A stretch of 49,206 nt of DNA, from positions 1 through 49,206 of the forward strand of contig PNOJ01000008.1 of the NCBI GenBank assembly GCA_013824755.1, given 5' to 3'. The stretch comes from Gemmatimonas sp. Lineage in GTDB: Bacteria; Krumholzibacteriota; Krumholzibacteriia; LZORAL124-64-63. The translations under genes and the position numbers were made by a program. The notes below the pieces were generated by a model. It was not told the origin of the DNA. It worked only from the letters and a program-made list of their open reading frames with translations, and did not search any database. Shown in pieces: positions 1 to 49,206 of this stretch; positions within the stretch are counted from its first letter, which is position 1; each line of letters opens with the position of its first letter.

Positions 1-359
1 TCGCGACCCTCGATCTCCGTGCGGTGGATGTACCGCACGGCCACGCCGTCCTGCAGCAACAGGACCGAGGGGCTGCTCGGGGGCAGATGGTCGTAGCGAG
101 TGCGGACCTGGGAAGTGGCTTCGAGATCCATGCCGGCGAAGACCGTTCCGAGGTTGTCGGGCCGATCGGGGCCGGCCAAGAACAGGCCCAGCCCGGGGCG
201 GGCGCTACCCGCAGCGCAGCCGCAGACCGAGTTGATGAACAACAGGGAGGAACCAGGTCGCGCCAGGAAGGCGTCCACTTCAGTGGAGGTGACCAGCTCC
301 GTCATTTCCAGGCGCGTCAGTTCGGACCGCATGTGCTGAGTTATCAAGGGATCGTACAT
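1..359 (-). CDS. BrxA/BrxB (YphP/YqiW)-family bacilliredoxin, 3' end cut by window edge
   Basis: Reverse-strand translation from ATG at 359: MYDPLITQHMRSELTRLEMTELVTSTEVDAFLARPGSSLLFINSVCGCAAGSARPGLGL...; CGC motif; GGAGG RBS 6 nt upstream. Absent from the ORF track because it runs off the edge. Confidence 0.85.
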   Translation of the reverse strand, partial: MYDPLITQHMRSELTRLEMTELVTSTEVDAFLARPGSSLLFINSVCGCAAGSARPGLGLFLAGPDRPDNLGTVFAGMDLEATSQVRTRYDHLPPSSPSVLLLQDGVAVRYIHRTEIEGR

Positions 360-531
360 CTTCATCCTCCGGCAACATCGGGAAAGGGCGAGTCAGTGCT
401 GGTTGATTATGATACGTATATTCATTAACGAGCGCCACGAACCCGCCCTCGATCGGTCCCGACTTGAAATCCCGGCGCTTCCACCTATCCTTGGGGCGTG
501 TCGCGCGACCCGAACCCCCCGGAGGCACCCG

Positions 532-1326
532 TTGAAGACGACGACCCTGACGATCCTCGTGATCGCATTGTCCGTGGCCCTGATCGGCTGCGGCGAAAAG
601 AAGAGCGATTCGGCCGCCGCCTGGAACCAGAAGGCCGCGGCCGTGGCCACGGAGAATCCCAGCGGCGCCGCCCCGGCCGGGATGGCCGCCGGCGGCAACC
701 TCGGCGGCGAGGTGGCGGAGACCTTCAATTCCGGTGGCTACACCTACGTCCGCCTCAAGACGCCTGGCGGCGAGCTGTGGGCGGCCGGCCCCGAGGGCCC
801 GATGCAGGTCGGGCAGAAGGTCGAACTGCTGGGCGCCATGGCCATGCAGAACTTCCACGCCGCCAGCCTGAACCGCGACTTCGCGGAGATCTGGTTCGCG
901 GCGTCGTTCGCCGCGCCGGGCCAGGCCCCCGCCGGCGACATGCAGGCCGAGATCAAGAAGGCGCACGGCGGCGTGGCCGTCGGCAAGAGCGACGCCGATT
1001 TCAGCGGCCTGACGCCGCCGTCCGGCGGGCTGAAGGTCGCCGAGGTGAACACGCGCCGCACCGAGCTGGCGGGCATGACCGTGAAGGTGCGCGGCAAGGT
1101 CGTCAAGTCGCTGACCGGCATCATGGGCCGCAACTGGCTGCACGTGCAGGACGGCTCGGGCGACGGCGAGACCGCCGACCTGACGGTCACCACCGACGTC
1201 TCGGCGAAGGTCGGCGACACGGTCCTGATCGAGGGCGTGCTGACGGTCGACAAGGATTTCGGCAGCGGCTACTTCTACAAGGCGATCGTCGAGGACGCGA
1301 CGGTCCGCGTGGAGCAGTCCTCGTAG
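532..1326 (+). CDS. Predicted lipoprotein with C-terminal OB-fold (tRNA_anti-like) domain
   Basis: TTG start after GGAGG; signal with lipobox (LKTTTLTILVIALSVALIGCGEKK); OB-like C-terminus GMTVKVRGKVVKS...NWLHVQDGSG. Confidence 0.7.
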   Translation: MKTTTLTILVIALSVALIGCGEKKSDSAAAWNQKAAAVATENPSGAAPAGMAAGGNLGGEVAETFNSGGYTYVRLKTPGGELWAAGPEGPMQVGQKVELLGAMAMQNFHAASLNRDFAEIWFAASFAAPGQAPAGDMQAEIKKAHGGVAVGKSDADFSGLTPPSGGLKVAEVNTRRTELAGMTVKVRGKVVKSLTGIMGRNWLHVQDGSGDGETADLTVTTDVSAKVGDTVLIEGVLTVDKDFGSGYFYKAIVEDATVRVEQSS

Positions 1327-1348
1327 GGAGAGCCGTCACCGGCGTGGC

Positions 1349-1383
1349 GACGGACGGCGGCTGCGGTCGCCGTCCGTCTTTTT
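1349..1383 (+). terminator. Intrinsic terminator after lipoprotein gene
   Basis: GACGGACGGCG ... CGCCGTCCGTC perfect 11-bp stem followed by TTTTT. Confidence 0.85.
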
Positions 1384-1407
1384 CCGCCCGGGGGATCGGG
1401 AGCCGTG

Positions 1408-2589
1408 ATGAGCGAGCGCACCATCCTGCACGTGGACATGGACGCCTTCTTCGCGTCGGTGGAGGTGCTGGACGACCCGCGCCTGCGCGGCAAGCCGGTG
1501 ATCGTCGGCGGCACCCCCGAGGGACGCGGCGTGGTGTCGGCGGCCAGCTACGAAGCCCGACGTTTCGGCGTGCACAGCGCGATGAGCGCCGCCCGCGCGG
1601 TCCGGCTCTGCCCCCACGGCGTCTTCCTGCGCGGGCGCATGGAGCGCTACGCCGAGGTCTCGGGCTGGATCTTCGACGTCTTCCACGAGATCACCCCGCT
1701 GGTCGAGCCGCTGTCGGTGGACGAGGCCTTCCTGGACGTCGGCGGTTGCCGGCGCCTGCTCGGCGACGGTCCCGCCATCGGGCGTCTCGTGAAGCGGCGC
1801 CTCCTCGACGAGATCGGCCTGGTCGCGTCGGTGGGCGTGGCGCCGAACAAGTTCCTGGCCAAGCTGGCCAGCGACCTGGAGAAGCCGGACGGCTTTGTGG
1901 TGGTCGACCCCGCGCGCATCCTGGATTTCCTGGACCCGCTGCCGGTGGGCCGGATGTGGGGCGTGGGGGAGAAGTCCGCCGCCGTCCTCGAAGCGCTGGG
2001 CATCCGGACGCTGCGCGACCTGAGGCTCGCCGACCCGGTCCGCCTGGAGTCGCGCCTCGGCGCGGCGTTCACCCGTCACGTGCGCGAACTGGCGGCCGGC
2101 CGCGACGAGCGACCGGTGACGACCGACCGCGAAGCCCGCAGCATCGGCCACGAGGTCACCTTCGCCGAGGACATCGGCGAGCGCGAGGCGCTGCTGGAGG
2201 TGCTCGACCAGCTCGTGCACAAGGTGGCCCGCCGGCTGCGCCGCGCCGACAAGCTGGCGCGCACGGTGCAGCTCAAGGCCCGCTTCCCCGACTTCACGAC
2301 CGTCACCCGCGCCGAGACCTTGCCCGAACCCACCGACCGCACCGACGCGCTGCGCGACGCCGGCCGCCGCCTGTTCGACGGGCAGCTGGACCGGCGCGGC
2401 CGCCCCCTGCGCCTGATCGGCGTCTCGGGCCAGAACCTCGTCGACCGCGAGGCGAAGCCGCCCAGCCTCTTCCCGGATCCCGTCGCGGAGCGCAGCCGCA
2501 CCCTGGACGCGGTGATGGACCGGGCCGCCGACCGCTACGGCGGGAAGGCGATCACCCGCGGCCTGCCGCGCCGCAAGCCCGGCGCCTGA
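1408..2589 (+). CDS. dinB: DNA polymerase IV (Y-family)
   Basis: MSERTILHVDMDAFFASVEVLDDPRLRGKPVIVGG...; catalytic PLSVDEAFLDV motif. Confidence 0.93.
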   Translation: MSERTILHVDMDAFFASVEVLDDPRLRGKPVIVGGTPEGRGVVSAASYEARRFGVHSAMSAARAVRLCPHGVFLRGRMERYAEVSGWIFDVFHEITPLVEPLSVDEAFLDVGGCRRLLGDGPAIGRLVKRRLLDEIGLVASVGVAPNKFLAKLASDLEKPDGFVVVDPARILDFLDPLPVGRMWGVGEKSAAVLEALGIRTLRDLRLADPVRLESRLGAAFTRHVRELAAGRDERPVTTDREARSIGHEVTFAEDIGEREALLEVLDQLVHKVARRLRRADKLARTVQLKARFPDFTTVTRAETLPEPTDRTDALRDAGRRLFDGQLDRRGRPLRLIGVSGQNLVDREAKPPSLFPDPVAERSRTLDAVMDRAADRYGGKAITRGLPRRKPGA

Positions 2590-2662
2590 ACCGGCAGTCG
2601 CACCTTGCGGGTCCGGGTCGCATCTGCGATCCTGCCCGGGGCCCGCGAACGGAAGGACGTCC

Positions 2663-3157
2663 ATGCGCAGGACCGTCGTCGGAGTCATGGGCGGCTGCAC
2701 CGTGCCACCCGCCACGCTGGAGCACGCCCGCGAACTGGGCCGCCTCATCGCCGCCGAGGGCTGGGTGCTGCTCAACGGGGGCCGGCCCACCGGGGTGATG
2801 GACGCCTCGGCCCGCGGCGCCCGCGAGGCCGGCGGCCTGACCGTGGGCGTGCTGTTCGACGACGACCCGGCCGCGGCCAGCGAGCACCTGGACATCGTCA
2901 TCCCGACCGGCATGGGCGCCGGCCGCAACATCATCAACGTGCTGGGCAGCGACGCGATCATCGCCTGCCGCGGCAACGGCGGCACCTTGAGCGAGGTCGC
3001 CATGGCCCTGCGCTTCGGCAAGCGGGTCGTGCTGCTGGATTTCGACCCGGGCAGCCGGTTCCTCGACCAGTGCGGCGACGGGCGCTGGAGCCTGGCCGCG
3101 ACCCCCGCCGAAGCGGTGTCCCAGGTCAAGGCCTGGCTCACCCGGCCGAAGGACTGA
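2663..3157 (+). CDS. TIGR00725/LOG-like (SLOG-type Rossmann) protein
   Basis: MRRTVVGVMGGCTVPP...GRPTGVMDASARGA...GTGMGAGRNIINVLGSDAIIACRGNGGTLSEVAMAL pattern. Confidence 0.7.
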   Translation: MRRTVVGVMGGCTVPPATLEHARELGRLIAAEGWVLLNGGRPTGVMDASARGAREAGGLTVGVLFDDDPAAASEHLDIVIPTGMGAGRNIINVLGSDAIIACRGNGGTLSEVAMALRFGKRVVLLDFDPGSRFLDQCGDGRWSLAATPAEAVSQVKAWLTRPKD

Positions 3158-3160
3158 ACC

Positions 3161-5179
3161 ATGTGTGGCATTTGCGGAGCAGTGGCGCTGGAGGGGCGAC
3201 TCGACGTCCCGGAAGGCGCGACCGAGCGGATGATCGGCGTGATGCGCCACCGCGGGCCCGACGAGTTCGGGGCCTGGCGCGACGACCACGTCCTGCTCGG
3301 CCACGCCCGCCTGAGCATCATCGACCTGGCGACCGGCCAGCAACCGATGGGCGACGCCGCGGGCCGCCTCTGGCTGACCTTCAACGGCGAGATCTTCAAC
3401 TACGTCGAGCTGCGAGAAGAGCTGCGAGCGCACGGGCACGTCTTCCGGACCGCTTCGGACACCGAAGTGCTCCTGGAGGCCTACCGTCGCTGGGGCGACG
3501 CCTGCGTCGAGCGCTTCGTGGGCCAGTTCGCCTTCGCGCTCTGGGACGGCGAGCGGCGCCGGCTGCTGCTGGCCCGCGACCGCTTCGGCATCCGGCCCCT
3601 GTTCTGGACCGCGCGCGACGGCGTCCTGCTGTTCGCCTCGGAGATCAAGGCCCTCGGCGCCTGGGACGCCGAGGCCCCGCTGCTGGACCCGGGCGCGTTG
3701 AGCGAGGTCTTCACCTACTGGGTGAACATCCCCCCGGCGACGCCCTTCCGCGGGGTCTGGCAGCTCCCGGCCGGCCACACGGCGACCCTCGAACTGGGCG
3801 AGGGCGGCAACACCCGCCCCGAGCTGCGCCCGCGCCGCTACTGGCACCCCACGTTCCTGCCCGCCCGCGAAGACCACCGCTTCGTGGCCCGCGACGAGCT
3901 GCCGGGCATGGCGCGCCGGATCCGCGATCTGCTGGCCGACGCGGCGGTCATCCGCCTGCGGGCCGACGTGCCGGTCGGCGCCTACCTGTCCGGCGGTCTG
4001 GACTCCTCGGCGACCGCGGCGCTCATCCAGCACACCACGCAGCGGCGGATGAAGACCTTCTCGGTGGGCTTCAAGGACGCGGCCTACGACGAGACGCGCT
4101 GGCAGACGATGATGGCCACGCACCTGGGCACCGACCACGAGTCGATCAGCGTCGGCGACGCCGAGATCGCCGGCGCCTTCGAGCGCGTGGTGTGGTTGAG
4201 CGAGACGCCGCTGCTGCGCACCGCGCCGGCGCCGCTGCACGCGCTGTCCGGCCTGGTCCGCTCCCAGGGATACAAGGTCGTGCTCACCGGCGAGGGGGCC
4301 GACGAGGTCTTTTGCGGCTACAACATCCTGCGCGAGGCCAAGGTGCGCGCCTTCTGGGCGCGCGACCCCCGCTCGCACCGTCGCCCGCTGCTGCTGACGA
4401 AGCTCTACCCCTACCTGCAGCAGTCGCCGCCCGGGTTCCTGGCCCAGTTCTACGGGACGGGGCTGGAGGAGGCGGCGTCCGATCCCTACTTCTCGCACCG
4501 GCCGCGCTGGCGCAACACCGGCACGATCGGCGCCTTCCTCGCGGCCGACATCCAGGAGGCGGCCTTGGCCCGGGACAGCGAGGAGCGTCTGGGCGCCTCG
4601 TTGCCCGCCGAGTTCCGCGTCTGGGGGCCGGTCGCCCGCGCGCAGTACCTGGAGATGACCCTGTTCATGTCGGGCTACCTGCTCTCCTCGCAGGGCGACC
4701 GCATGCTGATGGGGAACACGGTCGAGGGGCGCTTCCCGTTCCTGGACCATCGCCTGGCCGAGCTGGCGGGCACGCTGCCGGCCAGCGCCAAGCTGGCGAG
4801 CCTGAAGGAAAAGGCTTTACTGAAGCTGGCGGTGGCCGATCTGCTGCCTGCGGCCATCATCGAGCGGCCCAAGCAGCCCTACCGCGCCCCGGACAGCGCC
4901 AGCTTCTTCGTGGGGCCGGGCGCCGACCTGGTGCGCGACGCGTTCGACACCGAGGCGCTGCTCGAGACCGGACTGATCGACCCGCAGCGCATCGCGGGCC
5001 TGCTGCGCAAGTGGCAGGCCGGCAAGCTGACCAGCGCGCGCGACAACATGGCGTTCGTGGGGCTGCTCAGCCTGCAGCTGCTGGCCCGGCAGTTCGGGCC
5101 CGGATTCGCGCCACGTGTCCACCAGGACGCGCTGCGCCCCGAAGAAGTGAGTTGGCGCGGCGGCGGGACCGCCGCCTGA
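3161..5179 (+). CDS. asnB: Asparagine synthase (glutamine-hydrolysing)-type amidotransferase
   Basis: MCGICGAVAL N-terminal Cys nucleophile; RHRGPDEFG; VPVGAYLSGGLDSSATAAL PP-loop. Confidence 0.9.
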   Translation: MCGICGAVALEGRLDVPEGATERMIGVMRHRGPDEFGAWRDDHVLLGHARLSIIDLATGQQPMGDAAGRLWLTFNGEIFNYVELREELRAHGHVFRTASDTEVLLEAYRRWGDACVERFVGQFAFALWDGERRRLLLARDRFGIRPLFWTARDGVLLFASEIKALGAWDAEAPLLDPGALSEVFTYWVNIPPATPFRGVWQLPAGHTATLELGEGGNTRPELRPRRYWHPTFLPAREDHRFVARDELPGMARRIRDLLADAAVIRLRADVPVGAYLSGGLDSSATAALIQHTTQRRMKTFSVGFKDAAYDETRWQTMMATHLGTDHESISVGDAEIAGAFERVVWLSETPLLRTAPAPLHALSGLVRSQGYKVVLTGEGADEVFCGYNILREAKVRAFWARDPRSHRRPLLLTKLYPYLQQSPPGFLAQFYGTGLEEAASDPYFSHRPRWRNTGTIGAFLAADIQEAALARDSEERLGASLPAEFRVWGPVARAQYLEMTLFMSGYLLSSQGDRMLMGNTVEGRFPFLDHRLAELAGTLPASAKLASLKEKALLKLAVADLLPAAIIERPKQPYRAPDSASFFVGPGADLVRDAFDTEALLETGLIDPQRIAGLLRKWQAGKLTSARDNMAFVGLLSLQLLARQFGPGFAPRVHQDALRPEEVSWRGGGTAA

Positions 5180-5206
5180 ACACCGGTACAGCGAGGGAGA
5201 CGACGG

Positions 5207-5452
5207 ATGGAATTGCGGCAGCAGATTCGCGGCTTCGTGGTGGAGAATTTCCTGTTCGGTGACGGCGTCCCGCTCAAGGACGACCAGATGTCGCTGCTGG
5301 ACAACGGCATCATGGACTCGGTCGGCGTGATGGAACTCGTCGCCTTCCTCGAGGGCGATCTGGGCCTGGGCATCGAGGACCAGGAGCTCGTGCCGGAAAA
5401 CCTCGACTCGATCGACAACCTCGTCGGCTTCGTCACGCGCAAGCGGGGGTAG
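5207..5452 (+). CDS. Acyl carrier protein
   Basis: 81 aa, acidic, phosphopantetheine site LLDNGIMDSVGVMELVAFLE (DSxGxxEL). Confidence 0.85.
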   Translation: MELRQQIRGFVVENFLFGDGVPLKDDQMSLLDNGIMDSVGVMELVAFLEGDLGLGIEDQELVPENLDSIDNLVGFVTRKRG

Positions 5453-5456
5453 GACC

Positions 5457-6992
5457 GTGACCGTCCACGGTATGCTGCTGGAGACCGCGGCCCGCCGGCC
5501 GGACGCCGTCGCGCTCGCCCACGGCGAGCGCCACGTCTCCTACGCGACCGTCGCCGACGAGGCCGGCCGCATCGCCCGCTTCCTGCGCGAGCGCGGCGTG
5601 CGCCGCGGCGACCGCGTGGCCGTGCTGGTCGAGAACTCCCCCGAGTACGTGGCCGCCTTCTTCGGCATCCTGCAGGCCGGCGCCTGCTGCGTGGCCCTCA
5701 ACCATGCGAACAAGGAAGAGACCCACCGGGCGCTGCTGCGCGACAGCGGCGCCGTCGCCCTCTGGACGCGCGCCCGCGAGGCGCGCGCCCTGCCCGAGAT
5801 CGTCGAGGGTTGCCCCGACCTGCGCTTCGCGGTGGTCGACCGCGCCAACCCCGTCTGGCGGCTGCCCGCGGGCCTGGACCTGCACCGCGCCGACGAGGCA
5901 GCCGGGCTCGCGCCCCTCGACGGCGCCGGCGAGGCCGGTCCCGAAGACCTCGCGGCGATCCTCTACACCAGCGGCTCGACCGGCACGCCCCGCGGCGTCA
6001 CCCTGACGCACGGCAACCTCACGGCGAACACCGGGCAGATCCTGGCCTACCTGAAGCTGGGGCCCGACGACAGCGTCTGCTGCGTGCTGCCCTTCCACTA
6101 CAGCTTCGGCAACTCGCTCCTGCTGACCCACGTGCGCTGCGGCGGCCGCACGGTCATCGACAACCGCTTCGCCTTCCCGCAGCAGGTGCTCGAGACCCTG
6201 GCGCGGGAGCGCTGCACCGGTTTCTCCGGCGTGCCCAGCCACTACGCGATCCTCTGCGCGCGGACCGACTTCCTCGAGCGCCCGCACCCGGACCTGCGCT
6301 ACATCACGCAGGCCGGCGGCGCCATGGCCCCCGATCTCGTGCGGCGCATCCGCGGGGCCCTGCCCGACCGGATCGCGGTCTACATCATGTACGGACAGAC
6401 CGAGGCCTCCGCGCGCCTGTCGTGGGTGCCGCCGGAGCGGCTGCACGAGAAGTTCGGCTCGATCGGCAGGGGCATCCCCGGCGTCTCGCTGACCGTGCGG
6501 CGCCCCGACGGCAGCGAGTGCGACGTGGGCGAGCAGGGGGAGATCGTGGCCGCCGGCCCCAACATCATGCGCGGCTACTGGAACGCCCCGCAGGAGACCG
6601 CCGAGGTGCTCTTCCCCGACGGGTTGCACACCGGCGACCTGGCCTACCGCGACGCGGAAGGCTTCATCTTCATCGTCGACCGCGTGAAGAACATGATCAA
6701 GGCGGGCGCGAACCGGGTCAGTTCGAAGGAAGTCGAGGAGACGCTGCTGCAGCGGCCCGAGGTGGTCGAGGCCTGCGTGATCGGCGTGCCGGACGCGCTG
6801 CTGGGCGAAGCCATCGAGGCCTGGATCGTGCCGGCCGAGGCCGCTTCCTTCGACGAGCAGGCCCTGCTGCGCCACTGCGCCTCGAAACTCGCCAACTTCA
6901 AGGTCCCACGCCGGTTGCACCACGTCGACGCCTTGCCCAAGAACTCCTCGGGCAAGGTCCTGAAGGCGGCGCTGCGAGACTCGCTGGCCTGA
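5457..6992 (+). CDS. AMP-dependent acyl-CoA/acyl-ACP ligase
   Basis: YTSGSTGTPRGVTLTHGNL; YGQTEAS; HTGDLAYRDAEGFIFIVDRVKNMIKAGANRVSSKEVEE; KNSSGKVLK. Confidence 0.9.
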   Translation: MTVHGMLLETAARRPDAVALAHGERHVSYATVADEAGRIARFLRERGVRRGDRVAVLVENSPEYVAAFFGILQAGACCVALNHANKEETHRALLRDSGAVALWTRAREARALPEIVEGCPDLRFAVVDRANPVWRLPAGLDLHRADEAAGLAPLDGAGEAGPEDLAAILYTSGSTGTPRGVTLTHGNLTANTGQILAYLKLGPDDSVCCVLPFHYSFGNSLLLTHVRCGGRTVIDNRFAFPQQVLETLARERCTGFSGVPSHYAILCARTDFLERPHPDLRYITQAGGAMAPDLVRRIRGALPDRIAVYIMYGQTEASARLSWVPPERLHEKFGSIGRGIPGVSLTVRRPDGSECDVGEQGEIVAAGPNIMRGYWNAPQETAEVLFPDGLHTGDLAYRDAEGFIFIVDRVKNMIKAGANRVSSKEVEETLLQRPEVVEACVIGVPDALLGEAIEAWIVPAEAASFDEQALLRHCASKLANFKVPRRLHHVDALPKNSSGKVLKAALRDSLA

Positions 6993-7151
6993 TTCCGGAC
7001 CGCCACCCCATGTTCGGATAACGCAAAAAATATTGTTGCCGCTAAATCACACTAAATATATGGTGGTTGTATGAATTGCACAATGAATGCAATGGCGACA
7101 TGGATGGATCCGTCGCCTGCCTGATGTGGTTGTTCGCGAGGGGGGCTGGAC

Positions 7152-7766
7152 ATGAAACTCGATCACAGACCTTCGATGATCATCCTGCTGCTGATGCTCG
7201 GCCTCGCCTTGGCGATGCCGGGCGGCGCCGCGGCCCAGTGTGACTGCGTCTCCGGCAACATCGGCGCGGCGCCGAACACCGGCGACCCGGCGCTGGGAAC
7301 CTGGAAGTACACGATCGATCTGTGCTGGAGCAGCGCCCGCGGCTTGAGCCATTGGGACCTGTGGATCGAAGATCTGACGAACTGCACGTGCACGGACCTG
7401 CAGAGCGCCATCGTCTTCGGCAGCGAGATCGGGACCACCACGAGCGAGGACGGCTGCGTCACCCACTACTCCCGCGAGTGGCGTTGCTCGGGAGAACCGT
7501 CCATCGACGTGCCGGGCATCCTCATCAAGTTCGAGCCCGCGAGCGGGTGCGAGCCCGGCCACTCCGGCACGGGCGTGTTCTACTTCTACTCGAACTTGAC
7601 CCCGACCCCCATATCTACCGAGAACCCCCCGTACGGGTTCGTGATCAACAAGAACGGCAACGGTTTCTGCAACGGCTCGTTGTCGGGGGTTTTCCCGGGC
7701 ATCCCCTGCGATCCCGTCCCGATGCAGGACGGCAGCTGGGGCGCGGTGAAAGCCAACTACCGCTGA
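7152..7766 (+). CDS. Predicted secreted protein with C-terminal SWGAVKANYR tag
   Basis: N-terminal hydrophobic signal MIILLLMLGLALAMPGGAAAQ; Cys-rich body; ends SWGAVKANYR-stop. Confidence 0.75.
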   Translation: MKLDHRPSMIILLLMLGLALAMPGGAAAQCDCVSGNIGAAPNTGDPALGTWKYTIDLCWSSARGLSHWDLWIEDLTNCTCTDLQSAIVFGSEIGTTTSEDGCVTHYSREWRCSGEPSIDVPGILIKFEPASGCEPGHSGTGVFYFYSNLTPTPISTENPPYGFVINKNGNGFCNGSLSGVFPGIPCDPVPMQDGSWGAVKANYR

Positions 7767-7785
7767 CAAGGTGCAACAACGTCGA

Positions 7786-7812
7786 GAGCCGCCTCCCTCG
7801 GGGAGGCGGCTC
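7786..7812. terminator. Perfect 12-bp hairpin between convergent genes
   Basis: GAGCCGCCTCCC-TCG-GGGAGGCGGCTC. Lies between the stop of 7152-7766 and the convergent CDS at 7839-8645. Confidence 0.75.
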
Positions 7813-7838
7813 CTCGTTGTTCGCCGTTCGTGCCGACG

Positions 7839-8645
7839 TCAGTCCTCGTCTTCGCTCCCGGGGATCCCGAAGTCGGGCTCGTCGCCGTCCAGGCCGGCCA
7901 TCAGTCCGGCCGTGGTCTCGCGCGAGTCCCAGCACTGCTGCTGCGCCTCGTACTCCAGCGACAGCATCGTGGTCAGGTCGAACTCGCCGGACTGCTGCAC
8001 CGCCAGCTTGCTCAGGCGCAGCGCCGGCTGGGGGATGCCCGCCAGGCGGCGGCAGTAGGCCTCGACTTCCTGCTCGAATTCCTGGGGCGTGAAGACGCGG
8101 TCCAGCAGGCCCAGGCGCGACGCTTCGTCGGCGGACAGCGTGCGTCCCGACCACAGGATGTCCAGGGCCCGGTTGGGTCCGACCGCGCGCGGCAGCGTCG
8201 AAGTCAGCCCCCAGTCCGGCAGCAGGCCCAGGCGCAGGTCCTGGGTGGTGAAGGTGGCCGTGGCGGCGGCCAGGCGCACGTCGGCGGCCATGATCAGCCC
8301 GAATCCGCTGTCGCGCACGTCGCCCGCCACCGCGGCGACGATCGGCTTGCCGAGTTCCTGCATCAGCGTCACGACGCGGCGGATGGTGTCGAGGTCGGCG
8401 GCCACGGCCCCCATGCCGGCGTCGCCGGCCTGCGCCTCGGCGGCCGCGCGCAGGTCCATGGCGGTGTCGAAGGGCCCGCCGGCGTCCGTCAGCAGGACCA
8501 CGCGGGCGGCGCGATCCTCCTGCAGGCGCAGCAGGGCGTCGACGAGCTCGTCGCCGAGGTCCTGCAGCGAGGGTGCGGACGGCCCGAGCAGCGTCAGGGT
8601 CGCGACGCCGTCGCGGACCTCGCAGTCGAAGAAATCGTAGCTCAT
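7839..8645 (-). CDS. Enoyl-CoA hydratase/isomerase family protein
   Basis: MSYDFFDCEVRDGVATLTLLGPS...GKPIVAAVAGDVRDSGFGLIMAADVRLAAATATFTTQDLRLGLLPDWG crotonase signature. Confidence 0.85.
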   Translation of the reverse strand: MSYDFFDCEVRDGVATLTLLGPSAPSLQDLGDELVDALLRLQEDRAARVVLLTDAGGPFDTAMDLRAAAEAQAGDAGMGAVAADLDTIRRVVTLMQELGKPIVAAVAGDVRDSGFGLIMAADVRLAAATATFTTQDLRLGLLPDWGLTSTLPRAVGPNRALDILWSGRTLSADEASRLGLLDRVFTPQEFEQEVEAYCRRLAGIPQPALRLSKLAVQQSGEFDLTTMLSLEYEAQQQCWDSRETTAGLMAGLDGDEPDFGIPGSEDED

Positions 8646-8843
8646 GACCCTCCCGTTGGTGACCGCCGCAGCGTGCGGGCCGCGCGGTGCGGCGCGGCCG
8701 CGAGGACGACGATAGGGGCCGGCCGCCACGGTGTCAACGCAGCCGCCGTCGGGTGCGGTCGCGACAGGTCTGGACAGGCGCGGCGGTGGCGGGTATCCTC
8801 CCGGGGCTTCGCACCCGGAAGACTCCAGAGAGGACAACTCGGC

Positions 8844-9752
8844 ATGAAGGTGTTCCTGACCGGCGGTACGGGCCTGGTGGGGCGGGCGGTCGTCCGCGCG
8901 CTGATCGAACGCGGCGACGAGGTCGTGTGCGTCACCCGCGACCGCAAGCGGGCGCTGTCGCGCCTGTCGCGTCCGGTGGAGATCGTCGAGGGGGACCCGA
9001 CCTTCCCGGGCGATTGGCAGCGGGCGCTGGGCGAATGCGACGCGGTCGTCAACCTGGCCGGCGAGCCCGTCGCCGCCAAGCGCTGGACCCGCAAGCGCAA
9101 GGCGCTGCTGCGCCGTTCCCGTCTCGAATGCACGCGCAACGTGGCGGCGGCGGTCAACGCGAGCGAGCGGGTGCGCGTGCTGGTCAGCGCGTCGGCCGTC
9201 GGCTACTACGGCGACGGCGGCGCCGAGCCCCTGTACGAGGAGAACGAGGGCGGGCGCGATTTCCTGGGCCGGCTGGCCCACGAGTGGGAGGGCTGCGCCC
9301 TGGAAGCCGACAACGGACGCGCCCGCGTGGCGCTGCTGCGCATCGGCCTGGTGCTCGACCGCGAAGACGGGGCCCTGCCGCGCCTGGTCCTGCCCTACCG
9401 GTTCGGCCTGGGCGGCCCGCTCGGCGACGGCCGCGCCTACGTGCCCTGGATCCACCGGCACGACCTCGTCCGCGCCATCCTGCACATCCTGGACCGCGAC
9501 GCGATCGCCGGTCCCGTCAACGCGGTGGTGCCCGACCCGCCGACCCGCCGCGAGTTCGCCCGGACGCTGGGTCGGGTGCTGGGCCGCCCGAGCGGCTTCA
9601 CGACCCCCGGCTTCGTGCTGGGCCTGGTGTTGGGGGAGATGTCGTCCATGCTGCTGCAGAGCTGCCGCGCCGTGCCCAAGGTGTTGCGCGCCAACGAATT
9701 CCAATTTGAGTACCGGGAGTTGGAACCGGCGTTGCGGCACCTGTTGTCCTGA
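8844..9752 (+). CDS. TIGR01777-family NAD(P)-dependent epimerase
   Basis: MKVFLTGGTGLVGRAVVRALIERGDEV; VVNLAGEPVAAKRWT; SASAVGYYG. Confidence 0.88.
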   Translation: MKVFLTGGTGLVGRAVVRALIERGDEVVCVTRDRKRALSRLSRPVEIVEGDPTFPGDWQRALGECDAVVNLAGEPVAAKRWTRKRKALLRRSRLECTRNVAAAVNASERVRVLVSASAVGYYGDGGAEPLYEENEGGRDFLGRLAHEWEGCALEADNGRARVALLRIGLVLDREDGALPRLVLPYRFGLGGPLGDGRAYVPWIHRHDLVRAILHILDRDAIAGPVNAVVPDPPTRREFARTLGRVLGRPSGFTTPGFVLGLVLGEMSSMLLQSCRAVPKVLRANEFQFEYRELEPALRHLLS

Positions 9753-9809
9753 AGCCGACCGCTGGTGTACGATGGTGGACCCGGTCACGCACGCAAGGGA
9801 GGAACTGGG

Positions 9810-10502
9810 ATGCGGCACCTGTCGAGACTGTTCTTGGTCCTGTCCCTGGCGGCGCTCGCCGCCCCCGCTCCCGCCCAGATCGCCTACCAACCTTTGGCGC
9901 CGGGTTGCGCCTGGACGTACACGGACGGCGCCGGGCACGAGCGCGTCATCGAAGCGGTGGGTACGGCCGTGATTCAGGGCGAGGCGGTCGTCGAACTGGT
10001 CTGGACCGAGCCGGATCAGGTCTACCACAACTTCTGGTCCCTGGGTTCCACGGGCGCGGTCTACCTGCACGCCGCCTTCAACGAGGACGGCTTCGTCGCC
10101 AGCTACTCGCCGCCGATCCTGTGGCTGCCCGCCGTCACGGCGACGGACCGCTGCTGGAGCACCGTCACGCGCATCTACTGGAGCCTCGACGACTCCGTGC
10201 CGTGGGGCGTGGAGACGTTCGCCTACTGCATCGTCGGCGGCGGCGTCACGACCGTACCGGCCGGCGACTTCGAGACCGTCGCGGTCGAGGGCTCCCTGCC
10301 GCCGCTTCCCGCCTTCCTCGGCGAAGCGGCCCACGACGCGTCGGGCCGCAGGCTCGGCGGCGGTTCACGGCAAGGCGACACCAACGCCTACGCCGCCGGC
10401 GTCGGTCTGGTGAAGGAAGGCGCCTGGGAGCTGACGAACTACGGCGGACCGACACCATCCGGCGCGGCCGGCTGGGGCGAGGTCAAGGCGTTGTATCGCT
10501 GA
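9810..10502 (+). CDS. Predicted secreted protein with C-terminal GWGEVKALYR tag
   Basis: Signal MRHLSRLFLVLSLAALAAPAPAQ; GGGA RBS-like; ends GWGEVKALYR-stop. Confidence 0.75.
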   Translation: MRHLSRLFLVLSLAALAAPAPAQIAYQPLAPGCAWTYTDGAGHERVIEAVGTAVIQGEAVVELVWTEPDQVYHNFWSLGSTGAVYLHAAFNEDGFVASYSPPILWLPAVTATDRCWSTVTRIYWSLDDSVPWGVETFAYCIVGGGVTTVPAGDFETVAVEGSLPPLPAFLGEAAHDASGRRLGGGSRQGDTNAYAAGVGLVKEGAWELTNYGGPTPSGAAGWGEVKALYR

Positions 10503-10539
10503 GCAGGGAGTGACCGCGGGCGAGATGCGAGGACGTGGA

Positions 10540-10568
10540 AGGGCCGTCCCCCGGCCGGGGACGGCCCT
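10540..10568. terminator. Bidirectional hairpin terminator between convergent tagged-protein genes
   Basis: AGGGCCGTCCCC-CGGCC-GGGGACGGCCCT, 12-bp perfect stem. Confidence 0.8.
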
Positions 10569-10581
10569 CTTCGTCGGAATG

Positions 10582-11067
10582 CTATCGGTACAGCGACTTG
10601 ACGTCCCCGAGCGTCATGTTCTCGTCGGCGACGACGTGGTCGAGCGTCATCTGCCCGCGGATCTCGCCGCCGGGGAAGGCCGAGCTGTGGACGTTGAGGT
10701 AGATCGACCCCGCGACGAGGCTCGCGTACTGGGGCGCGGTCAGGTTCCAGGTGCCGGCGACCGGCGAGCCGAGGGGCAGGCCGAAGGCGACCGGGCCGTT
10801 GACGCCGGCCGCGGCGGTGTGGAAGTGGACGCCGGTCTGCGCGGCCGTCAGGCCGCTGAACTGCAGCGCGTAGGTGCCGACCAGGGTCGAGGTGTCGACC
10901 GTGAGCGTGGCGATCCCGGCCGCCGGGCTGGCGTTGGACGGGACCTCCGAGGCGCCGGTGAGGGCCGTGGTGTAGAAGGCGAGATCGGCGCGGGCGGCGC
11001 CGGCCCCGAGGCCGAGCACGAGGACGGTCGCGGCGGCGGCTAAGTAGGGATGCTTGATCCAGCGCAT
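10582..11067 (-). CDS. Secreted CHRD-domain protein with C-terminal TLGDVKSLYR tag
   Basis: Signal MRWIKHPYLAAAATVLVLGLGAGAARA; CHRD hallmarks (LTGASEVP...GVHFHTA...YLNVHSSAFPGGEIRGQM); GGAGGT RBS 7 nt before ATG; ends VKSLYR-stop. Confidence 0.85.
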   Translation of the reverse strand: MRWIKHPYLAAAATVLVLGLGAGAARADLAFYTTALTGASEVPSNASPAAGIATLTVDTSTLVGTYALQFSGLTAAQTGVHFHTAAAGVNGPVAFGLPLGSPVAGTWNLTAPQYASLVAGSIYLNVHSSAFPGGEIRGQMTLDHVVADENMTLGDVKSLYR

Positions 11068-11184
11068 GGGTTGCACCTCCGGATACGGGTGGATGGTACG
11101 GCTAGAAATAGATTACTAAAATAATCCACATTCGCAACCACAGTGATTTTGAAAGCCTGTGTTCCGGATGGCCGGGGCGGCCGG

Positions 11185-12369
11185 TCAGCCCACCACGAAC
11201 GCGTCGGCCTCGATGTCGCCCCGCGAGAAGCGGGCTAGCGACAGCGAGTCGATGATCGCGTCGGGTCCGCCGCCGGTGATCTGCTTCGCCAGGCGGGAGG
11301 CGGCCATCGGGGCCAACATGAAGCCGTGGCCGCTGTAGCCGCAGGCCATCTGGTAGCCCTCGAGGCCGGGGACGCCGCCCAGGATGGGGCGGTGGTCGGG
11401 GGTCACGTCGTACATGCCGGCCCACTGGCGCATCAGGCGCAGCTTGCGCGCCGGGGGCCAGTAGGCGGTCAGGGCGCGGGCGAAGCGCACCGCGAAACGC
11501 AGCTGGCTGCGCGTGTCGAACTGGGCGGGGCGGTCCCAGTGCGGTTCGTCCGGGTCGCCGATGCCGCCGACGATCTCCCCGCGCATGCTCTGGCTGAAGT
11601 AGATGCCGTCGCTGATGGAGATGACCATCGGGTCCAGGAACGGCTTGCACGATTCGCTGACCATGATCTCGTGGCGTTCCTGGCGGTTGGGCAGCTGCAC
11701 GCCGACCATCGCCGCCAGCGAGCGCGACCACGGCCCGGCGCAGTTGATCAGCAGCGGTGTCGAGATCTCGCCGCGGTCGGTGAGCACGCCGGTGATGCGG
11801 TCGCCGTCGTGCCGCACCTCGAGCAGGCGCGTGCGGATGAAGATCCGCACGCCGCGCCGCGTCGCGGCCTTCGCATAGCCCCACACCACGCTGAACGGGT
11901 AGGCGGTGCCGTCCTTCTGGCAGAAGGTCGCGCCCTTGAGGCGCGAGATGTCCAGCTGCGGCACGATGTCCAGGCACTCCCGCGGCTCCAGGTAGCGGCT
12001 GGGCACCTGGCAGGAGTTCTGCAGGGCGACGGCCTTGCGCAGGCTGTCGAGATGGGACTCGTCCTCGGTCACCATCAGGTAGCCGCCCTGGCGGAAGAAG
12101 GTCTGCAGGCCGAGTTCGCCGGCCAGGTGCTCGAAGGCGGCGACGCTCTCCTGGGCCAGGCGGATGTTCTCCGCGGTCGTCCACTGCTGGCGGATGCCGC
12201 CGCCGCAACGCCCGGTCGAGCCGCTGCCGAGGTAGTCCCTCTCCAGCACGACGAGGCGCTTCATGCCCCGCCGCGCCAGCTCGTAGGCGATGGCCAGGCC
12301 GTTGATGCCGCCGCCGACGATGACCGCGTCGGCCGTCGCGGGGACGGGCCCTTCGGGCAGGGGGATCAC
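11185..12369 (-). CDS. FAD-dependent oxidoreductase (DAO family; sarcosine oxidase beta / HcnC-like)
   Basis: ADAVIVGGGINGLAIAYELARRG; CGGGIRQQW; GYSGHGFMLAPMAASRLAKQI. Confidence 0.85.
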   Translation of the reverse strand: MIPLPEGPVPATADAVIVGGGINGLAIAYELARRGMKRLVVLERDYLGSGSTGRCGGGIRQQWTTAENIRLAQESVAAFEHLAGELGLQTFFRQGGYLMVTEDESHLDSLRKAVALQNSCQVPSRYLEPRECLDIVPQLDISRLKGATFCQKDGTAYPFSVVWGYAKAATRRGVRIFIRTRLLEVRHDGDRITGVLTDRGEISTPLLINCAGPWSRSLAAMVGVQLPNRQERHEIMVSESCKPFLDPMVISISDGIYFSQSMRGEIVGGIGDPDEPHWDRPAQFDTRSQLRFAVRFARALTAYWPPARKLRLMRQWAGMYDVTPDHRPILGGVPGLEGYQMACGYSGHGFMLAPMAASRLAKQITGGGPDAIIDSLSLARFSRGDIEADAFVVG

Positions 12370-12692
12370 GGGCCCACCTCCGGGTCGGTGCGGGGCAGCG
12401 CAGCCTCCAGTTCGCCCATCAAGGGCGGCAGGTCCAGGCTCGCCAGCTCCTCGAAGGTCAGCGGTTCGATGGGCGGGCGGATGTTCGTCAGCGGGATCTG
12501 CGCCGGGTCGACGCCGCGCAGGCGCGCCAGTTCCAGCGCGGACTCGCAGAGGCAGCCCTTGCCCTGGCAGAAGCCGGTGCCCACGCCGGTGAAGCGCTTG
12601 AGCGCCTCCATCTCGGCGAACCCGTCGCGGTAGGCCTTGCCGAACTCCTCGATGGTCACGTCTTCGCAGCGGCAGAGGATGCGCTTGCTCAT
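12366..12692 (-). CDS. BFD-like (2Fe-2S)-binding subunit
   Basis: MSKRILCRCEDVTIEEF...GVGTGFCQGKGCLCESALELA; ATGA overlaps with both neighbours. Confidence 0.85.
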   Translation of the reverse strand: MSKRILCRCEDVTIEEFGKAYRDGFAEMEALKRFTGVGTGFCQGKGCLCESALELARLRGVDPAQIPLTNIRPPIEPLTFEELASLDLPPLMGELEAALPRTDPEVGP

Positions 12693-14077
12693 GCCGTCAC
12701 CTCTTCCAGCAGGTCGGCGAGCGTGGCGCCGGCCGCCTCGCCGGCGATCGTCAGGTTCAGGCCGGCCGGGGTGCGGCCGTCCCAGCGTCCGCCGGCGGCG
12801 CGCGGCACGTAACCGCCGCGCAGGGGATCGAGCACGAGGTCGGCGCCGAGCTGGTAGGCCCCGTCGTAGACGGGCTTGCCGCGGCCGCAGATCACGGCGA
12901 TCTCGCAGGCGGATTCGGGGCGGGTCCCGTTGCGGCCGTCGTCGAAGCGCAGCGCGGCCAGCGAACCCGCGCGGCCGAGGGCGGCCAGCGGCCGCAGGCC
13001 CGTGCGCAGCTGCCAGCCGAGCCGCCGGGCGGTCGCCAGGGCGTTCTCGTCGGGTGCGGCGGTGGGATCCAGGGCCAGGACGACGCGAGCTCCGCGTGCG
13101 TGGAGCAGGGCGGCGCACAGCCACTGGTCCGGGCCGTGGCCCCAGACGACCACGGCGCGCCCGCGCAGGTCGATCCCGTCGCGCCCGGCCAGGCGGTACA
13201 GGGCGCGGGGCCCCAGGATGCCCGGCAGGTCGTGGTCGTCGAACAGGCCCAGCTGGTCCAGGGCTCCGGCCGCCCAGACGATGCGGTCGGCGCGCGCGAC
13301 GGACAGGCCCGCGGCGTCGCGCAGCAGCAGCATGTCGGGCTGGTAGCAGCCCACCACCGTGGTCGACGGCGCGCGGGTCACGTGGGGGGCGGCCGCGACC
13401 AGGGCGTCGCGCTCGTGCAGGAGCGCGCGCAGGCGCCGCAGGCGGTGCAGGCCGGCCAGCGGGTCGCCGTCCCCGGCGGCGGCGAGGTCGAGAGCCTCGC
13501 GGCGCTGGCCCCCGCCGTGGGCCGCATCGTCGATCAGCAGCGTGCGACCCTCGGCCGCCAGGGCGGCGGCCATTCCGGCCGCGCCGCCGCCGACCACCAC
13601 CGTGTCCCAGCGGCCGAGGTCGCGGGACCGCGGCGGGGGCGGCGCGGCCCGCCAGGCCGCCTCGTCGGGCAACCGGCCGATGCCGGTCACCGGGCGGATG
13701 ATGCGCATGAAGAGCTTCGACAGGGCCGCCGGCTTGGTGAACCACTTGTAGTAGAAGCCGACCGGCAGCAGGTGGCCGGTGCCGGACAACGCGGACTGCA
13801 TGGGGCGGCCGTAGGCGGCGCCGGCGTCCTGCCGGGCGACCCTGAGGCCTTCGTGGACCGGCGTGTGGCAGGCGCGGACGTTGGGGACGCCGTCGATGCG
13901 CATCAGGCAGCCCATGCAATGGCCGCGCGCGCACGAAGCGCCGCGGGGGCGGCCGTACTTGGGGCTGTGGGAGAGGACCTTGACGCCGTGGTCCCACAGG
14001 GCGGCCGCGACCGACTGGCCGGGGCGGCAGGCGAGGGGCTGGCCCTCGAACAGGATGGTCACGGCGGGATCGGCCAC
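12689..14077 (-). CDS. Sarcosine oxidase alpha/HcnAB-like FAD oxidoreductase with N-terminal 2Fe-2S domain
   Basis: GTG start; MADPAVTILFEGQPLACRPGQSVAAALW...CARGHCMGCLMRIDGVPNVRACHTPV; WDTVVVGGGAAGMAAALAA. Confidence 0.83.
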   Translation of the reverse strand: MADPAVTILFEGQPLACRPGQSVAAALWDHGVKVLSHSPKYGRPRGASCARGHCMGCLMRIDGVPNVRACHTPVHEGLRVARQDAGAAYGRPMQSALSGTGHLLPVGFYYKWFTKPAALSKLFMRIIRPVTGIGRLPDEAAWRAAPPPPRSRDLGRWDTVVVGGGAAGMAAALAAEGRTLLIDDAAHGGGQRREALDLAAAGDGDPLAGLHRLRRLRALLHERDALVAAAPHVTRAPSTTVVGCYQPDMLLLRDAAGLSVARADRIVWAAGALDQLGLFDDHDLPGILGPRALYRLAGRDGIDLRGRAVVVWGHGPDQWLCAALLHARGARVVLALDPTAAPDENALATARRLGWQLRTGLRPLAALGRAGSLAALRFDDGRNGTRPESACEIAVICGRGKPVYDGAYQLGADLVLDPLRGGYVPRAAGGRWDGRTPAGLNLTIAGEAAGATLADLLEEVTA

Positions 14078-14261
14078 GGGCGGCTCCTTTCGCGCGTCGG
14101 CGCAACGGTGCGAAACATAGGCCGGGCGGGGGTGGCGGGCAAGGCTGCTCCCGAGAAATGAGCGGGCGTTTTCTTCCCTTTGCGGCAGGCGGTCGCGGCG
14201 TATATTCGAGGTTACGCCGCTTTCCCGGGCCCGGGGCCCCGATCCGTGCAAGGAGCTGGAA

Positions 14262-15635
14262 ATGTCGTCGCAGAACTTCGCCGCCGTGCGCATGGAAGCC
14301 ATCGACCGGAAGATCGAGTTCGTGGACCTGAAGGTCCTGGACCTCGTCGGCCGCCTGCACCACATCACCTTCCCCTTCGACCGTTTCACGCCGGAGGTCA
14401 TGGGCGAGGGCATCGGCTTCGACGGCTCCAGCTACGGCTTTCTCAAGGTCGAGGACAGCGACATGGTCCTGCTGCCGGACCTCACCACGGCGCACGTCGA
14501 CCCGTTCCGCCAGCGCCCCACGCTGACGATGTTCGCCGAGGTCAAGCACGTCGACGCCGGCCGCACCCCCTTCGCGCAGGACGGCCGGACCATCGTGCGC
14601 GCCGCCGAGGGGCTGCTGCGGGAGATGGGCGTCGCGGACACCACGCGCTGGATCCCGGAGTACGAGTTCCACATCTTCGAGGAGGCGGACTTCGACTCGG
14701 GCAACACCAGCGCCCACTACCGGATGGAAAGCCGCGAACGCTTCTTCCAGAACGCCTACCACGCCTGCAACCCCCACGACCGCCACGACGACTTCCGCGA
14801 CGAGGTCTGCGCGGTCATGCGGGACTTCGACATCCCGGTCCGCTACCACCACCACGAGGTGGGGGCCAAGGCCCAGCAGGAGATCGAGGGCTGGTTCGAC
14901 GACCTGCCGACCACCTGCGACAACGCCGTGATGACGAAGTACATCCTGTTCAACCTCGCCGAGCGGCACGGCCTGCGGGTGACCTTCATGCCCAAGCCCC
15001 TGTTCGACAACGCGGGCAGCGGCTGGCACCTGCACCAGTACCTCATGAAGGACGGGCGCAACGTCTTCGACGACCCCGCCGGCTACGCCTCGCTCAGCCC
15101 GCTGGCCCTGAGCTACGTCGGCGGCGTGCTGCTGCACAGCCACGCGCTGTGCGCCTTCACCAATCCCAGCACCAATTCCTACAAGCGCCTGGTGCCCGGC
15201 TTCGAGGCGCCGACGGCGATCACCTTCGGGCGCAGCAACCGGGGCGCCGCCGTGCGCATCCCCAGCTACGTGGCCGATCCCCAGCACCGCCGCATGGAGT
15301 ACCGCCCGCCCGACTTCACCTGCAACCCCTACCTGGCCGCCTCGGCCATCCTGATGGCGGGCCTCGACGGCATCGTGCGCGGCCTCGATCCGCTGGCCGA
15401 CGGTTACTGCCCCGAGCACCCCCCGGCCGACGGCCGGCCCCACACCGTGGAGTTCCTGCCGCGCTCCCTGGACGACGCCCTGGACGCCCTGGAGGTCGAC
15501 CACGAGTTCCTGACGCGGGGCGGCGTGTTCCCCGAAGCCCTGATCACGCGCTGGCTGTCGATCAAGCGCGCGGAGATCCAGGCGATCAACCGCCGGCCGC
15601 ACCCCTACGAGTTCTCGATGTACTTCGATCTCTAG
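14262..15635 (+). CDS. glnA: Glutamine synthetase type I
   Basis: GFDGSSYGFLKVEDSDMVLLPD; ATFMPKP-like VTFMPKPLFDNAGSGWHLHQ; PSTNSYKRLVPGFEAP. Confidence 0.93.
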   Translation: MSSQNFAAVRMEAIDRKIEFVDLKVLDLVGRLHHITFPFDRFTPEVMGEGIGFDGSSYGFLKVEDSDMVLLPDLTTAHVDPFRQRPTLTMFAEVKHVDAGRTPFAQDGRTIVRAAEGLLREMGVADTTRWIPEYEFHIFEEADFDSGNTSAHYRMESRERFFQNAYHACNPHDRHDDFRDEVCAVMRDFDIPVRYHHHEVGAKAQQEIEGWFDDLPTTCDNAVMTKYILFNLAERHGLRVTFMPKPLFDNAGSGWHLHQYLMKDGRNVFDDPAGYASLSPLALSYVGGVLLHSHALCAFTNPSTNSYKRLVPGFEAPTAITFGRSNRGAAVRIPSYVADPQHRRMEYRPPDFTCNPYLAASAILMAGLDGIVRGLDPLADGYCPEHPPADGRPHTVEFLPRSLDDALDALEVDHEFLTRGGVFPEALITRWLSIKRAEIQAINRRPHPYEFSMYFDL

Positions 15636-15657
15636 ACCCCGGCGGCGGAGGTGGGGG

Positions 15658-16047
15658 ATGGTCGAATTCGAGGTGCGCACCGGCGCCCGCAACGCCTTTG
15701 TCGATATCACTTCTCAGGTTCAACGCGCCGTGGACGAAATAGGCCTGAACGACGGGGCGGTCCTGGTCTGGGTCCCCCACACCACGGCCGGCGTGACCGT
15801 CAACGAGGGCGCCGATCCCGACGTGGTCCGTGATATGATCGAGGCCCTGGACCGCGCCGTGCCCTGGGACGCCGGCTGGCGCCACGCCGAGGGCAACGCG
15901 GCGGCCCACGTCAAGAGCAGCCTGGTGGGCTGCGGCCAGCTGGTGCCGGTCGTCGGCGGCCGGATGGACCTGGGCGTCTGGCAGGCGGTCTGGTTCTGCG
16001 AGTTCGACGGTCCGCGTCGGCGCCGCGTGAGGGTTCACGCCGTCTGA
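15658..16047 (+). CDS. YjbQ/UPF0047 family protein (secondary thiamine-phosphate synthase-like)
   Basis: VWVPHTTAGVTVNEGADPDV; HVKSSLVGCGQLVPVVGGRMDLGVWQAVWFCEFDGPRRRRVRV. Confidence 0.85.
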   Translation: MVEFEVRTGARNAFVDITSQVQRAVDEIGLNDGAVLVWVPHTTAGVTVNEGADPDVVRDMIEALDRAVPWDAGWRHAEGNAAAHVKSSLVGCGQLVPVVGGRMDLGVWQAVWFCEFDGPRRRRVRVHAV

Positions 16048-16070
16048 CCGCCGCGGCCGGGAAAGCGCCC

Positions 16071-16844
16071 GTGAAGGATCGCATCCACTACCATCGCGCC
16101 TACAAGCGGCTGGGGCCGGTGCGCCGGCTGCCCCTGGTCGCGCTGCTGCTGCTGGTGGCCCTGCTCGACGCGGCGATCGCCTGGTTCCACGCGCCCCTGC
16201 TGGGCGCCTTCGTCCGGCAGGTGGCGCGGATGGCGGACTGGGTGGGCGTGCGGACCGAGCTCACGCACTGGGAGTTCCTGCCGGTGTGGGTCACGCGCAT
16301 GCCCGTGCTGGACGCGGCGGGCGCCTTCCCCTCGCGCCGGCTGGCCCTGGTCACCTTCGTCACGTCGGTGCTGATCGTGGCGGTGCTGCCGCGCCTGCAT
16401 TTCGTGCCGAAGGTGCTGCGCGTCTACGCGGTGTTCCTGTCCCTGCTGAACCTGATCTCCGGCGCGTTCTTCGTGCTGGTGCCGCACCTGTTCCCCTACG
16501 ACGTGCTCGACTTCTCGCTGCTCTACATGGGCACCCAGTTCGGCATGTGGCTGCTGATGCCCGTGGTGATGGGCGTGGCGCTCTCGCCGCTGCAGACGCC
16601 GGTCTGGGAGCGCTTCGCGGTGATCCTGGCGACGCTGGGCTACGCGGCGCTGTTCGGCGCGGTGCGCTACGCCAGCTTCCTGTACCTGCTGCAGAAGCTG
16701 ACGGTGCTGCACATGGCGGCCATGTTCTTCGCCCTGGGCCCGCTGATCGACTTCGTCTACCTGGTGGCGATCTACTCGGTGTACATGAACGTCGTGGCCC
16801 TGCGGCTGCGCGACCGGCCGGAGACGTGGCGATGGTCGTTCTGA
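16071..16844 (+). CDS. Polytopic inner-membrane protein, first gene of exopolysaccharide-type operon
   Basis: 257 aa with multiple hydrophobic segments; GTG start; overlaps next gene. Confidence 0.65.
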   Translation: MKDRIHYHRAYKRLGPVRRLPLVALLLLVALLDAAIAWFHAPLLGAFVRQVARMADWVGVRTELTHWEFLPVWVTRMPVLDAAGAFPSRRLALVTFVTSVLIVAVLPRLHFVPKVLRVYAVFLSLLNLISGAFFVLVPHLFPYDVLDFSLLYMGTQFGMWLLMPVVMGVALSPLQTPVWERFAVILATLGYAALFGAVRYASFLYLLQKLTVLHMAAMFFALGPLIDFVYLVAIYSVYMNVVALRLRDRPETWRWSF

Positions 16845-18094
16845 TCCTCAAGCTGTACGTGCTGCTGGTGGTGCTGATCATGGCGATCTACGCCACGCGG
16901 CACTACCGGTTCACGGTCAACCGGCTCGTCGGCGACCAGCGCCTGTACTACCAGGACCTGATCGACTCGGACCTGCCGCGCATCTCGGTGCTGGTGCCGA
17001 TGCACGACGAGGAGAAGGTGGCCCGGCAGTCCCTCGAGGCGATCCTGCGCTGCGAGTACCCGCGCGGGCTGCTCGAGATCATCCCCATCAACGACCACTC
17101 CGGCGACGGCACCGCGGCGATCCTGGACGAGATGGCCGCCAAGCACGACGTCATCAAGCCGTTGCACCGCCACGAGGGCCAGCGCGGCAAGCCCGCCGCC
17201 CTCAACGACGCGCTGCTGGTGGCCGCGGCCGACGTGATCATCGTCTTCGACGCCGACTACCTGCCCGCCCGCGGATCGCTGCGCGACCTGGCGATCTCGT
17301 TCAAGGACCCGGAGGTCGGCGCGGTCATGGGGCGCGTGGTGCCGGTCAACACGCGCGCCAACCTGCTGACCCGCCTGCTCGATCTCGAACGCAGCGGCGG
17401 CTACCAGGTGGACCAGCAGGCCCGCCACAACCTGCACCTGATGCCGCAGTACGGCGGCACCGTCGGCGGTTTCCGGCGCGACCTGGCGCTCTCGTTCGGC
17501 GGCTTCGACCAGCGCGTGCTGGCCGAGGACACCGACCTGACCTACCGCCTGTTCATCAACGGCTGGAAGGTGGTCTACGCCAACCGCGTGGAGTGCTTCG
17601 AGGAGGTGCCCGAGACCTGGGAGGTGCGCTCGCGCCAGATCCGGCGCTGGTCGCGCGGGCACAACTACGTCATGTTCAAGCACTTCGGCGGGCTGCTGCG
17701 CTCGCCCTACCTGACGCGCGCCGAGAAGCTGGACGGCCTGCTGCTGCTGACGATCTACCTGGTGCCGGTCTTCCTGCTGACGGGCATCCTGGATTCCGTG
17801 GCGCTGTTCTTCATGGGCGAGATGCAGATCATCGACAGCGTGCTGGTGTTCCTGTTCGTGGCGACCTACAACTCCTTCGGCAACTTCGCGCCCTTCTACC
17901 AGATCGGCACCGCGTCGCTGCTCGACGGCGTCACCCACCGCATCCGCCTGCTGCCCTTCCTGATGTTCTACTTCCTCTTGAACATCTGGACGATCACGCA
18001 CGGGTTCCTGCAGGCCCTCGGCGACCGATTCTGGCGCCGCAAGCGCGCCGAGTGGGACAAGACCAAGCGCTTCCGCAAGGAGGCGGCCGCATGA
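16832..18094 (+). CDS. Processive glycosyltransferase family 2 (BcsA/PgaC-like)
   Basis: ISVLVPMHDEEKVARQSLEAILRCEYP; DADYLPARGSL; GGTVGGFRRDLAL; LAEDTDLTYRL; RQIRRWSRGHN (QxxRW), then TM segments. Confidence 0.9.
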   Translation: MVVLILKLYVLLVVLIMAIYATRHYRFTVNRLVGDQRLYYQDLIDSDLPRISVLVPMHDEEKVARQSLEAILRCEYPRGLLEIIPINDHSGDGTAAILDEMAAKHDVIKPLHRHEGQRGKPAALNDALLVAAADVIIVFDADYLPARGSLRDLAISFKDPEVGAVMGRVVPVNTRANLLTRLLDLERSGGYQVDQQARHNLHLMPQYGGTVGGFRRDLALSFGGFDQRVLAEDTDLTYRLFINGWKVVYANRVECFEEVPETWEVRSRQIRRWSRGHNYVMFKHFGGLLRSPYLTRAEKLDGLLLLTIYLVPVFLLTGILDSVALFFMGEMQIIDSVLVFLFVATYNSFGNFAPFYQIGTASLLDGVTHRIRLLPFLMFYFLLNIWTITHGFLQALGDRFWRRKRAEWDKTKRFRKEAAA

Positions 18095-19224
18095 CGCGAC
18101 GACTGGCCGGCCTGTCCCTGCTGCCCGCGACCGCCGTCACGGCGGGGGCCGCCACGCACGCGCTGTCCTTCGAGGCCGCGCTGCTGCTGGGCGCCTTCGG
18201 CCTGCTGATCCTGGTGCCCTTCATGCCGGGACTGATCGAGATCTGGCGCCCGCGCGACCGCTACCCGCTGCCGGTGGACATGGACTACGTCAAGGACCCG
18301 CGCCACCTGGGCCGCTCGGCCCGCGCGCTGCTGGCCGTCGCCCTGCGCGGCGACCAGGGCCCGGCGGGCCGCCGCACGGTGACCCTCTCGAAGGTCGAGG
18401 CGGTCGAGGTCCACGACCGGCTCGACGTCTCGGCCGGGGCCAACCTGTCGGCGATCCAGCTGGCCCGGGGCCCGATGGTCGTCGGCGAACGCGCGACCTG
18501 CGACCGCGACCTCTACGCCCGCGCCGGCGCCCGCATCGGCGAGGGCGCCGTCCTGCGCTCGCTGGCCTGCGACGGGCGCGCCGCGCTGGGTCGCGGCGTG
18601 AGCATCGCCCGCTGGCTCGACGTCGAGGGCGACGTCCACGTCGGACCGCAGTCGCACCTCGGCGCCAGCGCGGCGGCCGCGGGCTTCCTGGAGCTGGCCG
18701 ACGGGGTGACGTTCGAGCGGCTGTGGGGTTCGCCCGTGCGCACGACGGGCTACCGCGGGCCGCGCGAACTGCCGCCGGCCCCGGCGCCGTTCGCGTTGCC
18801 CGACGTGCTGGAGATCCGCGATCTCGAGGACCTGGCGAGCCTGCACCGGGGCGACCTGGTCGTCGGGCCGGGCGAGACCTTCGACCGCCCGCTGGTGGTC
18901 AGGGGCGACCTGCGGATCGAGACCGACGCGGTCGTCGACCGCACGGTCAAGGTGTACGGCGACCTGACCCTGGCGCCCGGGGCGCTGCTGCTCGGCGACG
19001 CCTTCGTCGAAGGTTCGGTGTTCGTGGGCGAGGGGGCGGCCGTGCGCGGCTGCATCTTCTCGCAGGACTCCGTGGAACTGGGCCGCGGGGCGCGCGTGGG
19101 CGCGCCGGGCCTGGTCAAATCGGTGGTCGGCAAGCGCAGCGTGACGCTGGCCGGCGACGTCGCCATCCATGGGTACGTGCTGACCGACGGCCGGGGATGC
19201 GTGATATGCCGCGGCTCGGACTGA
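18091..19224 (+). CDS. Membrane-anchored polymer-forming/bactofilin-like beta-helix protein
   Basis: N-terminal TM; two stretches of GD(L/V)xIxxxAxV-type repeats (VVRGDLRIETDAVVDRTVKVYGDLTLAPGALLLGDAFVEGSVFVGEGAAV). Confidence 0.6.
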   Translation: MTRRLAGLSLLPATAVTAGAATHALSFEAALLLGAFGLLILVPFMPGLIEIWRPRDRYPLPVDMDYVKDPRHLGRSARALLAVALRGDQGPAGRRTVTLSKVEAVEVHDRLDVSAGANLSAIQLARGPMVVGERATCDRDLYARAGARIGEGAVLRSLACDGRAALGRGVSIARWLDVEGDVHVGPQSHLGASAAAAGFLELADGVTFERLWGSPVRTTGYRGPRELPPAPAPFALPDVLEIRDLEDLASLHRGDLVVGPGETFDRPLVVRGDLRIETDAVVDRTVKVYGDLTLAPGALLLGDAFVEGSVFVGEGAAVRGCIFSQDSVELGRGARVGAPGLVKSVVGKRSVTLAGDVAIHGYVLTDGRGCVICRGSD

Positions 19225-21056
19225 TCCTGGCCCTGATCGCCTGCGTCGCCGTGGCGGTCTACGGCGTGGGCGTCCTGCGCCACGTCGGGCGCGAGGCCGA
19301 GCGCGGCGACCTGCGCGTGCTGGTGGGCTACAACCCCTCGCTCATGGACGAGAGCGGGGACGTCGTCGCGGCCTGGCGCAGCGTGCTGGAGGAGGAGGGC
19401 GTCGCGGCCCAGGCCCTCGACCTCTACACCCTGCTGGACCTCGACCCGGCGGCGACCGTGGCCGCCTGCCCCGCGCTGATCCTGCCCGACGGGGTCTGCC
19501 GCCGCCTGAACTCCTCGCTCGAACCCTGGCTGGACGCCTACCTGCGCGCCGGCGGCTCCCTGATGGTCGTCTACGACGCCGGCATCAAGAGCCTCAAGGG
19601 CGCCTACCTGCCGCGCAGCTACCTGTCGCGCTTCACCGGCGTCCAGCACGTGGACTACACCGACGGCGGCCAGGACAGCTACACCACCGGCGCGCTGCGC
19701 TTCGCCGACGCGGCCGCCGCCCGCACCTGCCAGATCCCGCCGGGCAAGCTGGCCCCCGACCTGACCGTCACCGGCTACAGCTACGGCCGCCTGCGCTACC
19801 CCGTCGCCCGCACGCGGCTCGAGGCCGACGACGCGCGCGTGCTGGCCTGGGCCGTCACCGACGACAACCGCGAGCACCCGGCGATCGTCGCCCGCGCCTA
19901 CGGGGCCGGCCGCTGCCTGCACGTGAACCTGCCGCTGGGACACCTCAAGTCGCACGCCGACGACCTGCCGCTGCGCGCGATCGCGCGCTGGTGGCTGCTG
20001 GACGAGGTGGGCCTGCCCTGCCTGATGAGCGCGCCGCGCGGCGTCGGCGGCCTGGTCCTGAACTGGCACGTCGACGGCAACGGCGACTGGCCCTACCTGG
20101 ACGACATGGTCGCCCGCGGCCTCTTCCGCCGCGACCTGCCCGCCTCGATCCACGTCTGCGCCGGCCCCGACCTGAACGCGCCGGGCGACGGCGACGGCTT
20201 CGACGCCTGCGGGAAGGGGCGCCGCCAGCTCGAGGCGCTGGCCGGCCTGGGCGAGATCGGCTCGCACGGCGGCTGGACCCACAACCTGTTCTCCGCCGAG
20301 GTGCTGGCCGGGCGCTGGGGTGCGACCGAGGCGGGCGACGCCGTGCGCCGCAACCGCGACTGCCTGCGCGAGGTCGTCGGCCGACCCGTCGCGGAATACT
20401 CCGCGCCCGACGGCGTGCACCCGCCGCACCTGATGACGCCGCTGCTCGAGGAGCTGGGCTTCACCTGCTACTACACCACCAGCGACATCGGCAGCGCGCC
20501 CAACCGCAGCTTCAGCGACGGGCGGCGCCTGTCGGACCTGCTGATCGCCTTCCCGGTCATGCCCCTGCGCGACGTGGCGAGCTTCGGGGAGATGGACACC
20601 AAGCACCGCCTGGACAGCGGCGAGGTGGCGGCCTGGCTGGACGGGATGCTGGACTACTGCGAACGCAACCGCGCGGTGCGCCTGATGTACTCGCACCCCT
20701 ACAACCTCTACCTGTACCACGGCGACCAGGACTACCTGCCCGCCTACGCCGCCTGGCTGGACGAGCTGGCGGCGCGCTGCCGCGACGGCCGGCTGCAGGT
20801 GCGCCCGATGCGCGAGTTCGCCGACTTCCAGCTGCGGATGCTGGCGACCGAGGCGACCTGGCGGGTCGCCGACGGGGAACTGCGGCTGCACCTGCGCAAC
20901 CCGCGCGGCCTGCGCGACCTGGCCTTCAGCGTGCCGGCCGGCCGCTGGCGGGCCCCGACGGCGCCCTACCTGCGCGCCACCACCGGCGACGGGCGCCACG
21001 TGGTGGTGATCGAGGATGACGCGCGCGAGATGGATGTGGTGCTGCATGCTCGCTAG
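19206..21056 (+). CDS. Signal-anchored polysaccharide deacetylase-like protein with N-terminal GATase-like region
   Basis: LILALIACVAVAVYGVGV anchor; NWHVDGNGDWPYLDDMVARGLF...IGSHGGWTHN...EYSAPDGVHPPHLMTPLLEELGFTCYYTTSD (CE4-like). Confidence 0.7.
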   Translation: MPRLGLILALIACVAVAVYGVGVLRHVGREAERGDLRVLVGYNPSLMDESGDVVAAWRSVLEEEGVAAQALDLYTLLDLDPAATVAACPALILPDGVCRRLNSSLEPWLDAYLRAGGSLMVVYDAGIKSLKGAYLPRSYLSRFTGVQHVDYTDGGQDSYTTGALRFADAAAARTCQIPPGKLAPDLTVTGYSYGRLRYPVARTRLEADDARVLAWAVTDDNREHPAIVARAYGAGRCLHVNLPLGHLKSHADDLPLRAIARWWLLDEVGLPCLMSAPRGVGGLVLNWHVDGNGDWPYLDDMVARGLFRRDLPASIHVCAGPDLNAPGDGDGFDACGKGRRQLEALAGLGEIGSHGGWTHNLFSAEVLAGRWGATEAGDAVRRNRDCLREVVGRPVAEYSAPDGVHPPHLMTPLLEELGFTCYYTTSDIGSAPNRSFSDGRRLSDLLIAFPVMPLRDVASFGEMDTKHRLDSGEVAAWLDGMLDYCERNRAVRLMYSHPYNLYLYHGDQDYLPAYAAWLDELAARCRDGRLQVRPMREFADFQLRMLATEATWRVADGELRLHLRNPRGLRDLAFSVPAGRWRAPTAPYLRATTGDGRHVVVIEDDAREMDVVLHAR

Positions 21057-21915
21057 CGCGGCGCTCCTGACGCTGTCGGGCGGCTGCGCCGGGCACCGCG
21101 ACCCGGCGCTGGCGGTCGTGAACTGGTTCGAGCCCCTCGACGGCGGGCGCGACCACGTGAGCCCGTACTTCACGAACCTCTACGCCCTGTCGCTGGTGCG
21201 CCACGGGCTCGGGGCGGGCGAGGTGCGAGGCTACGTGGCCTGGTACCTGGACCACCTGAACTACCCGGACCGCCACGGCCTGACCGGCACCATCGACGAC
21301 ATGGTCGTGCGGCCGGGCGGCCGCCTCGAGCGCACCGGCCGCTACGATTCGGTCGACGGCTACGCCGGCACCTTCCTGCTGCTGCTGGACGAGTGGGAGC
21401 AGGCCGGCGGCGACCGCGCGCTGCTGGAGGCGAACCGCTCGCGCATCCAGGACGTGGCCTGGCTGCTGCTGCGCCTGCAGGATCCCGACGGGCTGGTGCG
21501 CGCGCTGCCGGACGCGAACGCGCGCTACCTGATGGACAACTGCGAGGCCTACGCGGGGTTGCTGGCCTACGACGCCCTGAGCCGGCGCCTGGGCTGGGAC
21601 ACCGGGCCGCGCCACCGCATCGCGGCCGAGGACGTCCGCGAGGCCGTGCTGGGCCGCCTGTCCGACGGGCCGGGACGGCGCTTCCACTGGGCGGACGCCG
21701 GCGGCGTGCCGCACCGGTCCGATTGGGACGTGTTCTACCCGGATGCGCTGGCCCAGCTGTTCCCGATCCTGTACGGTGTGGTGGACGCCCGCTCGGATCT
21801 GGCGCAGCACCTGTGGCGGGAGTTCGCGCAGCGCCACGACCCGCGCGCGGGACAGCCGGTCTCGGCGGTCCAGCGCGCCATCATCGACCTGACCAGGGAG
21901 CGAGTGACGCCGTGA
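21016..21915 (+). CDS. Predicted lipoprotein with glycoside-hydrolase-like alpha/alpha-barrel sequence
   Basis: ASAALLTLSGGCAGHRD lipobox; aromatic-rich repeats (YVAWYLDHLNYPDRHGLTGTIDD...YDSVDGYAGTFLLLLDE). Overlaps the previous CDS by 41 bp; the true start could be internal. Confidence 0.6.
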   Translation: MTRARWMWCCMLASAALLTLSGGCAGHRDPALAVVNWFEPLDGGRDHVSPYFTNLYALSLVRHGLGAGEVRGYVAWYLDHLNYPDRHGLTGTIDDMVVRPGGRLERTGRYDSVDGYAGTFLLLLDEWEQAGGDRALLEANRSRIQDVAWLLLRLQDPDGLVRALPDANARYLMDNCEAYAGLLAYDALSRRLGWDTGPRHRIAAEDVREAVLGRLSDGPGRRFHWADAGGVPHRSDWDVFYPDALAQLFPILYGVVDARSDLAQHLWREFAQRHDPRAGQPVSAVQRAIIDLTRERVTP

Positions 21916-22748
21916 GCCACACGACACTGCGATCCGTCCTGCTCGCCGCCGGCCTCGCGGCGCTGTCGCTGACCGGGGCCGCGGGCGCGCACGCCGCCGG
22001 GGGCGCCGAGGAGTGGGCCCGCCTGCGCGGGGCTCCGGGCTACCGCCTGGACGTCGACCTGCTGCTGGACCGCCTCGACCCGCAGGACCTCTACGGGAAC
22101 TGGGCGACCGGCACGGCCACGCTCTACGTGAAGACACTGCCGCGCCTGACGCCGTTCGTGCAGGTGTCGTTGCTGGAGCGGGAGGACGTCGACGCGGGCT
22201 TCTCCGTCGGCACCTACGCCGACTGGACCAGCCGCCTGTACTCGTCCACCTCGTTCACCGCCGGCGGTCGTTCGCACTACCTGCAGAAGAACCGCTGGGA
22301 CCATTCCTTCTTCCTGAACACCGGCCCGGTCACCCTGGTCGCCGGCGCCGGCTGGCTGCAGGACCACGACGGGCACGAGGACTGGTCGCTCGCCTTCGGC
22401 CCGCGTCTGTGGCGGGGCCGCCTGATCCTCGAGTACCTCGCGACCCGCACCGCCAGCGATCCGGGCGACCACGTCGGCTGGAAGCACCGGGTGTCCGGCG
22501 GCTGGGGGGAGGAGGGCCGCAGTTGGCTCTTCCTGAACCTCACCGTCGGCCAGGAGCGCTACGCCGCCACCTGGGTGACGCCGGCCCAGGACGTCGACCA
22601 CGATTTCTACGAGGTCGCGGCGAGCCTGCAGCGTTGGGTGCGTCCGCGCCTGGGCTACAAGCTGCAGGCGGGCTGGCTGGACCTGGGCGAGGGGTTGGAC
22701 GGCTACGAGAAGCTCGGCGTCGGCGCTGGCGGTTTCCTCGAATTTTGA
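21912..22748 (+). CDS. YaiO-like outer-membrane beta-barrel protein
   Basis: Signal peptide, alternating amphipathic strands, C-terminal Phe (GGFLEF); GTGA overlap with previous gene. Confidence 0.7.
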   Translation: MSHTTLRSVLLAAGLAALSLTGAAGAHAAGGAEEWARLRGAPGYRLDVDLLLDRLDPQDLYGNWATGTATLYVKTLPRLTPFVQVSLLEREDVDAGFSVGTYADWTSRLYSSTSFTAGGRSHYLQKNRWDHSFFLNTGPVTLVAGAGWLQDHDGHEDWSLAFGPRLWRGRLILEYLATRTASDPGDHVGWKHRVSGGWGEEGRSWLFLNLTVGQERYAATWVTPAQDVDHDFYEVAASLQRWVRPRLGYKLQAGWLDLGEGLDGYEKLGVGAGGFLEF

Positions 22749-22875
22749 TGAACACCCATCGCGTCAGGGGTGTCCGTAGGGCTCCGTAGCCAGGATGGCG
22801 AAGGAGCCTGAAGGCCAAGCGTTCCGGGCACACGAGGTGCCCGGAACGCGTCCCCTGTCACGATGGGTTTTCATC
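22747..22875 (-). repeat. Structured palindromic element, copy A
   Basis: Reverse strand: GATGAAAACCCATCGTGACAGGGGACGCGTTCCGGGCACCTCGTGTGCCCGGAACGC...CTCCTTCGCCATCCTGGCTACGGAG...CCCCTGACGCGATGGGTGTTCATC; homologous to copy B at 36508-36641. Confidence 0.85.
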
Positions 22876-23806
22876 TAGCAGGGCGCAGGTGGTTGTCGAC
22901 GTAATAATGGAGCAGGATGCGGGCGAAGGCGTGCTCGTCGGCGGGGACGAGGGGGCCGATGTCGTGCAGCCAGCCGTCGGCGCAGGCGGTGGAGGACGAG
23001 TCGGCCGCGGCGCGGTCGAGGAGGTTGCCGAAGGCGGCGCGGTAGCGCGCGAAGTCCTCGCGGGTCATGACCGGACCGTGGCCCGGGACCAGGCGCGAGA
23101 AGTCGACCTCGTCCAGGCGGTCCAGGGCGGACCGCCAGCGGCTGGTGCAGGCCGTGTCCGGCAGCGGGACGGGCAGGGTCACCAGGTCGCCCGCGATCAG
23201 CACCCGCGTGGCGGGATCGAAGAGCCAGACGTCGCCGGCGGTGACGGCCCGCGTTTCCAGACCCAGCACGAGCTCGCGCCCGGCGATCGTGCGCGCGCCC
23301 GGAGCGGCCACGATCTCGTCGGGCGCCAGGGCTTCGCCCTGGTCCAGGATGGCCAGTTCGGCGCGCATGGTCGCCGCGCTGCTCGTGTCGAGACCCGCCT
23401 GCGCGAGCGCGCCTTCCAGGTGGGCGCGGTAGTCCGCCAGGAAGCCCGTCATCGCTCCGGCGAGGGCGTCGCTGGACCAGACGCGGACGCCGGGGTGGGC
23501 GCGGCGCACGCGCGGGTTTCCGCCCAGGTGGTCGAGGTGCCAGTGGGTGTTCACGATCACGGCGACGGGCCGCCGCGCGCGGGATGCGAAGTCGAGGATG
23601 GCCTGCGCGTGAGCGGGATGCCGTCCGGTGTCCACCACGATCAGCCCGTCGGGCGCCTCGATGATCACCGTGTTGCCGTCGGGCTGGCTGCCCCGGACGA
23701 AGCGGCCCGGCAACAGATGGATCCCGTCGGCGACCAGCTCGGCCCGGCAGGGCGTCGTGACGGCGCACATCGCCAGCAGCACGAGGGTCATCTGTCGCAG
23801 CGTCAT
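22871..23806 (-). CDS. Secreted MBL-fold metallo-hydrolase
   Basis: Signal MTLVLLAMCAVTTPCRA; NTHWHLDHLGGNP (HxHxDH); VLIAGDLV; VPGHGPVM. Confidence 0.88.
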   Translation of the reverse strand: MTLRQMTLVLLAMCAVTTPCRAELVADGIHLLPGRFVRGSQPDGNTVIIEAPDGLIVVDTGRHPAHAQAILDFASRARRPVAVIVNTHWHLDHLGGNPRVRRAHPGVRVWSSDALAGAMTGFLADYRAHLEGALAQAGLDTSSAATMRAELAILDQGEALAPDEIVAAPGARTIAGRELVLGLETRAVTAGDVWLFDPATRVLIAGDLVTLPVPLPDTACTSRWRSALDRLDEVDFSRLVPGHGPVMTREDFARYRAAFGNLLDRAAADSSSTACADGWLHDIGPLVPADEHAFARILLHYYVDNHLRPAR

Positions 23807-24016
23807 GGTGGCGTCTCCTTGCGGGAACGGGTGCCGATCGGGATCCGACGCAGGTCCTCGTGAAATGTTCCATCCGCAAACCTGTAATCATATCAATCAG
23901 TTAATACCATACAATTTTGATATACAATCAGGGTCCCATCGCGTATGCTCACGAGGCATCAGCGGACGTGGTGGCGCTGCCCCGCCACCCCCGACACCAT
24001 CGCGAGGGAGATCCCC

Positions 24017-24604
24017 ATGCGTCGTTGCCTATTGGCTTGCCTGGTGGTCGTGGCGGCGGTCGCCGGCGCCGCGCCCGGCCGGGCCCAGATCGTGAACGGT
24101 TCCTTCGAGCCCGCCAGCCCGTTCGGGAGCTGGACCACCCTGCCCGGCGGCTCGACCGCGATCCCCGGCTGGACGACCATCGCCTCGGGCGTCGAGTGGT
24201 TCACCGGCTACGCCCTCGACGGGCTCTACTGCATCGACCTGGCCAACTACACCTCGTCCGACGGCGGCATCGAGCAGACGTTCCCCACCACGCCCGGCGA
24301 GGTCTACATCATCGAGTTCTTCCTCGGGACCCACCAGACGTCCGGCCGCGACGGCACGGCGGAGATCGTGGTCAGCGCCGACGGTGCGAGCCAGACCTTC
24401 ACGGCCGTGAACCACGCGGCGGCGATCGCGTGGGAGAGCGAGGCGTTCACGTTCACGGCCGACGACGCGAGCGCCACGCTGCGGTTCCGCTGCCTGCAGA
24501 ACGCCTACCTGCATTTCGCCTACCTGGATCGCGTGGGGGCGACGGCGTTGAGCACGCCGGCGGAGTCGCGATCCTGGAGCGGGGTCAAGACGCTCTATCG
24601 CTGA
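24017..24604 (+). CDS. Secreted DUF642-like protein with C-terminal SWSGVKTLYR tag
   Basis: Signal MRRCLLACLVVVAAVAGAAPGRAQ; IVNGSFEPAS...IPGWTTIASGVEWF...SDGGIEQTFPTTPGEVYIIEFFLG; ends VKTLYR-stop. Confidence 0.8.
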   Translation: MRRCLLACLVVVAAVAGAAPGRAQIVNGSFEPASPFGSWTTLPGGSTAIPGWTTIASGVEWFTGYALDGLYCIDLANYTSSDGGIEQTFPTTPGEVYIIEFFLGTHQTSGRDGTAEIVVSADGASQTFTAVNHAAAIAWESEAFTFTADDASATLRFRCLQNAYLHFAYLDRVGATALSTPAESRSWSGVKTLYR

Positions 24605-24624
24605 CCCGCGGCATTCCCGGATCC

Positions 24625-24660
24625 CGGGGCCAGTCAGCCGAGGCTGGCCGGCCCCGTTTT
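24625..24660 (+). terminator. Intrinsic terminator of the DUF642-like gene
   Basis: CGGGGCCagTCAGCC-ga-GGCTGGccGGCCCCG followed by TTTT. Confidence 0.8.
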
Positions 24661-24911
24661 CATGTGACGGCCCTCCGCTTCCCGGTTCGCCGCCAGTCGT
24701 GCCCGCACACTGGTTCCACCGACGGCCCGGAGACGGATCCGAATGCTTGCGGTGGGGACCGATAAAGGCGTAAATCGTCGCTGGGTCCTACCAGCCTGAG
24801 AATCCGCTTGACCGATTCGCAGGGGATGGGGTACTTTGTTCGGACTGCGTACAAAGATCGGTTGACCGCAGCCGCCCTCCTCCAATCGGGAGAGATCTTC
24901 GAGATGATGAC

Positions 24912-26399
24912 ATGAGCGCCGCCACCCACAGCCGTACCGCGCCCGAGGATCGGATCAAGTTCTCCCACAAGCTGGCCTACGGCGCCGGCGCCTTCGTGAA
25001 CAACCTCCTGTCGGCGGCCATCGGCGGCATGATGATCATCCTGAACCTCGGGTTGCACATGGACCCGCGGATGGTCGGCTGGGTCAGCGCGCTGCCGCGC
25101 CTGGTCGACACGATCATCGATCCGATCATGGGCTACGTCTCGGACAACACGCGCTCGCGCTGGGGCCGACGCCGTCCTTTCATCTTCGTCGGCGCGATCC
25201 TGACGGCCGTGGTCTTCGCGCTGTTGTGGCAGCTGCCGCGCGGCGCCAGTCAGAACTTCTACTTCGTGTGGTTCCTGGTCGGGTCGGTCCTCTTCTACAT
25301 CTGCTACACGATCTTCGTCGCGCCGTGGGTCGCGCTGGGCTACGAGCTGACCCCCGACTACAACGAGCGCACGCGCCTGATGGGCACCCAGAACTTCATC
25401 GGGCAGTTCGCCTACGTGGTCTCGCCGTGGTTCCTGTGGATCATGAACGGCGGCAGATTCGGCGACCAGATCGCCGGCGCGGGCTGGCTGGCCATCGCGG
25501 TGGCGCTATGCACGGTGGCGTTGGGCGTGCTGCCGGCCGTCTTCCTGCGCGAGCGCATGGCCTCGCTGGCGACGACCGCGATCGCCGCGCACAAGGCCGA
25601 GGCCGCCGTGCGCACCGGCAACCCGATCGTGCGCAACGTCAGCGAGTTCTTGCGCGGCTTCGCCTCGACGATGTCCACGATCCCGTTCCTGAAGCTGTGC
25701 CTGGCCACGTTCCTGGTCTTCAACGGCTTCATCCTGATCTCGGCGTTTTCCAGCTACGTGATCATCTACTACGTGTCGGGTGGCGACCAGGTCCTGGGCG
25801 CGAAGTGGGTGGGCCTGTCCGGCACGGTGGGCGCTGTCGGCAGTTTCGGCGCGGTGGCCCTGGTGACCGTCCTGGCTACCCGCATCGGCAAGCGCCGCGC
25901 CTTCATGATCTCGACGGCCGTCTCGATGGTCGGGTACGCGCTCAAGTGGGTCTGCTTCAACCCGGCACACCCCTGGATGGTGCTGTTGCCGGCCCCGCTG
26001 CTCGCCTTCGGACTGGGCGGCCTGTTCACGCTGATGCCGTCGATGATCGCCGACGTCGTCGACGCCGACGAACTGAAGACCTACCAGCGGCGCGAGGGCA
26101 TGTTCAGCTCCGTCTTCTGGTTCACCGTGAAGCTGGGCCTGACCGCCGCTCTGGCCGGCGGCGGCTACCTGCTCAGCGCCACGGGGTTCGATGTGGCGCG
26201 GGGCGGCGCGCAGGGTCACCAGACCATCGTCCTGCTGCGCTTCTTCGACGCGGGCATCCCCGTCGTGACATCGGCGATCGCCATCTGGGCCGTGGCGACC
26301 TACCCCATCACGGAAGCCAGGGCCCTGTCCGTCCGCCAGGAACTCGAAAGCCGCCGCGGGCGGCCGGGGGCCGCCGCCCCCGCGGCCGGGGACTCGTGA
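24912..26399 (+). CDS. MFS/GPH-family sugar:cation symporter
   Basis: KLAYGAGAFVNNLLSAAIGGMM...RLVDTIIDPIMGYVSDNTRSRWGRRRPFIFVGA. Confidence 0.88.
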   Translation: MSAATHSRTAPEDRIKFSHKLAYGAGAFVNNLLSAAIGGMMIILNLGLHMDPRMVGWVSALPRLVDTIIDPIMGYVSDNTRSRWGRRRPFIFVGAILTAVVFALLWQLPRGASQNFYFVWFLVGSVLFYICYTIFVAPWVALGYELTPDYNERTRLMGTQNFIGQFAYVVSPWFLWIMNGGRFGDQIAGAGWLAIAVALCTVALGVLPAVFLRERMASLATTAIAAHKAEAAVRTGNPIVRNVSEFLRGFASTMSTIPFLKLCLATFLVFNGFILISAFSSYVIIYYVSGGDQVLGAKWVGLSGTVGAVGSFGAVALVTVLATRIGKRRAFMISTAVSMVGYALKWVCFNPAHPWMVLLPAPLLAFGLGGLFTLMPSMIADVVDADELKTYQRREGMFSSVFWFTVKLGLTAALAGGGYLLSATGFDVARGGAQGHQTIVLLRFFDAGIPVVTSAIAIWAVATYPITEARALSVRQELESRRGRPGAAAPAAGDS

Positions 26400-27466
26400 G
26401 CCCCCCGGCGCCGACACCGCGCCGGCGGGTCACGGCGAGGGCGGCCGCGCGGCCGGGCCGCCGCACGTCGGTCCTGTGCGCAGCCCTGCTGGCCGCGATG
26501 CTGGTCGGAACCGCCGAAAGGAGCCGTGCCGTGCCGACTACCGATCGTTTCCCCCGCGAGGATCCCTTCCGGCCGCGCCCGTTCCCGTCGCCGGCGGAGA
26601 GTCGCTGGACCGGCGACGCCATCTGCTACGGCCCTCACCGCGACGGGCAGTCACCCGGGGGGGACGGCCCTTCCCCCGCGGAGATCGGCGAGGACCTCCG
26701 GTTGATGGGTCCCCGCTGGCGCCTGCTGCGGACCTACGGGGCGTCCGGGTTCGCCGAGACGCTCCTGGCCCTGATCCGCGAGCGGGGACTGGACATGCGG
26801 GTGATGCTGGGCGTGTGGATCGCGCCGGACGACACGTCGGCGAACCGGCACGAGGTCGAGGCGGCCGTGCGCCTGGCGGCCGTCTACCCCGAGCTCGTGG
26901 TCGCCGTCTGTGTCGGCAACGAGACCCAGGTTTCCTGGTCCGGCTACCGCTGCGCGCCGGAGCTCCTCCTGGGCTACCTGCGCGAAGTGCGCTCCCGCGT
27001 CACCGTCCCGGTGACGACGGCCGACGACATCAAGTACTGGGTCGAACCCGAGAGCCGCGCGGTGGCGGACGAGATCGATTTCATCACCTTGCACGCGCAT
27101 CCCCTGTGGAACGGCAAGCAGCTGGCGGAGGCTGCGGCGTGGTTGCACGAGCGGACGGCGGCGGTCGCGGCGCTCCATCCGGATCGCTCCGTCGTGATCG
27201 GTGAAACGGGCTGGGCCACCGCGGTTCATGTCGAGGGGGAGCAGGCCCGGCTGATCAAAGGTCGGACCGGCGAAACGGAGCAGAAGCGGTTCTATGACGA
27301 AGTCCGGGCCTGGGCCGAGAGCGCGCGGCGGACCGTGTTCTTCTTCGAGGCCTTCGACGAGAACTGGAAGGGCGGGCCGCACCCGGACGAGGTCGAGAAG
27401 CACTGGGGGCTGTTCCGAGCCGACAGGTCGCCGAAGGCGGCGGTGGCTCCGGGCGCCGACCGCTAA
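26396..27466 (+). CDS. Secreted GH17-like (beta-1,3-glucanase-type) glycoside hydrolase
   Basis: GTGA overlap with MFS gene; signal sequence; RLLRTYGASGFAETLL; VAVCVGNETQVSW; VVIGETGWAT; FFFEAFDENWK. Confidence 0.75.
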   Translation: MSPPAPTPRRRVTARAAARPGRRTSVLCAALLAAMLVGTAERSRAVPTTDRFPREDPFRPRPFPSPAESRWTGDAICYGPHRDGQSPGGDGPSPAEIGEDLRLMGPRWRLLRTYGASGFAETLLALIRERGLDMRVMLGVWIAPDDTSANRHEVEAAVRLAAVYPELVVAVCVGNETQVSWSGYRCAPELLLGYLREVRSRVTVPVTTADDIKYWVEPESRAVADEIDFITLHAHPLWNGKQLAEAAAWLHERTAAVAALHPDRSVVIGETGWATAVHVEGEQARLIKGRTGETEQKRFYDEVRAWAESARRTVFFFEAFDENWKGGPHPDEVEKHWGLFRADRSPKAAVAPGADR

Positions 27467-28404
27467 CGACGGGGGCGGTGCTCGCCGTCGCGCGGCCGCC
27501 CGTCGCCGCCTGCGCCCGACGGTGCCCCGCACGCCAGCACCACCACCGCTCCCAGGATCATCACGCCCCCGACCATTCCCAGCGGCGCCAACCGCTCGCC
27601 CAGCACCAGCGCCGCCAACCCCACCGAGATCACCGGCTCGACCGTCGACAGCGTCGAGGCGCTGGTCGGTCCGATGCGCTCCAGCCCCGCCAGGAAGGTG
27701 ACGGTCGCCACGACCGTCGAGACCGCGGCGATGGCGGCGATCCAGCCCCAGCCGGCCGCCGTGGCCGGCCACTGCGGGCCGCGCGCCGCGACCAGGCCGG
27801 CGTAGACGACGGCGGTCGCCGCCAGGATCACCGCCGCGGCGGGGATCGGCGGCACGGATTTCAGCAGGTGGGTGCCGTAGATGATGTAGAGGGCGTAGAT
27901 CACCGCGGCACCGACGCCCAGGGCGATGCCGGTCGGCGTGCCGCCGCCGCTGAGCCCGATCGTCAGCACGGCGCCGGCCAGGGCCAGGCCCAGGGCGAGC
28001 GTCTTGCGGCGGGTGAGCCGCTCCTTCAGCACGACCACGGACAGGATCGCCACCAGCGCCGGGTAGAGGTAGAGCAGCAGCGAGACCAGGCCGGCCGAGG
28101 CGTGCTTCAGGGCGGTGAAGAAGCAGATGGACTGCCCGACGTAGCCGGCGGCGCCCATGGCGATCAGCCCCAGCAGCGTCCGGCCCCGCGGCCAGGGGAG
28201 GCGCCGCGCGGCCATCGCCGGCAGCATGATCGCCGTGGCGAACGTGAAGCGCAGCAGCAGCAGCGTGACCGGGTCCACGCCCGAGCGGTAGGCGAGGCGG
28301 CCGAAGATCGGCATGGCCCCGAACGAGAGGGCGGACAGGAGGATCAGGCCGAAGCCGGCGAGCCGGCGGCGGCGGTCGGCGCGGCCCGATCCTCCCTCGC
28401 GCAT
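27463..28404 (-). CDS. EamA/DMT-family transporter
   Basis: Two repeats of five hydrophobic segments; ATGA overlap with upstream 28404-29597. Confidence 0.85.
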   Translation of the reverse strand: MREGGSGRADRRRRLAGFGLILLSALSFGAMPIFGRLAYRSGVDPVTLLLLRFTFATAIMLPAMAARRLPWPRGRTLLGLIAMGAAGYVGQSICFFTALKHASAGLVSLLLYLYPALVAILSVVVLKERLTRRKTLALGLALAGAVLTIGLSGGGTPTGIALGVGAAVIYALYIIYGTHLLKSVPPIPAAAVILAATAVVYAGLVAARGPQWPATAAGWGWIAAIAAVSTVVATVTFLAGLERIGPTSASTLSTVEPVISVGLAALVLGERLAPLGMVGGVMILGAVVVLACGAPSGAGGDGRPRDGEHRPRR

Positions 28405-29597
28405 CAGAACGCGCTGATCAGGCCGACGCTCAGCCGCGCCTTGCCGGCCTCCACGTCGCGCCCCCCCTCGACCATCAGGCGCAGGTTGCGCTGGATCAGG
28501 CGGTTGGCCGTGAGCGAGACGGTCTCGCGGTCGGCGGCGGGGTCGTCGGACGCGATCTTGTTGTAAAGCGCCGACAGCGCCCAGCGGCCGTCCTGCCCCT
28601 GCGGGAAGTAGTGCGCCTCCAGGAAGCCGCCGCGCGTGCAGTGCGTGCCGCGGCCGTCGAAGAACGGGTCGTCGTCCTCGCGGTACAGGAACTGCGCGTT
28701 GAGCTGGGACTTCGCGCCGACGTCGAGCATCAGATCGGCGCCCAGGTAGTAGGTGTCGTTCTTCAGCCGCGTGCCGGCGTTGTCCTGGGACCGGCCGAAG
28801 TAGCCGAAGCCGCCCAGGCGCGCCGCGCCGGTCTGCCTGGCCAGGCGCAGGGCGAAGTTCTTGTACTTGTCGTTGTCGTGGTTCTTGAAGTCGGACACGT
28901 GCGCGTCCTCGGCGGCGCCGATGCCGTTGCCGTCCAGGATCATCGCCGTGAAGGCGACGTCGCCGGGCAGCGTGCGCAGGAACATCAGGCCGCGGTCGTA
29001 GGTGAGGTCGACGGGGGACTCGCCGACCTTGGTCTTGTAGATCAGGTAGTCGAAGCGTTCGAGGCGCAGCTCGCGCTTGAAGAGCGGGTCGCAGACCTGG
29101 AACTGTCCGAAGACGAGGTCGAAGCCGCTGCCGGCGGCGTCGTTGAGCTGCAGGTAGGCGTCCTCGAGGCCGACGAGCTCGCCGCGCTCCATCAGGAAGT
29201 AGAAGTAGTAGGACGCCGTGGGTCCGAGCGGCCCTCCGGAGAGGATCTTCCAGGCCCAGGGCCACTCGAGGTCGATCTCGGCGTCGGCGCCCTCCTTGTA
29301 CGAGACGTAGCCCTCCAGGCGCGCGGCCAGCGGCAGATCGCGCGGCAGGTGCAGCAGGGGATCGCCCACGTCGTACACGGCGCGCACCGGCTCCTGGCCC
29401 TCCTCCATGCGGAAGCCGCGGCCGGCGAACTCCTCGCCGAAGGGCTTCAGGCGGGGGAAGGGCGCGTGGCAGGTGGTGCAGGAGACCTGGTACTTGCGGG
29501 CGAAGGCCGGGGCGGCGCCCGCCTCGTTCACGTCCATCAGCAGCGCGACGCACGACAGCGCCGCCAGCGCGGCCAGGGTCAGGATTCTGCGGTTCAT
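28404..29597 (-). CDS. Cyc2-like monoheme cytochrome c-outer membrane porin fusion
   Basis: Signal peptide, then APAFARKYQVSCTTCHAPFPRLKPFGEEFAGRGFRM, then ~340 aa of beta-barrel-like sequence ending in Phe (VGLISAF). Confidence 0.75.
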   Translation of the reverse strand: MNRRILTLAALAALSCVALLMDVNEAGAAPAFARKYQVSCTTCHAPFPRLKPFGEEFAGRGFRMEEGQEPVRAVYDVGDPLLHLPRDLPLAARLEGYVSYKEGADAEIDLEWPWAWKILSGGPLGPTASYYFYFLMERGELVGLEDAYLQLNDAAGSGFDLVFGQFQVCDPLFKRELRLERFDYLIYKTKVGESPVDLTYDRGLMFLRTLPGDVAFTAMILDGNGIGAAEDAHVSDFKNHDNDKYKNFALRLARQTGAARLGGFGYFGRSQDNAGTRLKNDTYYLGADLMLDVGAKSQLNAQFLYREDDDPFFDGRGTHCTRGGFLEAHYFPQGQDGRWALSALYNKIASDDPAADRETVSLTANRLIQRNLRLMVEGGRDVEAGKARLSVGLISAF

Positions 29598-29616
29598 GTC
29601 GGACTCCCTTGCGCGG

Positions 29617-30975
29617 TCAGAGGACCTCGAACGTGGTGACGTGGGTGTTGATCTGCACGGGCTCGGATTCCTCGCGCGGCACGTTCATGTATTCGGCCAC
29701 CGAGGAGACCAGGCGCGAGTACCAGACCTCGGCCTTCACGGTCATCGGCCCCGGCGCCGCGTCCTGCGGCAGCTTCCAGGTGAAGGTCTCGTTCACCGCG
29801 GCCAGCGGCGCCAGCCGGTAGTCCGGCCCGAACGAGGCCGTGTTCCACTGCGCGATGGTCATGCGGCCCTGGGGGTCGAGGTAGGGCAGGCGGAAGATGC
29901 GGTCGCCCGCCGGCACCTCGCCGTCCCGCTTCAGTCCCGGGAAGCCGGCCAGGCCCTTGATGTCGCCGATGTCCTGGTAGGCCAGCGCGGTCGCCGAGGC
30001 GATCGTCATCTCCTCGCCCGCGAAACCCTTCGCGTCGACGGGCAGGTGCCAGGTGCGGCCCGCGGCGTCGGTGGCGGTCACGTGCAGCCAGAGCACGCGC
30101 TCCTCGGCCGACCCCGACGGCACCTTGTGGCCGGCCTTCGCGTTGACCAGGGTCGCGGTCAGCCGCACGCTGTCGCCGGGCTCGGCTTCGCGGGACTCGG
30201 GGTGGATGCGCACTTCGATCACGCCGGCTAGCTTGCCGTTGTCGTGGGCGCCGTGGAAGAGGTGCTGGCGCACGTCGGGCAGCGGTTCGCCCATCGTCGC
30301 GCTGCGCCCGGCCGCCGGGGGCATGTGGCAGTCCTGGCAGACGATGCCGGCCCTGCCGTGCGGGCCTTCCTGCCACTCCAGGTGCGTGCTCTTGACCCAC
30401 AGGCCCCAGGGGTCCTGCTCGTTGTGGCAGGTGCCGCAGAACTCGGCGGTGCGCAGGAACGGGTTCTCGACGGTGTCGTGGTGCGGGCTGACCCGGCCCG
30501 CCCGCGGCCCCTGCTTGACCCGGCCCGGCTCGCTGATCCAGTTGAAGTTGAAGGGCGTGTCGCCCTCGAAGCCCGTGATCGTGTGGCAGAGGTCGCACGA
30601 CACGCTCTCGTTGGCGCGCGAGCCGGCCTCGGGGTGCGGCGGCGGCACGTCGCCGGCCAGGAACGCGACGGGCGCGTGGCAGCCGTTGCAGCCGGCCTTC
30701 ACGCCGGCGACCTTCGGCTCCTTCTCGGCGTGCGGCACCGCGAGGCCGAAGTACTCGATGGCGTCCCAGTGGTGCGTGTAGGCCTGCGACATCATCGCCT
30801 GCTCGTGCTGGCGGGCGATGTCGACGTGGCACGTGGCGCAGGCCTGCGGGCGCTCGTAGTCGTCGTAACTGCGCGTGCCGAGCGCGGCGTCGCCGGCGGG
30901 CGTCGCCGCGAAGGCCGCGACGGCGAGCAGCAACAGCGCCGGGCACAGCGCCGCGAACCGATGTGGAAATCGCAT
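29617..30975 (-). CDS. Secreted multiheme (five CxxCH) cytochrome c
   Basis: Motifs CATCH, CNGCH, CDLCH, CGTCH, CQDCH; signal MRFPHRFAALCPALLLLAVAAFAA; GGAGGT RBS. Confidence 0.88.
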   Translation of the reverse strand: MRFPHRFAALCPALLLLAVAAFAATPAGDAALGTRSYDDYERPQACATCHVDIARQHEQAMMSQAYTHHWDAIEYFGLAVPHAEKEPKVAGVKAGCNGCHAPVAFLAGDVPPPHPEAGSRANESVSCDLCHTITGFEGDTPFNFNWISEPGRVKQGPRAGRVSPHHDTVENPFLRTAEFCGTCHNEQDPWGLWVKSTHLEWQEGPHGRAGIVCQDCHMPPAAGRSATMGEPLPDVRQHLFHGAHDNGKLAGVIEVRIHPESREAEPGDSVRLTATLVNAKAGHKVPSGSAEERVLWLHVTATDAAGRTWHLPVDAKGFAGEEMTIASATALAYQDIGDIKGLAGFPGLKRDGEVPAGDRIFRLPYLDPQGRMTIAQWNTASFGPDYRLAPLAAVNETFTWKLPQDAAPGPMTVKAEVWYSRLVSSVAEYMNVPREESEPVQINTHVTTFEVL

Positions 30976-31116
30976 CTTGACCTCCGGATCGATGTCGGCG
31001 GGCGGAGCCGTGGACCTTGGCGAGGTTGCCAGTCGAGGGTAGGCCCGCGTCGATCGGGCGTCAAGCGGATGAAACGGCGATTTCAACGGCCGGCGCCGGC
31101 CGGCCGGACGGCGACG

Positions 31117-32247
31117 TCAGGCTCTTGCCTGCAGGAACCGGCGGCACGCCGTCACGATCCTGCCGGTGGCCAGGCCGTCGCCGTAGGGGTTGATCGCGCG
31201 GGCCATCGCGGCGTGGGCCGCGGGGTCGGCCAGCAGGCGCGTCGCCTCGGCGACCAGCAGCTCCTCGTCGGTGCCGACCAGCTTCACGGTGCCGGCCGAC
31301 ACGGCCTCGGGCCGCTCGGTCGTCGCGCGCATCACCAGCACCGGTTTGCCGAGGCTCGGCGCCTCCTCCTGCACGCCGCCCGAGTCGGTCAGGATCAGCG
31401 TGGCGCGGTCCATCAGCCGCACGAAGGGCAGGTAGGGCAGGGGCGCGATGAGGTGGACGTTGTCCAGGCCGCCGAGCAGCTCGTTCACCGGCGCCTGGAC
31501 GTGCGGGTTCAGGTGCACGGGGTAGACGAAGGCGTGGCCGGGGAAGCCGCGCGCCAGGCGGGCGATGCCGCGGCAGACGGCGCGGAAGCCTTCGCCGAAG
31601 TTCTCGCGGCGGTGGCCGGTGATCAGCACCAGCGGCCGCGCGCCGTCGACCAGGTCCGCCGGCAGGCCGGGCACTTCCGGCGGCGAGGCCAGCACGCGCC
31701 CGCGGGCGATCAGCAGCGCGTCGATGACGGTGTTGCCGGTGACGTGCACACGGGCGCCGGGGACGCCCTCGCCCAGCAGGTTGTCGCGGGAGGTGGTGGT
31801 CGGCGCGAAGTGCAGGTCGGCGAGCCGCGTCGTGAGCAGGCGGTTGGCCTCCTCCGGGAACGGCGCGCGCAGGTCGCCGGTGCGCAGGCCGGCCTCGACG
31901 TGCCCCACCGGGATGCCGCGGTAGAAGGCGGCCAGGGCGGCGCAGAAGACCGTGGTGGTATCGCCCTGAACCAGGACCAGGTCGGGCTGCGCCCGCTGCA
32001 GGTAGCCGTCGACGGCCGCCACGGCACGCGAGGTCAGGCCGGCCAGCGTCTGGTCGGGGCGCATCAGGTCCAGGTCGTCGTCCGGGACGATGCCGAAGAT
32101 GGCCAGCACCTGGTCGAGCATCTCGCGGTGCTGGGCCGTGACGCAGACGTGGGGTTCGAGGTCCGGCTCGGCGCGCAGGGCCAGGACGAGCGGGGCCAGC
32201 TTGATGGCCTCGGGACGGGTGCCGAAGATGAGCGATACGCGGGACAT
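31117..32247 (-). CDS. wecB: UDP-N-acetylglucosamine 2-epimerase (non-hydrolysing)
   Basis: MSRVSLIFGTRPEAIKLAPLV; VQGDTTTVFCAALAAFY; HVEAGLRTGD; LTDSGGVQEEAPSLGKPVLVMR. Confidence 0.93.
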   Translation of the reverse strand: MSRVSLIFGTRPEAIKLAPLVLALRAEPDLEPHVCVTAQHREMLDQVLAIFGIVPDDDLDLMRPDQTLAGLTSRAVAAVDGYLQRAQPDLVLVQGDTTTVFCAALAAFYRGIPVGHVEAGLRTGDLRAPFPEEANRLLTTRLADLHFAPTTTSRDNLLGEGVPGARVHVTGNTVIDALLIARGRVLASPPEVPGLPADLVDGARPLVLITGHRRENFGEGFRAVCRGIARLARGFPGHAFVYPVHLNPHVQAPVNELLGGLDNVHLIAPLPYLPFVRLMDRATLILTDSGGVQEEAPSLGKPVLVMRATTERPEAVSAGTVKLVGTDEELLVAEATRLLADPAAHAAMARAINPYGDGLATGRIVTACRRFLQARA

Positions 32248-32401
32248 GCCGCCTCCGTGCCTGGCGCGGTGCGTGAGGACGCTCGGCGCGTGTTGATTTT
32301 CGTGCGGAGCGCCCTTACAATAGCCGCCCGAGCCTATCCCGAATAGCAGGAATGAGCATGGATCGTGCCCGTGCGGCGGCCGTCCGCGCCCCGGCCCGGT
32401 C

Positions 32402-35080
32402 GTGGACCCGGAAGGAAAACCTTTGAACGCCAAGCAGATCCGTGCCCGTTTCCTCGAATTCTACGCCGAGCGGGGCCACACCGTGGTCGCGTCCAGCTCC
32501 CTGGTGCCGCAGGACGACCCCACGCTGATCTTCACCAACGCCGGCATGAACCAGTTCAAGGCCGTGTTCCTGGGCCTCGAGAAGCGCGACTACGTGCGGG
32601 CCGCCTCCTGCCAGAAGTGCATGCGCGTCAGCGGCAAGCACAACGACCTCGAGGAGGTGGGCCGCGACGCCCGCCACCACACCTTCTTCGAGATGTTGGG
32701 CAACTGGTCCTTCGGCGAGTACGGCAAGCGCGAGTCGCTGGCGTGGGGCTGGGACTTCCTGACCCGCGAGATGGGCCTCGACCCCGCGCGCCTGTGGGCT
32801 TCGGTCTACAAGGACGACGACGACGCCTACGCGATCTGGCGCGACGTCATCAAGCTGCCGGCCGAGCGCATCAAGCGCCTGGGCGACCTGGAACAGGGCG
32901 ACGAGGAGAACTTCTGGTCGATGGGCGACACCGGCCCCTGCGGCCCCTGCTCCGAGGTCTACATCGATCAGGGCGCGGACATGGCCTGCGACCACCCGCG
33001 CGGCTGCGCCCTGGGCGTCTGCGACTGCGACCGCTGGCTCGAACTGTGGAACCACGTCTTCATGGAGTTCGACCGCGACGAGGCCGGGCGCCTCAACCCG
33101 CTGCCGATGCTCAGCGTGGACACCGGCATGGGGCTCGAGCGCCTGGTGGCCGTGGCCCAGGGCGTGCGCAGCAACTTCCAGAGCGACCTCTTCACGCCGC
33201 TGATCGACTTCGTGGCCGGGCTGTCGGGCCGCCGCCCCGAGGGCGAGGACCGCGTCTCGATGCAGGTCATCGCCGACCACGCCCGCGCCGTCGCCTTCGC
33301 GGTGACCGACGGCGCCGCGCCCGCCAACGAGGGCCGCGGCTACGTCGTGCGCCGCATCCTGCGCCGCGCGGCGCGCCACGGCCGCCGCCTCGAACTGCGC
33401 GAGCCCTTCCTGTGGCGCTGCGCCGAGGTGGTCGTGCGCGAGATGGGCGCCGCCTACCCCGAGCTGGTCGAGCGGCAGGCCCGCGTCGTCGACGTGATCC
33501 GCCGCGAGGAGGAGCGCTTCAACCTGACGCTCGACCGCGGCCTGCAGGTCTACGGCGAGATGCGCGACGCCGCCCGCGCCGCGGGCCGCGACCGCCTCGA
33601 CGGCGTCGACGCCTTCAAGCTGCACGACACCTTCGGCTTCCCGCTGGACCTGACGCGCGTGATCGCCGGCGAGGACGGCCTGGCCGTGGACGAGGCCGGG
33701 TTCACCGAACTCATGGAGCGGCAGCGCGCCGGCAGCGGCAAGGAGCGCCGCTTCATGGCCGGCGTCGGCGCCTGGCTGCCCGTCGGCGACGACGACCCCG
33801 CCCGGCTGCGCGCCGTCTTCACCGGCTACGGCAGCCGGCGCGAGGAGGCCCGCGCGCTGGGCGTGCGTTCCCTCGGCGACGGCCGCTGCCAGCTGCTCTG
33901 CGACCGCACGCCCTTCTACGCCGAAGCGGGCGGCCAGATCGGCGACGCCGGCAGCGTCGTCCTGGCCGACGGATCGGAGTTCGCGGTCGCGACGACCGTG
34001 GCCGACGAGGCCGGCCCGCTCGCGATCGTGGCCGCCGACGCCGAGGACCTCGCCGCGCGCCTGCGCCGCGACCCGCGCGTCGTGCTGGCGGTCGGCCCCG
34101 ACCGCGCCGCCACCATGCGCCACCACACCGCGACGCACCTGCTGCACGCGGCCCTGCGGCAGGTCCTGGGCGAGCACGTGACCCAGGCCGGCAGCGAGGT
34201 CGGCCCCGAGAAGCTGCGCTTCGACTTCCACCACGACGGCGCCCTGGACGAGGCGCAGCTCGCGCGAGTCGAGGAGATCGTCAACCGCGAGGTCCTGGCC
34301 AACGGCGAGGTGCGCGTCCACCTGGAGGTGCCCCTGGCCGAAGCCCGCGCGCGCGGGGCCATGGCCCTGTTCGGCGAGAAGTACGGCGAGACGGTGCGCA
34401 TGATCGAGATCTCCGGCACCACGACGGCGTTCTCGCTGGAGCTGTGCGGCGGCACGCACGTCGCGCGGACCGGGGACGTCGGGCCGGTGCGCATCACGGC
34501 CGAGAGCAGCAGCGCCGCCGGCGTGCGCCGCCTCGAAGCGGTGGCGGGGGAGCGCGCCCTGGCGCTGGCGCGCCGCGACCGCGACCAGCTCGCGGCCGTG
34601 CGCGGCCTGGTCCGCCAGGACGGCGAGCCCGCCGCGCTGGTGGCGGCGGTGATGCTGGAGCGCGACGAGCTGGCGCGGGAACTGCGCCGCCTCAAGCAGC
34701 AGTCGGCGGCCGGTTCGCTGGACGCGCTGCTCGGCGGCGCCGTCGAGGTCGCCGGCGTGCGCCTGCTGGCGGCCCGGGTCGCGGCCGACGACCGCGACGC
34801 CCTGCTGGCGCTGGGCGACCGGGCGCGCGATTCCCTGGGCAGCGGCGTCGTCGCCCTGGCCGCCGAGTGGGAGGGCAAGGCGACGCTGCTGGTGACCGTC
34901 ACCGCGGACCTCGTCGCCGGGAAGAAGCTGCACGCCGGCAACCTGGTGAAGGCCGTCGCCGAGCGGGTCGGCGGCCGCGGCGGCGGCAAGCCGAACACGG
35001 CGCAGGCCGGCCTGCCCGAGGGGACGGTCGAGGCGGCCCTGGCGGCGGTGCCGGCGGCCGTCACCGGCGCCCTGGCTTAA
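32402..35080 (+). CDS. alaS: Alanyl-tRNA synthetase (start may be the TTG at 32423)
   Basis: IRARFLEFYAERGHTVVASSSLVPQDDPTLIFTNAGMNQFK; C-terminal HHTATHLLHAAL and CGGTHV editing motifs. Confidence 0.95.
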   Translation: MDPEGKPLNAKQIRARFLEFYAERGHTVVASSSLVPQDDPTLIFTNAGMNQFKAVFLGLEKRDYVRAASCQKCMRVSGKHNDLEEVGRDARHHTFFEMLGNWSFGEYGKRESLAWGWDFLTREMGLDPARLWASVYKDDDDAYAIWRDVIKLPAERIKRLGDLEQGDEENFWSMGDTGPCGPCSEVYIDQGADMACDHPRGCALGVCDCDRWLELWNHVFMEFDRDEAGRLNPLPMLSVDTGMGLERLVAVAQGVRSNFQSDLFTPLIDFVAGLSGRRPEGEDRVSMQVIADHARAVAFAVTDGAAPANEGRGYVVRRILRRAARHGRRLELREPFLWRCAEVVVREMGAAYPELVERQARVVDVIRREEERFNLTLDRGLQVYGEMRDAARAAGRDRLDGVDAFKLHDTFGFPLDLTRVIAGEDGLAVDEAGFTELMERQRAGSGKERRFMAGVGAWLPVGDDDPARLRAVFTGYGSRREEARALGVRSLGDGRCQLLCDRTPFYAEAGGQIGDAGSVVLADGSEFAVATTVADEAGPLAIVAADAEDLAARLRRDPRVVLAVGPDRAATMRHHTATHLLHAALRQVLGEHVTQAGSEVGPEKLRFDFHHDGALDEAQLARVEEIVNREVLANGEVRVHLEVPLAEARARGAMALFGEKYGETVRMIEISGTTTAFSLELCGGTHVARTGDVGPVRITAESSSAAGVRRLEAVAGERALALARRDRDQLAAVRGLVRQDGEPAALVAAVMLERDELARELRRLKQQSAAGSLDALLGGAVEVAGVRLLAARVAADDRDALLALGDRARDSLGSGVVALAAEWEGKATLLVTVTADLVAGKKLHAGNLVKAVAERVGGRGGGKPNTAQAGLPEGTVEAALAAVPAAVTGALA

Positions 35081-35161
35081 GGCTCCTTGTCCGGGAGCGA
35101 TTCGTCGTCTATCTTCTGCACGATTGCGCAACGGTTAACCTGGAACGGAAGGGCTCGCAGC

Positions 35162-36502
<1,341 letters not shown>

Positions 36503-36507
36503 GGCGG

Positions 36508-36641
36508 CCATCTCCGCCCCACCGTGACAGGGGACGCGCGCCGGGCACCTCGTGTGCCCGGCGCGCTTGGCCCTCCGGCCCTTTCGCCATCCTGGCTCCA
36601 GGGCCTTCAGGACACCCCTGTCACGGTGGGGCGGAGATGGT
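36508..36641 (+). repeat. Structured palindromic element, copy B
   Basis: 26-bp perfect outer arms CCATCTCCGCCCCACCGTGACAGGGG/CCCCTGTCACGGTGGGGCGGAGATGG enclosing two hairpins; begins 5 bp after icd stop. Confidence 0.88.
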
Positions 36642-36760
36642 CAGCACGAGGCGTCTCTGCATGCGGTCGTGCATGTCGGGGGCGGGTCTGGTAGCGTGAC
36701 GGCGGTTGGCTGGTGGGGGCGAGGGTTCGGCGATCGAGGGTGGAGCGCGGAGGCGGCGGG

Positions 36761-38059
36761 ATGACGGGGACTGGCGACGCGCTGGTGGATGTGCTGATTT
36801 CGCCGGCGGGCGAGGACCTGCTGGCGCGCATCGCCGAGGCGACGGCGGCCGGGACCGGGCCGCTGCCGCTGCAGAGCGCCCTGCGTCGCGATCACCCGGC
36901 GGACCTCGTGCGGCTCGCCCTGCGCGTCGCCGAGGCCCGCCGGGCGGCGACGGCCAAGTTTCCCGACGCCGGCCGCCTGCTCTTCACTCCGGAACTCCTC
37001 GAACAGGCCACCGCCCATCCGGTCGCCCGCCACCGTGCGCGGCGGTTCGCGGACTGCGGCCCCGTGCTGGACCTGGGCTGCGGCGCCGGCGGCGACCTGA
37101 CCCGGCTGGCCGGCGCCGGTCTGCCGGTGGCCGGGCTCGAACGCGACCCCCTGGCCGCAGCCCTGGCGCGCGCCAATCTGCTGCGGTTGGGCCTGGACGG
37201 CCGGGTCGCCGACGGCGAATACCCCGGCGCTGACCTGCCCCCGCACGAAGCCCTGTTCGCCGATCCGGCCCGGCGCGAGCCGGGACGCGGTCCCGCCGGC
37301 GCCCAGCGCCGCTACGATCCCCGCCGGTTCTCCCCGTCTCCCCGGGAATTGCATCCCCTGCTCGTGGGGTCGCGCGCCTGGGCCGTGAAGTGGGGGCCGG
37401 GTCTCGACCTCGACCACGAGACGCTGACCGCGCCGGGCGCGATCCTCGCAGGCCTGACGCCGGCGCAGTACGCGGTCGAGGTGGTCGGCTGGCAGGGGAC
37501 GGTGCGCGAAGCCGTGCTGTGGGGCGGGCAGGACCTGCGGCGCGACGGGACGGCGCCAGGTGCACCGCGGCTAGCGACGGTGCTGGACGGCGGCCTCGCC
37601 GACGCGCGGGCCAGCACCTACGCGGGCGAACCGATCGCCTCGCCGCCGCCGCTGTCGGAACCGGCGGCCTTCCTGGCCGAGCCCGACGGCACCCTGCTGC
37701 GCTCCGGCCTGCTGGACGCGTTCGCTCGCGAGCACGGCCTGGCCGCGCTGGCGGCGGGCATCGCCTACCTGACGGCGCCCGCGTGCTTCGCTTCGCCCTG
37801 GCTGCGCTGGTGGCGGCGACTGGAGAGCCTGCCGTGGTCCCCGGAGCGCTTGCAGGCGGCCCTGGACCGCCGCGACGCCGGCTCGGTGGTGATCAAGAAA
37901 CGCGGTTTCCCGCTGATGCCCGAGCAGGTGCGGGCGGGATTGAAGCTGCGCGGGAGCCGGGAGCTGACGGTGCTGCTGCACCGCGCGGACGACGGGCGCT
38001 CGGCCCGCGGCGGCTACACGGCGCATCTGGCCGAACCGTGCCCGCCGCCGGCGCCCTAG
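36761..38059 (+). CDS. Class I SAM-dependent methyltransferase with THUMP-like C-terminal domain
   Basis: PVLDLGCGAGGDLTRLAGAGLPVAGLERDPLAAALARANLL; VVIKKRGFPLMPEQVRAGLKLRGSRELTVLLHR. Confidence 0.8.
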   Translation: MTGTGDALVDVLISPAGEDLLARIAEATAAGTGPLPLQSALRRDHPADLVRLALRVAEARRAATAKFPDAGRLLFTPELLEQATAHPVARHRARRFADCGPVLDLGCGAGGDLTRLAGAGLPVAGLERDPLAAALARANLLRLGLDGRVADGEYPGADLPPHEALFADPARREPGRGPAGAQRRYDPRRFSPSPRELHPLLVGSRAWAVKWGPGLDLDHETLTAPGAILAGLTPAQYAVEVVGWQGTVREAVLWGGQDLRRDGTAPGAPRLATVLDGGLADARASTYAGEPIASPPPLSEPAAFLAEPDGTLLRSGLLDAFAREHGLAALAAGIAYLTAPACFASPWLRWWRRLESLPWSPERLQAALDRRDAGSVVIKKRGFPLMPEQVRAGLKLRGSRELTVLLHRADDGRSARGGYTAHLAEPCPPPAP

Positions 38060-38063
38060 CCGC

Positions 38064-39560
38064 TCAGTCGAGCGCGGCGGCCGGCAGTTCGAAGCGGAAG
38101 GTCGTGCCGCCGCCCACGCGGCTCTCCACGGTCAGCGCGGCGCCGTGGCCCGTCACGATCTGGTGGGCGATCGCCAGGCCGAGCCCGGAACCCGTGTTGC
38201 CGCCACGGCTCTTGTCGACGGTGTAGAAACGCTCGAAGACGTGGGGCAGGTCCTCGTTCCCGATCCCGATGCCCGTGTCCCCGACCTCGATGCCCACCCC
38301 CGCGGCGGCGCCCCGCAGCGAGACGCGCACCTCGCCGCCGGGGCGATTGAACTTGATCGCGTTGTCCGCCAGGTTCTGCAGCACCTGGCCGATGCGCAGC
38401 GGGTCGGCGAAGATCAGCGGCAGCCCGGCCTCGGCGTCGAGGGTCAGCGTGACCCCGGCGGCCCGGGCCTGCGGATCGAGGCGGCCCAGCACGTCCGCGG
38501 CCAGTTCCTCGAGGGAGAACGCCTCGCGGCGGTACTCGGCTTGGCCGCTCTCGAGGCGGGTCAGCTCGAAGAGCCGCTCGATCAGGCCTTCCAGGTTGTC
38601 CAGGTTCGAGGTGATGGTGCGCAGGTGGCGTTCGCGCTCCGCATCGGTGAGATCCTGGCCGCGCAGGGTCAGCGTCTCGACGTAGCCGCGCAGCGAGGCC
38701 ATGGGCGTGCGCAGGTCGTGGGAGATGTTGGCCGTCAGCTGACGGCGGTAGTCCTCGGACTGGCGCAGGCGGCCGATGACGCCCGTCAGGCGGTCCGCCA
38801 TGCTGTTGAAGCTGCGCTCCAGCGCCCCGATCTCGTCGGCGGCGCGGCCGCGGGCGCGGTGCTCGAAGTCGCCGTCGCGAAAGGCGGCCAGGTCACGCGA
38901 CAGCGCGCGGATGCGGCGGCTGACCCAGGTCAGGATCACCAGCCCGCCCAGGAAGGACGACAGCAGGATGGCGGCGGCGCCGCGCAGGTTGCGGGTGCGC
39001 TCGTCGTGCTCGATCTCCTCCATCGAGATGTTCAGGGGCCGGAAGCTCGAGACCAGCCAGGCGTCGGGCGCGGCCGTCGAGTCGCCGTCGGCGAAGATCG
39101 GCACCACGCCGTTGATGCGGTTCTCGTAGGCGTCGATGGCGGCGGGGTAGGGGTAGCTCTCGAAATCCCAGTCCTCGGCGGTCATCGAGTCCAGCAGGGT
39201 CGGGCTCACGTAGACCAGCACGCGGCTGAGGCTGTCGGGCATGGTCGTGTGGAGCACCAGGCCGTCGGGGCCGATCAGCGCGACCTCGGCGTCGAATCCG
39301 CGGACGGCCTGGCCGTAGGCGGCCAGGGCGCTCGCGGTCGCGGTGCTGTCGGCGAACAGCGGCGTCATGTGGACGGCCAGGCTCTCGGCCTCGGCCTCGC
39401 GCCGGTTGTCGTACCACTCCTCCTCGCCGGGCAGCCAGAGCGCCTGGTTCATCGAATACTCGATCCACCAGGAGTAGGTCAGGAACACGACCGACAGCAG
39501 CGCCAGGAACAGCAGGGCGATGCGGAAGTGCAGGGTGCGGTGGAAGGTCCAGCGGCTCAT
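38064..39560 (-). CDS. Sensor histidine kinase (HAMP, HisKA, HATPase)
   Basis: N-terminal TM/periplasmic region; ANISHDLRTPMASLRGYVETL; NLADNAIKFNRPGG; GDTGIGIG; GSGLGLAIAHQIV. Confidence 0.93.
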   Translation of the reverse strand: MSRWTFHRTLHFRIALLFLALLSVVFLTYSWWIEYSMNQALWLPGEEEWYDNRREAEAESLAVHMTPLFADSTATASALAAYGQAVRGFDAEVALIGPDGLVLHTTMPDSLSRVLVYVSPTLLDSMTAEDWDFESYPYPAAIDAYENRINGVVPIFADGDSTAAPDAWLVSSFRPLNISMEEIEHDERTRNLRGAAAILLSSFLGGLVILTWVSRRIRALSRDLAAFRDGDFEHRARGRAADEIGALERSFNSMADRLTGVIGRLRQSEDYRRQLTANISHDLRTPMASLRGYVETLTLRGQDLTDAERERHLRTITSNLDNLEGLIERLFELTRLESGQAEYRREAFSLEELAADVLGRLDPQARAAGVTLTLDAEAGLPLIFADPLRIGQVLQNLADNAIKFNRPGGEVRVSLRGAAAGVGIEVGDTGIGIGNEDLPHVFERFYTVDKSRGGNTGSGLGLAIAHQIVTGHGAALTVESRVGGGTTFRFELPAAALD

Positions 39561-39621
39561 GGTCCCCGTCCGGTAGGAATCCTTGGTGTTCAGAACCCGC
39601 CAAGTTCGGAATTCGCGATTG

Positions 39622-40341
39622 TCAGAATTCGTCGGTGAAGCGGTAGCCGATGCCCCACACCGTCAGGATGTAGCGGGGCCGGTTCGGGTTGGCTTCGATC
39701 TTGCCGCGCAGCCGGTTCACGTGCGAGTTGACGGTGTGCTCGTAGACGTCGGAATCCTGGTCCCACACCTGGTCGAGCAGCTGGGTCCGCGAGAAGGTCC
39801 GCCCGGGCCGCGCGGCCAGGGTGTAGAGCAGGTCGTATTCCTTCAGCGTCAGCTGGACCGGTTCGCCGCGCACGCTGACCCGCCGCTTGGTGTGGTCGAT
39901 GCTCAGCTCGCCGAGCTCGAGCACCAGGTCCTGCTCGCTGCCCCGCGCGATGCTGCGCGCCAGCTCGATGCGCCGCTGCAGCACCTTCAGCCGCGCGGTC
40001 AGCTCGCGAAGGCTGAAGGGCTTGGTCATGTAGTCGTCGCAGCCCAGCTCCAGGCCGAGGACCTTGTCCGCCTCCTCGCCGCGCGCGGTGAGCATGAGGA
40101 TGGGCACCTGACGGTCGCCGGCCCTGATCTCCCGCAGCACGTCCAGGCCCGACATCGCGGGCAGCATCCAGTCCAGCACCACGGCCGACCATTCCGACGC
40201 GGCGAAGGCCTCGAGCCCGCGGTGCCCGTCGTGCGCCGCCGTCACGTCGTAGCCCTCGCCCTGCAGGTGCAGGGTGATCAGGTCGATGAGGTCGCGGTCG
40301 TCCTCGATCAGCAGGATCCGCCGCCTGGCCGTCTCGCTCAC
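39622..40341 (-). CDS. OmpR/PhoB-family response regulator
   Basis: GTG start; RRRILLIEDDRDLIDLI; VVLDWMLPAMSGLDVL; KPF; C-terminal winged helix TLKEYDLLYTLAARPGRTFSRTQLLDQVWDQ...VWGIGYRF. Confidence 0.93.
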   Translation of the reverse strand: MSETARRRILLIEDDRDLIDLITLHLQGEGYDVTAAHDGHRGLEAFAASEWSAVVLDWMLPAMSGLDVLREIRAGDRQVPILMLTARGEEADKVLGLELGCDDYMTKPFSLRELTARLKVLQRRIELARSIARGSEQDLVLELGELSIDHTKRRVSVRGEPVQLTLKEYDLLYTLAARPGRTFSRTQLLDQVWDQDSDVYEHTVNSHVNRLRGKIEANPNRPRYILTVWGIGYRFTDEF

Positions 40342-40460
40342 GTCGGTCCTTTCCGCAGCCGTTGCGCCGCCATCCTCAAGTGTAACACGGCCCGAGGGCG
40401 CCTGTCTGCCGGATAGCGGGCTCCGCGACGGCCGGGAAAGCGACGGGAATAGGTCCTGAA

Positions 40461-40493
40461 GATTTGACTCCTTCGTGACGGATCCGTGACGGT
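40461..40493. promoter_or_regulatory. Three tandem 11-bp repeats with TGAC core (PhoB-box-like)
   Basis: GATTTGACTCC|TTCGTGACGGA|TCCGTGACGGT; TGAC at 40465, 40476 and 40487, exactly 11 bp apart; the last two units share CGTGACGG. Confidence 0.65.
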
Positions 40494-40500
40494 CGCCACG

Positions 40501-40506
40501 TATGAT
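40501..40506 (+). promoter_or_regulatory. Candidate -10 element
   Basis: TATGAT 7 bp downstream of the tandem repeats; no good -35, as expected for an activator-dependent promoter. Confidence 0.5.
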
Positions 40507-40512
40507 GACCCC

Positions 40513-40643
40513 AGTGAAGTTTCCTCCCGGCCGCCGATCGCGGCGGCACTCCGGGAGTGCAGGCTCGGACCGGGACATGGGCCTCGCCCGCGACCCGGAT
40601 CCAAGACACGGGGCCACCGGCGGGGGTAGCCCCGTGTTCTTTT
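40513..40643 (+). ncRNA. Candidate small RNA or structured leader with three hairpins
   Basis: CTCCCGGCCGCCG-ATCG-CGGCGG(CACT)CCGGGAG; GGACCGGG-acat-GGGC-ctc-GCCC-gcga-CCCGGATCC; ACACGGGGC...GCCCCGTGT-TCTTTT. 5' end inferred from the -10. Confidence 0.5.
40606..40643 (+). terminator. Intrinsic terminator of the candidate sRNA/leader
   Basis: ACACGGGGC/GCCCCGTGT 9-bp stem followed by TTCTTTT. Confidence 0.8.
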
Positions 40644-40814
40644 CCCCCCGACCCGCCATCCCTGCCGATTCCCGGGGCAACCGGGGCGCCTCGCCGCCGT
40701 AGAGCAGCGCTCGCGGGCGCCGTCGAGCGGGCTTGCTTCCGGGGCGGCGCTGCCCTAAGCTACCGCGCGGCTGGACGATCGGCCCCGCCACCGACCCACG
40801 GCGAAAGGACGCCC

Positions 40815-41747
40815 ATGGCATCGGCCTTCCTGCACGTGAACGACCTCGGCAAGAGCTACGGCCAGGTGCGCGCCGTGGACGGGATCTCGCTCGAGATCCC
40901 GAAGGGCAGCATCTACGGCTTCCTGGGCCCCAACGGGTCCGGCAAGACGACCACGATCCGCTGCATCATGAACATCATCCTGGCCGACCGCGGCGAGATC
41001 CTGTTCGACGGCCGGCCCCTGGACCGTCAGCTGCTGGACCGCGTCGGCTACCTGCCCGAAGAGAGGGGGCTCTACCGCAAGATGAAGTGCGCCGAACAGC
41101 TGGCCTTCCTGGCCACGCTCAAGTCGGTGCCGCGGAAGGAAGCCCAGCGCCGGGCCGAAGCCTGGCTCGAGCGGCTGGGCCTGGGCGAGTGGAAGGACCG
41201 CAAGGTCGACGCCCTGAGCAAGGGCATGCAGCAGAAGGTCCAGTTCGCGGCCACGTTCCTGTTCGAGCCGGACCTGGTGATCCTGGACGAGCCCTTCAGC
41301 GGGCTGGACCCCCTGAACGTCGAGACGATGCGCGACGTCATCCGCGAGCAGAACGCCCGCGGCTGCACCATCATCCTCTCGACCCACATGCTGGCCGAGG
41401 CGGAGAAGCTGTGCGACTCGGTCTGCCTGATCGAGGGCGGCCGCAAGGTGCTCGACGGCACCCTCGAGGCGGTGCGCACGGACTTCCCGCTGAAGTCGGT
41501 GCGGGTCGCCTACGCCGGCGGCAAGGAACCGCCCGCGCGGCTGCCGGGCATCGCCCACCGCGTGTTCCAGGACGACTCCTGGCGGCTGACCCTGGAATCC
41601 GGGGCGAGCACCGACGCGGTGCTCGACGCCCTGCGCGCCGCCGGCCAGCTCACCCTGTTCGCGGCCAACCGGCCCGCCCTGGACGAGATCTTCCTGAGCG
41701 TGGTGCGCGAGCGCCGCGCCGCCGCCGGAACGGAGGCCGCGTCGTGA
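40815..41747 (+). CDS. ABC transporter ATP-binding protein (NatA-like)
   Basis: FLGPNGSGKTTTIRCIM Walker A; LSKGMQQKVQFAATFLFEPDLVILDEPFSGLDP. Confidence 0.92.
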   Translation: MASAFLHVNDLGKSYGQVRAVDGISLEIPKGSIYGFLGPNGSGKTTTIRCIMNIILADRGEILFDGRPLDRQLLDRVGYLPEERGLYRKMKCAEQLAFLATLKSVPRKEAQRRAEAWLERLGLGEWKDRKVDALSKGMQQKVQFAATFLFEPDLVILDEPFSGLDPLNVETMRDVIREQNARGCTIILSTHMLAEAEKLCDSVCLIEGGRKVLDGTLEAVRTDFPLKSVRVAYAGGKEPPARLPGIAHRVFQDDSWRLTLESGASTDAVLDALRAAGQLTLFAANRPALDEIFLSVVRERRAAAGTEAAS

Positions 41748-42997
41748 AAATGCTCGCCATCATCCGCCGTGAATACCTCGAGCGCGTCCGCACCAAGGGC
41801 TTCGTGATCAGCACGCTGCTGATCCCGCTGCTGATGGCCCTGGTCATGGTGTTGCCCATGCTCACCATGCAGTCGGTCGACACGCGCAACACCGTCGGCC
41901 TGATCGACCCCAGCGGGGAGTACTTCGCGCATCTGGACGCGGCCCTGTCCTCCCAGGAGGACCTGCACGTCTCGCTGATCCCGTTGCCGGTCGCCGGCGG
42001 CGACGTCGCGTCCGCGACGGCGAGCATGCAGGACCAGATCCGCGACGAGAGCCTCGACGGCGGCGTCGTCATCGGGGACGATTTCATCGGGACGCCGAAG
42101 GCCACCTACTACAGCCGCTCGGTCTCCGGCAGCATCGTGCGCGACGACCTGCAGCCGGCGCTGGACCGCGTGCTGCGCCAGGCGCGCTTCGCCCGGGTCG
42201 GGGTGCCGGACTCCCTGCACGCCTTCCTGTCCGAGCGCGTGGACTGGGAGTCGCTGTCGGTGGGCGACACCGGCGAGGCGACCCGCCGCGACGAGGGCGG
42301 CGTCATGCTGCTGGCCTTCACGCTCATCATGATGCTCTACATGATGGTCCTGGTGTACGGCCAGCAGACCCTGACCGCGGTGATCGAGGAGAAGAGCAGC
42401 CGCGTGGTCGAGGTGCTGCTGTCCAGCGTGCCCTCCTCGCAGCTGATGTTCGGCAAGGTGGTGGGCATCGGCGGCGCCGGCCTGACGCAGGTGGCCATCT
42501 GGACCGCCGCGATCTTCGTCATGGCCGGCCAGGGGCTGAGCGTGGGCGGCCTCTCCTTCGACGCCTCCTACCTGACGCCGATGATCCTGGGCTCGTTCAT
42601 GGTCTTCTTCCTGCTGGGCTTCCTGCTGTTTTCGATGATGTACGCCGGCGTCGGCGCGCTGTGCAACACGATCCAGGAGGCGCAGCCCTTCGCCACGCCG
42701 ATCATGATGTTCGTGATCATCCCGATGATGCTCATGACCCTGGTGCTGCGCGCGCCCGGCAGCCCCCTGGCCACGGTGCTGAGCCTGATCCCGATGTTCT
42801 CGCCCATCCTGATGTTCATGCGGGTCTGCCTGGCCTCGCCGCCGCTCTGGCAGGTCGTGCTGTCGTGGGTGCTGATGAGCGCCACGATCTGGCTGATGTC
42901 GCGGGCCGCCGGGAAGCTGTTCCGCGTCGGCATCCTGATGAGCGGTTCGGCCCCCAACTGGGCGACGCTCGTCAGGACGCTCCGTCAGCCCGATTAG
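41744..42997 (+). CDS. ABC transporter permease (NatB-like ABC-2)
   Basis: KMLAIIRREYLERVRTKGFVISTLLIPL; VIEEKSSRVVEVLLSSVPSSQLMFGKVVGIG; GTGA overlap. Confidence 0.9.
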   Translation: MKMLAIIRREYLERVRTKGFVISTLLIPLLMALVMVLPMLTMQSVDTRNTVGLIDPSGEYFAHLDAALSSQEDLHVSLIPLPVAGGDVASATASMQDQIRDESLDGGVVIGDDFIGTPKATYYSRSVSGSIVRDDLQPALDRVLRQARFARVGVPDSLHAFLSERVDWESLSVGDTGEATRRDEGGVMLLAFTLIMMLYMMVLVYGQQTLTAVIEEKSSRVVEVLLSSVPSSQLMFGKVVGIGGAGLTQVAIWTAAIFVMAGQGLSVGGLSFDASYLTPMILGSFMVFFLLGFLLFSMMYAGVGALCNTIQEAQPFATPIMMFVIIPMMLMTLVLRAPGSPLATVLSLIPMFSPILMFMRVCLASPPLWQVVLSWVLMSATIWLMSRAAGKLFRVGILMSGSAPNWATLVRTLRQPD

Positions 42998-43000
42998 AGC

Positions 43001-43067
43001 GGAACAGGAGAGGGCCCGCGGACGGACCGCTTGCTAGACGGTCCGTCCGCGGGCCCTCTCCTGTTCC
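43001..43067. terminator. Perfect 29-bp inverted repeat, likely terminator/insulator
   Basis: GGAACAGGAGAGGGCCCGCGGACGGACCG - cttgctaga - CGGTCCGTCCGCGGGCCCTCTCCTGTTCC. Confidence 0.7.
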
Positions 43068-43115
43068 CGGCAGGTATGCTATCATCAAGGACACCTGTTC
43101 GATAGGGGCGGATCG

Positions 43116-46100
43116 ATGAAGCGTGGCTTGGCGGCGGTTTGTGTGATGGGGTGGGCGGCAGTGGCGGCGGCAGGGGCGGGGATGCACACCACGTACCTGT
43201 GGCACATGCACCAGCCGATCTACTGGCCGCAGGAGAGCGTGTGGACGCCGGGGCGGTACGAGACCGCCTTCGAGACGATCACCCTGGGGCACTCGCAGAA
43301 CGACGAGTTCTCGATCTTCAACTCGGACGACCGCGTCGCGGACTACCAGTGGTACCCCAAGGACGCCCTGCAGATGGTGCTGGACCTGCCGGAGGCCGGC
43401 GCGCAGGTCTCGTTCGCGGGCGCCCTGATCGAGAACCTGAACTCGCTGGGGCAGGCGGGCTGGAACGGCGGCCGCTACGCGTCGAACTGGTGGAGCCACT
43501 ACCGCACGGCCCGCGGCTGGCTCAACACCGCCGGCGACCCGCGCCTGGACCCGGTGCTGGCCGGCTTCCACCACGCGATCGGGCCGCTGTTGCCCGAGGC
43601 GGCGCTGCGCATGGAACTGGCGTGCGGCCGCGAGATCTGGGACGACGCCTGGGGCGCGGGGCCGCAGTCGGCCGGCTTCTTCCCGGCCGAGATGTGCTTC
43701 AGCGAGCGCATGATTCCCGCCCTGCGCGACGCCGGCGTCGCCTGGACCATCGTGCCCGACCTGCACCTCGCGCGGGCCTGCGAGGGCTACCCCTGGGCCG
43801 CGAACCTGGACAACACCGACGCCCCGAACCCCGCCGACCAGGTCAACCCCGTCCAGGCGAACTGGACCAGCCACACCATCTCGCGCGGCGTCACCCTGAA
43901 GGTGCCGTACCCCTTCGGCTTCACGCCCCACCGCGCGGTGCACGTCGACCCCGCCACCGGCGCCCGCGACACGATCGTCGTGGTGCCGGCCGCCGACGCC
44001 ATGGGCTGGGAGGAGGGCTACGGCCTGTTCGGCACCGGCGGCGTCGATGCCCTGGCCCCCTACAACGATCCCCAACGCCCGATGCTCGTGCTCTTCGCCC
44101 ACGACGGCGACAACGCCTGGAGCGGCGGCTACTCCTACTACCACGAGAACGTCACCCAGTTCGCCCACGCCGCGGCCGCGGCCGGCCACACGCCCACCAC
44201 CGTCGCCACCTACCTGCGCCACCACCCGGTGCCCGTCGGCGACGTCGTCCACGTCGAGGACGGCGGCTGGGTCAACGCCGACGGCGACTTCGGCAGCCCG
44301 CAGTTCATCAACTGGAACTGGCCGCTGGTGGACGCGGCCGGCCAGTTCGACATCCCCGGCGGCTGGGCCGAGGACGAGCGCAACTGGGCCGTGCTGATCG
44401 CCGCCCAGAACCGCGTCGAGACCGCGGCCGCGCATTTCGCGGTCGACCCCGCGAAGGTCGTCTCTCCGAATCCCGGCGCCAACGCCGCCGAGCGGGCCTG
44501 GCACTTCCTGCTGGCGGGCTACGAGAGCGGCTACATGTACTACGGCGCGTCCCTGGACATGGAGATCAAGGCCACGCTGGCCTGCAACCGCGCCGTCGCG
44601 CTGGCCGACCCGGTGATCGCGAGCCTGGGCGACGCCTCGCCGCCGACGGTGTGGCTGCCGCAGCGCCTGCCCTGGAACCCCGGCGGCCAGGGCGGCGGCT
44701 CGCTCTGGGGCTACCCCGGCGGTCAGGGCACGACCATGCCCCGCGACTTCCACGTCTGGACCTTCGCCCACGACGCCTCGGGCCTCGCGCGCGTCGAACT
44801 GATGGTCCGCGAGGACCAGGACGGCCGCAACGACCCCGCCACGATCGTCAACGAGACCTACGCCGGCGGCGCCGGCGTCGGCGCCTGGAGCGCGCTGCCG
44901 ATGAACCGCCGCGTCATGCCGACGGGCGAGCCCTGGCCCATGGCCGAGATCGACTTCACCACGCTGCCGTCGCGCATCGCCGACCAGTACTGGGTCGAGC
45001 TGACCGGCTACGCGGAGATCCTGCTGGACTACTACATCGAGGCCGAGGACTCGCTGGGTCACGTCACGCGCTCGCCGGTCCAGCATGTCTGGGTGGGCGC
45101 GGGCGACGGCGGCGCGGGCGAGGACCCGGTCGTGCGCACGCTGCCCTCGCCGCCGCAGGCGGGGCAGACCGCGCACGTCTGGTACGAGCCGGCCGGCCGA
45201 CCCCTGGCGTCGGCGACCGCGGTCCTGATGCACTGGGGGATCGACGGCTGGACCAACGTCCACGACACGGCCATGGCCTGGGACGACACCGCCACGGCCT
45301 GGCGCGCCGACATCGCTGTGCCGGGCAGCGCGCTGGTCCTGGACTGCGTCTTCACCGACGGCGCCGGCCTGTGGGACAACAACGGCGGCACCGACTGGCA
45401 CCTGACGGTCGCGGGCGGGCAGAGCGAGGAGTCGCCGTTCTCGATGGACGGCCAGCCGGACACCGGCGCGGTGCGCGAGGACTGCGGCGGCGTGCGCCTG
45501 TGGTACGCGTGGGAGGAGCCCTGGCTCTACCTGGCGACCGACGCGGTCACGAGCCAGTCGGGGCGCGACGCCTTCCTGCTGCTGGGCGCGGGCGGCGCCG
45601 CGATGCGCGGGGCGCCCTGGGCCAAGGCCGGGCAGGTGGCGACCTGGGACGCGTTCCTGGCCGGCGAAGGCAGCAACGCCTGGTGCGGCTGGTTCGACGC
45701 GGCGCAGGTCACGCCGCCGACCGGGCGGGTCGAACAGGCGCGCGGCGCGGTGCTGGAGGGGGCGATCCACCTGGGTGATCTGTACCCGGGGGCGCGGCCG
45801 ATGACGCTGGTGGTGGCGCTGGGGGTGTACGGGTCGGCTGACGGGGCGGCGCTGGTGGAGCAGTGCCCCGAGGGGAACGGGGACGGGGAACTCGGCGCGG
45901 CGGAGTATCTGGCGGTTTGGGTGCCGGTCGGGGTGGGGGAGGCCGTGCCTGCGGCGGGCCCGGTGAGGGTGACGGCGGTGCCGAACCCGTTCAACCCGAG
46001 CACGATGTTGAGGTTGAGCGGCGTGGGCGACGGGCCGGTGTCCGTCGTCGTTCACGACACGGTGGGACGAAACGTGCGGAGGTTGGCGGGAGTCGCCCTG

Positions 46101-46232
46101 AGCGGGGCTTGCGACATCGTCTGGGACGGGCGGGACGAGCGGGGGAGGACGGTGACCAGCGGGACCTACTTCCTGCGGGTGACGACCGAGGCGGGGGTCG
46201 CCAGGACCGGCAAGATCACGATGTTGAAGTAG
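43116..46232 (+). CDS. Secreted GH57-type glycoside hydrolase with C-terminal FlgD-Ig/T9SS-type-A-like domain
   Basis: Signal peptide; TTYLWHMHQPIYWPQ (HQP); FFPAEMCFSERMIPAL; C-term TAVPNPFNPSTMLRLSG...DIVWDGRDERGRTVTSGTYFLRVTTEAGVARTGKITMLK. Confidence 0.85.
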   Translation: MKRGLAAVCVMGWAAVAAAGAGMHTTYLWHMHQPIYWPQESVWTPGRYETAFETITLGHSQNDEFSIFNSDDRVADYQWYPKDALQMVLDLPEAGAQVSFAGALIENLNSLGQAGWNGGRYASNWWSHYRTARGWLNTAGDPRLDPVLAGFHHAIGPLLPEAALRMELACGREIWDDAWGAGPQSAGFFPAEMCFSERMIPALRDAGVAWTIVPDLHLARACEGYPWAANLDNTDAPNPADQVNPVQANWTSHTISRGVTLKVPYPFGFTPHRAVHVDPATGARDTIVVVPAADAMGWEEGYGLFGTGGVDALAPYNDPQRPMLVLFAHDGDNAWSGGYSYYHENVTQFAHAAAAAGHTPTTVATYLRHHPVPVGDVVHVEDGGWVNADGDFGSPQFINWNWPLVDAAGQFDIPGGWAEDERNWAVLIAAQNRVETAAAHFAVDPAKVVSPNPGANAAERAWHFLLAGYESGYMYYGASLDMEIKATLACNRAVALADPVIASLGDASPPTVWLPQRLPWNPGGQGGGSLWGYPGGQGTTMPRDFHVWTFAHDASGLARVELMVREDQDGRNDPATIVNETYAGGAGVGAWSALPMNRRVMPTGEPWPMAEIDFTTLPSRIADQYWVELTGYAEILLDYYIEAEDSLGHVTRSPVQHVWVGAGDGGAGEDPVVRTLPSPPQAGQTAHVWYEPAGRPLASATAVLMHWGIDGWTNVHDTAMAWDDTATAWRADIAVPGSALVLDCVFTDGAGLWDNNGGTDWHLTVAGGQSEESPFSMDGQPDTGAVREDCGGVRLWYAWEEPWLYLATDAVTSQSGRDAFLLLGAGGAAMRGAPWAKAGQVATWDAFLAGEGSNAWCGWFDAAQVTPPTGRVEQARGAVLEGAIHLGDLYPGARPMTLVVALGVYGSADGAALVEQCPEGNGDGELGAAEYLAVWVPVGVGEAVPAAGPVRVTAVPNPFNPSTMLRLSGVGDGPVSVVVHDTVGRNVRRLAGVALSGACDIVWDGRDERGRTVTSGTYFLRVTTEAGVARTGKITMLK

Positions 46233-46248
46233 ATCGGGAGCGAGCGCG

Positions 46249-47112
46249 TCAGCCATCCTTGAGGGCGTCGACGAGCGTCGCATCGACCCAGTAGATGTTC
46301 CCATCGTCCCCGCAGAAGAACAGGTACTTCCCATCCGGCGAAAGCGAAGGGAATCGCGCCTGGATATCACACACGCGTCGGGGAGCCGACCAGGACCCAT
46401 CGCTCTGGTGGAAGCTGACGTGGACGTAGAGGTCTTCCTTGTCGTCGAGGCGGGGACGGTTCGAGGCGAACAGCAGGAACGACTCGTCGGGTGATATATA
46501 CGGCGTGTAGTCGATGGCCTGCGGGACATTGATCGTTTCGTCCAGGGGCACGATGTCCGCATAGCCTTCCGCCGCATACCGGGCGCCGAAGATGCCCGAG
46601 TTCCATACCTTCGTCGTCATCGTGGAGGAGAAGTAGACCCGTCCTGCCGTGGTGAAGGAAGAGCTCGCTTTCAGCATGTGGCCATCGCTGCGCGGGGCGC
46701 TCCAGCCGGCCGCCGTTCGCTCGACGTACCTCGCGACCCAGCCGTCTCCGGCATCGATCCGGAAAAACAACTTCTTCCCATCCGGCGAAAACGTGGCCGC
46801 CTGGCTGTTCCCGCCCTGGGCGAAGGCCGGCGGCTCGGGACTCGACCACTTCCCGTCGACGATGCATACCGACAGGATCTGAGTTGAGAACGTCGACATG
46901 TCGACGGTATTCCAGTACATCTCCCGGCCGTCGGAGGAGATTTCCAGGCGGCTGTGGATGTTGCCCTTGGAGATGACTCCCGGGGCGAAGATGACGGGAG
47001 TGTTCCCCGGGGGCGTCTGACCCAGATACGGAATCGCCTCGATGGGGGTCTGGGCTAGCCCGGCCGAAGTCAGCACCGAGCAGGTCAGCAGGATCAGCGC
47101 CAGCGGCCTCAT
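46249..47112 (-). CDS. Secreted WD40-like (PD40) repeat protein
   Basis: Signal MRPLALILLTCSVLTSAGLA; FSPDGKKLFF, ISPDESFLLFASNRP, LSPDGKYLFFCGD. Confidence 0.82.
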   Translation of the reverse strand: MRPLALILLTCSVLTSAGLAQTPIEAIPYLGQTPPGNTPVIFAPGVISKGNIHSRLEISSDGREMYWNTVDMSTFSTQILSVCIVDGKWSSPEPPAFAQGGNSQAATFSPDGKKLFFRIDAGDGWVARYVERTAAGWSAPRSDGHMLKASSSFTTAGRVYFSSTMTTKVWNSGIFGARYAAEGYADIVPLDETINVPQAIDYTPYISPDESFLLFASNRPRLDDKEDLYVHVSFHQSDGSWSAPRRVCDIQARFPSLSPDGKYLFFCGDDGNIYWVDATLVDALKDG

Positions 47113-47335
47113 GCGATCTCCTTGCCGTGCGAGGGCAGCCTCACCCCGACGGCACGTCGCGTGCCGCCGCCGGCTGCCAGGGATGGCGGCATGGTATCGC
47201 CCGGACCAGCGCTCACGCCAGCAGAATCCGGCGCCACGAGGCCGTGACGGACATCCGAACCTTTCCGTGCCAGTTCCGTATGCCGCAGCATGTCTCGTCG
47301 AACGGTCGACATCGACTGCCGGGAAAGGAGCACCC

Positions 47336-47872
47336 ATGGATCGCAAGGAATTCCTGAAGACCGCCTGCGGGCTGGGCGTCTGCGGCTGCGCCCTGAGCCT
47401 CATCGGCCCCGCCGCCCCGCTGCTGGCGGCCGAGGCCCCCGCCGAGGACCAGCGCCTGGTTTTTGTCCGGTACCAGCTCGCGAAGATGCTCGGTTACCTG
47501 GCCGCCGACACGCCGGCGGAGACCTGCGCGGGGATCCTCGAGCAGACCGGCCGCGAGTGCGCGAAGCTGGGCCAGCTCGGGGCCAGGTTCAAGGACGATC
47601 CCGAGGGCTACTTCGCCTCGGCCAATCAGAACTGGGGCACCGATTTCGCATGGGACAAGGAGAAGGGGATCGTCACCGTCACGGTCGCCGCCGGGGAATG
47701 CGGCTGCCCGCTGGTCGACGCGCGGCGGACGCCGGCGGTCTGGTGCAACTGCTCCGTCGGGTACCAGAAGGAGAGCTTCGAGGCCATCTTCGGCAGGCCC
47801 GTTCAGGTCCGCCTCGTGGAGTCCAAGCTCGGCGGCGCCGAACGTTGCATCTTCGAAGTCGCGTTGACGTAG
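47336..47872 (+). CDS. Predicted exported Cys-rich protein (V4R-like C-terminus)
   Basis: MDRKEFLKTACGLGVCGCAL signal-like; AAGECGCPLVDARRTPAVWCNCSVGYQKESFEAIFGRPVQVRLVESKLGGAERCIFEV. Confidence 0.6.
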   Translation: MDRKEFLKTACGLGVCGCALSLIGPAAPLLAAEAPAEDQRLVFVRYQLAKMLGYLAADTPAETCAGILEQTGRECAKLGQLGARFKDDPEGYFASANQNWGTDFAWDKEKGIVTVTVAAGECGCPLVDARRTPAVWCNCSVGYQKESFEAIFGRPVQVRLVESKLGGAERCIFEVALT

Positions 47873-48239
47873 CCGCCGGCGGGCGGGAGTGCGCAGGTCG
47901 GCGTTGACGCCGAAGTGATCGCATGAGTGGACATCTCATCTCTGTCTCTTCAGGGAAGAAGAGGGGAGGCCATCATGGGTCCACCCGGCTGAATTCAGGA
48001 GTAATACAACCTTCTATTTGTCGTTGACGAGGAGCATCGTACTTTTCGACCAGCGCCGACCACATTCACCTTGCTAGGCATTGGGCCGCTGACTAGTTTT
48101 GCTCCACGACCGTCACGGCGGGCATACCTCTTTGATCGACAACCGGTTGCCGTGGCGGCCAGTCGCTTTCACCAGGACCTCGAACGCCTTTGCCGGAGCG
48201 CTTTCCGCGACCGGCTCGGCGAGGGAGGGAAGCGGAGCC

Positions 48240-48779
48240 ATGGCCAGCGAAGCTCAGTCCCGCTACAAGATGGTCAACGTCCGGACCGGGCACGTCATCA
48301 TGGAGCATGACGTCTTGAGCCACGCAGCTCGTTCCTACTTCTGTGACGAACCCGTCCCGCCGCGCGAGGATTATCGCGAAGGTCCGCATCGCTGGCGCTA
48401 CGCGGGCATGGCGCAATCCTTCCAGTTCGACATCCTCGACGAGCGGACGGGCGAGATCGTCCCGCTGCGGGAGATGCTCGGCCTCGTCTACTACGCCAAC
48501 GCCAAGCCCGACAGCACCCTGCACCGCCTGGGCAAGATCGCGCACGACAACGGGATCTCGGTCTACGCGGCCGTCGCCTACGAGAACCCGGACGGATCGG
48601 TGCGCGTGCTGGACGGCGAGAAGGTGCGGCTGCTCAACGCGCTGTTCAACGGACGCTTGCACACGCCCGGCAAGAAGATCCTGATCTTGCCGGATCTCTT
48701 CGATATCTACCGCACGGTGTCCTATGGGGACATCATGATCGACTTCGGCCTGGCGTCGATGGAACCGGACGAGACCTAG
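48240..48779 (+). CDS. Conserved hypothetical protein upstream of DRTGG gene
   Basis: MASEAQSRYKMVNVRTGHVIMEHDVLSHAARSYF...; RBS-like GGAGG/GGAAG upstream of ATG. Confidence 0.6.
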   Translation: MASEAQSRYKMVNVRTGHVIMEHDVLSHAARSYFCDEPVPPREDYREGPHRWRYAGMAQSFQFDILDERTGEIVPLREMLGLVYYANAKPDSTLHRLGKIAHDNGISVYAAVAYENPDGSVRVLDGEKVRLLNALFNGRLHTPGKKILILPDLFDIYRTVSYGDIMIDFGLASMEPDET

Positions 48780-48804
48780 ACTCGTCAACTCAAGGAGCCC
48801 GAGC

Positions 48805-49134
48805 ATGAAACTGTCGGTCCTCGCGGAGAAACTGGCGCTCAAGCCCGTCACCGCGATGTTTGACAAGGAGATCTCCGGCGTCTACATCTCCGACATGGTC
48901 AGCGACGTGATCGCCAACGCGAAACCGGGCGACCTGCTGGTGACGGTGCAGATCCACAACAACGTGATCGCCGCCGCCAACCTCGTCGACATCGCGGGCA
49001 TCGTGGTCACCCAGAGCAAGCTGCCGTCGGAAGACGTCAGGAAGATGGCCGAGAAGGCGCAGATTCCGATCTTCTCGACCGACCTGAGCCGCTGGCAGGT
49101 CACGACCATGCTGTACGAAGCCGGGGTGCGCTGA
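48805..49134 (+). CDS. DRTGG-domain-like protein
   Basis: MKLSVLAEKLALKPVTAMFDKEISGVYISDMVSDVIANAKPGDLLVTVQIHNNVIAAANLVDIAGIVVTQSKLPSEDV. Confidence 0.7.
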   Translation: MKLSVLAEKLALKPVTAMFDKEISGVYISDMVSDVIANAKPGDLLVTVQIHNNVIAAANLVDIAGIVVTQSKLPSEDVRKMAEKAQIPIFSTDLSRWQVTTMLYEAGVR

Positions 49135-49162
49135 CCCGCCGCCAATCCCGGGAGCCGCCGCG

Positions 49163-49206
49163 ATGCTGATGCAGGAACTGGTCGACCTCCTGAAGTGCCA
49201 GGTGAT
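49163..49206 (+). CDS. 5' end of a further gene, truncated by window edge
   Basis: ATGCTGATGCAGGAACTGGTCGACCTCCTGAAGTGCCAGGTG = MLMQELVDLLKCQV..., tight spacing after 48805-49134. Confidence 0.4.
   Translation, partial: MLMQELVDLLKCQV

Follow-up and report, generated by a model that had tools for sequence, protein, structure and literature searches.

The window, a stretch of 49,206 nucleotides that represents contig C8 of a genome of 2.46 Mb and 84% completeness, carries six consecutive forward-strand genes at 16071–22748, designated here as A to F (Table 1). The original prediction of a six-gene overlapping operon was borne out, as overlaps of 13, 4 (ATGA), 19, 41, and 4 nt (GTGA) were found at all five successive junctions. 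Gene E has alternative in-frame start codons at 21031 and 21046, and the D/E overlap would be shortened to 11 nt if the ATG at 21046 serves as the start. Since long antisense ORFs are expected in a genome of 70% GC, the coding of A–F was judged by protein conservation, which together with the ORF check demonstrated that the genes are real and conserved. Upstream, a UPF0047 (YjbQ-like) gene stops 23 nt before A and is itself preceded by a glutamine synthetase gene. It was located at the same place in genomes G001, G002, G003, G005, and G017, and is probably cotranscribed with A–F.

Table 1. Features of the operon and its surroundings in the window.
Feature	Position	Strand	Remarks
UPF0047 (YjbQ-like) gene	15658–16047	+	PF01894, 140 bits
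Gene A	16071–16844	+	GTG start, 257 aa
Gene B	16832–18094	+	420 aa
Gene C	18091–19224	+	377 aa
Gene D	19206–21056	+	616 aa
Gene E	21016–21915	+	299 aa
Gene F	21912–22748	+	GTG start, 278 aa
wecB, UDP-GlcNAc 2-epimerase	31117–32247	-	TIGR00236, 471.8 bits (cut-off 210); PF02350

The A–F order of the window recurred unchanged in three further members of its genus and in G005, which belongs to another genus and whose proteins were 46–78% identical to their counterparts. Among 80 species of the phylum, strong matches to D, A, E, and F were obtained in 8, 7, 7, and 8 genomes, respectively, which made up nearly the same set, and the cassette was detected in up to nine of the 80 genomes with an identical order wherever the contigs allowed. 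The missing members of this set fell in fragmented assemblies except in G013, in which D is directly followed by F without E; partial cassettes at contig ends were observed in G017, G030, G013, and G022. Outside the phylum, tblastn and profile comparisons revealed all six genes on the megaplasmid pMTS1 of Cupriavidus sp. P-10 in the order wecB-D-B-C-E-F-A, with identities of 29–31% for D and 49% for B. No D other than that of Cupriavidus was found in the plasmid collection.

When the phylum was searched with B and C, an orthologous GT2 (E ≤ 1e-90) was identified in 15 genomes, and nine of these loci were read with purpose-built profiles. All nine contained B-C-A and seven contained B-C-A-F; as for the other two, the contig of G011 ends approximately 1 kb past A, and the YaiO gene of G020 lies on another contig. 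A was located next to B/C in every locus read, and D and E were absent from all nine. In several core loci a small anchored protein precedes B, and two such proteins contain a 3-keto-disaccharide-hydrolase-like domain; in G020 there is a fusion to the GT2. GT-C type membrane proteins adjoin F in several core-only loci. Furthermore, an Escherichia fergusonii plasmid was shown to carry C, wecB, F, A, an acyltransferase gene, E, and B. The annotation of E. coli AH19B041 lists an identical set, the start of which is matched in one more genome among 5,426 from E. coli, so that only rare chromosomes of this species have the core with wecB. Based on the shared B, C, A, and F and the varying extras, these four genes were regarded as the core, and D, E, and the others as exchangeable modules.

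B is a GT2 glycosyltransferase possessing DAD, AED, and QIRRW motifs with membrane segments at both ends, and scored 104.8 bits against Pfam PF13641. Its closest curated family was PgaC/IcaA, to which it aligned over nearly the full length with a score of 133.3 bits, far below the cut-off of 422.3. While B showed 43–50% identity to the GT2s of the related loci, and identities of 43–59% join the new group, its identity to E. coli PgaC was at most 29%. In addition, QxxRW, the signature of processive synthases, was kept in 17 of 17 aligned cluster members. These sequence features suggested that B is a processive-type polysaccharide synthase. In the GT2 tree, the Cupriavidus enzyme stood apart from the window group, so that D with E may be either ancestral or twice acquired. 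PgaC, YaiP, and NfrB could not be placed in the tree (branches of 7–10 changes per column); the new GT2 group is thus argued from the identity values and not from the tree. A is a polytopic inner-membrane protein with no known family, and its profile gave no credible match to PDB sequences. It was linked to the Cupriavidus homologue by profile, and to the G028 and enteric homologues by a chain of weak pairwise matches. As the direct profile comparison with the 242-aa protein of E. fergusonii was negative, the enteric link rests on the G028 and Cupriavidus intermediates.

C displays one clear transmembrane segment at residues 31–49, after which come a stretch rich in Arg and a beta-helix of the hexapeptide/bactofilin-like type; according to the positive-inside rule, this helix probably faces the cytoplasm. 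Against the bactofilin model PF04519 (cut-off 27.9 bits), C of the window scored 14 bits and fell below, whereas its plasmid relative passed with 31.0 bits. The gene had originally been regarded as an oddity within the operon; instead, C was found to adjoin the orthologous GT2 in 15 of the 15 phylum genomes having that GT2, demonstrating that it is a core partner of the synthase within the wider four-gene core.

D gave neither a family match above cut-off nor a credible profile match to PDB sequences; matches to a phycobiliprotein, Src, and 2gnx in the PDB-sequence profile searches of D, E, F, and A were dismissed as chance. The AF2 model of D (pLDDT 85.4, pTM 0.86) consists of a transmembrane segment, an alpha/beta/alpha domain (approximately residues 35–240), a CE domain (approximately 280–545), and a C-terminal beta domain (approximately 549–616). 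One set of Foldseek matches comprised ArnD and CE4 deacetylases, and a separate set GH42/ThuA GATase-like domains. Comparison of the AF2 secondary structure and the Foldseek results with the published layouts showed that the model matches the anchored three-domain arrangement of Agd3 (PMC7229062) and Bacillus cereus PelADA (PMC13254593), the latter being a singly anchored protein of 610 residues, close in size to D; both enzymes de-N-acetylate GalNAc polymers. The predicted deacetylase-like protein therefore retained its deacetylase fold, with the refinement that its modelled architecture is that of Agd3/PelADA and not that of PgaB. At the sequence level, D was too distant for a profile match to the PDB sequences. 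H288, H354, H359, P401, R434, and H497 were invariant in D. The CE4, CE18, CE21, and CE26 de-N-acetylases are marked by an Asp-His-His metal triad plus a catalytic His. The candidate residues of D, namely H288/D290, H354/H359, and H497, were invariant in the phylum, with D290 substituted by Cys in Cupriavidus, but did not align cleanly with this pattern, having HxD in place of the known DD/DxD and H-x4-H in place of H-x3-H.

E is a lipoprotein whose lipobox Cys24 is invariant in six relatives. It showed no family match above cut-off and no credible profile match to PDB sequences. Its AF2 model, of moderate confidence (pLDDT 76, pTM 0.78), adopts an (alpha/alpha)-barrel, for which the best Foldseek matches were MmpH, GH105, and GH78, implying a fold related to glycosidases. 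F, which has a signal peptide, was assigned to the YaiO family of outer-membrane beta-barrels with scores above the cut-offs of both Pfam PF19413 (26.5 versus 23.9 bits) and TIGR04390 (78.5 versus 32 bits); its profile had no credible counterpart among PDB sequences. No demonstration of an export function of YaiO barrels was found. Taken together, the profiles and models upheld the parts originally listed, namely a polytopic protein, a QxxRW GT2, a bactofilin-like protein, a deacetylase-like protein, an (alpha/alpha)-barrel lipoprotein, and a YaiO barrel.

In the window, wecB lies beside alaS, 8.4 kb downstream of the operon and convergent with it, and is thus linked to the operon but outside it. 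The distance from the core was shorter in G001 (1.8 kb) and G005 (3 kb), and wecB was adjacent or within approximately 1.2 kb in G028, G011, G020, G043, Cupriavidus, and the enterics. Within the phylum, wecB was located within approximately 9 kb of the core in five of the 10 genera with the core, while we estimate that chance would place it within 10 kb in roughly 1–2% of genomes (1–3 wecB per 3–4 Mb genome). The proximity in the window itself may be coincidental. WecB has been postulated to supply UDP-ManNAc for the NGR glycan made by NfrB in E. coli (PMC8669472). Based on the wecB linkage and the analogy with this postulate, UDP-ManNAc is our best guess for the donor, one that we hold with somewhat less than even confidence, with UDP-GlcNAc and UDP-GalNAc as alternatives; the preferred product would accordingly be an N-acetylmannosamine polymer.

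Synthase-dependent exopolysaccharide (EPS) systems comprise an inner-membrane synthase, a c-di-GMP co-polymerase, periplasmic modifying enzymes, and a TPR scaffold with an outer-membrane pore (PMC7112194). Among these parts, the operon possesses the synthase, the modifying enzymes, and the barrel, and no c-di-GMP module or TPR was found. The family profiles thus confirmed the originally noted absence of the Pga, Pel, and Bcs partners (TPR, c-di-GMP module, PgaA, and PelB), and profile, structure, and neighbourhood comparisons for an established Pga, Pel, or Bcs pathway with the same gene order yielded none. With respect to cellulose synthesis, B showed no PilZ match and scored 42 bits compared to 699 for CelA, and A–F contained no BcsB or BcsC family match. 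The NGR system (NfrA-NfrB-WecB) resembles the present loci in combining a GT2 with WecB for a proposed ManNAc polymer (PMC8669472); however, NfrB is larger and c-di-GMP-activated, NfrA is a large outer-membrane protein, and BLAST of NfrB against B gave nothing significant, with approximately 26% identity over part of the G028 relative only. The E. coli yaiS-yaiP-yaiX-yaiO locus likewise unites a GT2, a hexapeptide-repeat protein, a YaiO barrel, and a deacetylase. It nevertheless follows the same logic with non-orthologous parts, and A and E are not annotated there; its candidacy as an orthologous locus was rejected, given that YaiP, at 25% identity, has no QxxRW motif. BLAST of E. coli YaiO against F also detected no similarity, though both belong to the YaiO family. 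Judging from these sequence comparisons and those with Pga and Pel below, the operon is none of the Pga, Pel, Bcs, NGR, or E. coli yai systems.

The computed gene set, folds, conserved core, and wecB linkage led us to consider that the operon probably encodes a dedicated synthase-dependent system for making, modifying, and exporting an N-acetylhexosamine polymer. In the proposed scheme, B would polymerise the UDP-sugar, and the chain would be threaded through the inner membrane with A, while C, as a membrane-tethered beta-helix, may scaffold or position the synthase from the cytoplasm. D, anchored on the periplasmic side, would remove some N-acetyl groups, E might trim or bind the polymer, and F would form the outer-membrane end of the passage; the export direction, the role of A, and the sugar are those that we infer.

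Among the other readings, it is unlikely that the operon represents a divergent Pga/Ica-type system, in which B would be a PgaC relative, D would replace the PgaB deacetylase domain, and the product would be ordinary poly-beta-1,6-GlcNAc (PNAG). The likeness to E. coli PgaABCD and staphylococcal Ica is real in that a membrane GT2 whose nearest curated model is PgaC_IcaA over nearly the full length is combined with a periplasmic deacetylase and an outer-membrane barrel, and the output would again be a partly deacetylated amino-sugar polymer. Nevertheless, the score of B far below the PgaC cut-off and its low identity to E. coli PgaC relative to that within the new group argue against this assignment, as do the absence of the PgaA TPR porin and PgaD (Pfam and NCBIfam profiles identified no TPR or PgaD family in A–F), the different domain layout of D, the additional A, C, and E, and the wecB linkage, which is unexpected for PNAG. 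A Pel- or GAG-like GalNAc polymer, with D acting as PelADA or Agd3, appears very improbable, despite the membrane-anchored combination of alpha/beta/alpha, CE, and beta-sandwich domains that D shares with PelADA (PMC13254593) and with the CE18 enzyme Agd3 (PMC7229062). Compared with P. aeruginosa PelABCDEFG and B. cereus PelDEADAFG, a GT2 takes the place of the GT4 PelF and a PelA-type hydrolase domain is lacking; the family profiles found no PelD, PelE, PelG, PelB, PelC, or any other Pel family in A–F, and no PelF, PelG, PelD, or GH114 hydrolase in the operon or the neighbours scanned (14.3–32 kb). Moreover, GT2 is an inverting family, and thus an alpha-1,4 chain from UDP-GalNAc is not expected of such a polymerase; most core loci also lack D. 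Bacterial agd3 homologues have already been noted in uncharacterised EPS operons (PMC7229062), but agd3-like operons typically carry GH114 and Pel-type outer-membrane genes, neither of which was seen in the operon of the window.

It is also conceivable, albeit quite unlikely, that the genes modify a surface glycan instead of producing a secreted polymer, with the GT2 attaching a short glycan to protein, lipid, or LPS for subsequent remodelling by E and F. The small barrel without a TPR scaffold and the GT-C type proteins beside F would fit such a function, whereas the complete retention of QxxRW in the aligned cluster members and the deacetylase layout typical of polymer-acting enzymes speak against it. 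Returning to the dedicated polymer-exporting system, we tentatively put forward, as a possibility that falls well short of even, that it constitutes a new class of synthase-dependent EPS systems across unrelated phyla, which would produce a (partly deacetylated) poly-N-acetylmannosamine, and in which a bactofilin-like scaffold would replace the c-di-GMP co-polymerase and a YaiO barrel the TPR porin.

In the open-licence literature, we found no description of YaiO or bactofilin together with a GT2 or wecB as an EPS system, nor any account of the GT2-C-A-YaiO core, of where it occurs, or of its association with wecB, while agd3-like EPS operons are already known. The present analysis gives a genomic context to the YaiO barrels, protein A, and the bactofilin-like C, families that had none in this setting, and outlines a modular scheme in which a fixed four-gene core is combined with exchangeable periplasmic enzymes, namely the deacetylase with the (alpha/alpha)-barrel, the keto-disaccharide-hydrolase-like domain, or the acyltransferase. 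The tie between a bactofilin-type protein and a polysaccharide synthase lends itself to direct testing, and the wecB-linked synthase offers a concrete guess for the sugar. Since Cupriavidus and Escherichia, both of which are culturable, also have the core, the question is open to bench experiments.

The glutamine synthetase and UPF0047 genes lying immediately upstream of the six-gene operon were shown to be kept as its neighbours in other genera. Genes for an MFS sugar transporter and a GH17-like hydrolase were situated 2-4 kb downstream.

Related clusters from enteric bacteria, L022 and L054, were found to contain bactofilin, wecB, YaiO, A-like (polytopic), acyltransferase, E-like (barrel lipoprotein) and GT2 genes; the E-like gene was annotated solely as hypothetical. 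The E. coli yaiO-yaiX-yaiP-yaiS locus shares with the operon the logic of a barrel, a hexapeptide protein, a GT2 and a deacetylase. The yaiO-yaiX sequence was matched in 4913 of 5426 E. coli genomes, and in MG1655 yaiX is interrupted by IS2.

In the deacetylase-like protein D, Asp290, a residue of the presumed metal motif that is invariant in the phylum's proteins, was replaced by Cys in Cupriavidus. Among the loci carrying only the core genes, the 3-keto-disaccharide-hydrolase-like domain was fused to the GT2 in genome G020, and at other core loci it occurred as a separate anchored protein ahead of the GT2 gene. One of the large polytopic proteins beside the YaiO gene gave a GT-C (PMT) match.

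Coordinates of the operon's neighbours and of related loci
Feature	Position	Remark
FAD-oxidase-like, glutamine synthetase and UPF0047 genes, in that order	window 11185-16047	minus strand for the FAD-oxidase-like genes
MFS sugar transporter	window 24912-26399	
GH17-like glycoside hydrolase	window 26423-27466	after MFS sugar transporter
Multihaem cytochrome-like protein	window 29617-31086	between operon and wecB
Cupriavidus D	L021:11893-13674	
Related cluster L022	NZ_CP057682.1 7080-13705	Escherichia fergusonii conjugative plasmid
Related cluster L054	NZ_CP196316.1 1581446-1588357	E. coli chromosome
yaiO-yaiX-yaiP-yaiS locus (L023)	NC_000913.3 380069-384616	E. coli
GT2 fused to 3-keto-disaccharide-hydrolase-like domain	L091:6637-8826	G020, single 729-aa frame
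Large polytopic proteins adjoining YaiO gene	L093:8796-11000, L090:11419-13344, L092:4843-6756	core-only loci

Follow-up and report, generated by a model that had tools for sequence, protein, structure and literature searches.

A candidate response-regulator-controlled small RNA gene between a two-component system and an ABC exporter in Krumholzibacteriota

The window analysed here (49,206 nucleotides) is a whole contig (G000:C8) of a 2.46-Mb genome that is assembled in 103 contigs and is 83.7% complete. A histidine kinase and an OmpR/PhoB-family response regulator (RR) lie on its minus strand, followed by a 473-bp gap and, on the plus strand, by an ABC transporter ATPase and an ABC-2 permease (Table 1). 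The gap, which an initial annotation of the window had placed between the divergent RR and ATPase genes, indeed spans positions 40342-40814. The order of RR, gap and ABC ATPase was the same in all 30 family loci examined, and the kinase is also present in nearly all of them. Orthologs of the RR are at least 67% identical within the family, and beyond it the closest sequences, in a collection that spans 84,980 species, reach about 45% or less. The best NCBIfam match of the RR is PhoB, with 219.6 bits under a cut-off of 296.2. An assignment as PhoB was rejected on this score and because another RR of the same genome scores higher (243.3 bits, also below the cut-off), and membership of the locus in a PhoB regulon is likewise not indicated; no phosphate genes adjoin the RR studied here. 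The close relatives are metagenome-assembled genomes, and several members of the family bear the label Candidatus Krumholzibacteriota/Krumholzibacteriia. Two close relatives (L078, L079) carry the public labels Fibrobacter sp. and Latescibacterota and other family members the label Krumholzibacteriota, the labels probably being older or inconsistent.

Table 1. Genes and predicted elements at the locus, with the evidence for each.
Feature	Position	Strand	Evidence or remark
Histidine kinase (HAMP, HisKA, HATPase_c)	38064..39560	-	Pfam; syntenic in relatives
OmpR/PhoB-family response regulator	39622..40341	-	Pfam Response_reg + Trans_reg_C
Three 11-bp direct repeats TTTGACTCCTT/CGTGACGGATC/CGTGAC, predicted PhoB/OmpR-type operator	40463..40490	+	Sequence; GTGA-N7-GTGA, fixed spacing in relatives
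-10 element TATGAT	40501..40506	+	11 bp after the last GTGA
Predicted 131-nt small RNA	40513..40643	+	Fold z -3.9; 96-100% identity in the genus, sharp borders
Hairpin 1, holding the buried UUUCCUCCC (40520-40528)	40518..40565	+	Fold prediction
Hairpin 2, with compensatory changes	40567..40602	+	Covariation, genus alignment
Hairpin 3, intrinsic terminator with U tract	40605..40643 (stem-loop 40605-40638)	+	TTCTTTT to 40643; fold; covariation
Terminator loop GGCGGG, candidate seed	40619..40624	+	Retained by every copy found, in four genera; predicted to be fully unpaired
Predicted separate exporter promoter TTGCTT-N17-TAAGCT, sigma70-like	40733..40761	+	54 bp before the exporter start
ABC transporter ATPase	40815..41747	+	Pfam ABC_tran, DrrA1-3_C
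ABC-2 permease	41744..42997	+	Pfam ABC2_membrane_3

Within the gap, the repeats TTTGAC, CGTGAC and CGTGAC start at 40463, 40474 and 40485, that is, in exact 11-bp steps, just upstream of a -10 element. The initial annotation had recognised this -10 (TATGAT), which stands, and had made no mention of the repeats. According to Blanco et al., as cited in PMC2648988, the DNA-binding domain of PhoB contacts two 11-bp direct repeats. No -35 match was found at the RNA promoter, as would be expected of an activator-dependent promoter. The arrangement GTGA-N7-GTGA-N11-(-10) recurs with identical spacing in the RR-exporter gap of 22 of 30 relatives, one of which (G030) has a single box mismatch. Across whole genomes, GTGA-N7-GTGA-N11-NATNNT matched 67 times in 38 genomes, compared with about 7 times for a reversed control, part of the 67 being conserved coding sequence and not promoters. 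With the -10 given as TANNNT, each of the four genus genomes holds exactly one match, which is the RNA promoter, against a control total of 1. A search that allowed one mismatch in a 15-mer box pattern was discarded as too loose, and in the genus it matched only scattered other sites. Judged by box and spacing, the RNA has a promoter of its own with a response-regulator-type operator, where an RR site is predicted; the body of the RNA is better conserved than the -10 of this promoter. In three relatives (G005, G017 and G022; L025, L026 and L043), a second box lies on the strand of the RR gene, 47-57 bp before its start, which suggests autoregulation. Thus, the RR of the locus is itself the likely binder of the box and the presumed activator of the RNA promoter. 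In addition, two genus members share a conserved near-box, GTGAYACTTNCGTTA, with GATGTCATCAYATCATT, also conserved, ahead of it (L056 ~1501, G000:C16:31678; L058 ~1501, G003:C59:6179), a possible further RR site with no -10 at the usual spacing.

Downstream of this promoter, the predicted 131-nt RNA folds at -75.6 kcal/mol, compared with -60.1 +/- 4.0 kcal/mol for dinucleotide shuffles, none of which was as good (0 of 200). The single hairpins reach z scores of -2.7 to -3.8, and the following 131 nt of the same gap gave +2.1. The three consecutive stable hairpins followed by TTCTTTT that the initial annotation had described were recovered, and its estimate of a transcript of about 130 nt ending about 170 bp before the ABC gene agrees with the predicted length and with the 172 bp that separate the RNA from position 40815. 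From its sequence, the product is non-coding, falls within 50-250 nt and carries its own intrinsic terminator. A search with Rfam 15, 6S included, returned nothing that reached a gathering threshold, with no match in the window and none in the loci of 16 relatives (E <= 0.5).

Conservation covers the RNA as one unit and breaks off sharply at its predicted start and at the terminator. Positions 40513-40643 are 100%, 97.7% and 96.2% identical in G001, G002 and G003, respectively, compared with 88, 89 and 67% for the 118 bp upstream, 69, 74 and 55% for the 82 bp downstream, and 77-97% at the fourfold sites of the two neighbouring genes across the same genomes. In G003, the difference is supported by Fisher p values of 1e-5 against the fourfold sites and 1e-14 against the flanks. 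The changes in G002 turn one G-C pair into A-U and add one new pair. For the two 3' hairpins, aligned from G000, G002, G003, G005 and G017, 97.8% of cells are paired and changes on both sides occur in 6 of 27 pairs against 2.6 in shuffles, none of 500 shuffles matching the score, in a sample of five sequences of which three are near-identical. We conclude from covariation, from a covariance model (R1) and from conservation in the genus that, at the level of sequence, the RNA is under selection as RNA.

The R1 model was built on the 3' half of the RNA, and its members occur in the RR-exporter gap only, in seven genomes of four genera (G000-G003, G005, G017 and G022); as such, a covariance search in relatives, which the initial annotation had proposed, did reveal conserved structure at the locus. 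Copies left out of model building scored 48.6, 43.3 and 34.4 bits, all in the RR-ABC gap, and nothing else exceeded 30 bits in 80 genomes of the class. Weak matches outside the gap (28.8 bits in G037 and 30 bits in G041) have unrelated surroundings and were taken as chance. All seven carriers fall in one clade of the RR tree, with support of 100/99, and three of them (G005, G017 and G022) carry extra tandem units of box, RNA and terminator, two or three per gap. The family is small, its seven genomes being mostly metagenome-assembled, and outside the genus the RNA sequence diverges fast. It would constitute a new RNA family of a known kind, namely small RNAs whose expression a two-component system activates.

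We consider it probable that the locus holds an independent, RR-activated small-RNA gene whose product acts in trans, most likely by loop pairing with mRNAs. The histidine kinase would activate the adjacent OmpR/PhoB-type RR, which would then bind the direct repeats at 40463-40490 and recruit RNA polymerase to a promoter without a -35, thereby activating rather than repressing it. The polymerase would make the three-hairpin RNA and stop at the intrinsic terminator, and the RNA would pair through its exposed loops with target mRNAs, the first candidate for such pairing being the invariant GGCGGG terminator loop. The initial annotation had pointed to another segment, UUUCCUCCC, which it described as partly sequestered in hairpin 1 and able to pair with Shine-Dalgarno sequences. 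Its location in hairpin 1 holds, but it is almost fully rather than partly paired, with a mean unpaired probability of 0.03 predicted for the RNA of the window; in the G017 ortholog the segment is mostly open (0.76). With UUUCCUCCC predicted to be buried and its 10-nt perfect complement GGGAGGAAAC absent from the rest of the window's genome, pairing of this segment with Shine-Dalgarno sequences is a weak proposal and finds no support for this genome. The perfect complement of GUUUCCUCCC matches the RNA gene alone in the same genome, this simple complement search yielding no target. That outcome counts against the proposed reading, as does the fact that Hfq was not detected in the genus. GGCGGG, on the other hand, is open (~1.0 unpaired) in the predicted fold of every ortholog tested. 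The terminator stem covaries, yet all five primary copies have the same loop, ACCGGCGGGGGU, and the second copies retain GGCGGGG too. Since UUUCCUCCC is predicted to be closed in the window and GGCGGG to be open in every ortholog tested, we favour the terminator loop as seed, although with low confidence.

The same loop could instead serve a protein, since strict conservation of a loop above a stem that varies is typical of both protein sites and seeds, and the RNA might then be a CsrA-type sponge or a polymerase-binding RNA. RsmY and RsmZ titrate CsrA/RsmA. Unlike in their setting, however, no CsrA (PF02599) match was found in the window's genome, where at 83.7% completeness such an absence is not proof, and the GGA motifs of the RNA are located in stems; on both grounds we do not place it in the CsrA-titrating class of RsmY/Z and CsrB. 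Given also that Rfam, 6S included, returned nothing, we regard binding to a protein rather than to mRNAs as unlikely.

Similarly, the position of the RNA, directly upstream of the exporter, on the same strand and in a gene order kept in the 30 relatives examined, would suit a terminating leader or attenuator, in which transcripts begun at the box promoter continue into the ABC exporter only once the terminator opens. However, the exporter has a predicted promoter of its own (Table 1), and similar TTGCNN-N16/17-NATAAT promoters occur in many relatives, some of them beating nearly all shuffles. The one in the window matches 6 of 12 positions, which 15% of shuffles reach, and its case rests on conservation. 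Moreover, the stretch from terminator to exporter promoter is the least conserved of the gap (55-74%), the tandem box-RNA-terminator arrangements argue for separate units, some relatives with short gaps keep the exporter and lack the box-RNA-terminator unit, and no alternative anti-terminator fold is evident. The predicted, conserved promoter of the exporter makes a terminated leader improbable. As such, of the two alternatives that the initial annotation had left side by side, the independent small RNA has gained from the sharp borders, the covariation and the unique conserved box promoter, and the terminating leader has lost ground.

It is also doubtful that the RNA is a functionless by-product of a box-promoter-terminator unit that insulates or tunes the divergent RR promoter. 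Between genera the RNA sequence is replaced rapidly and box and terminator persist, as such a unit would predict, but inside the genus both flanks and promoter are less conserved than the body of the RNA, hairpin 2 is preserved through compensatory changes, and the terminator loop is invariant, though any loop would terminate. A short mRNA for a small protein is very improbable and was rejected on the substitution pattern: although all four genus members have a 43-codon GTG frame (VKFPPGRR...) that runs uninterrupted along the RNA, this frame has no Shine-Dalgarno before it, most substitutions alter the amino acid and yet keep the base pairs, those in hairpin 2 being compensatory and not protein-like, and the RNAs of the relatives, with lengths of 117 and 181 nt, are divergent in sequence outside the hairpins.

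In the sister clade, the RR-exporter gap of 13 genomes (L027, L028, L030-L036, L038, L039, L042 and L203) holds, preceded by the same box, an RNA-like element that is conserved and unrelated. Its closing stem, AACCUGC...GCAGGUU (AACCUGCG...CGCAGGUU), hardly varies, G016 showing a compensatory A-U in it, and encloses an irregular hairpin of 107-134 nt, and a terminator-like hairpin comes next in several genomes; no Rfam match was found in the loci scanned. The fast divergence of the RNA outside the genus, together with this unrelated element in the same slot, means that selection could partly act on something besides RNA pairing. In addition, seven relatives have the box at promoter spacing ahead of secreted peptidases whose starts resemble signal peptides, namely S8 peptidases in G027, G020, G010, G011 and G058 (L195, L196, L197, L202 and L201) and C25 peptidases in G017 and G022 (L199 and L200), and the RR may therefore control extracellular proteolysis in the family. 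In the window's genus, the box is absent from the S8 peptidase ortholog. We also put forward a tentative proposal, with considerably less confidence than for the small-RNA gene: in the genus of the window, in which the searches detected neither Hfq nor CsrA (for Hfq, too, the genomes are incomplete and absence is not proof), the two-component system would act chiefly or only via the small RNA, and the corresponding slot would be filled in the family by two unrelated structured RNAs. If true, the GGCGGG-loop type in one clade and the AACCUGCG...CGCAGGUU long-hairpin type in its sister would represent a conserved control logic with a replaceable RNA output.

Neither Rfam nor a literature search that was not specific to small RNAs revealed a described small-RNA regulator for Krumholzibacteriota. 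The family described here is well delimited, and its defined promoter box, candidate seed loop and single predicted regulator make RR binding, induction and target capture directly testable. Regulator boxes at a fixed distance from a -10 in regulator-adjacent gaps might also offer a route to small RNAs in uncultured phyla.

Among known systems, the pho box of PhoB (PMC2648988) has 11-bp direct repeats in common with the box of the window, and PhoB is the best NCBIfam match of the RR, but the score below the cut-off, the higher-scoring second RR and the lack of adjacent phosphate genes set the locus apart. NfeR1 of Sinorhizobium, a small RNA that is repressed by NtrC and silences ntrBC (PMC10746234), is likewise part of a regulatory loop with a two-component system, but it belongs to the kind with an anti-Shine-Dalgarno motif, and here no such motif is exposed. 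In P. aeruginosa, GacAS is described as a two-component system with output through the small RNAs RsmY and RsmZ (PMC4132741), which is similar to the output proposed here, where the box signature marks the RNA promoter alone in the genus. Closest in layout are the CiaR-dependent csRNAs of streptococci (CiaRH), which have TTTAAG-N5-TTTAAG repeats with an 11-bp period 10 bp before the -10 and are structured RNAs of 51-202 nt with an intrinsic terminator and several copies per genome (PMC3091779). However, the box here reads GTGA-N7-GTGA and lies 11 bp from the -10, no sequence relation is known, the host is a high-GC member of the Krumholzibacteriota, the RNA adjoins its own two-component system, and the window genome offers no exposed anti-Shine-Dalgarno stretch; given the operator and the closed UUUCCUCCC, we do not count the RNA among the csRNAs. 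LhrC of Listeria is a LisRK-dependent, multicopy hairpin RNA whose target sites include the terminator loop (PMC4132741), and it shares with the RNA of the window the sensor-kinase system (predicted here), the multiple copies and the hairpins, whereas its sites are UCCC motifs and, in the RNA described here, it is a G-rich loop (GGCGGG) that is conserved and exposed, the C-rich motif lying buried. By analogy, the best reading is that this RNA would work like the streptococcal csRNAs or LhrC of Listeria.
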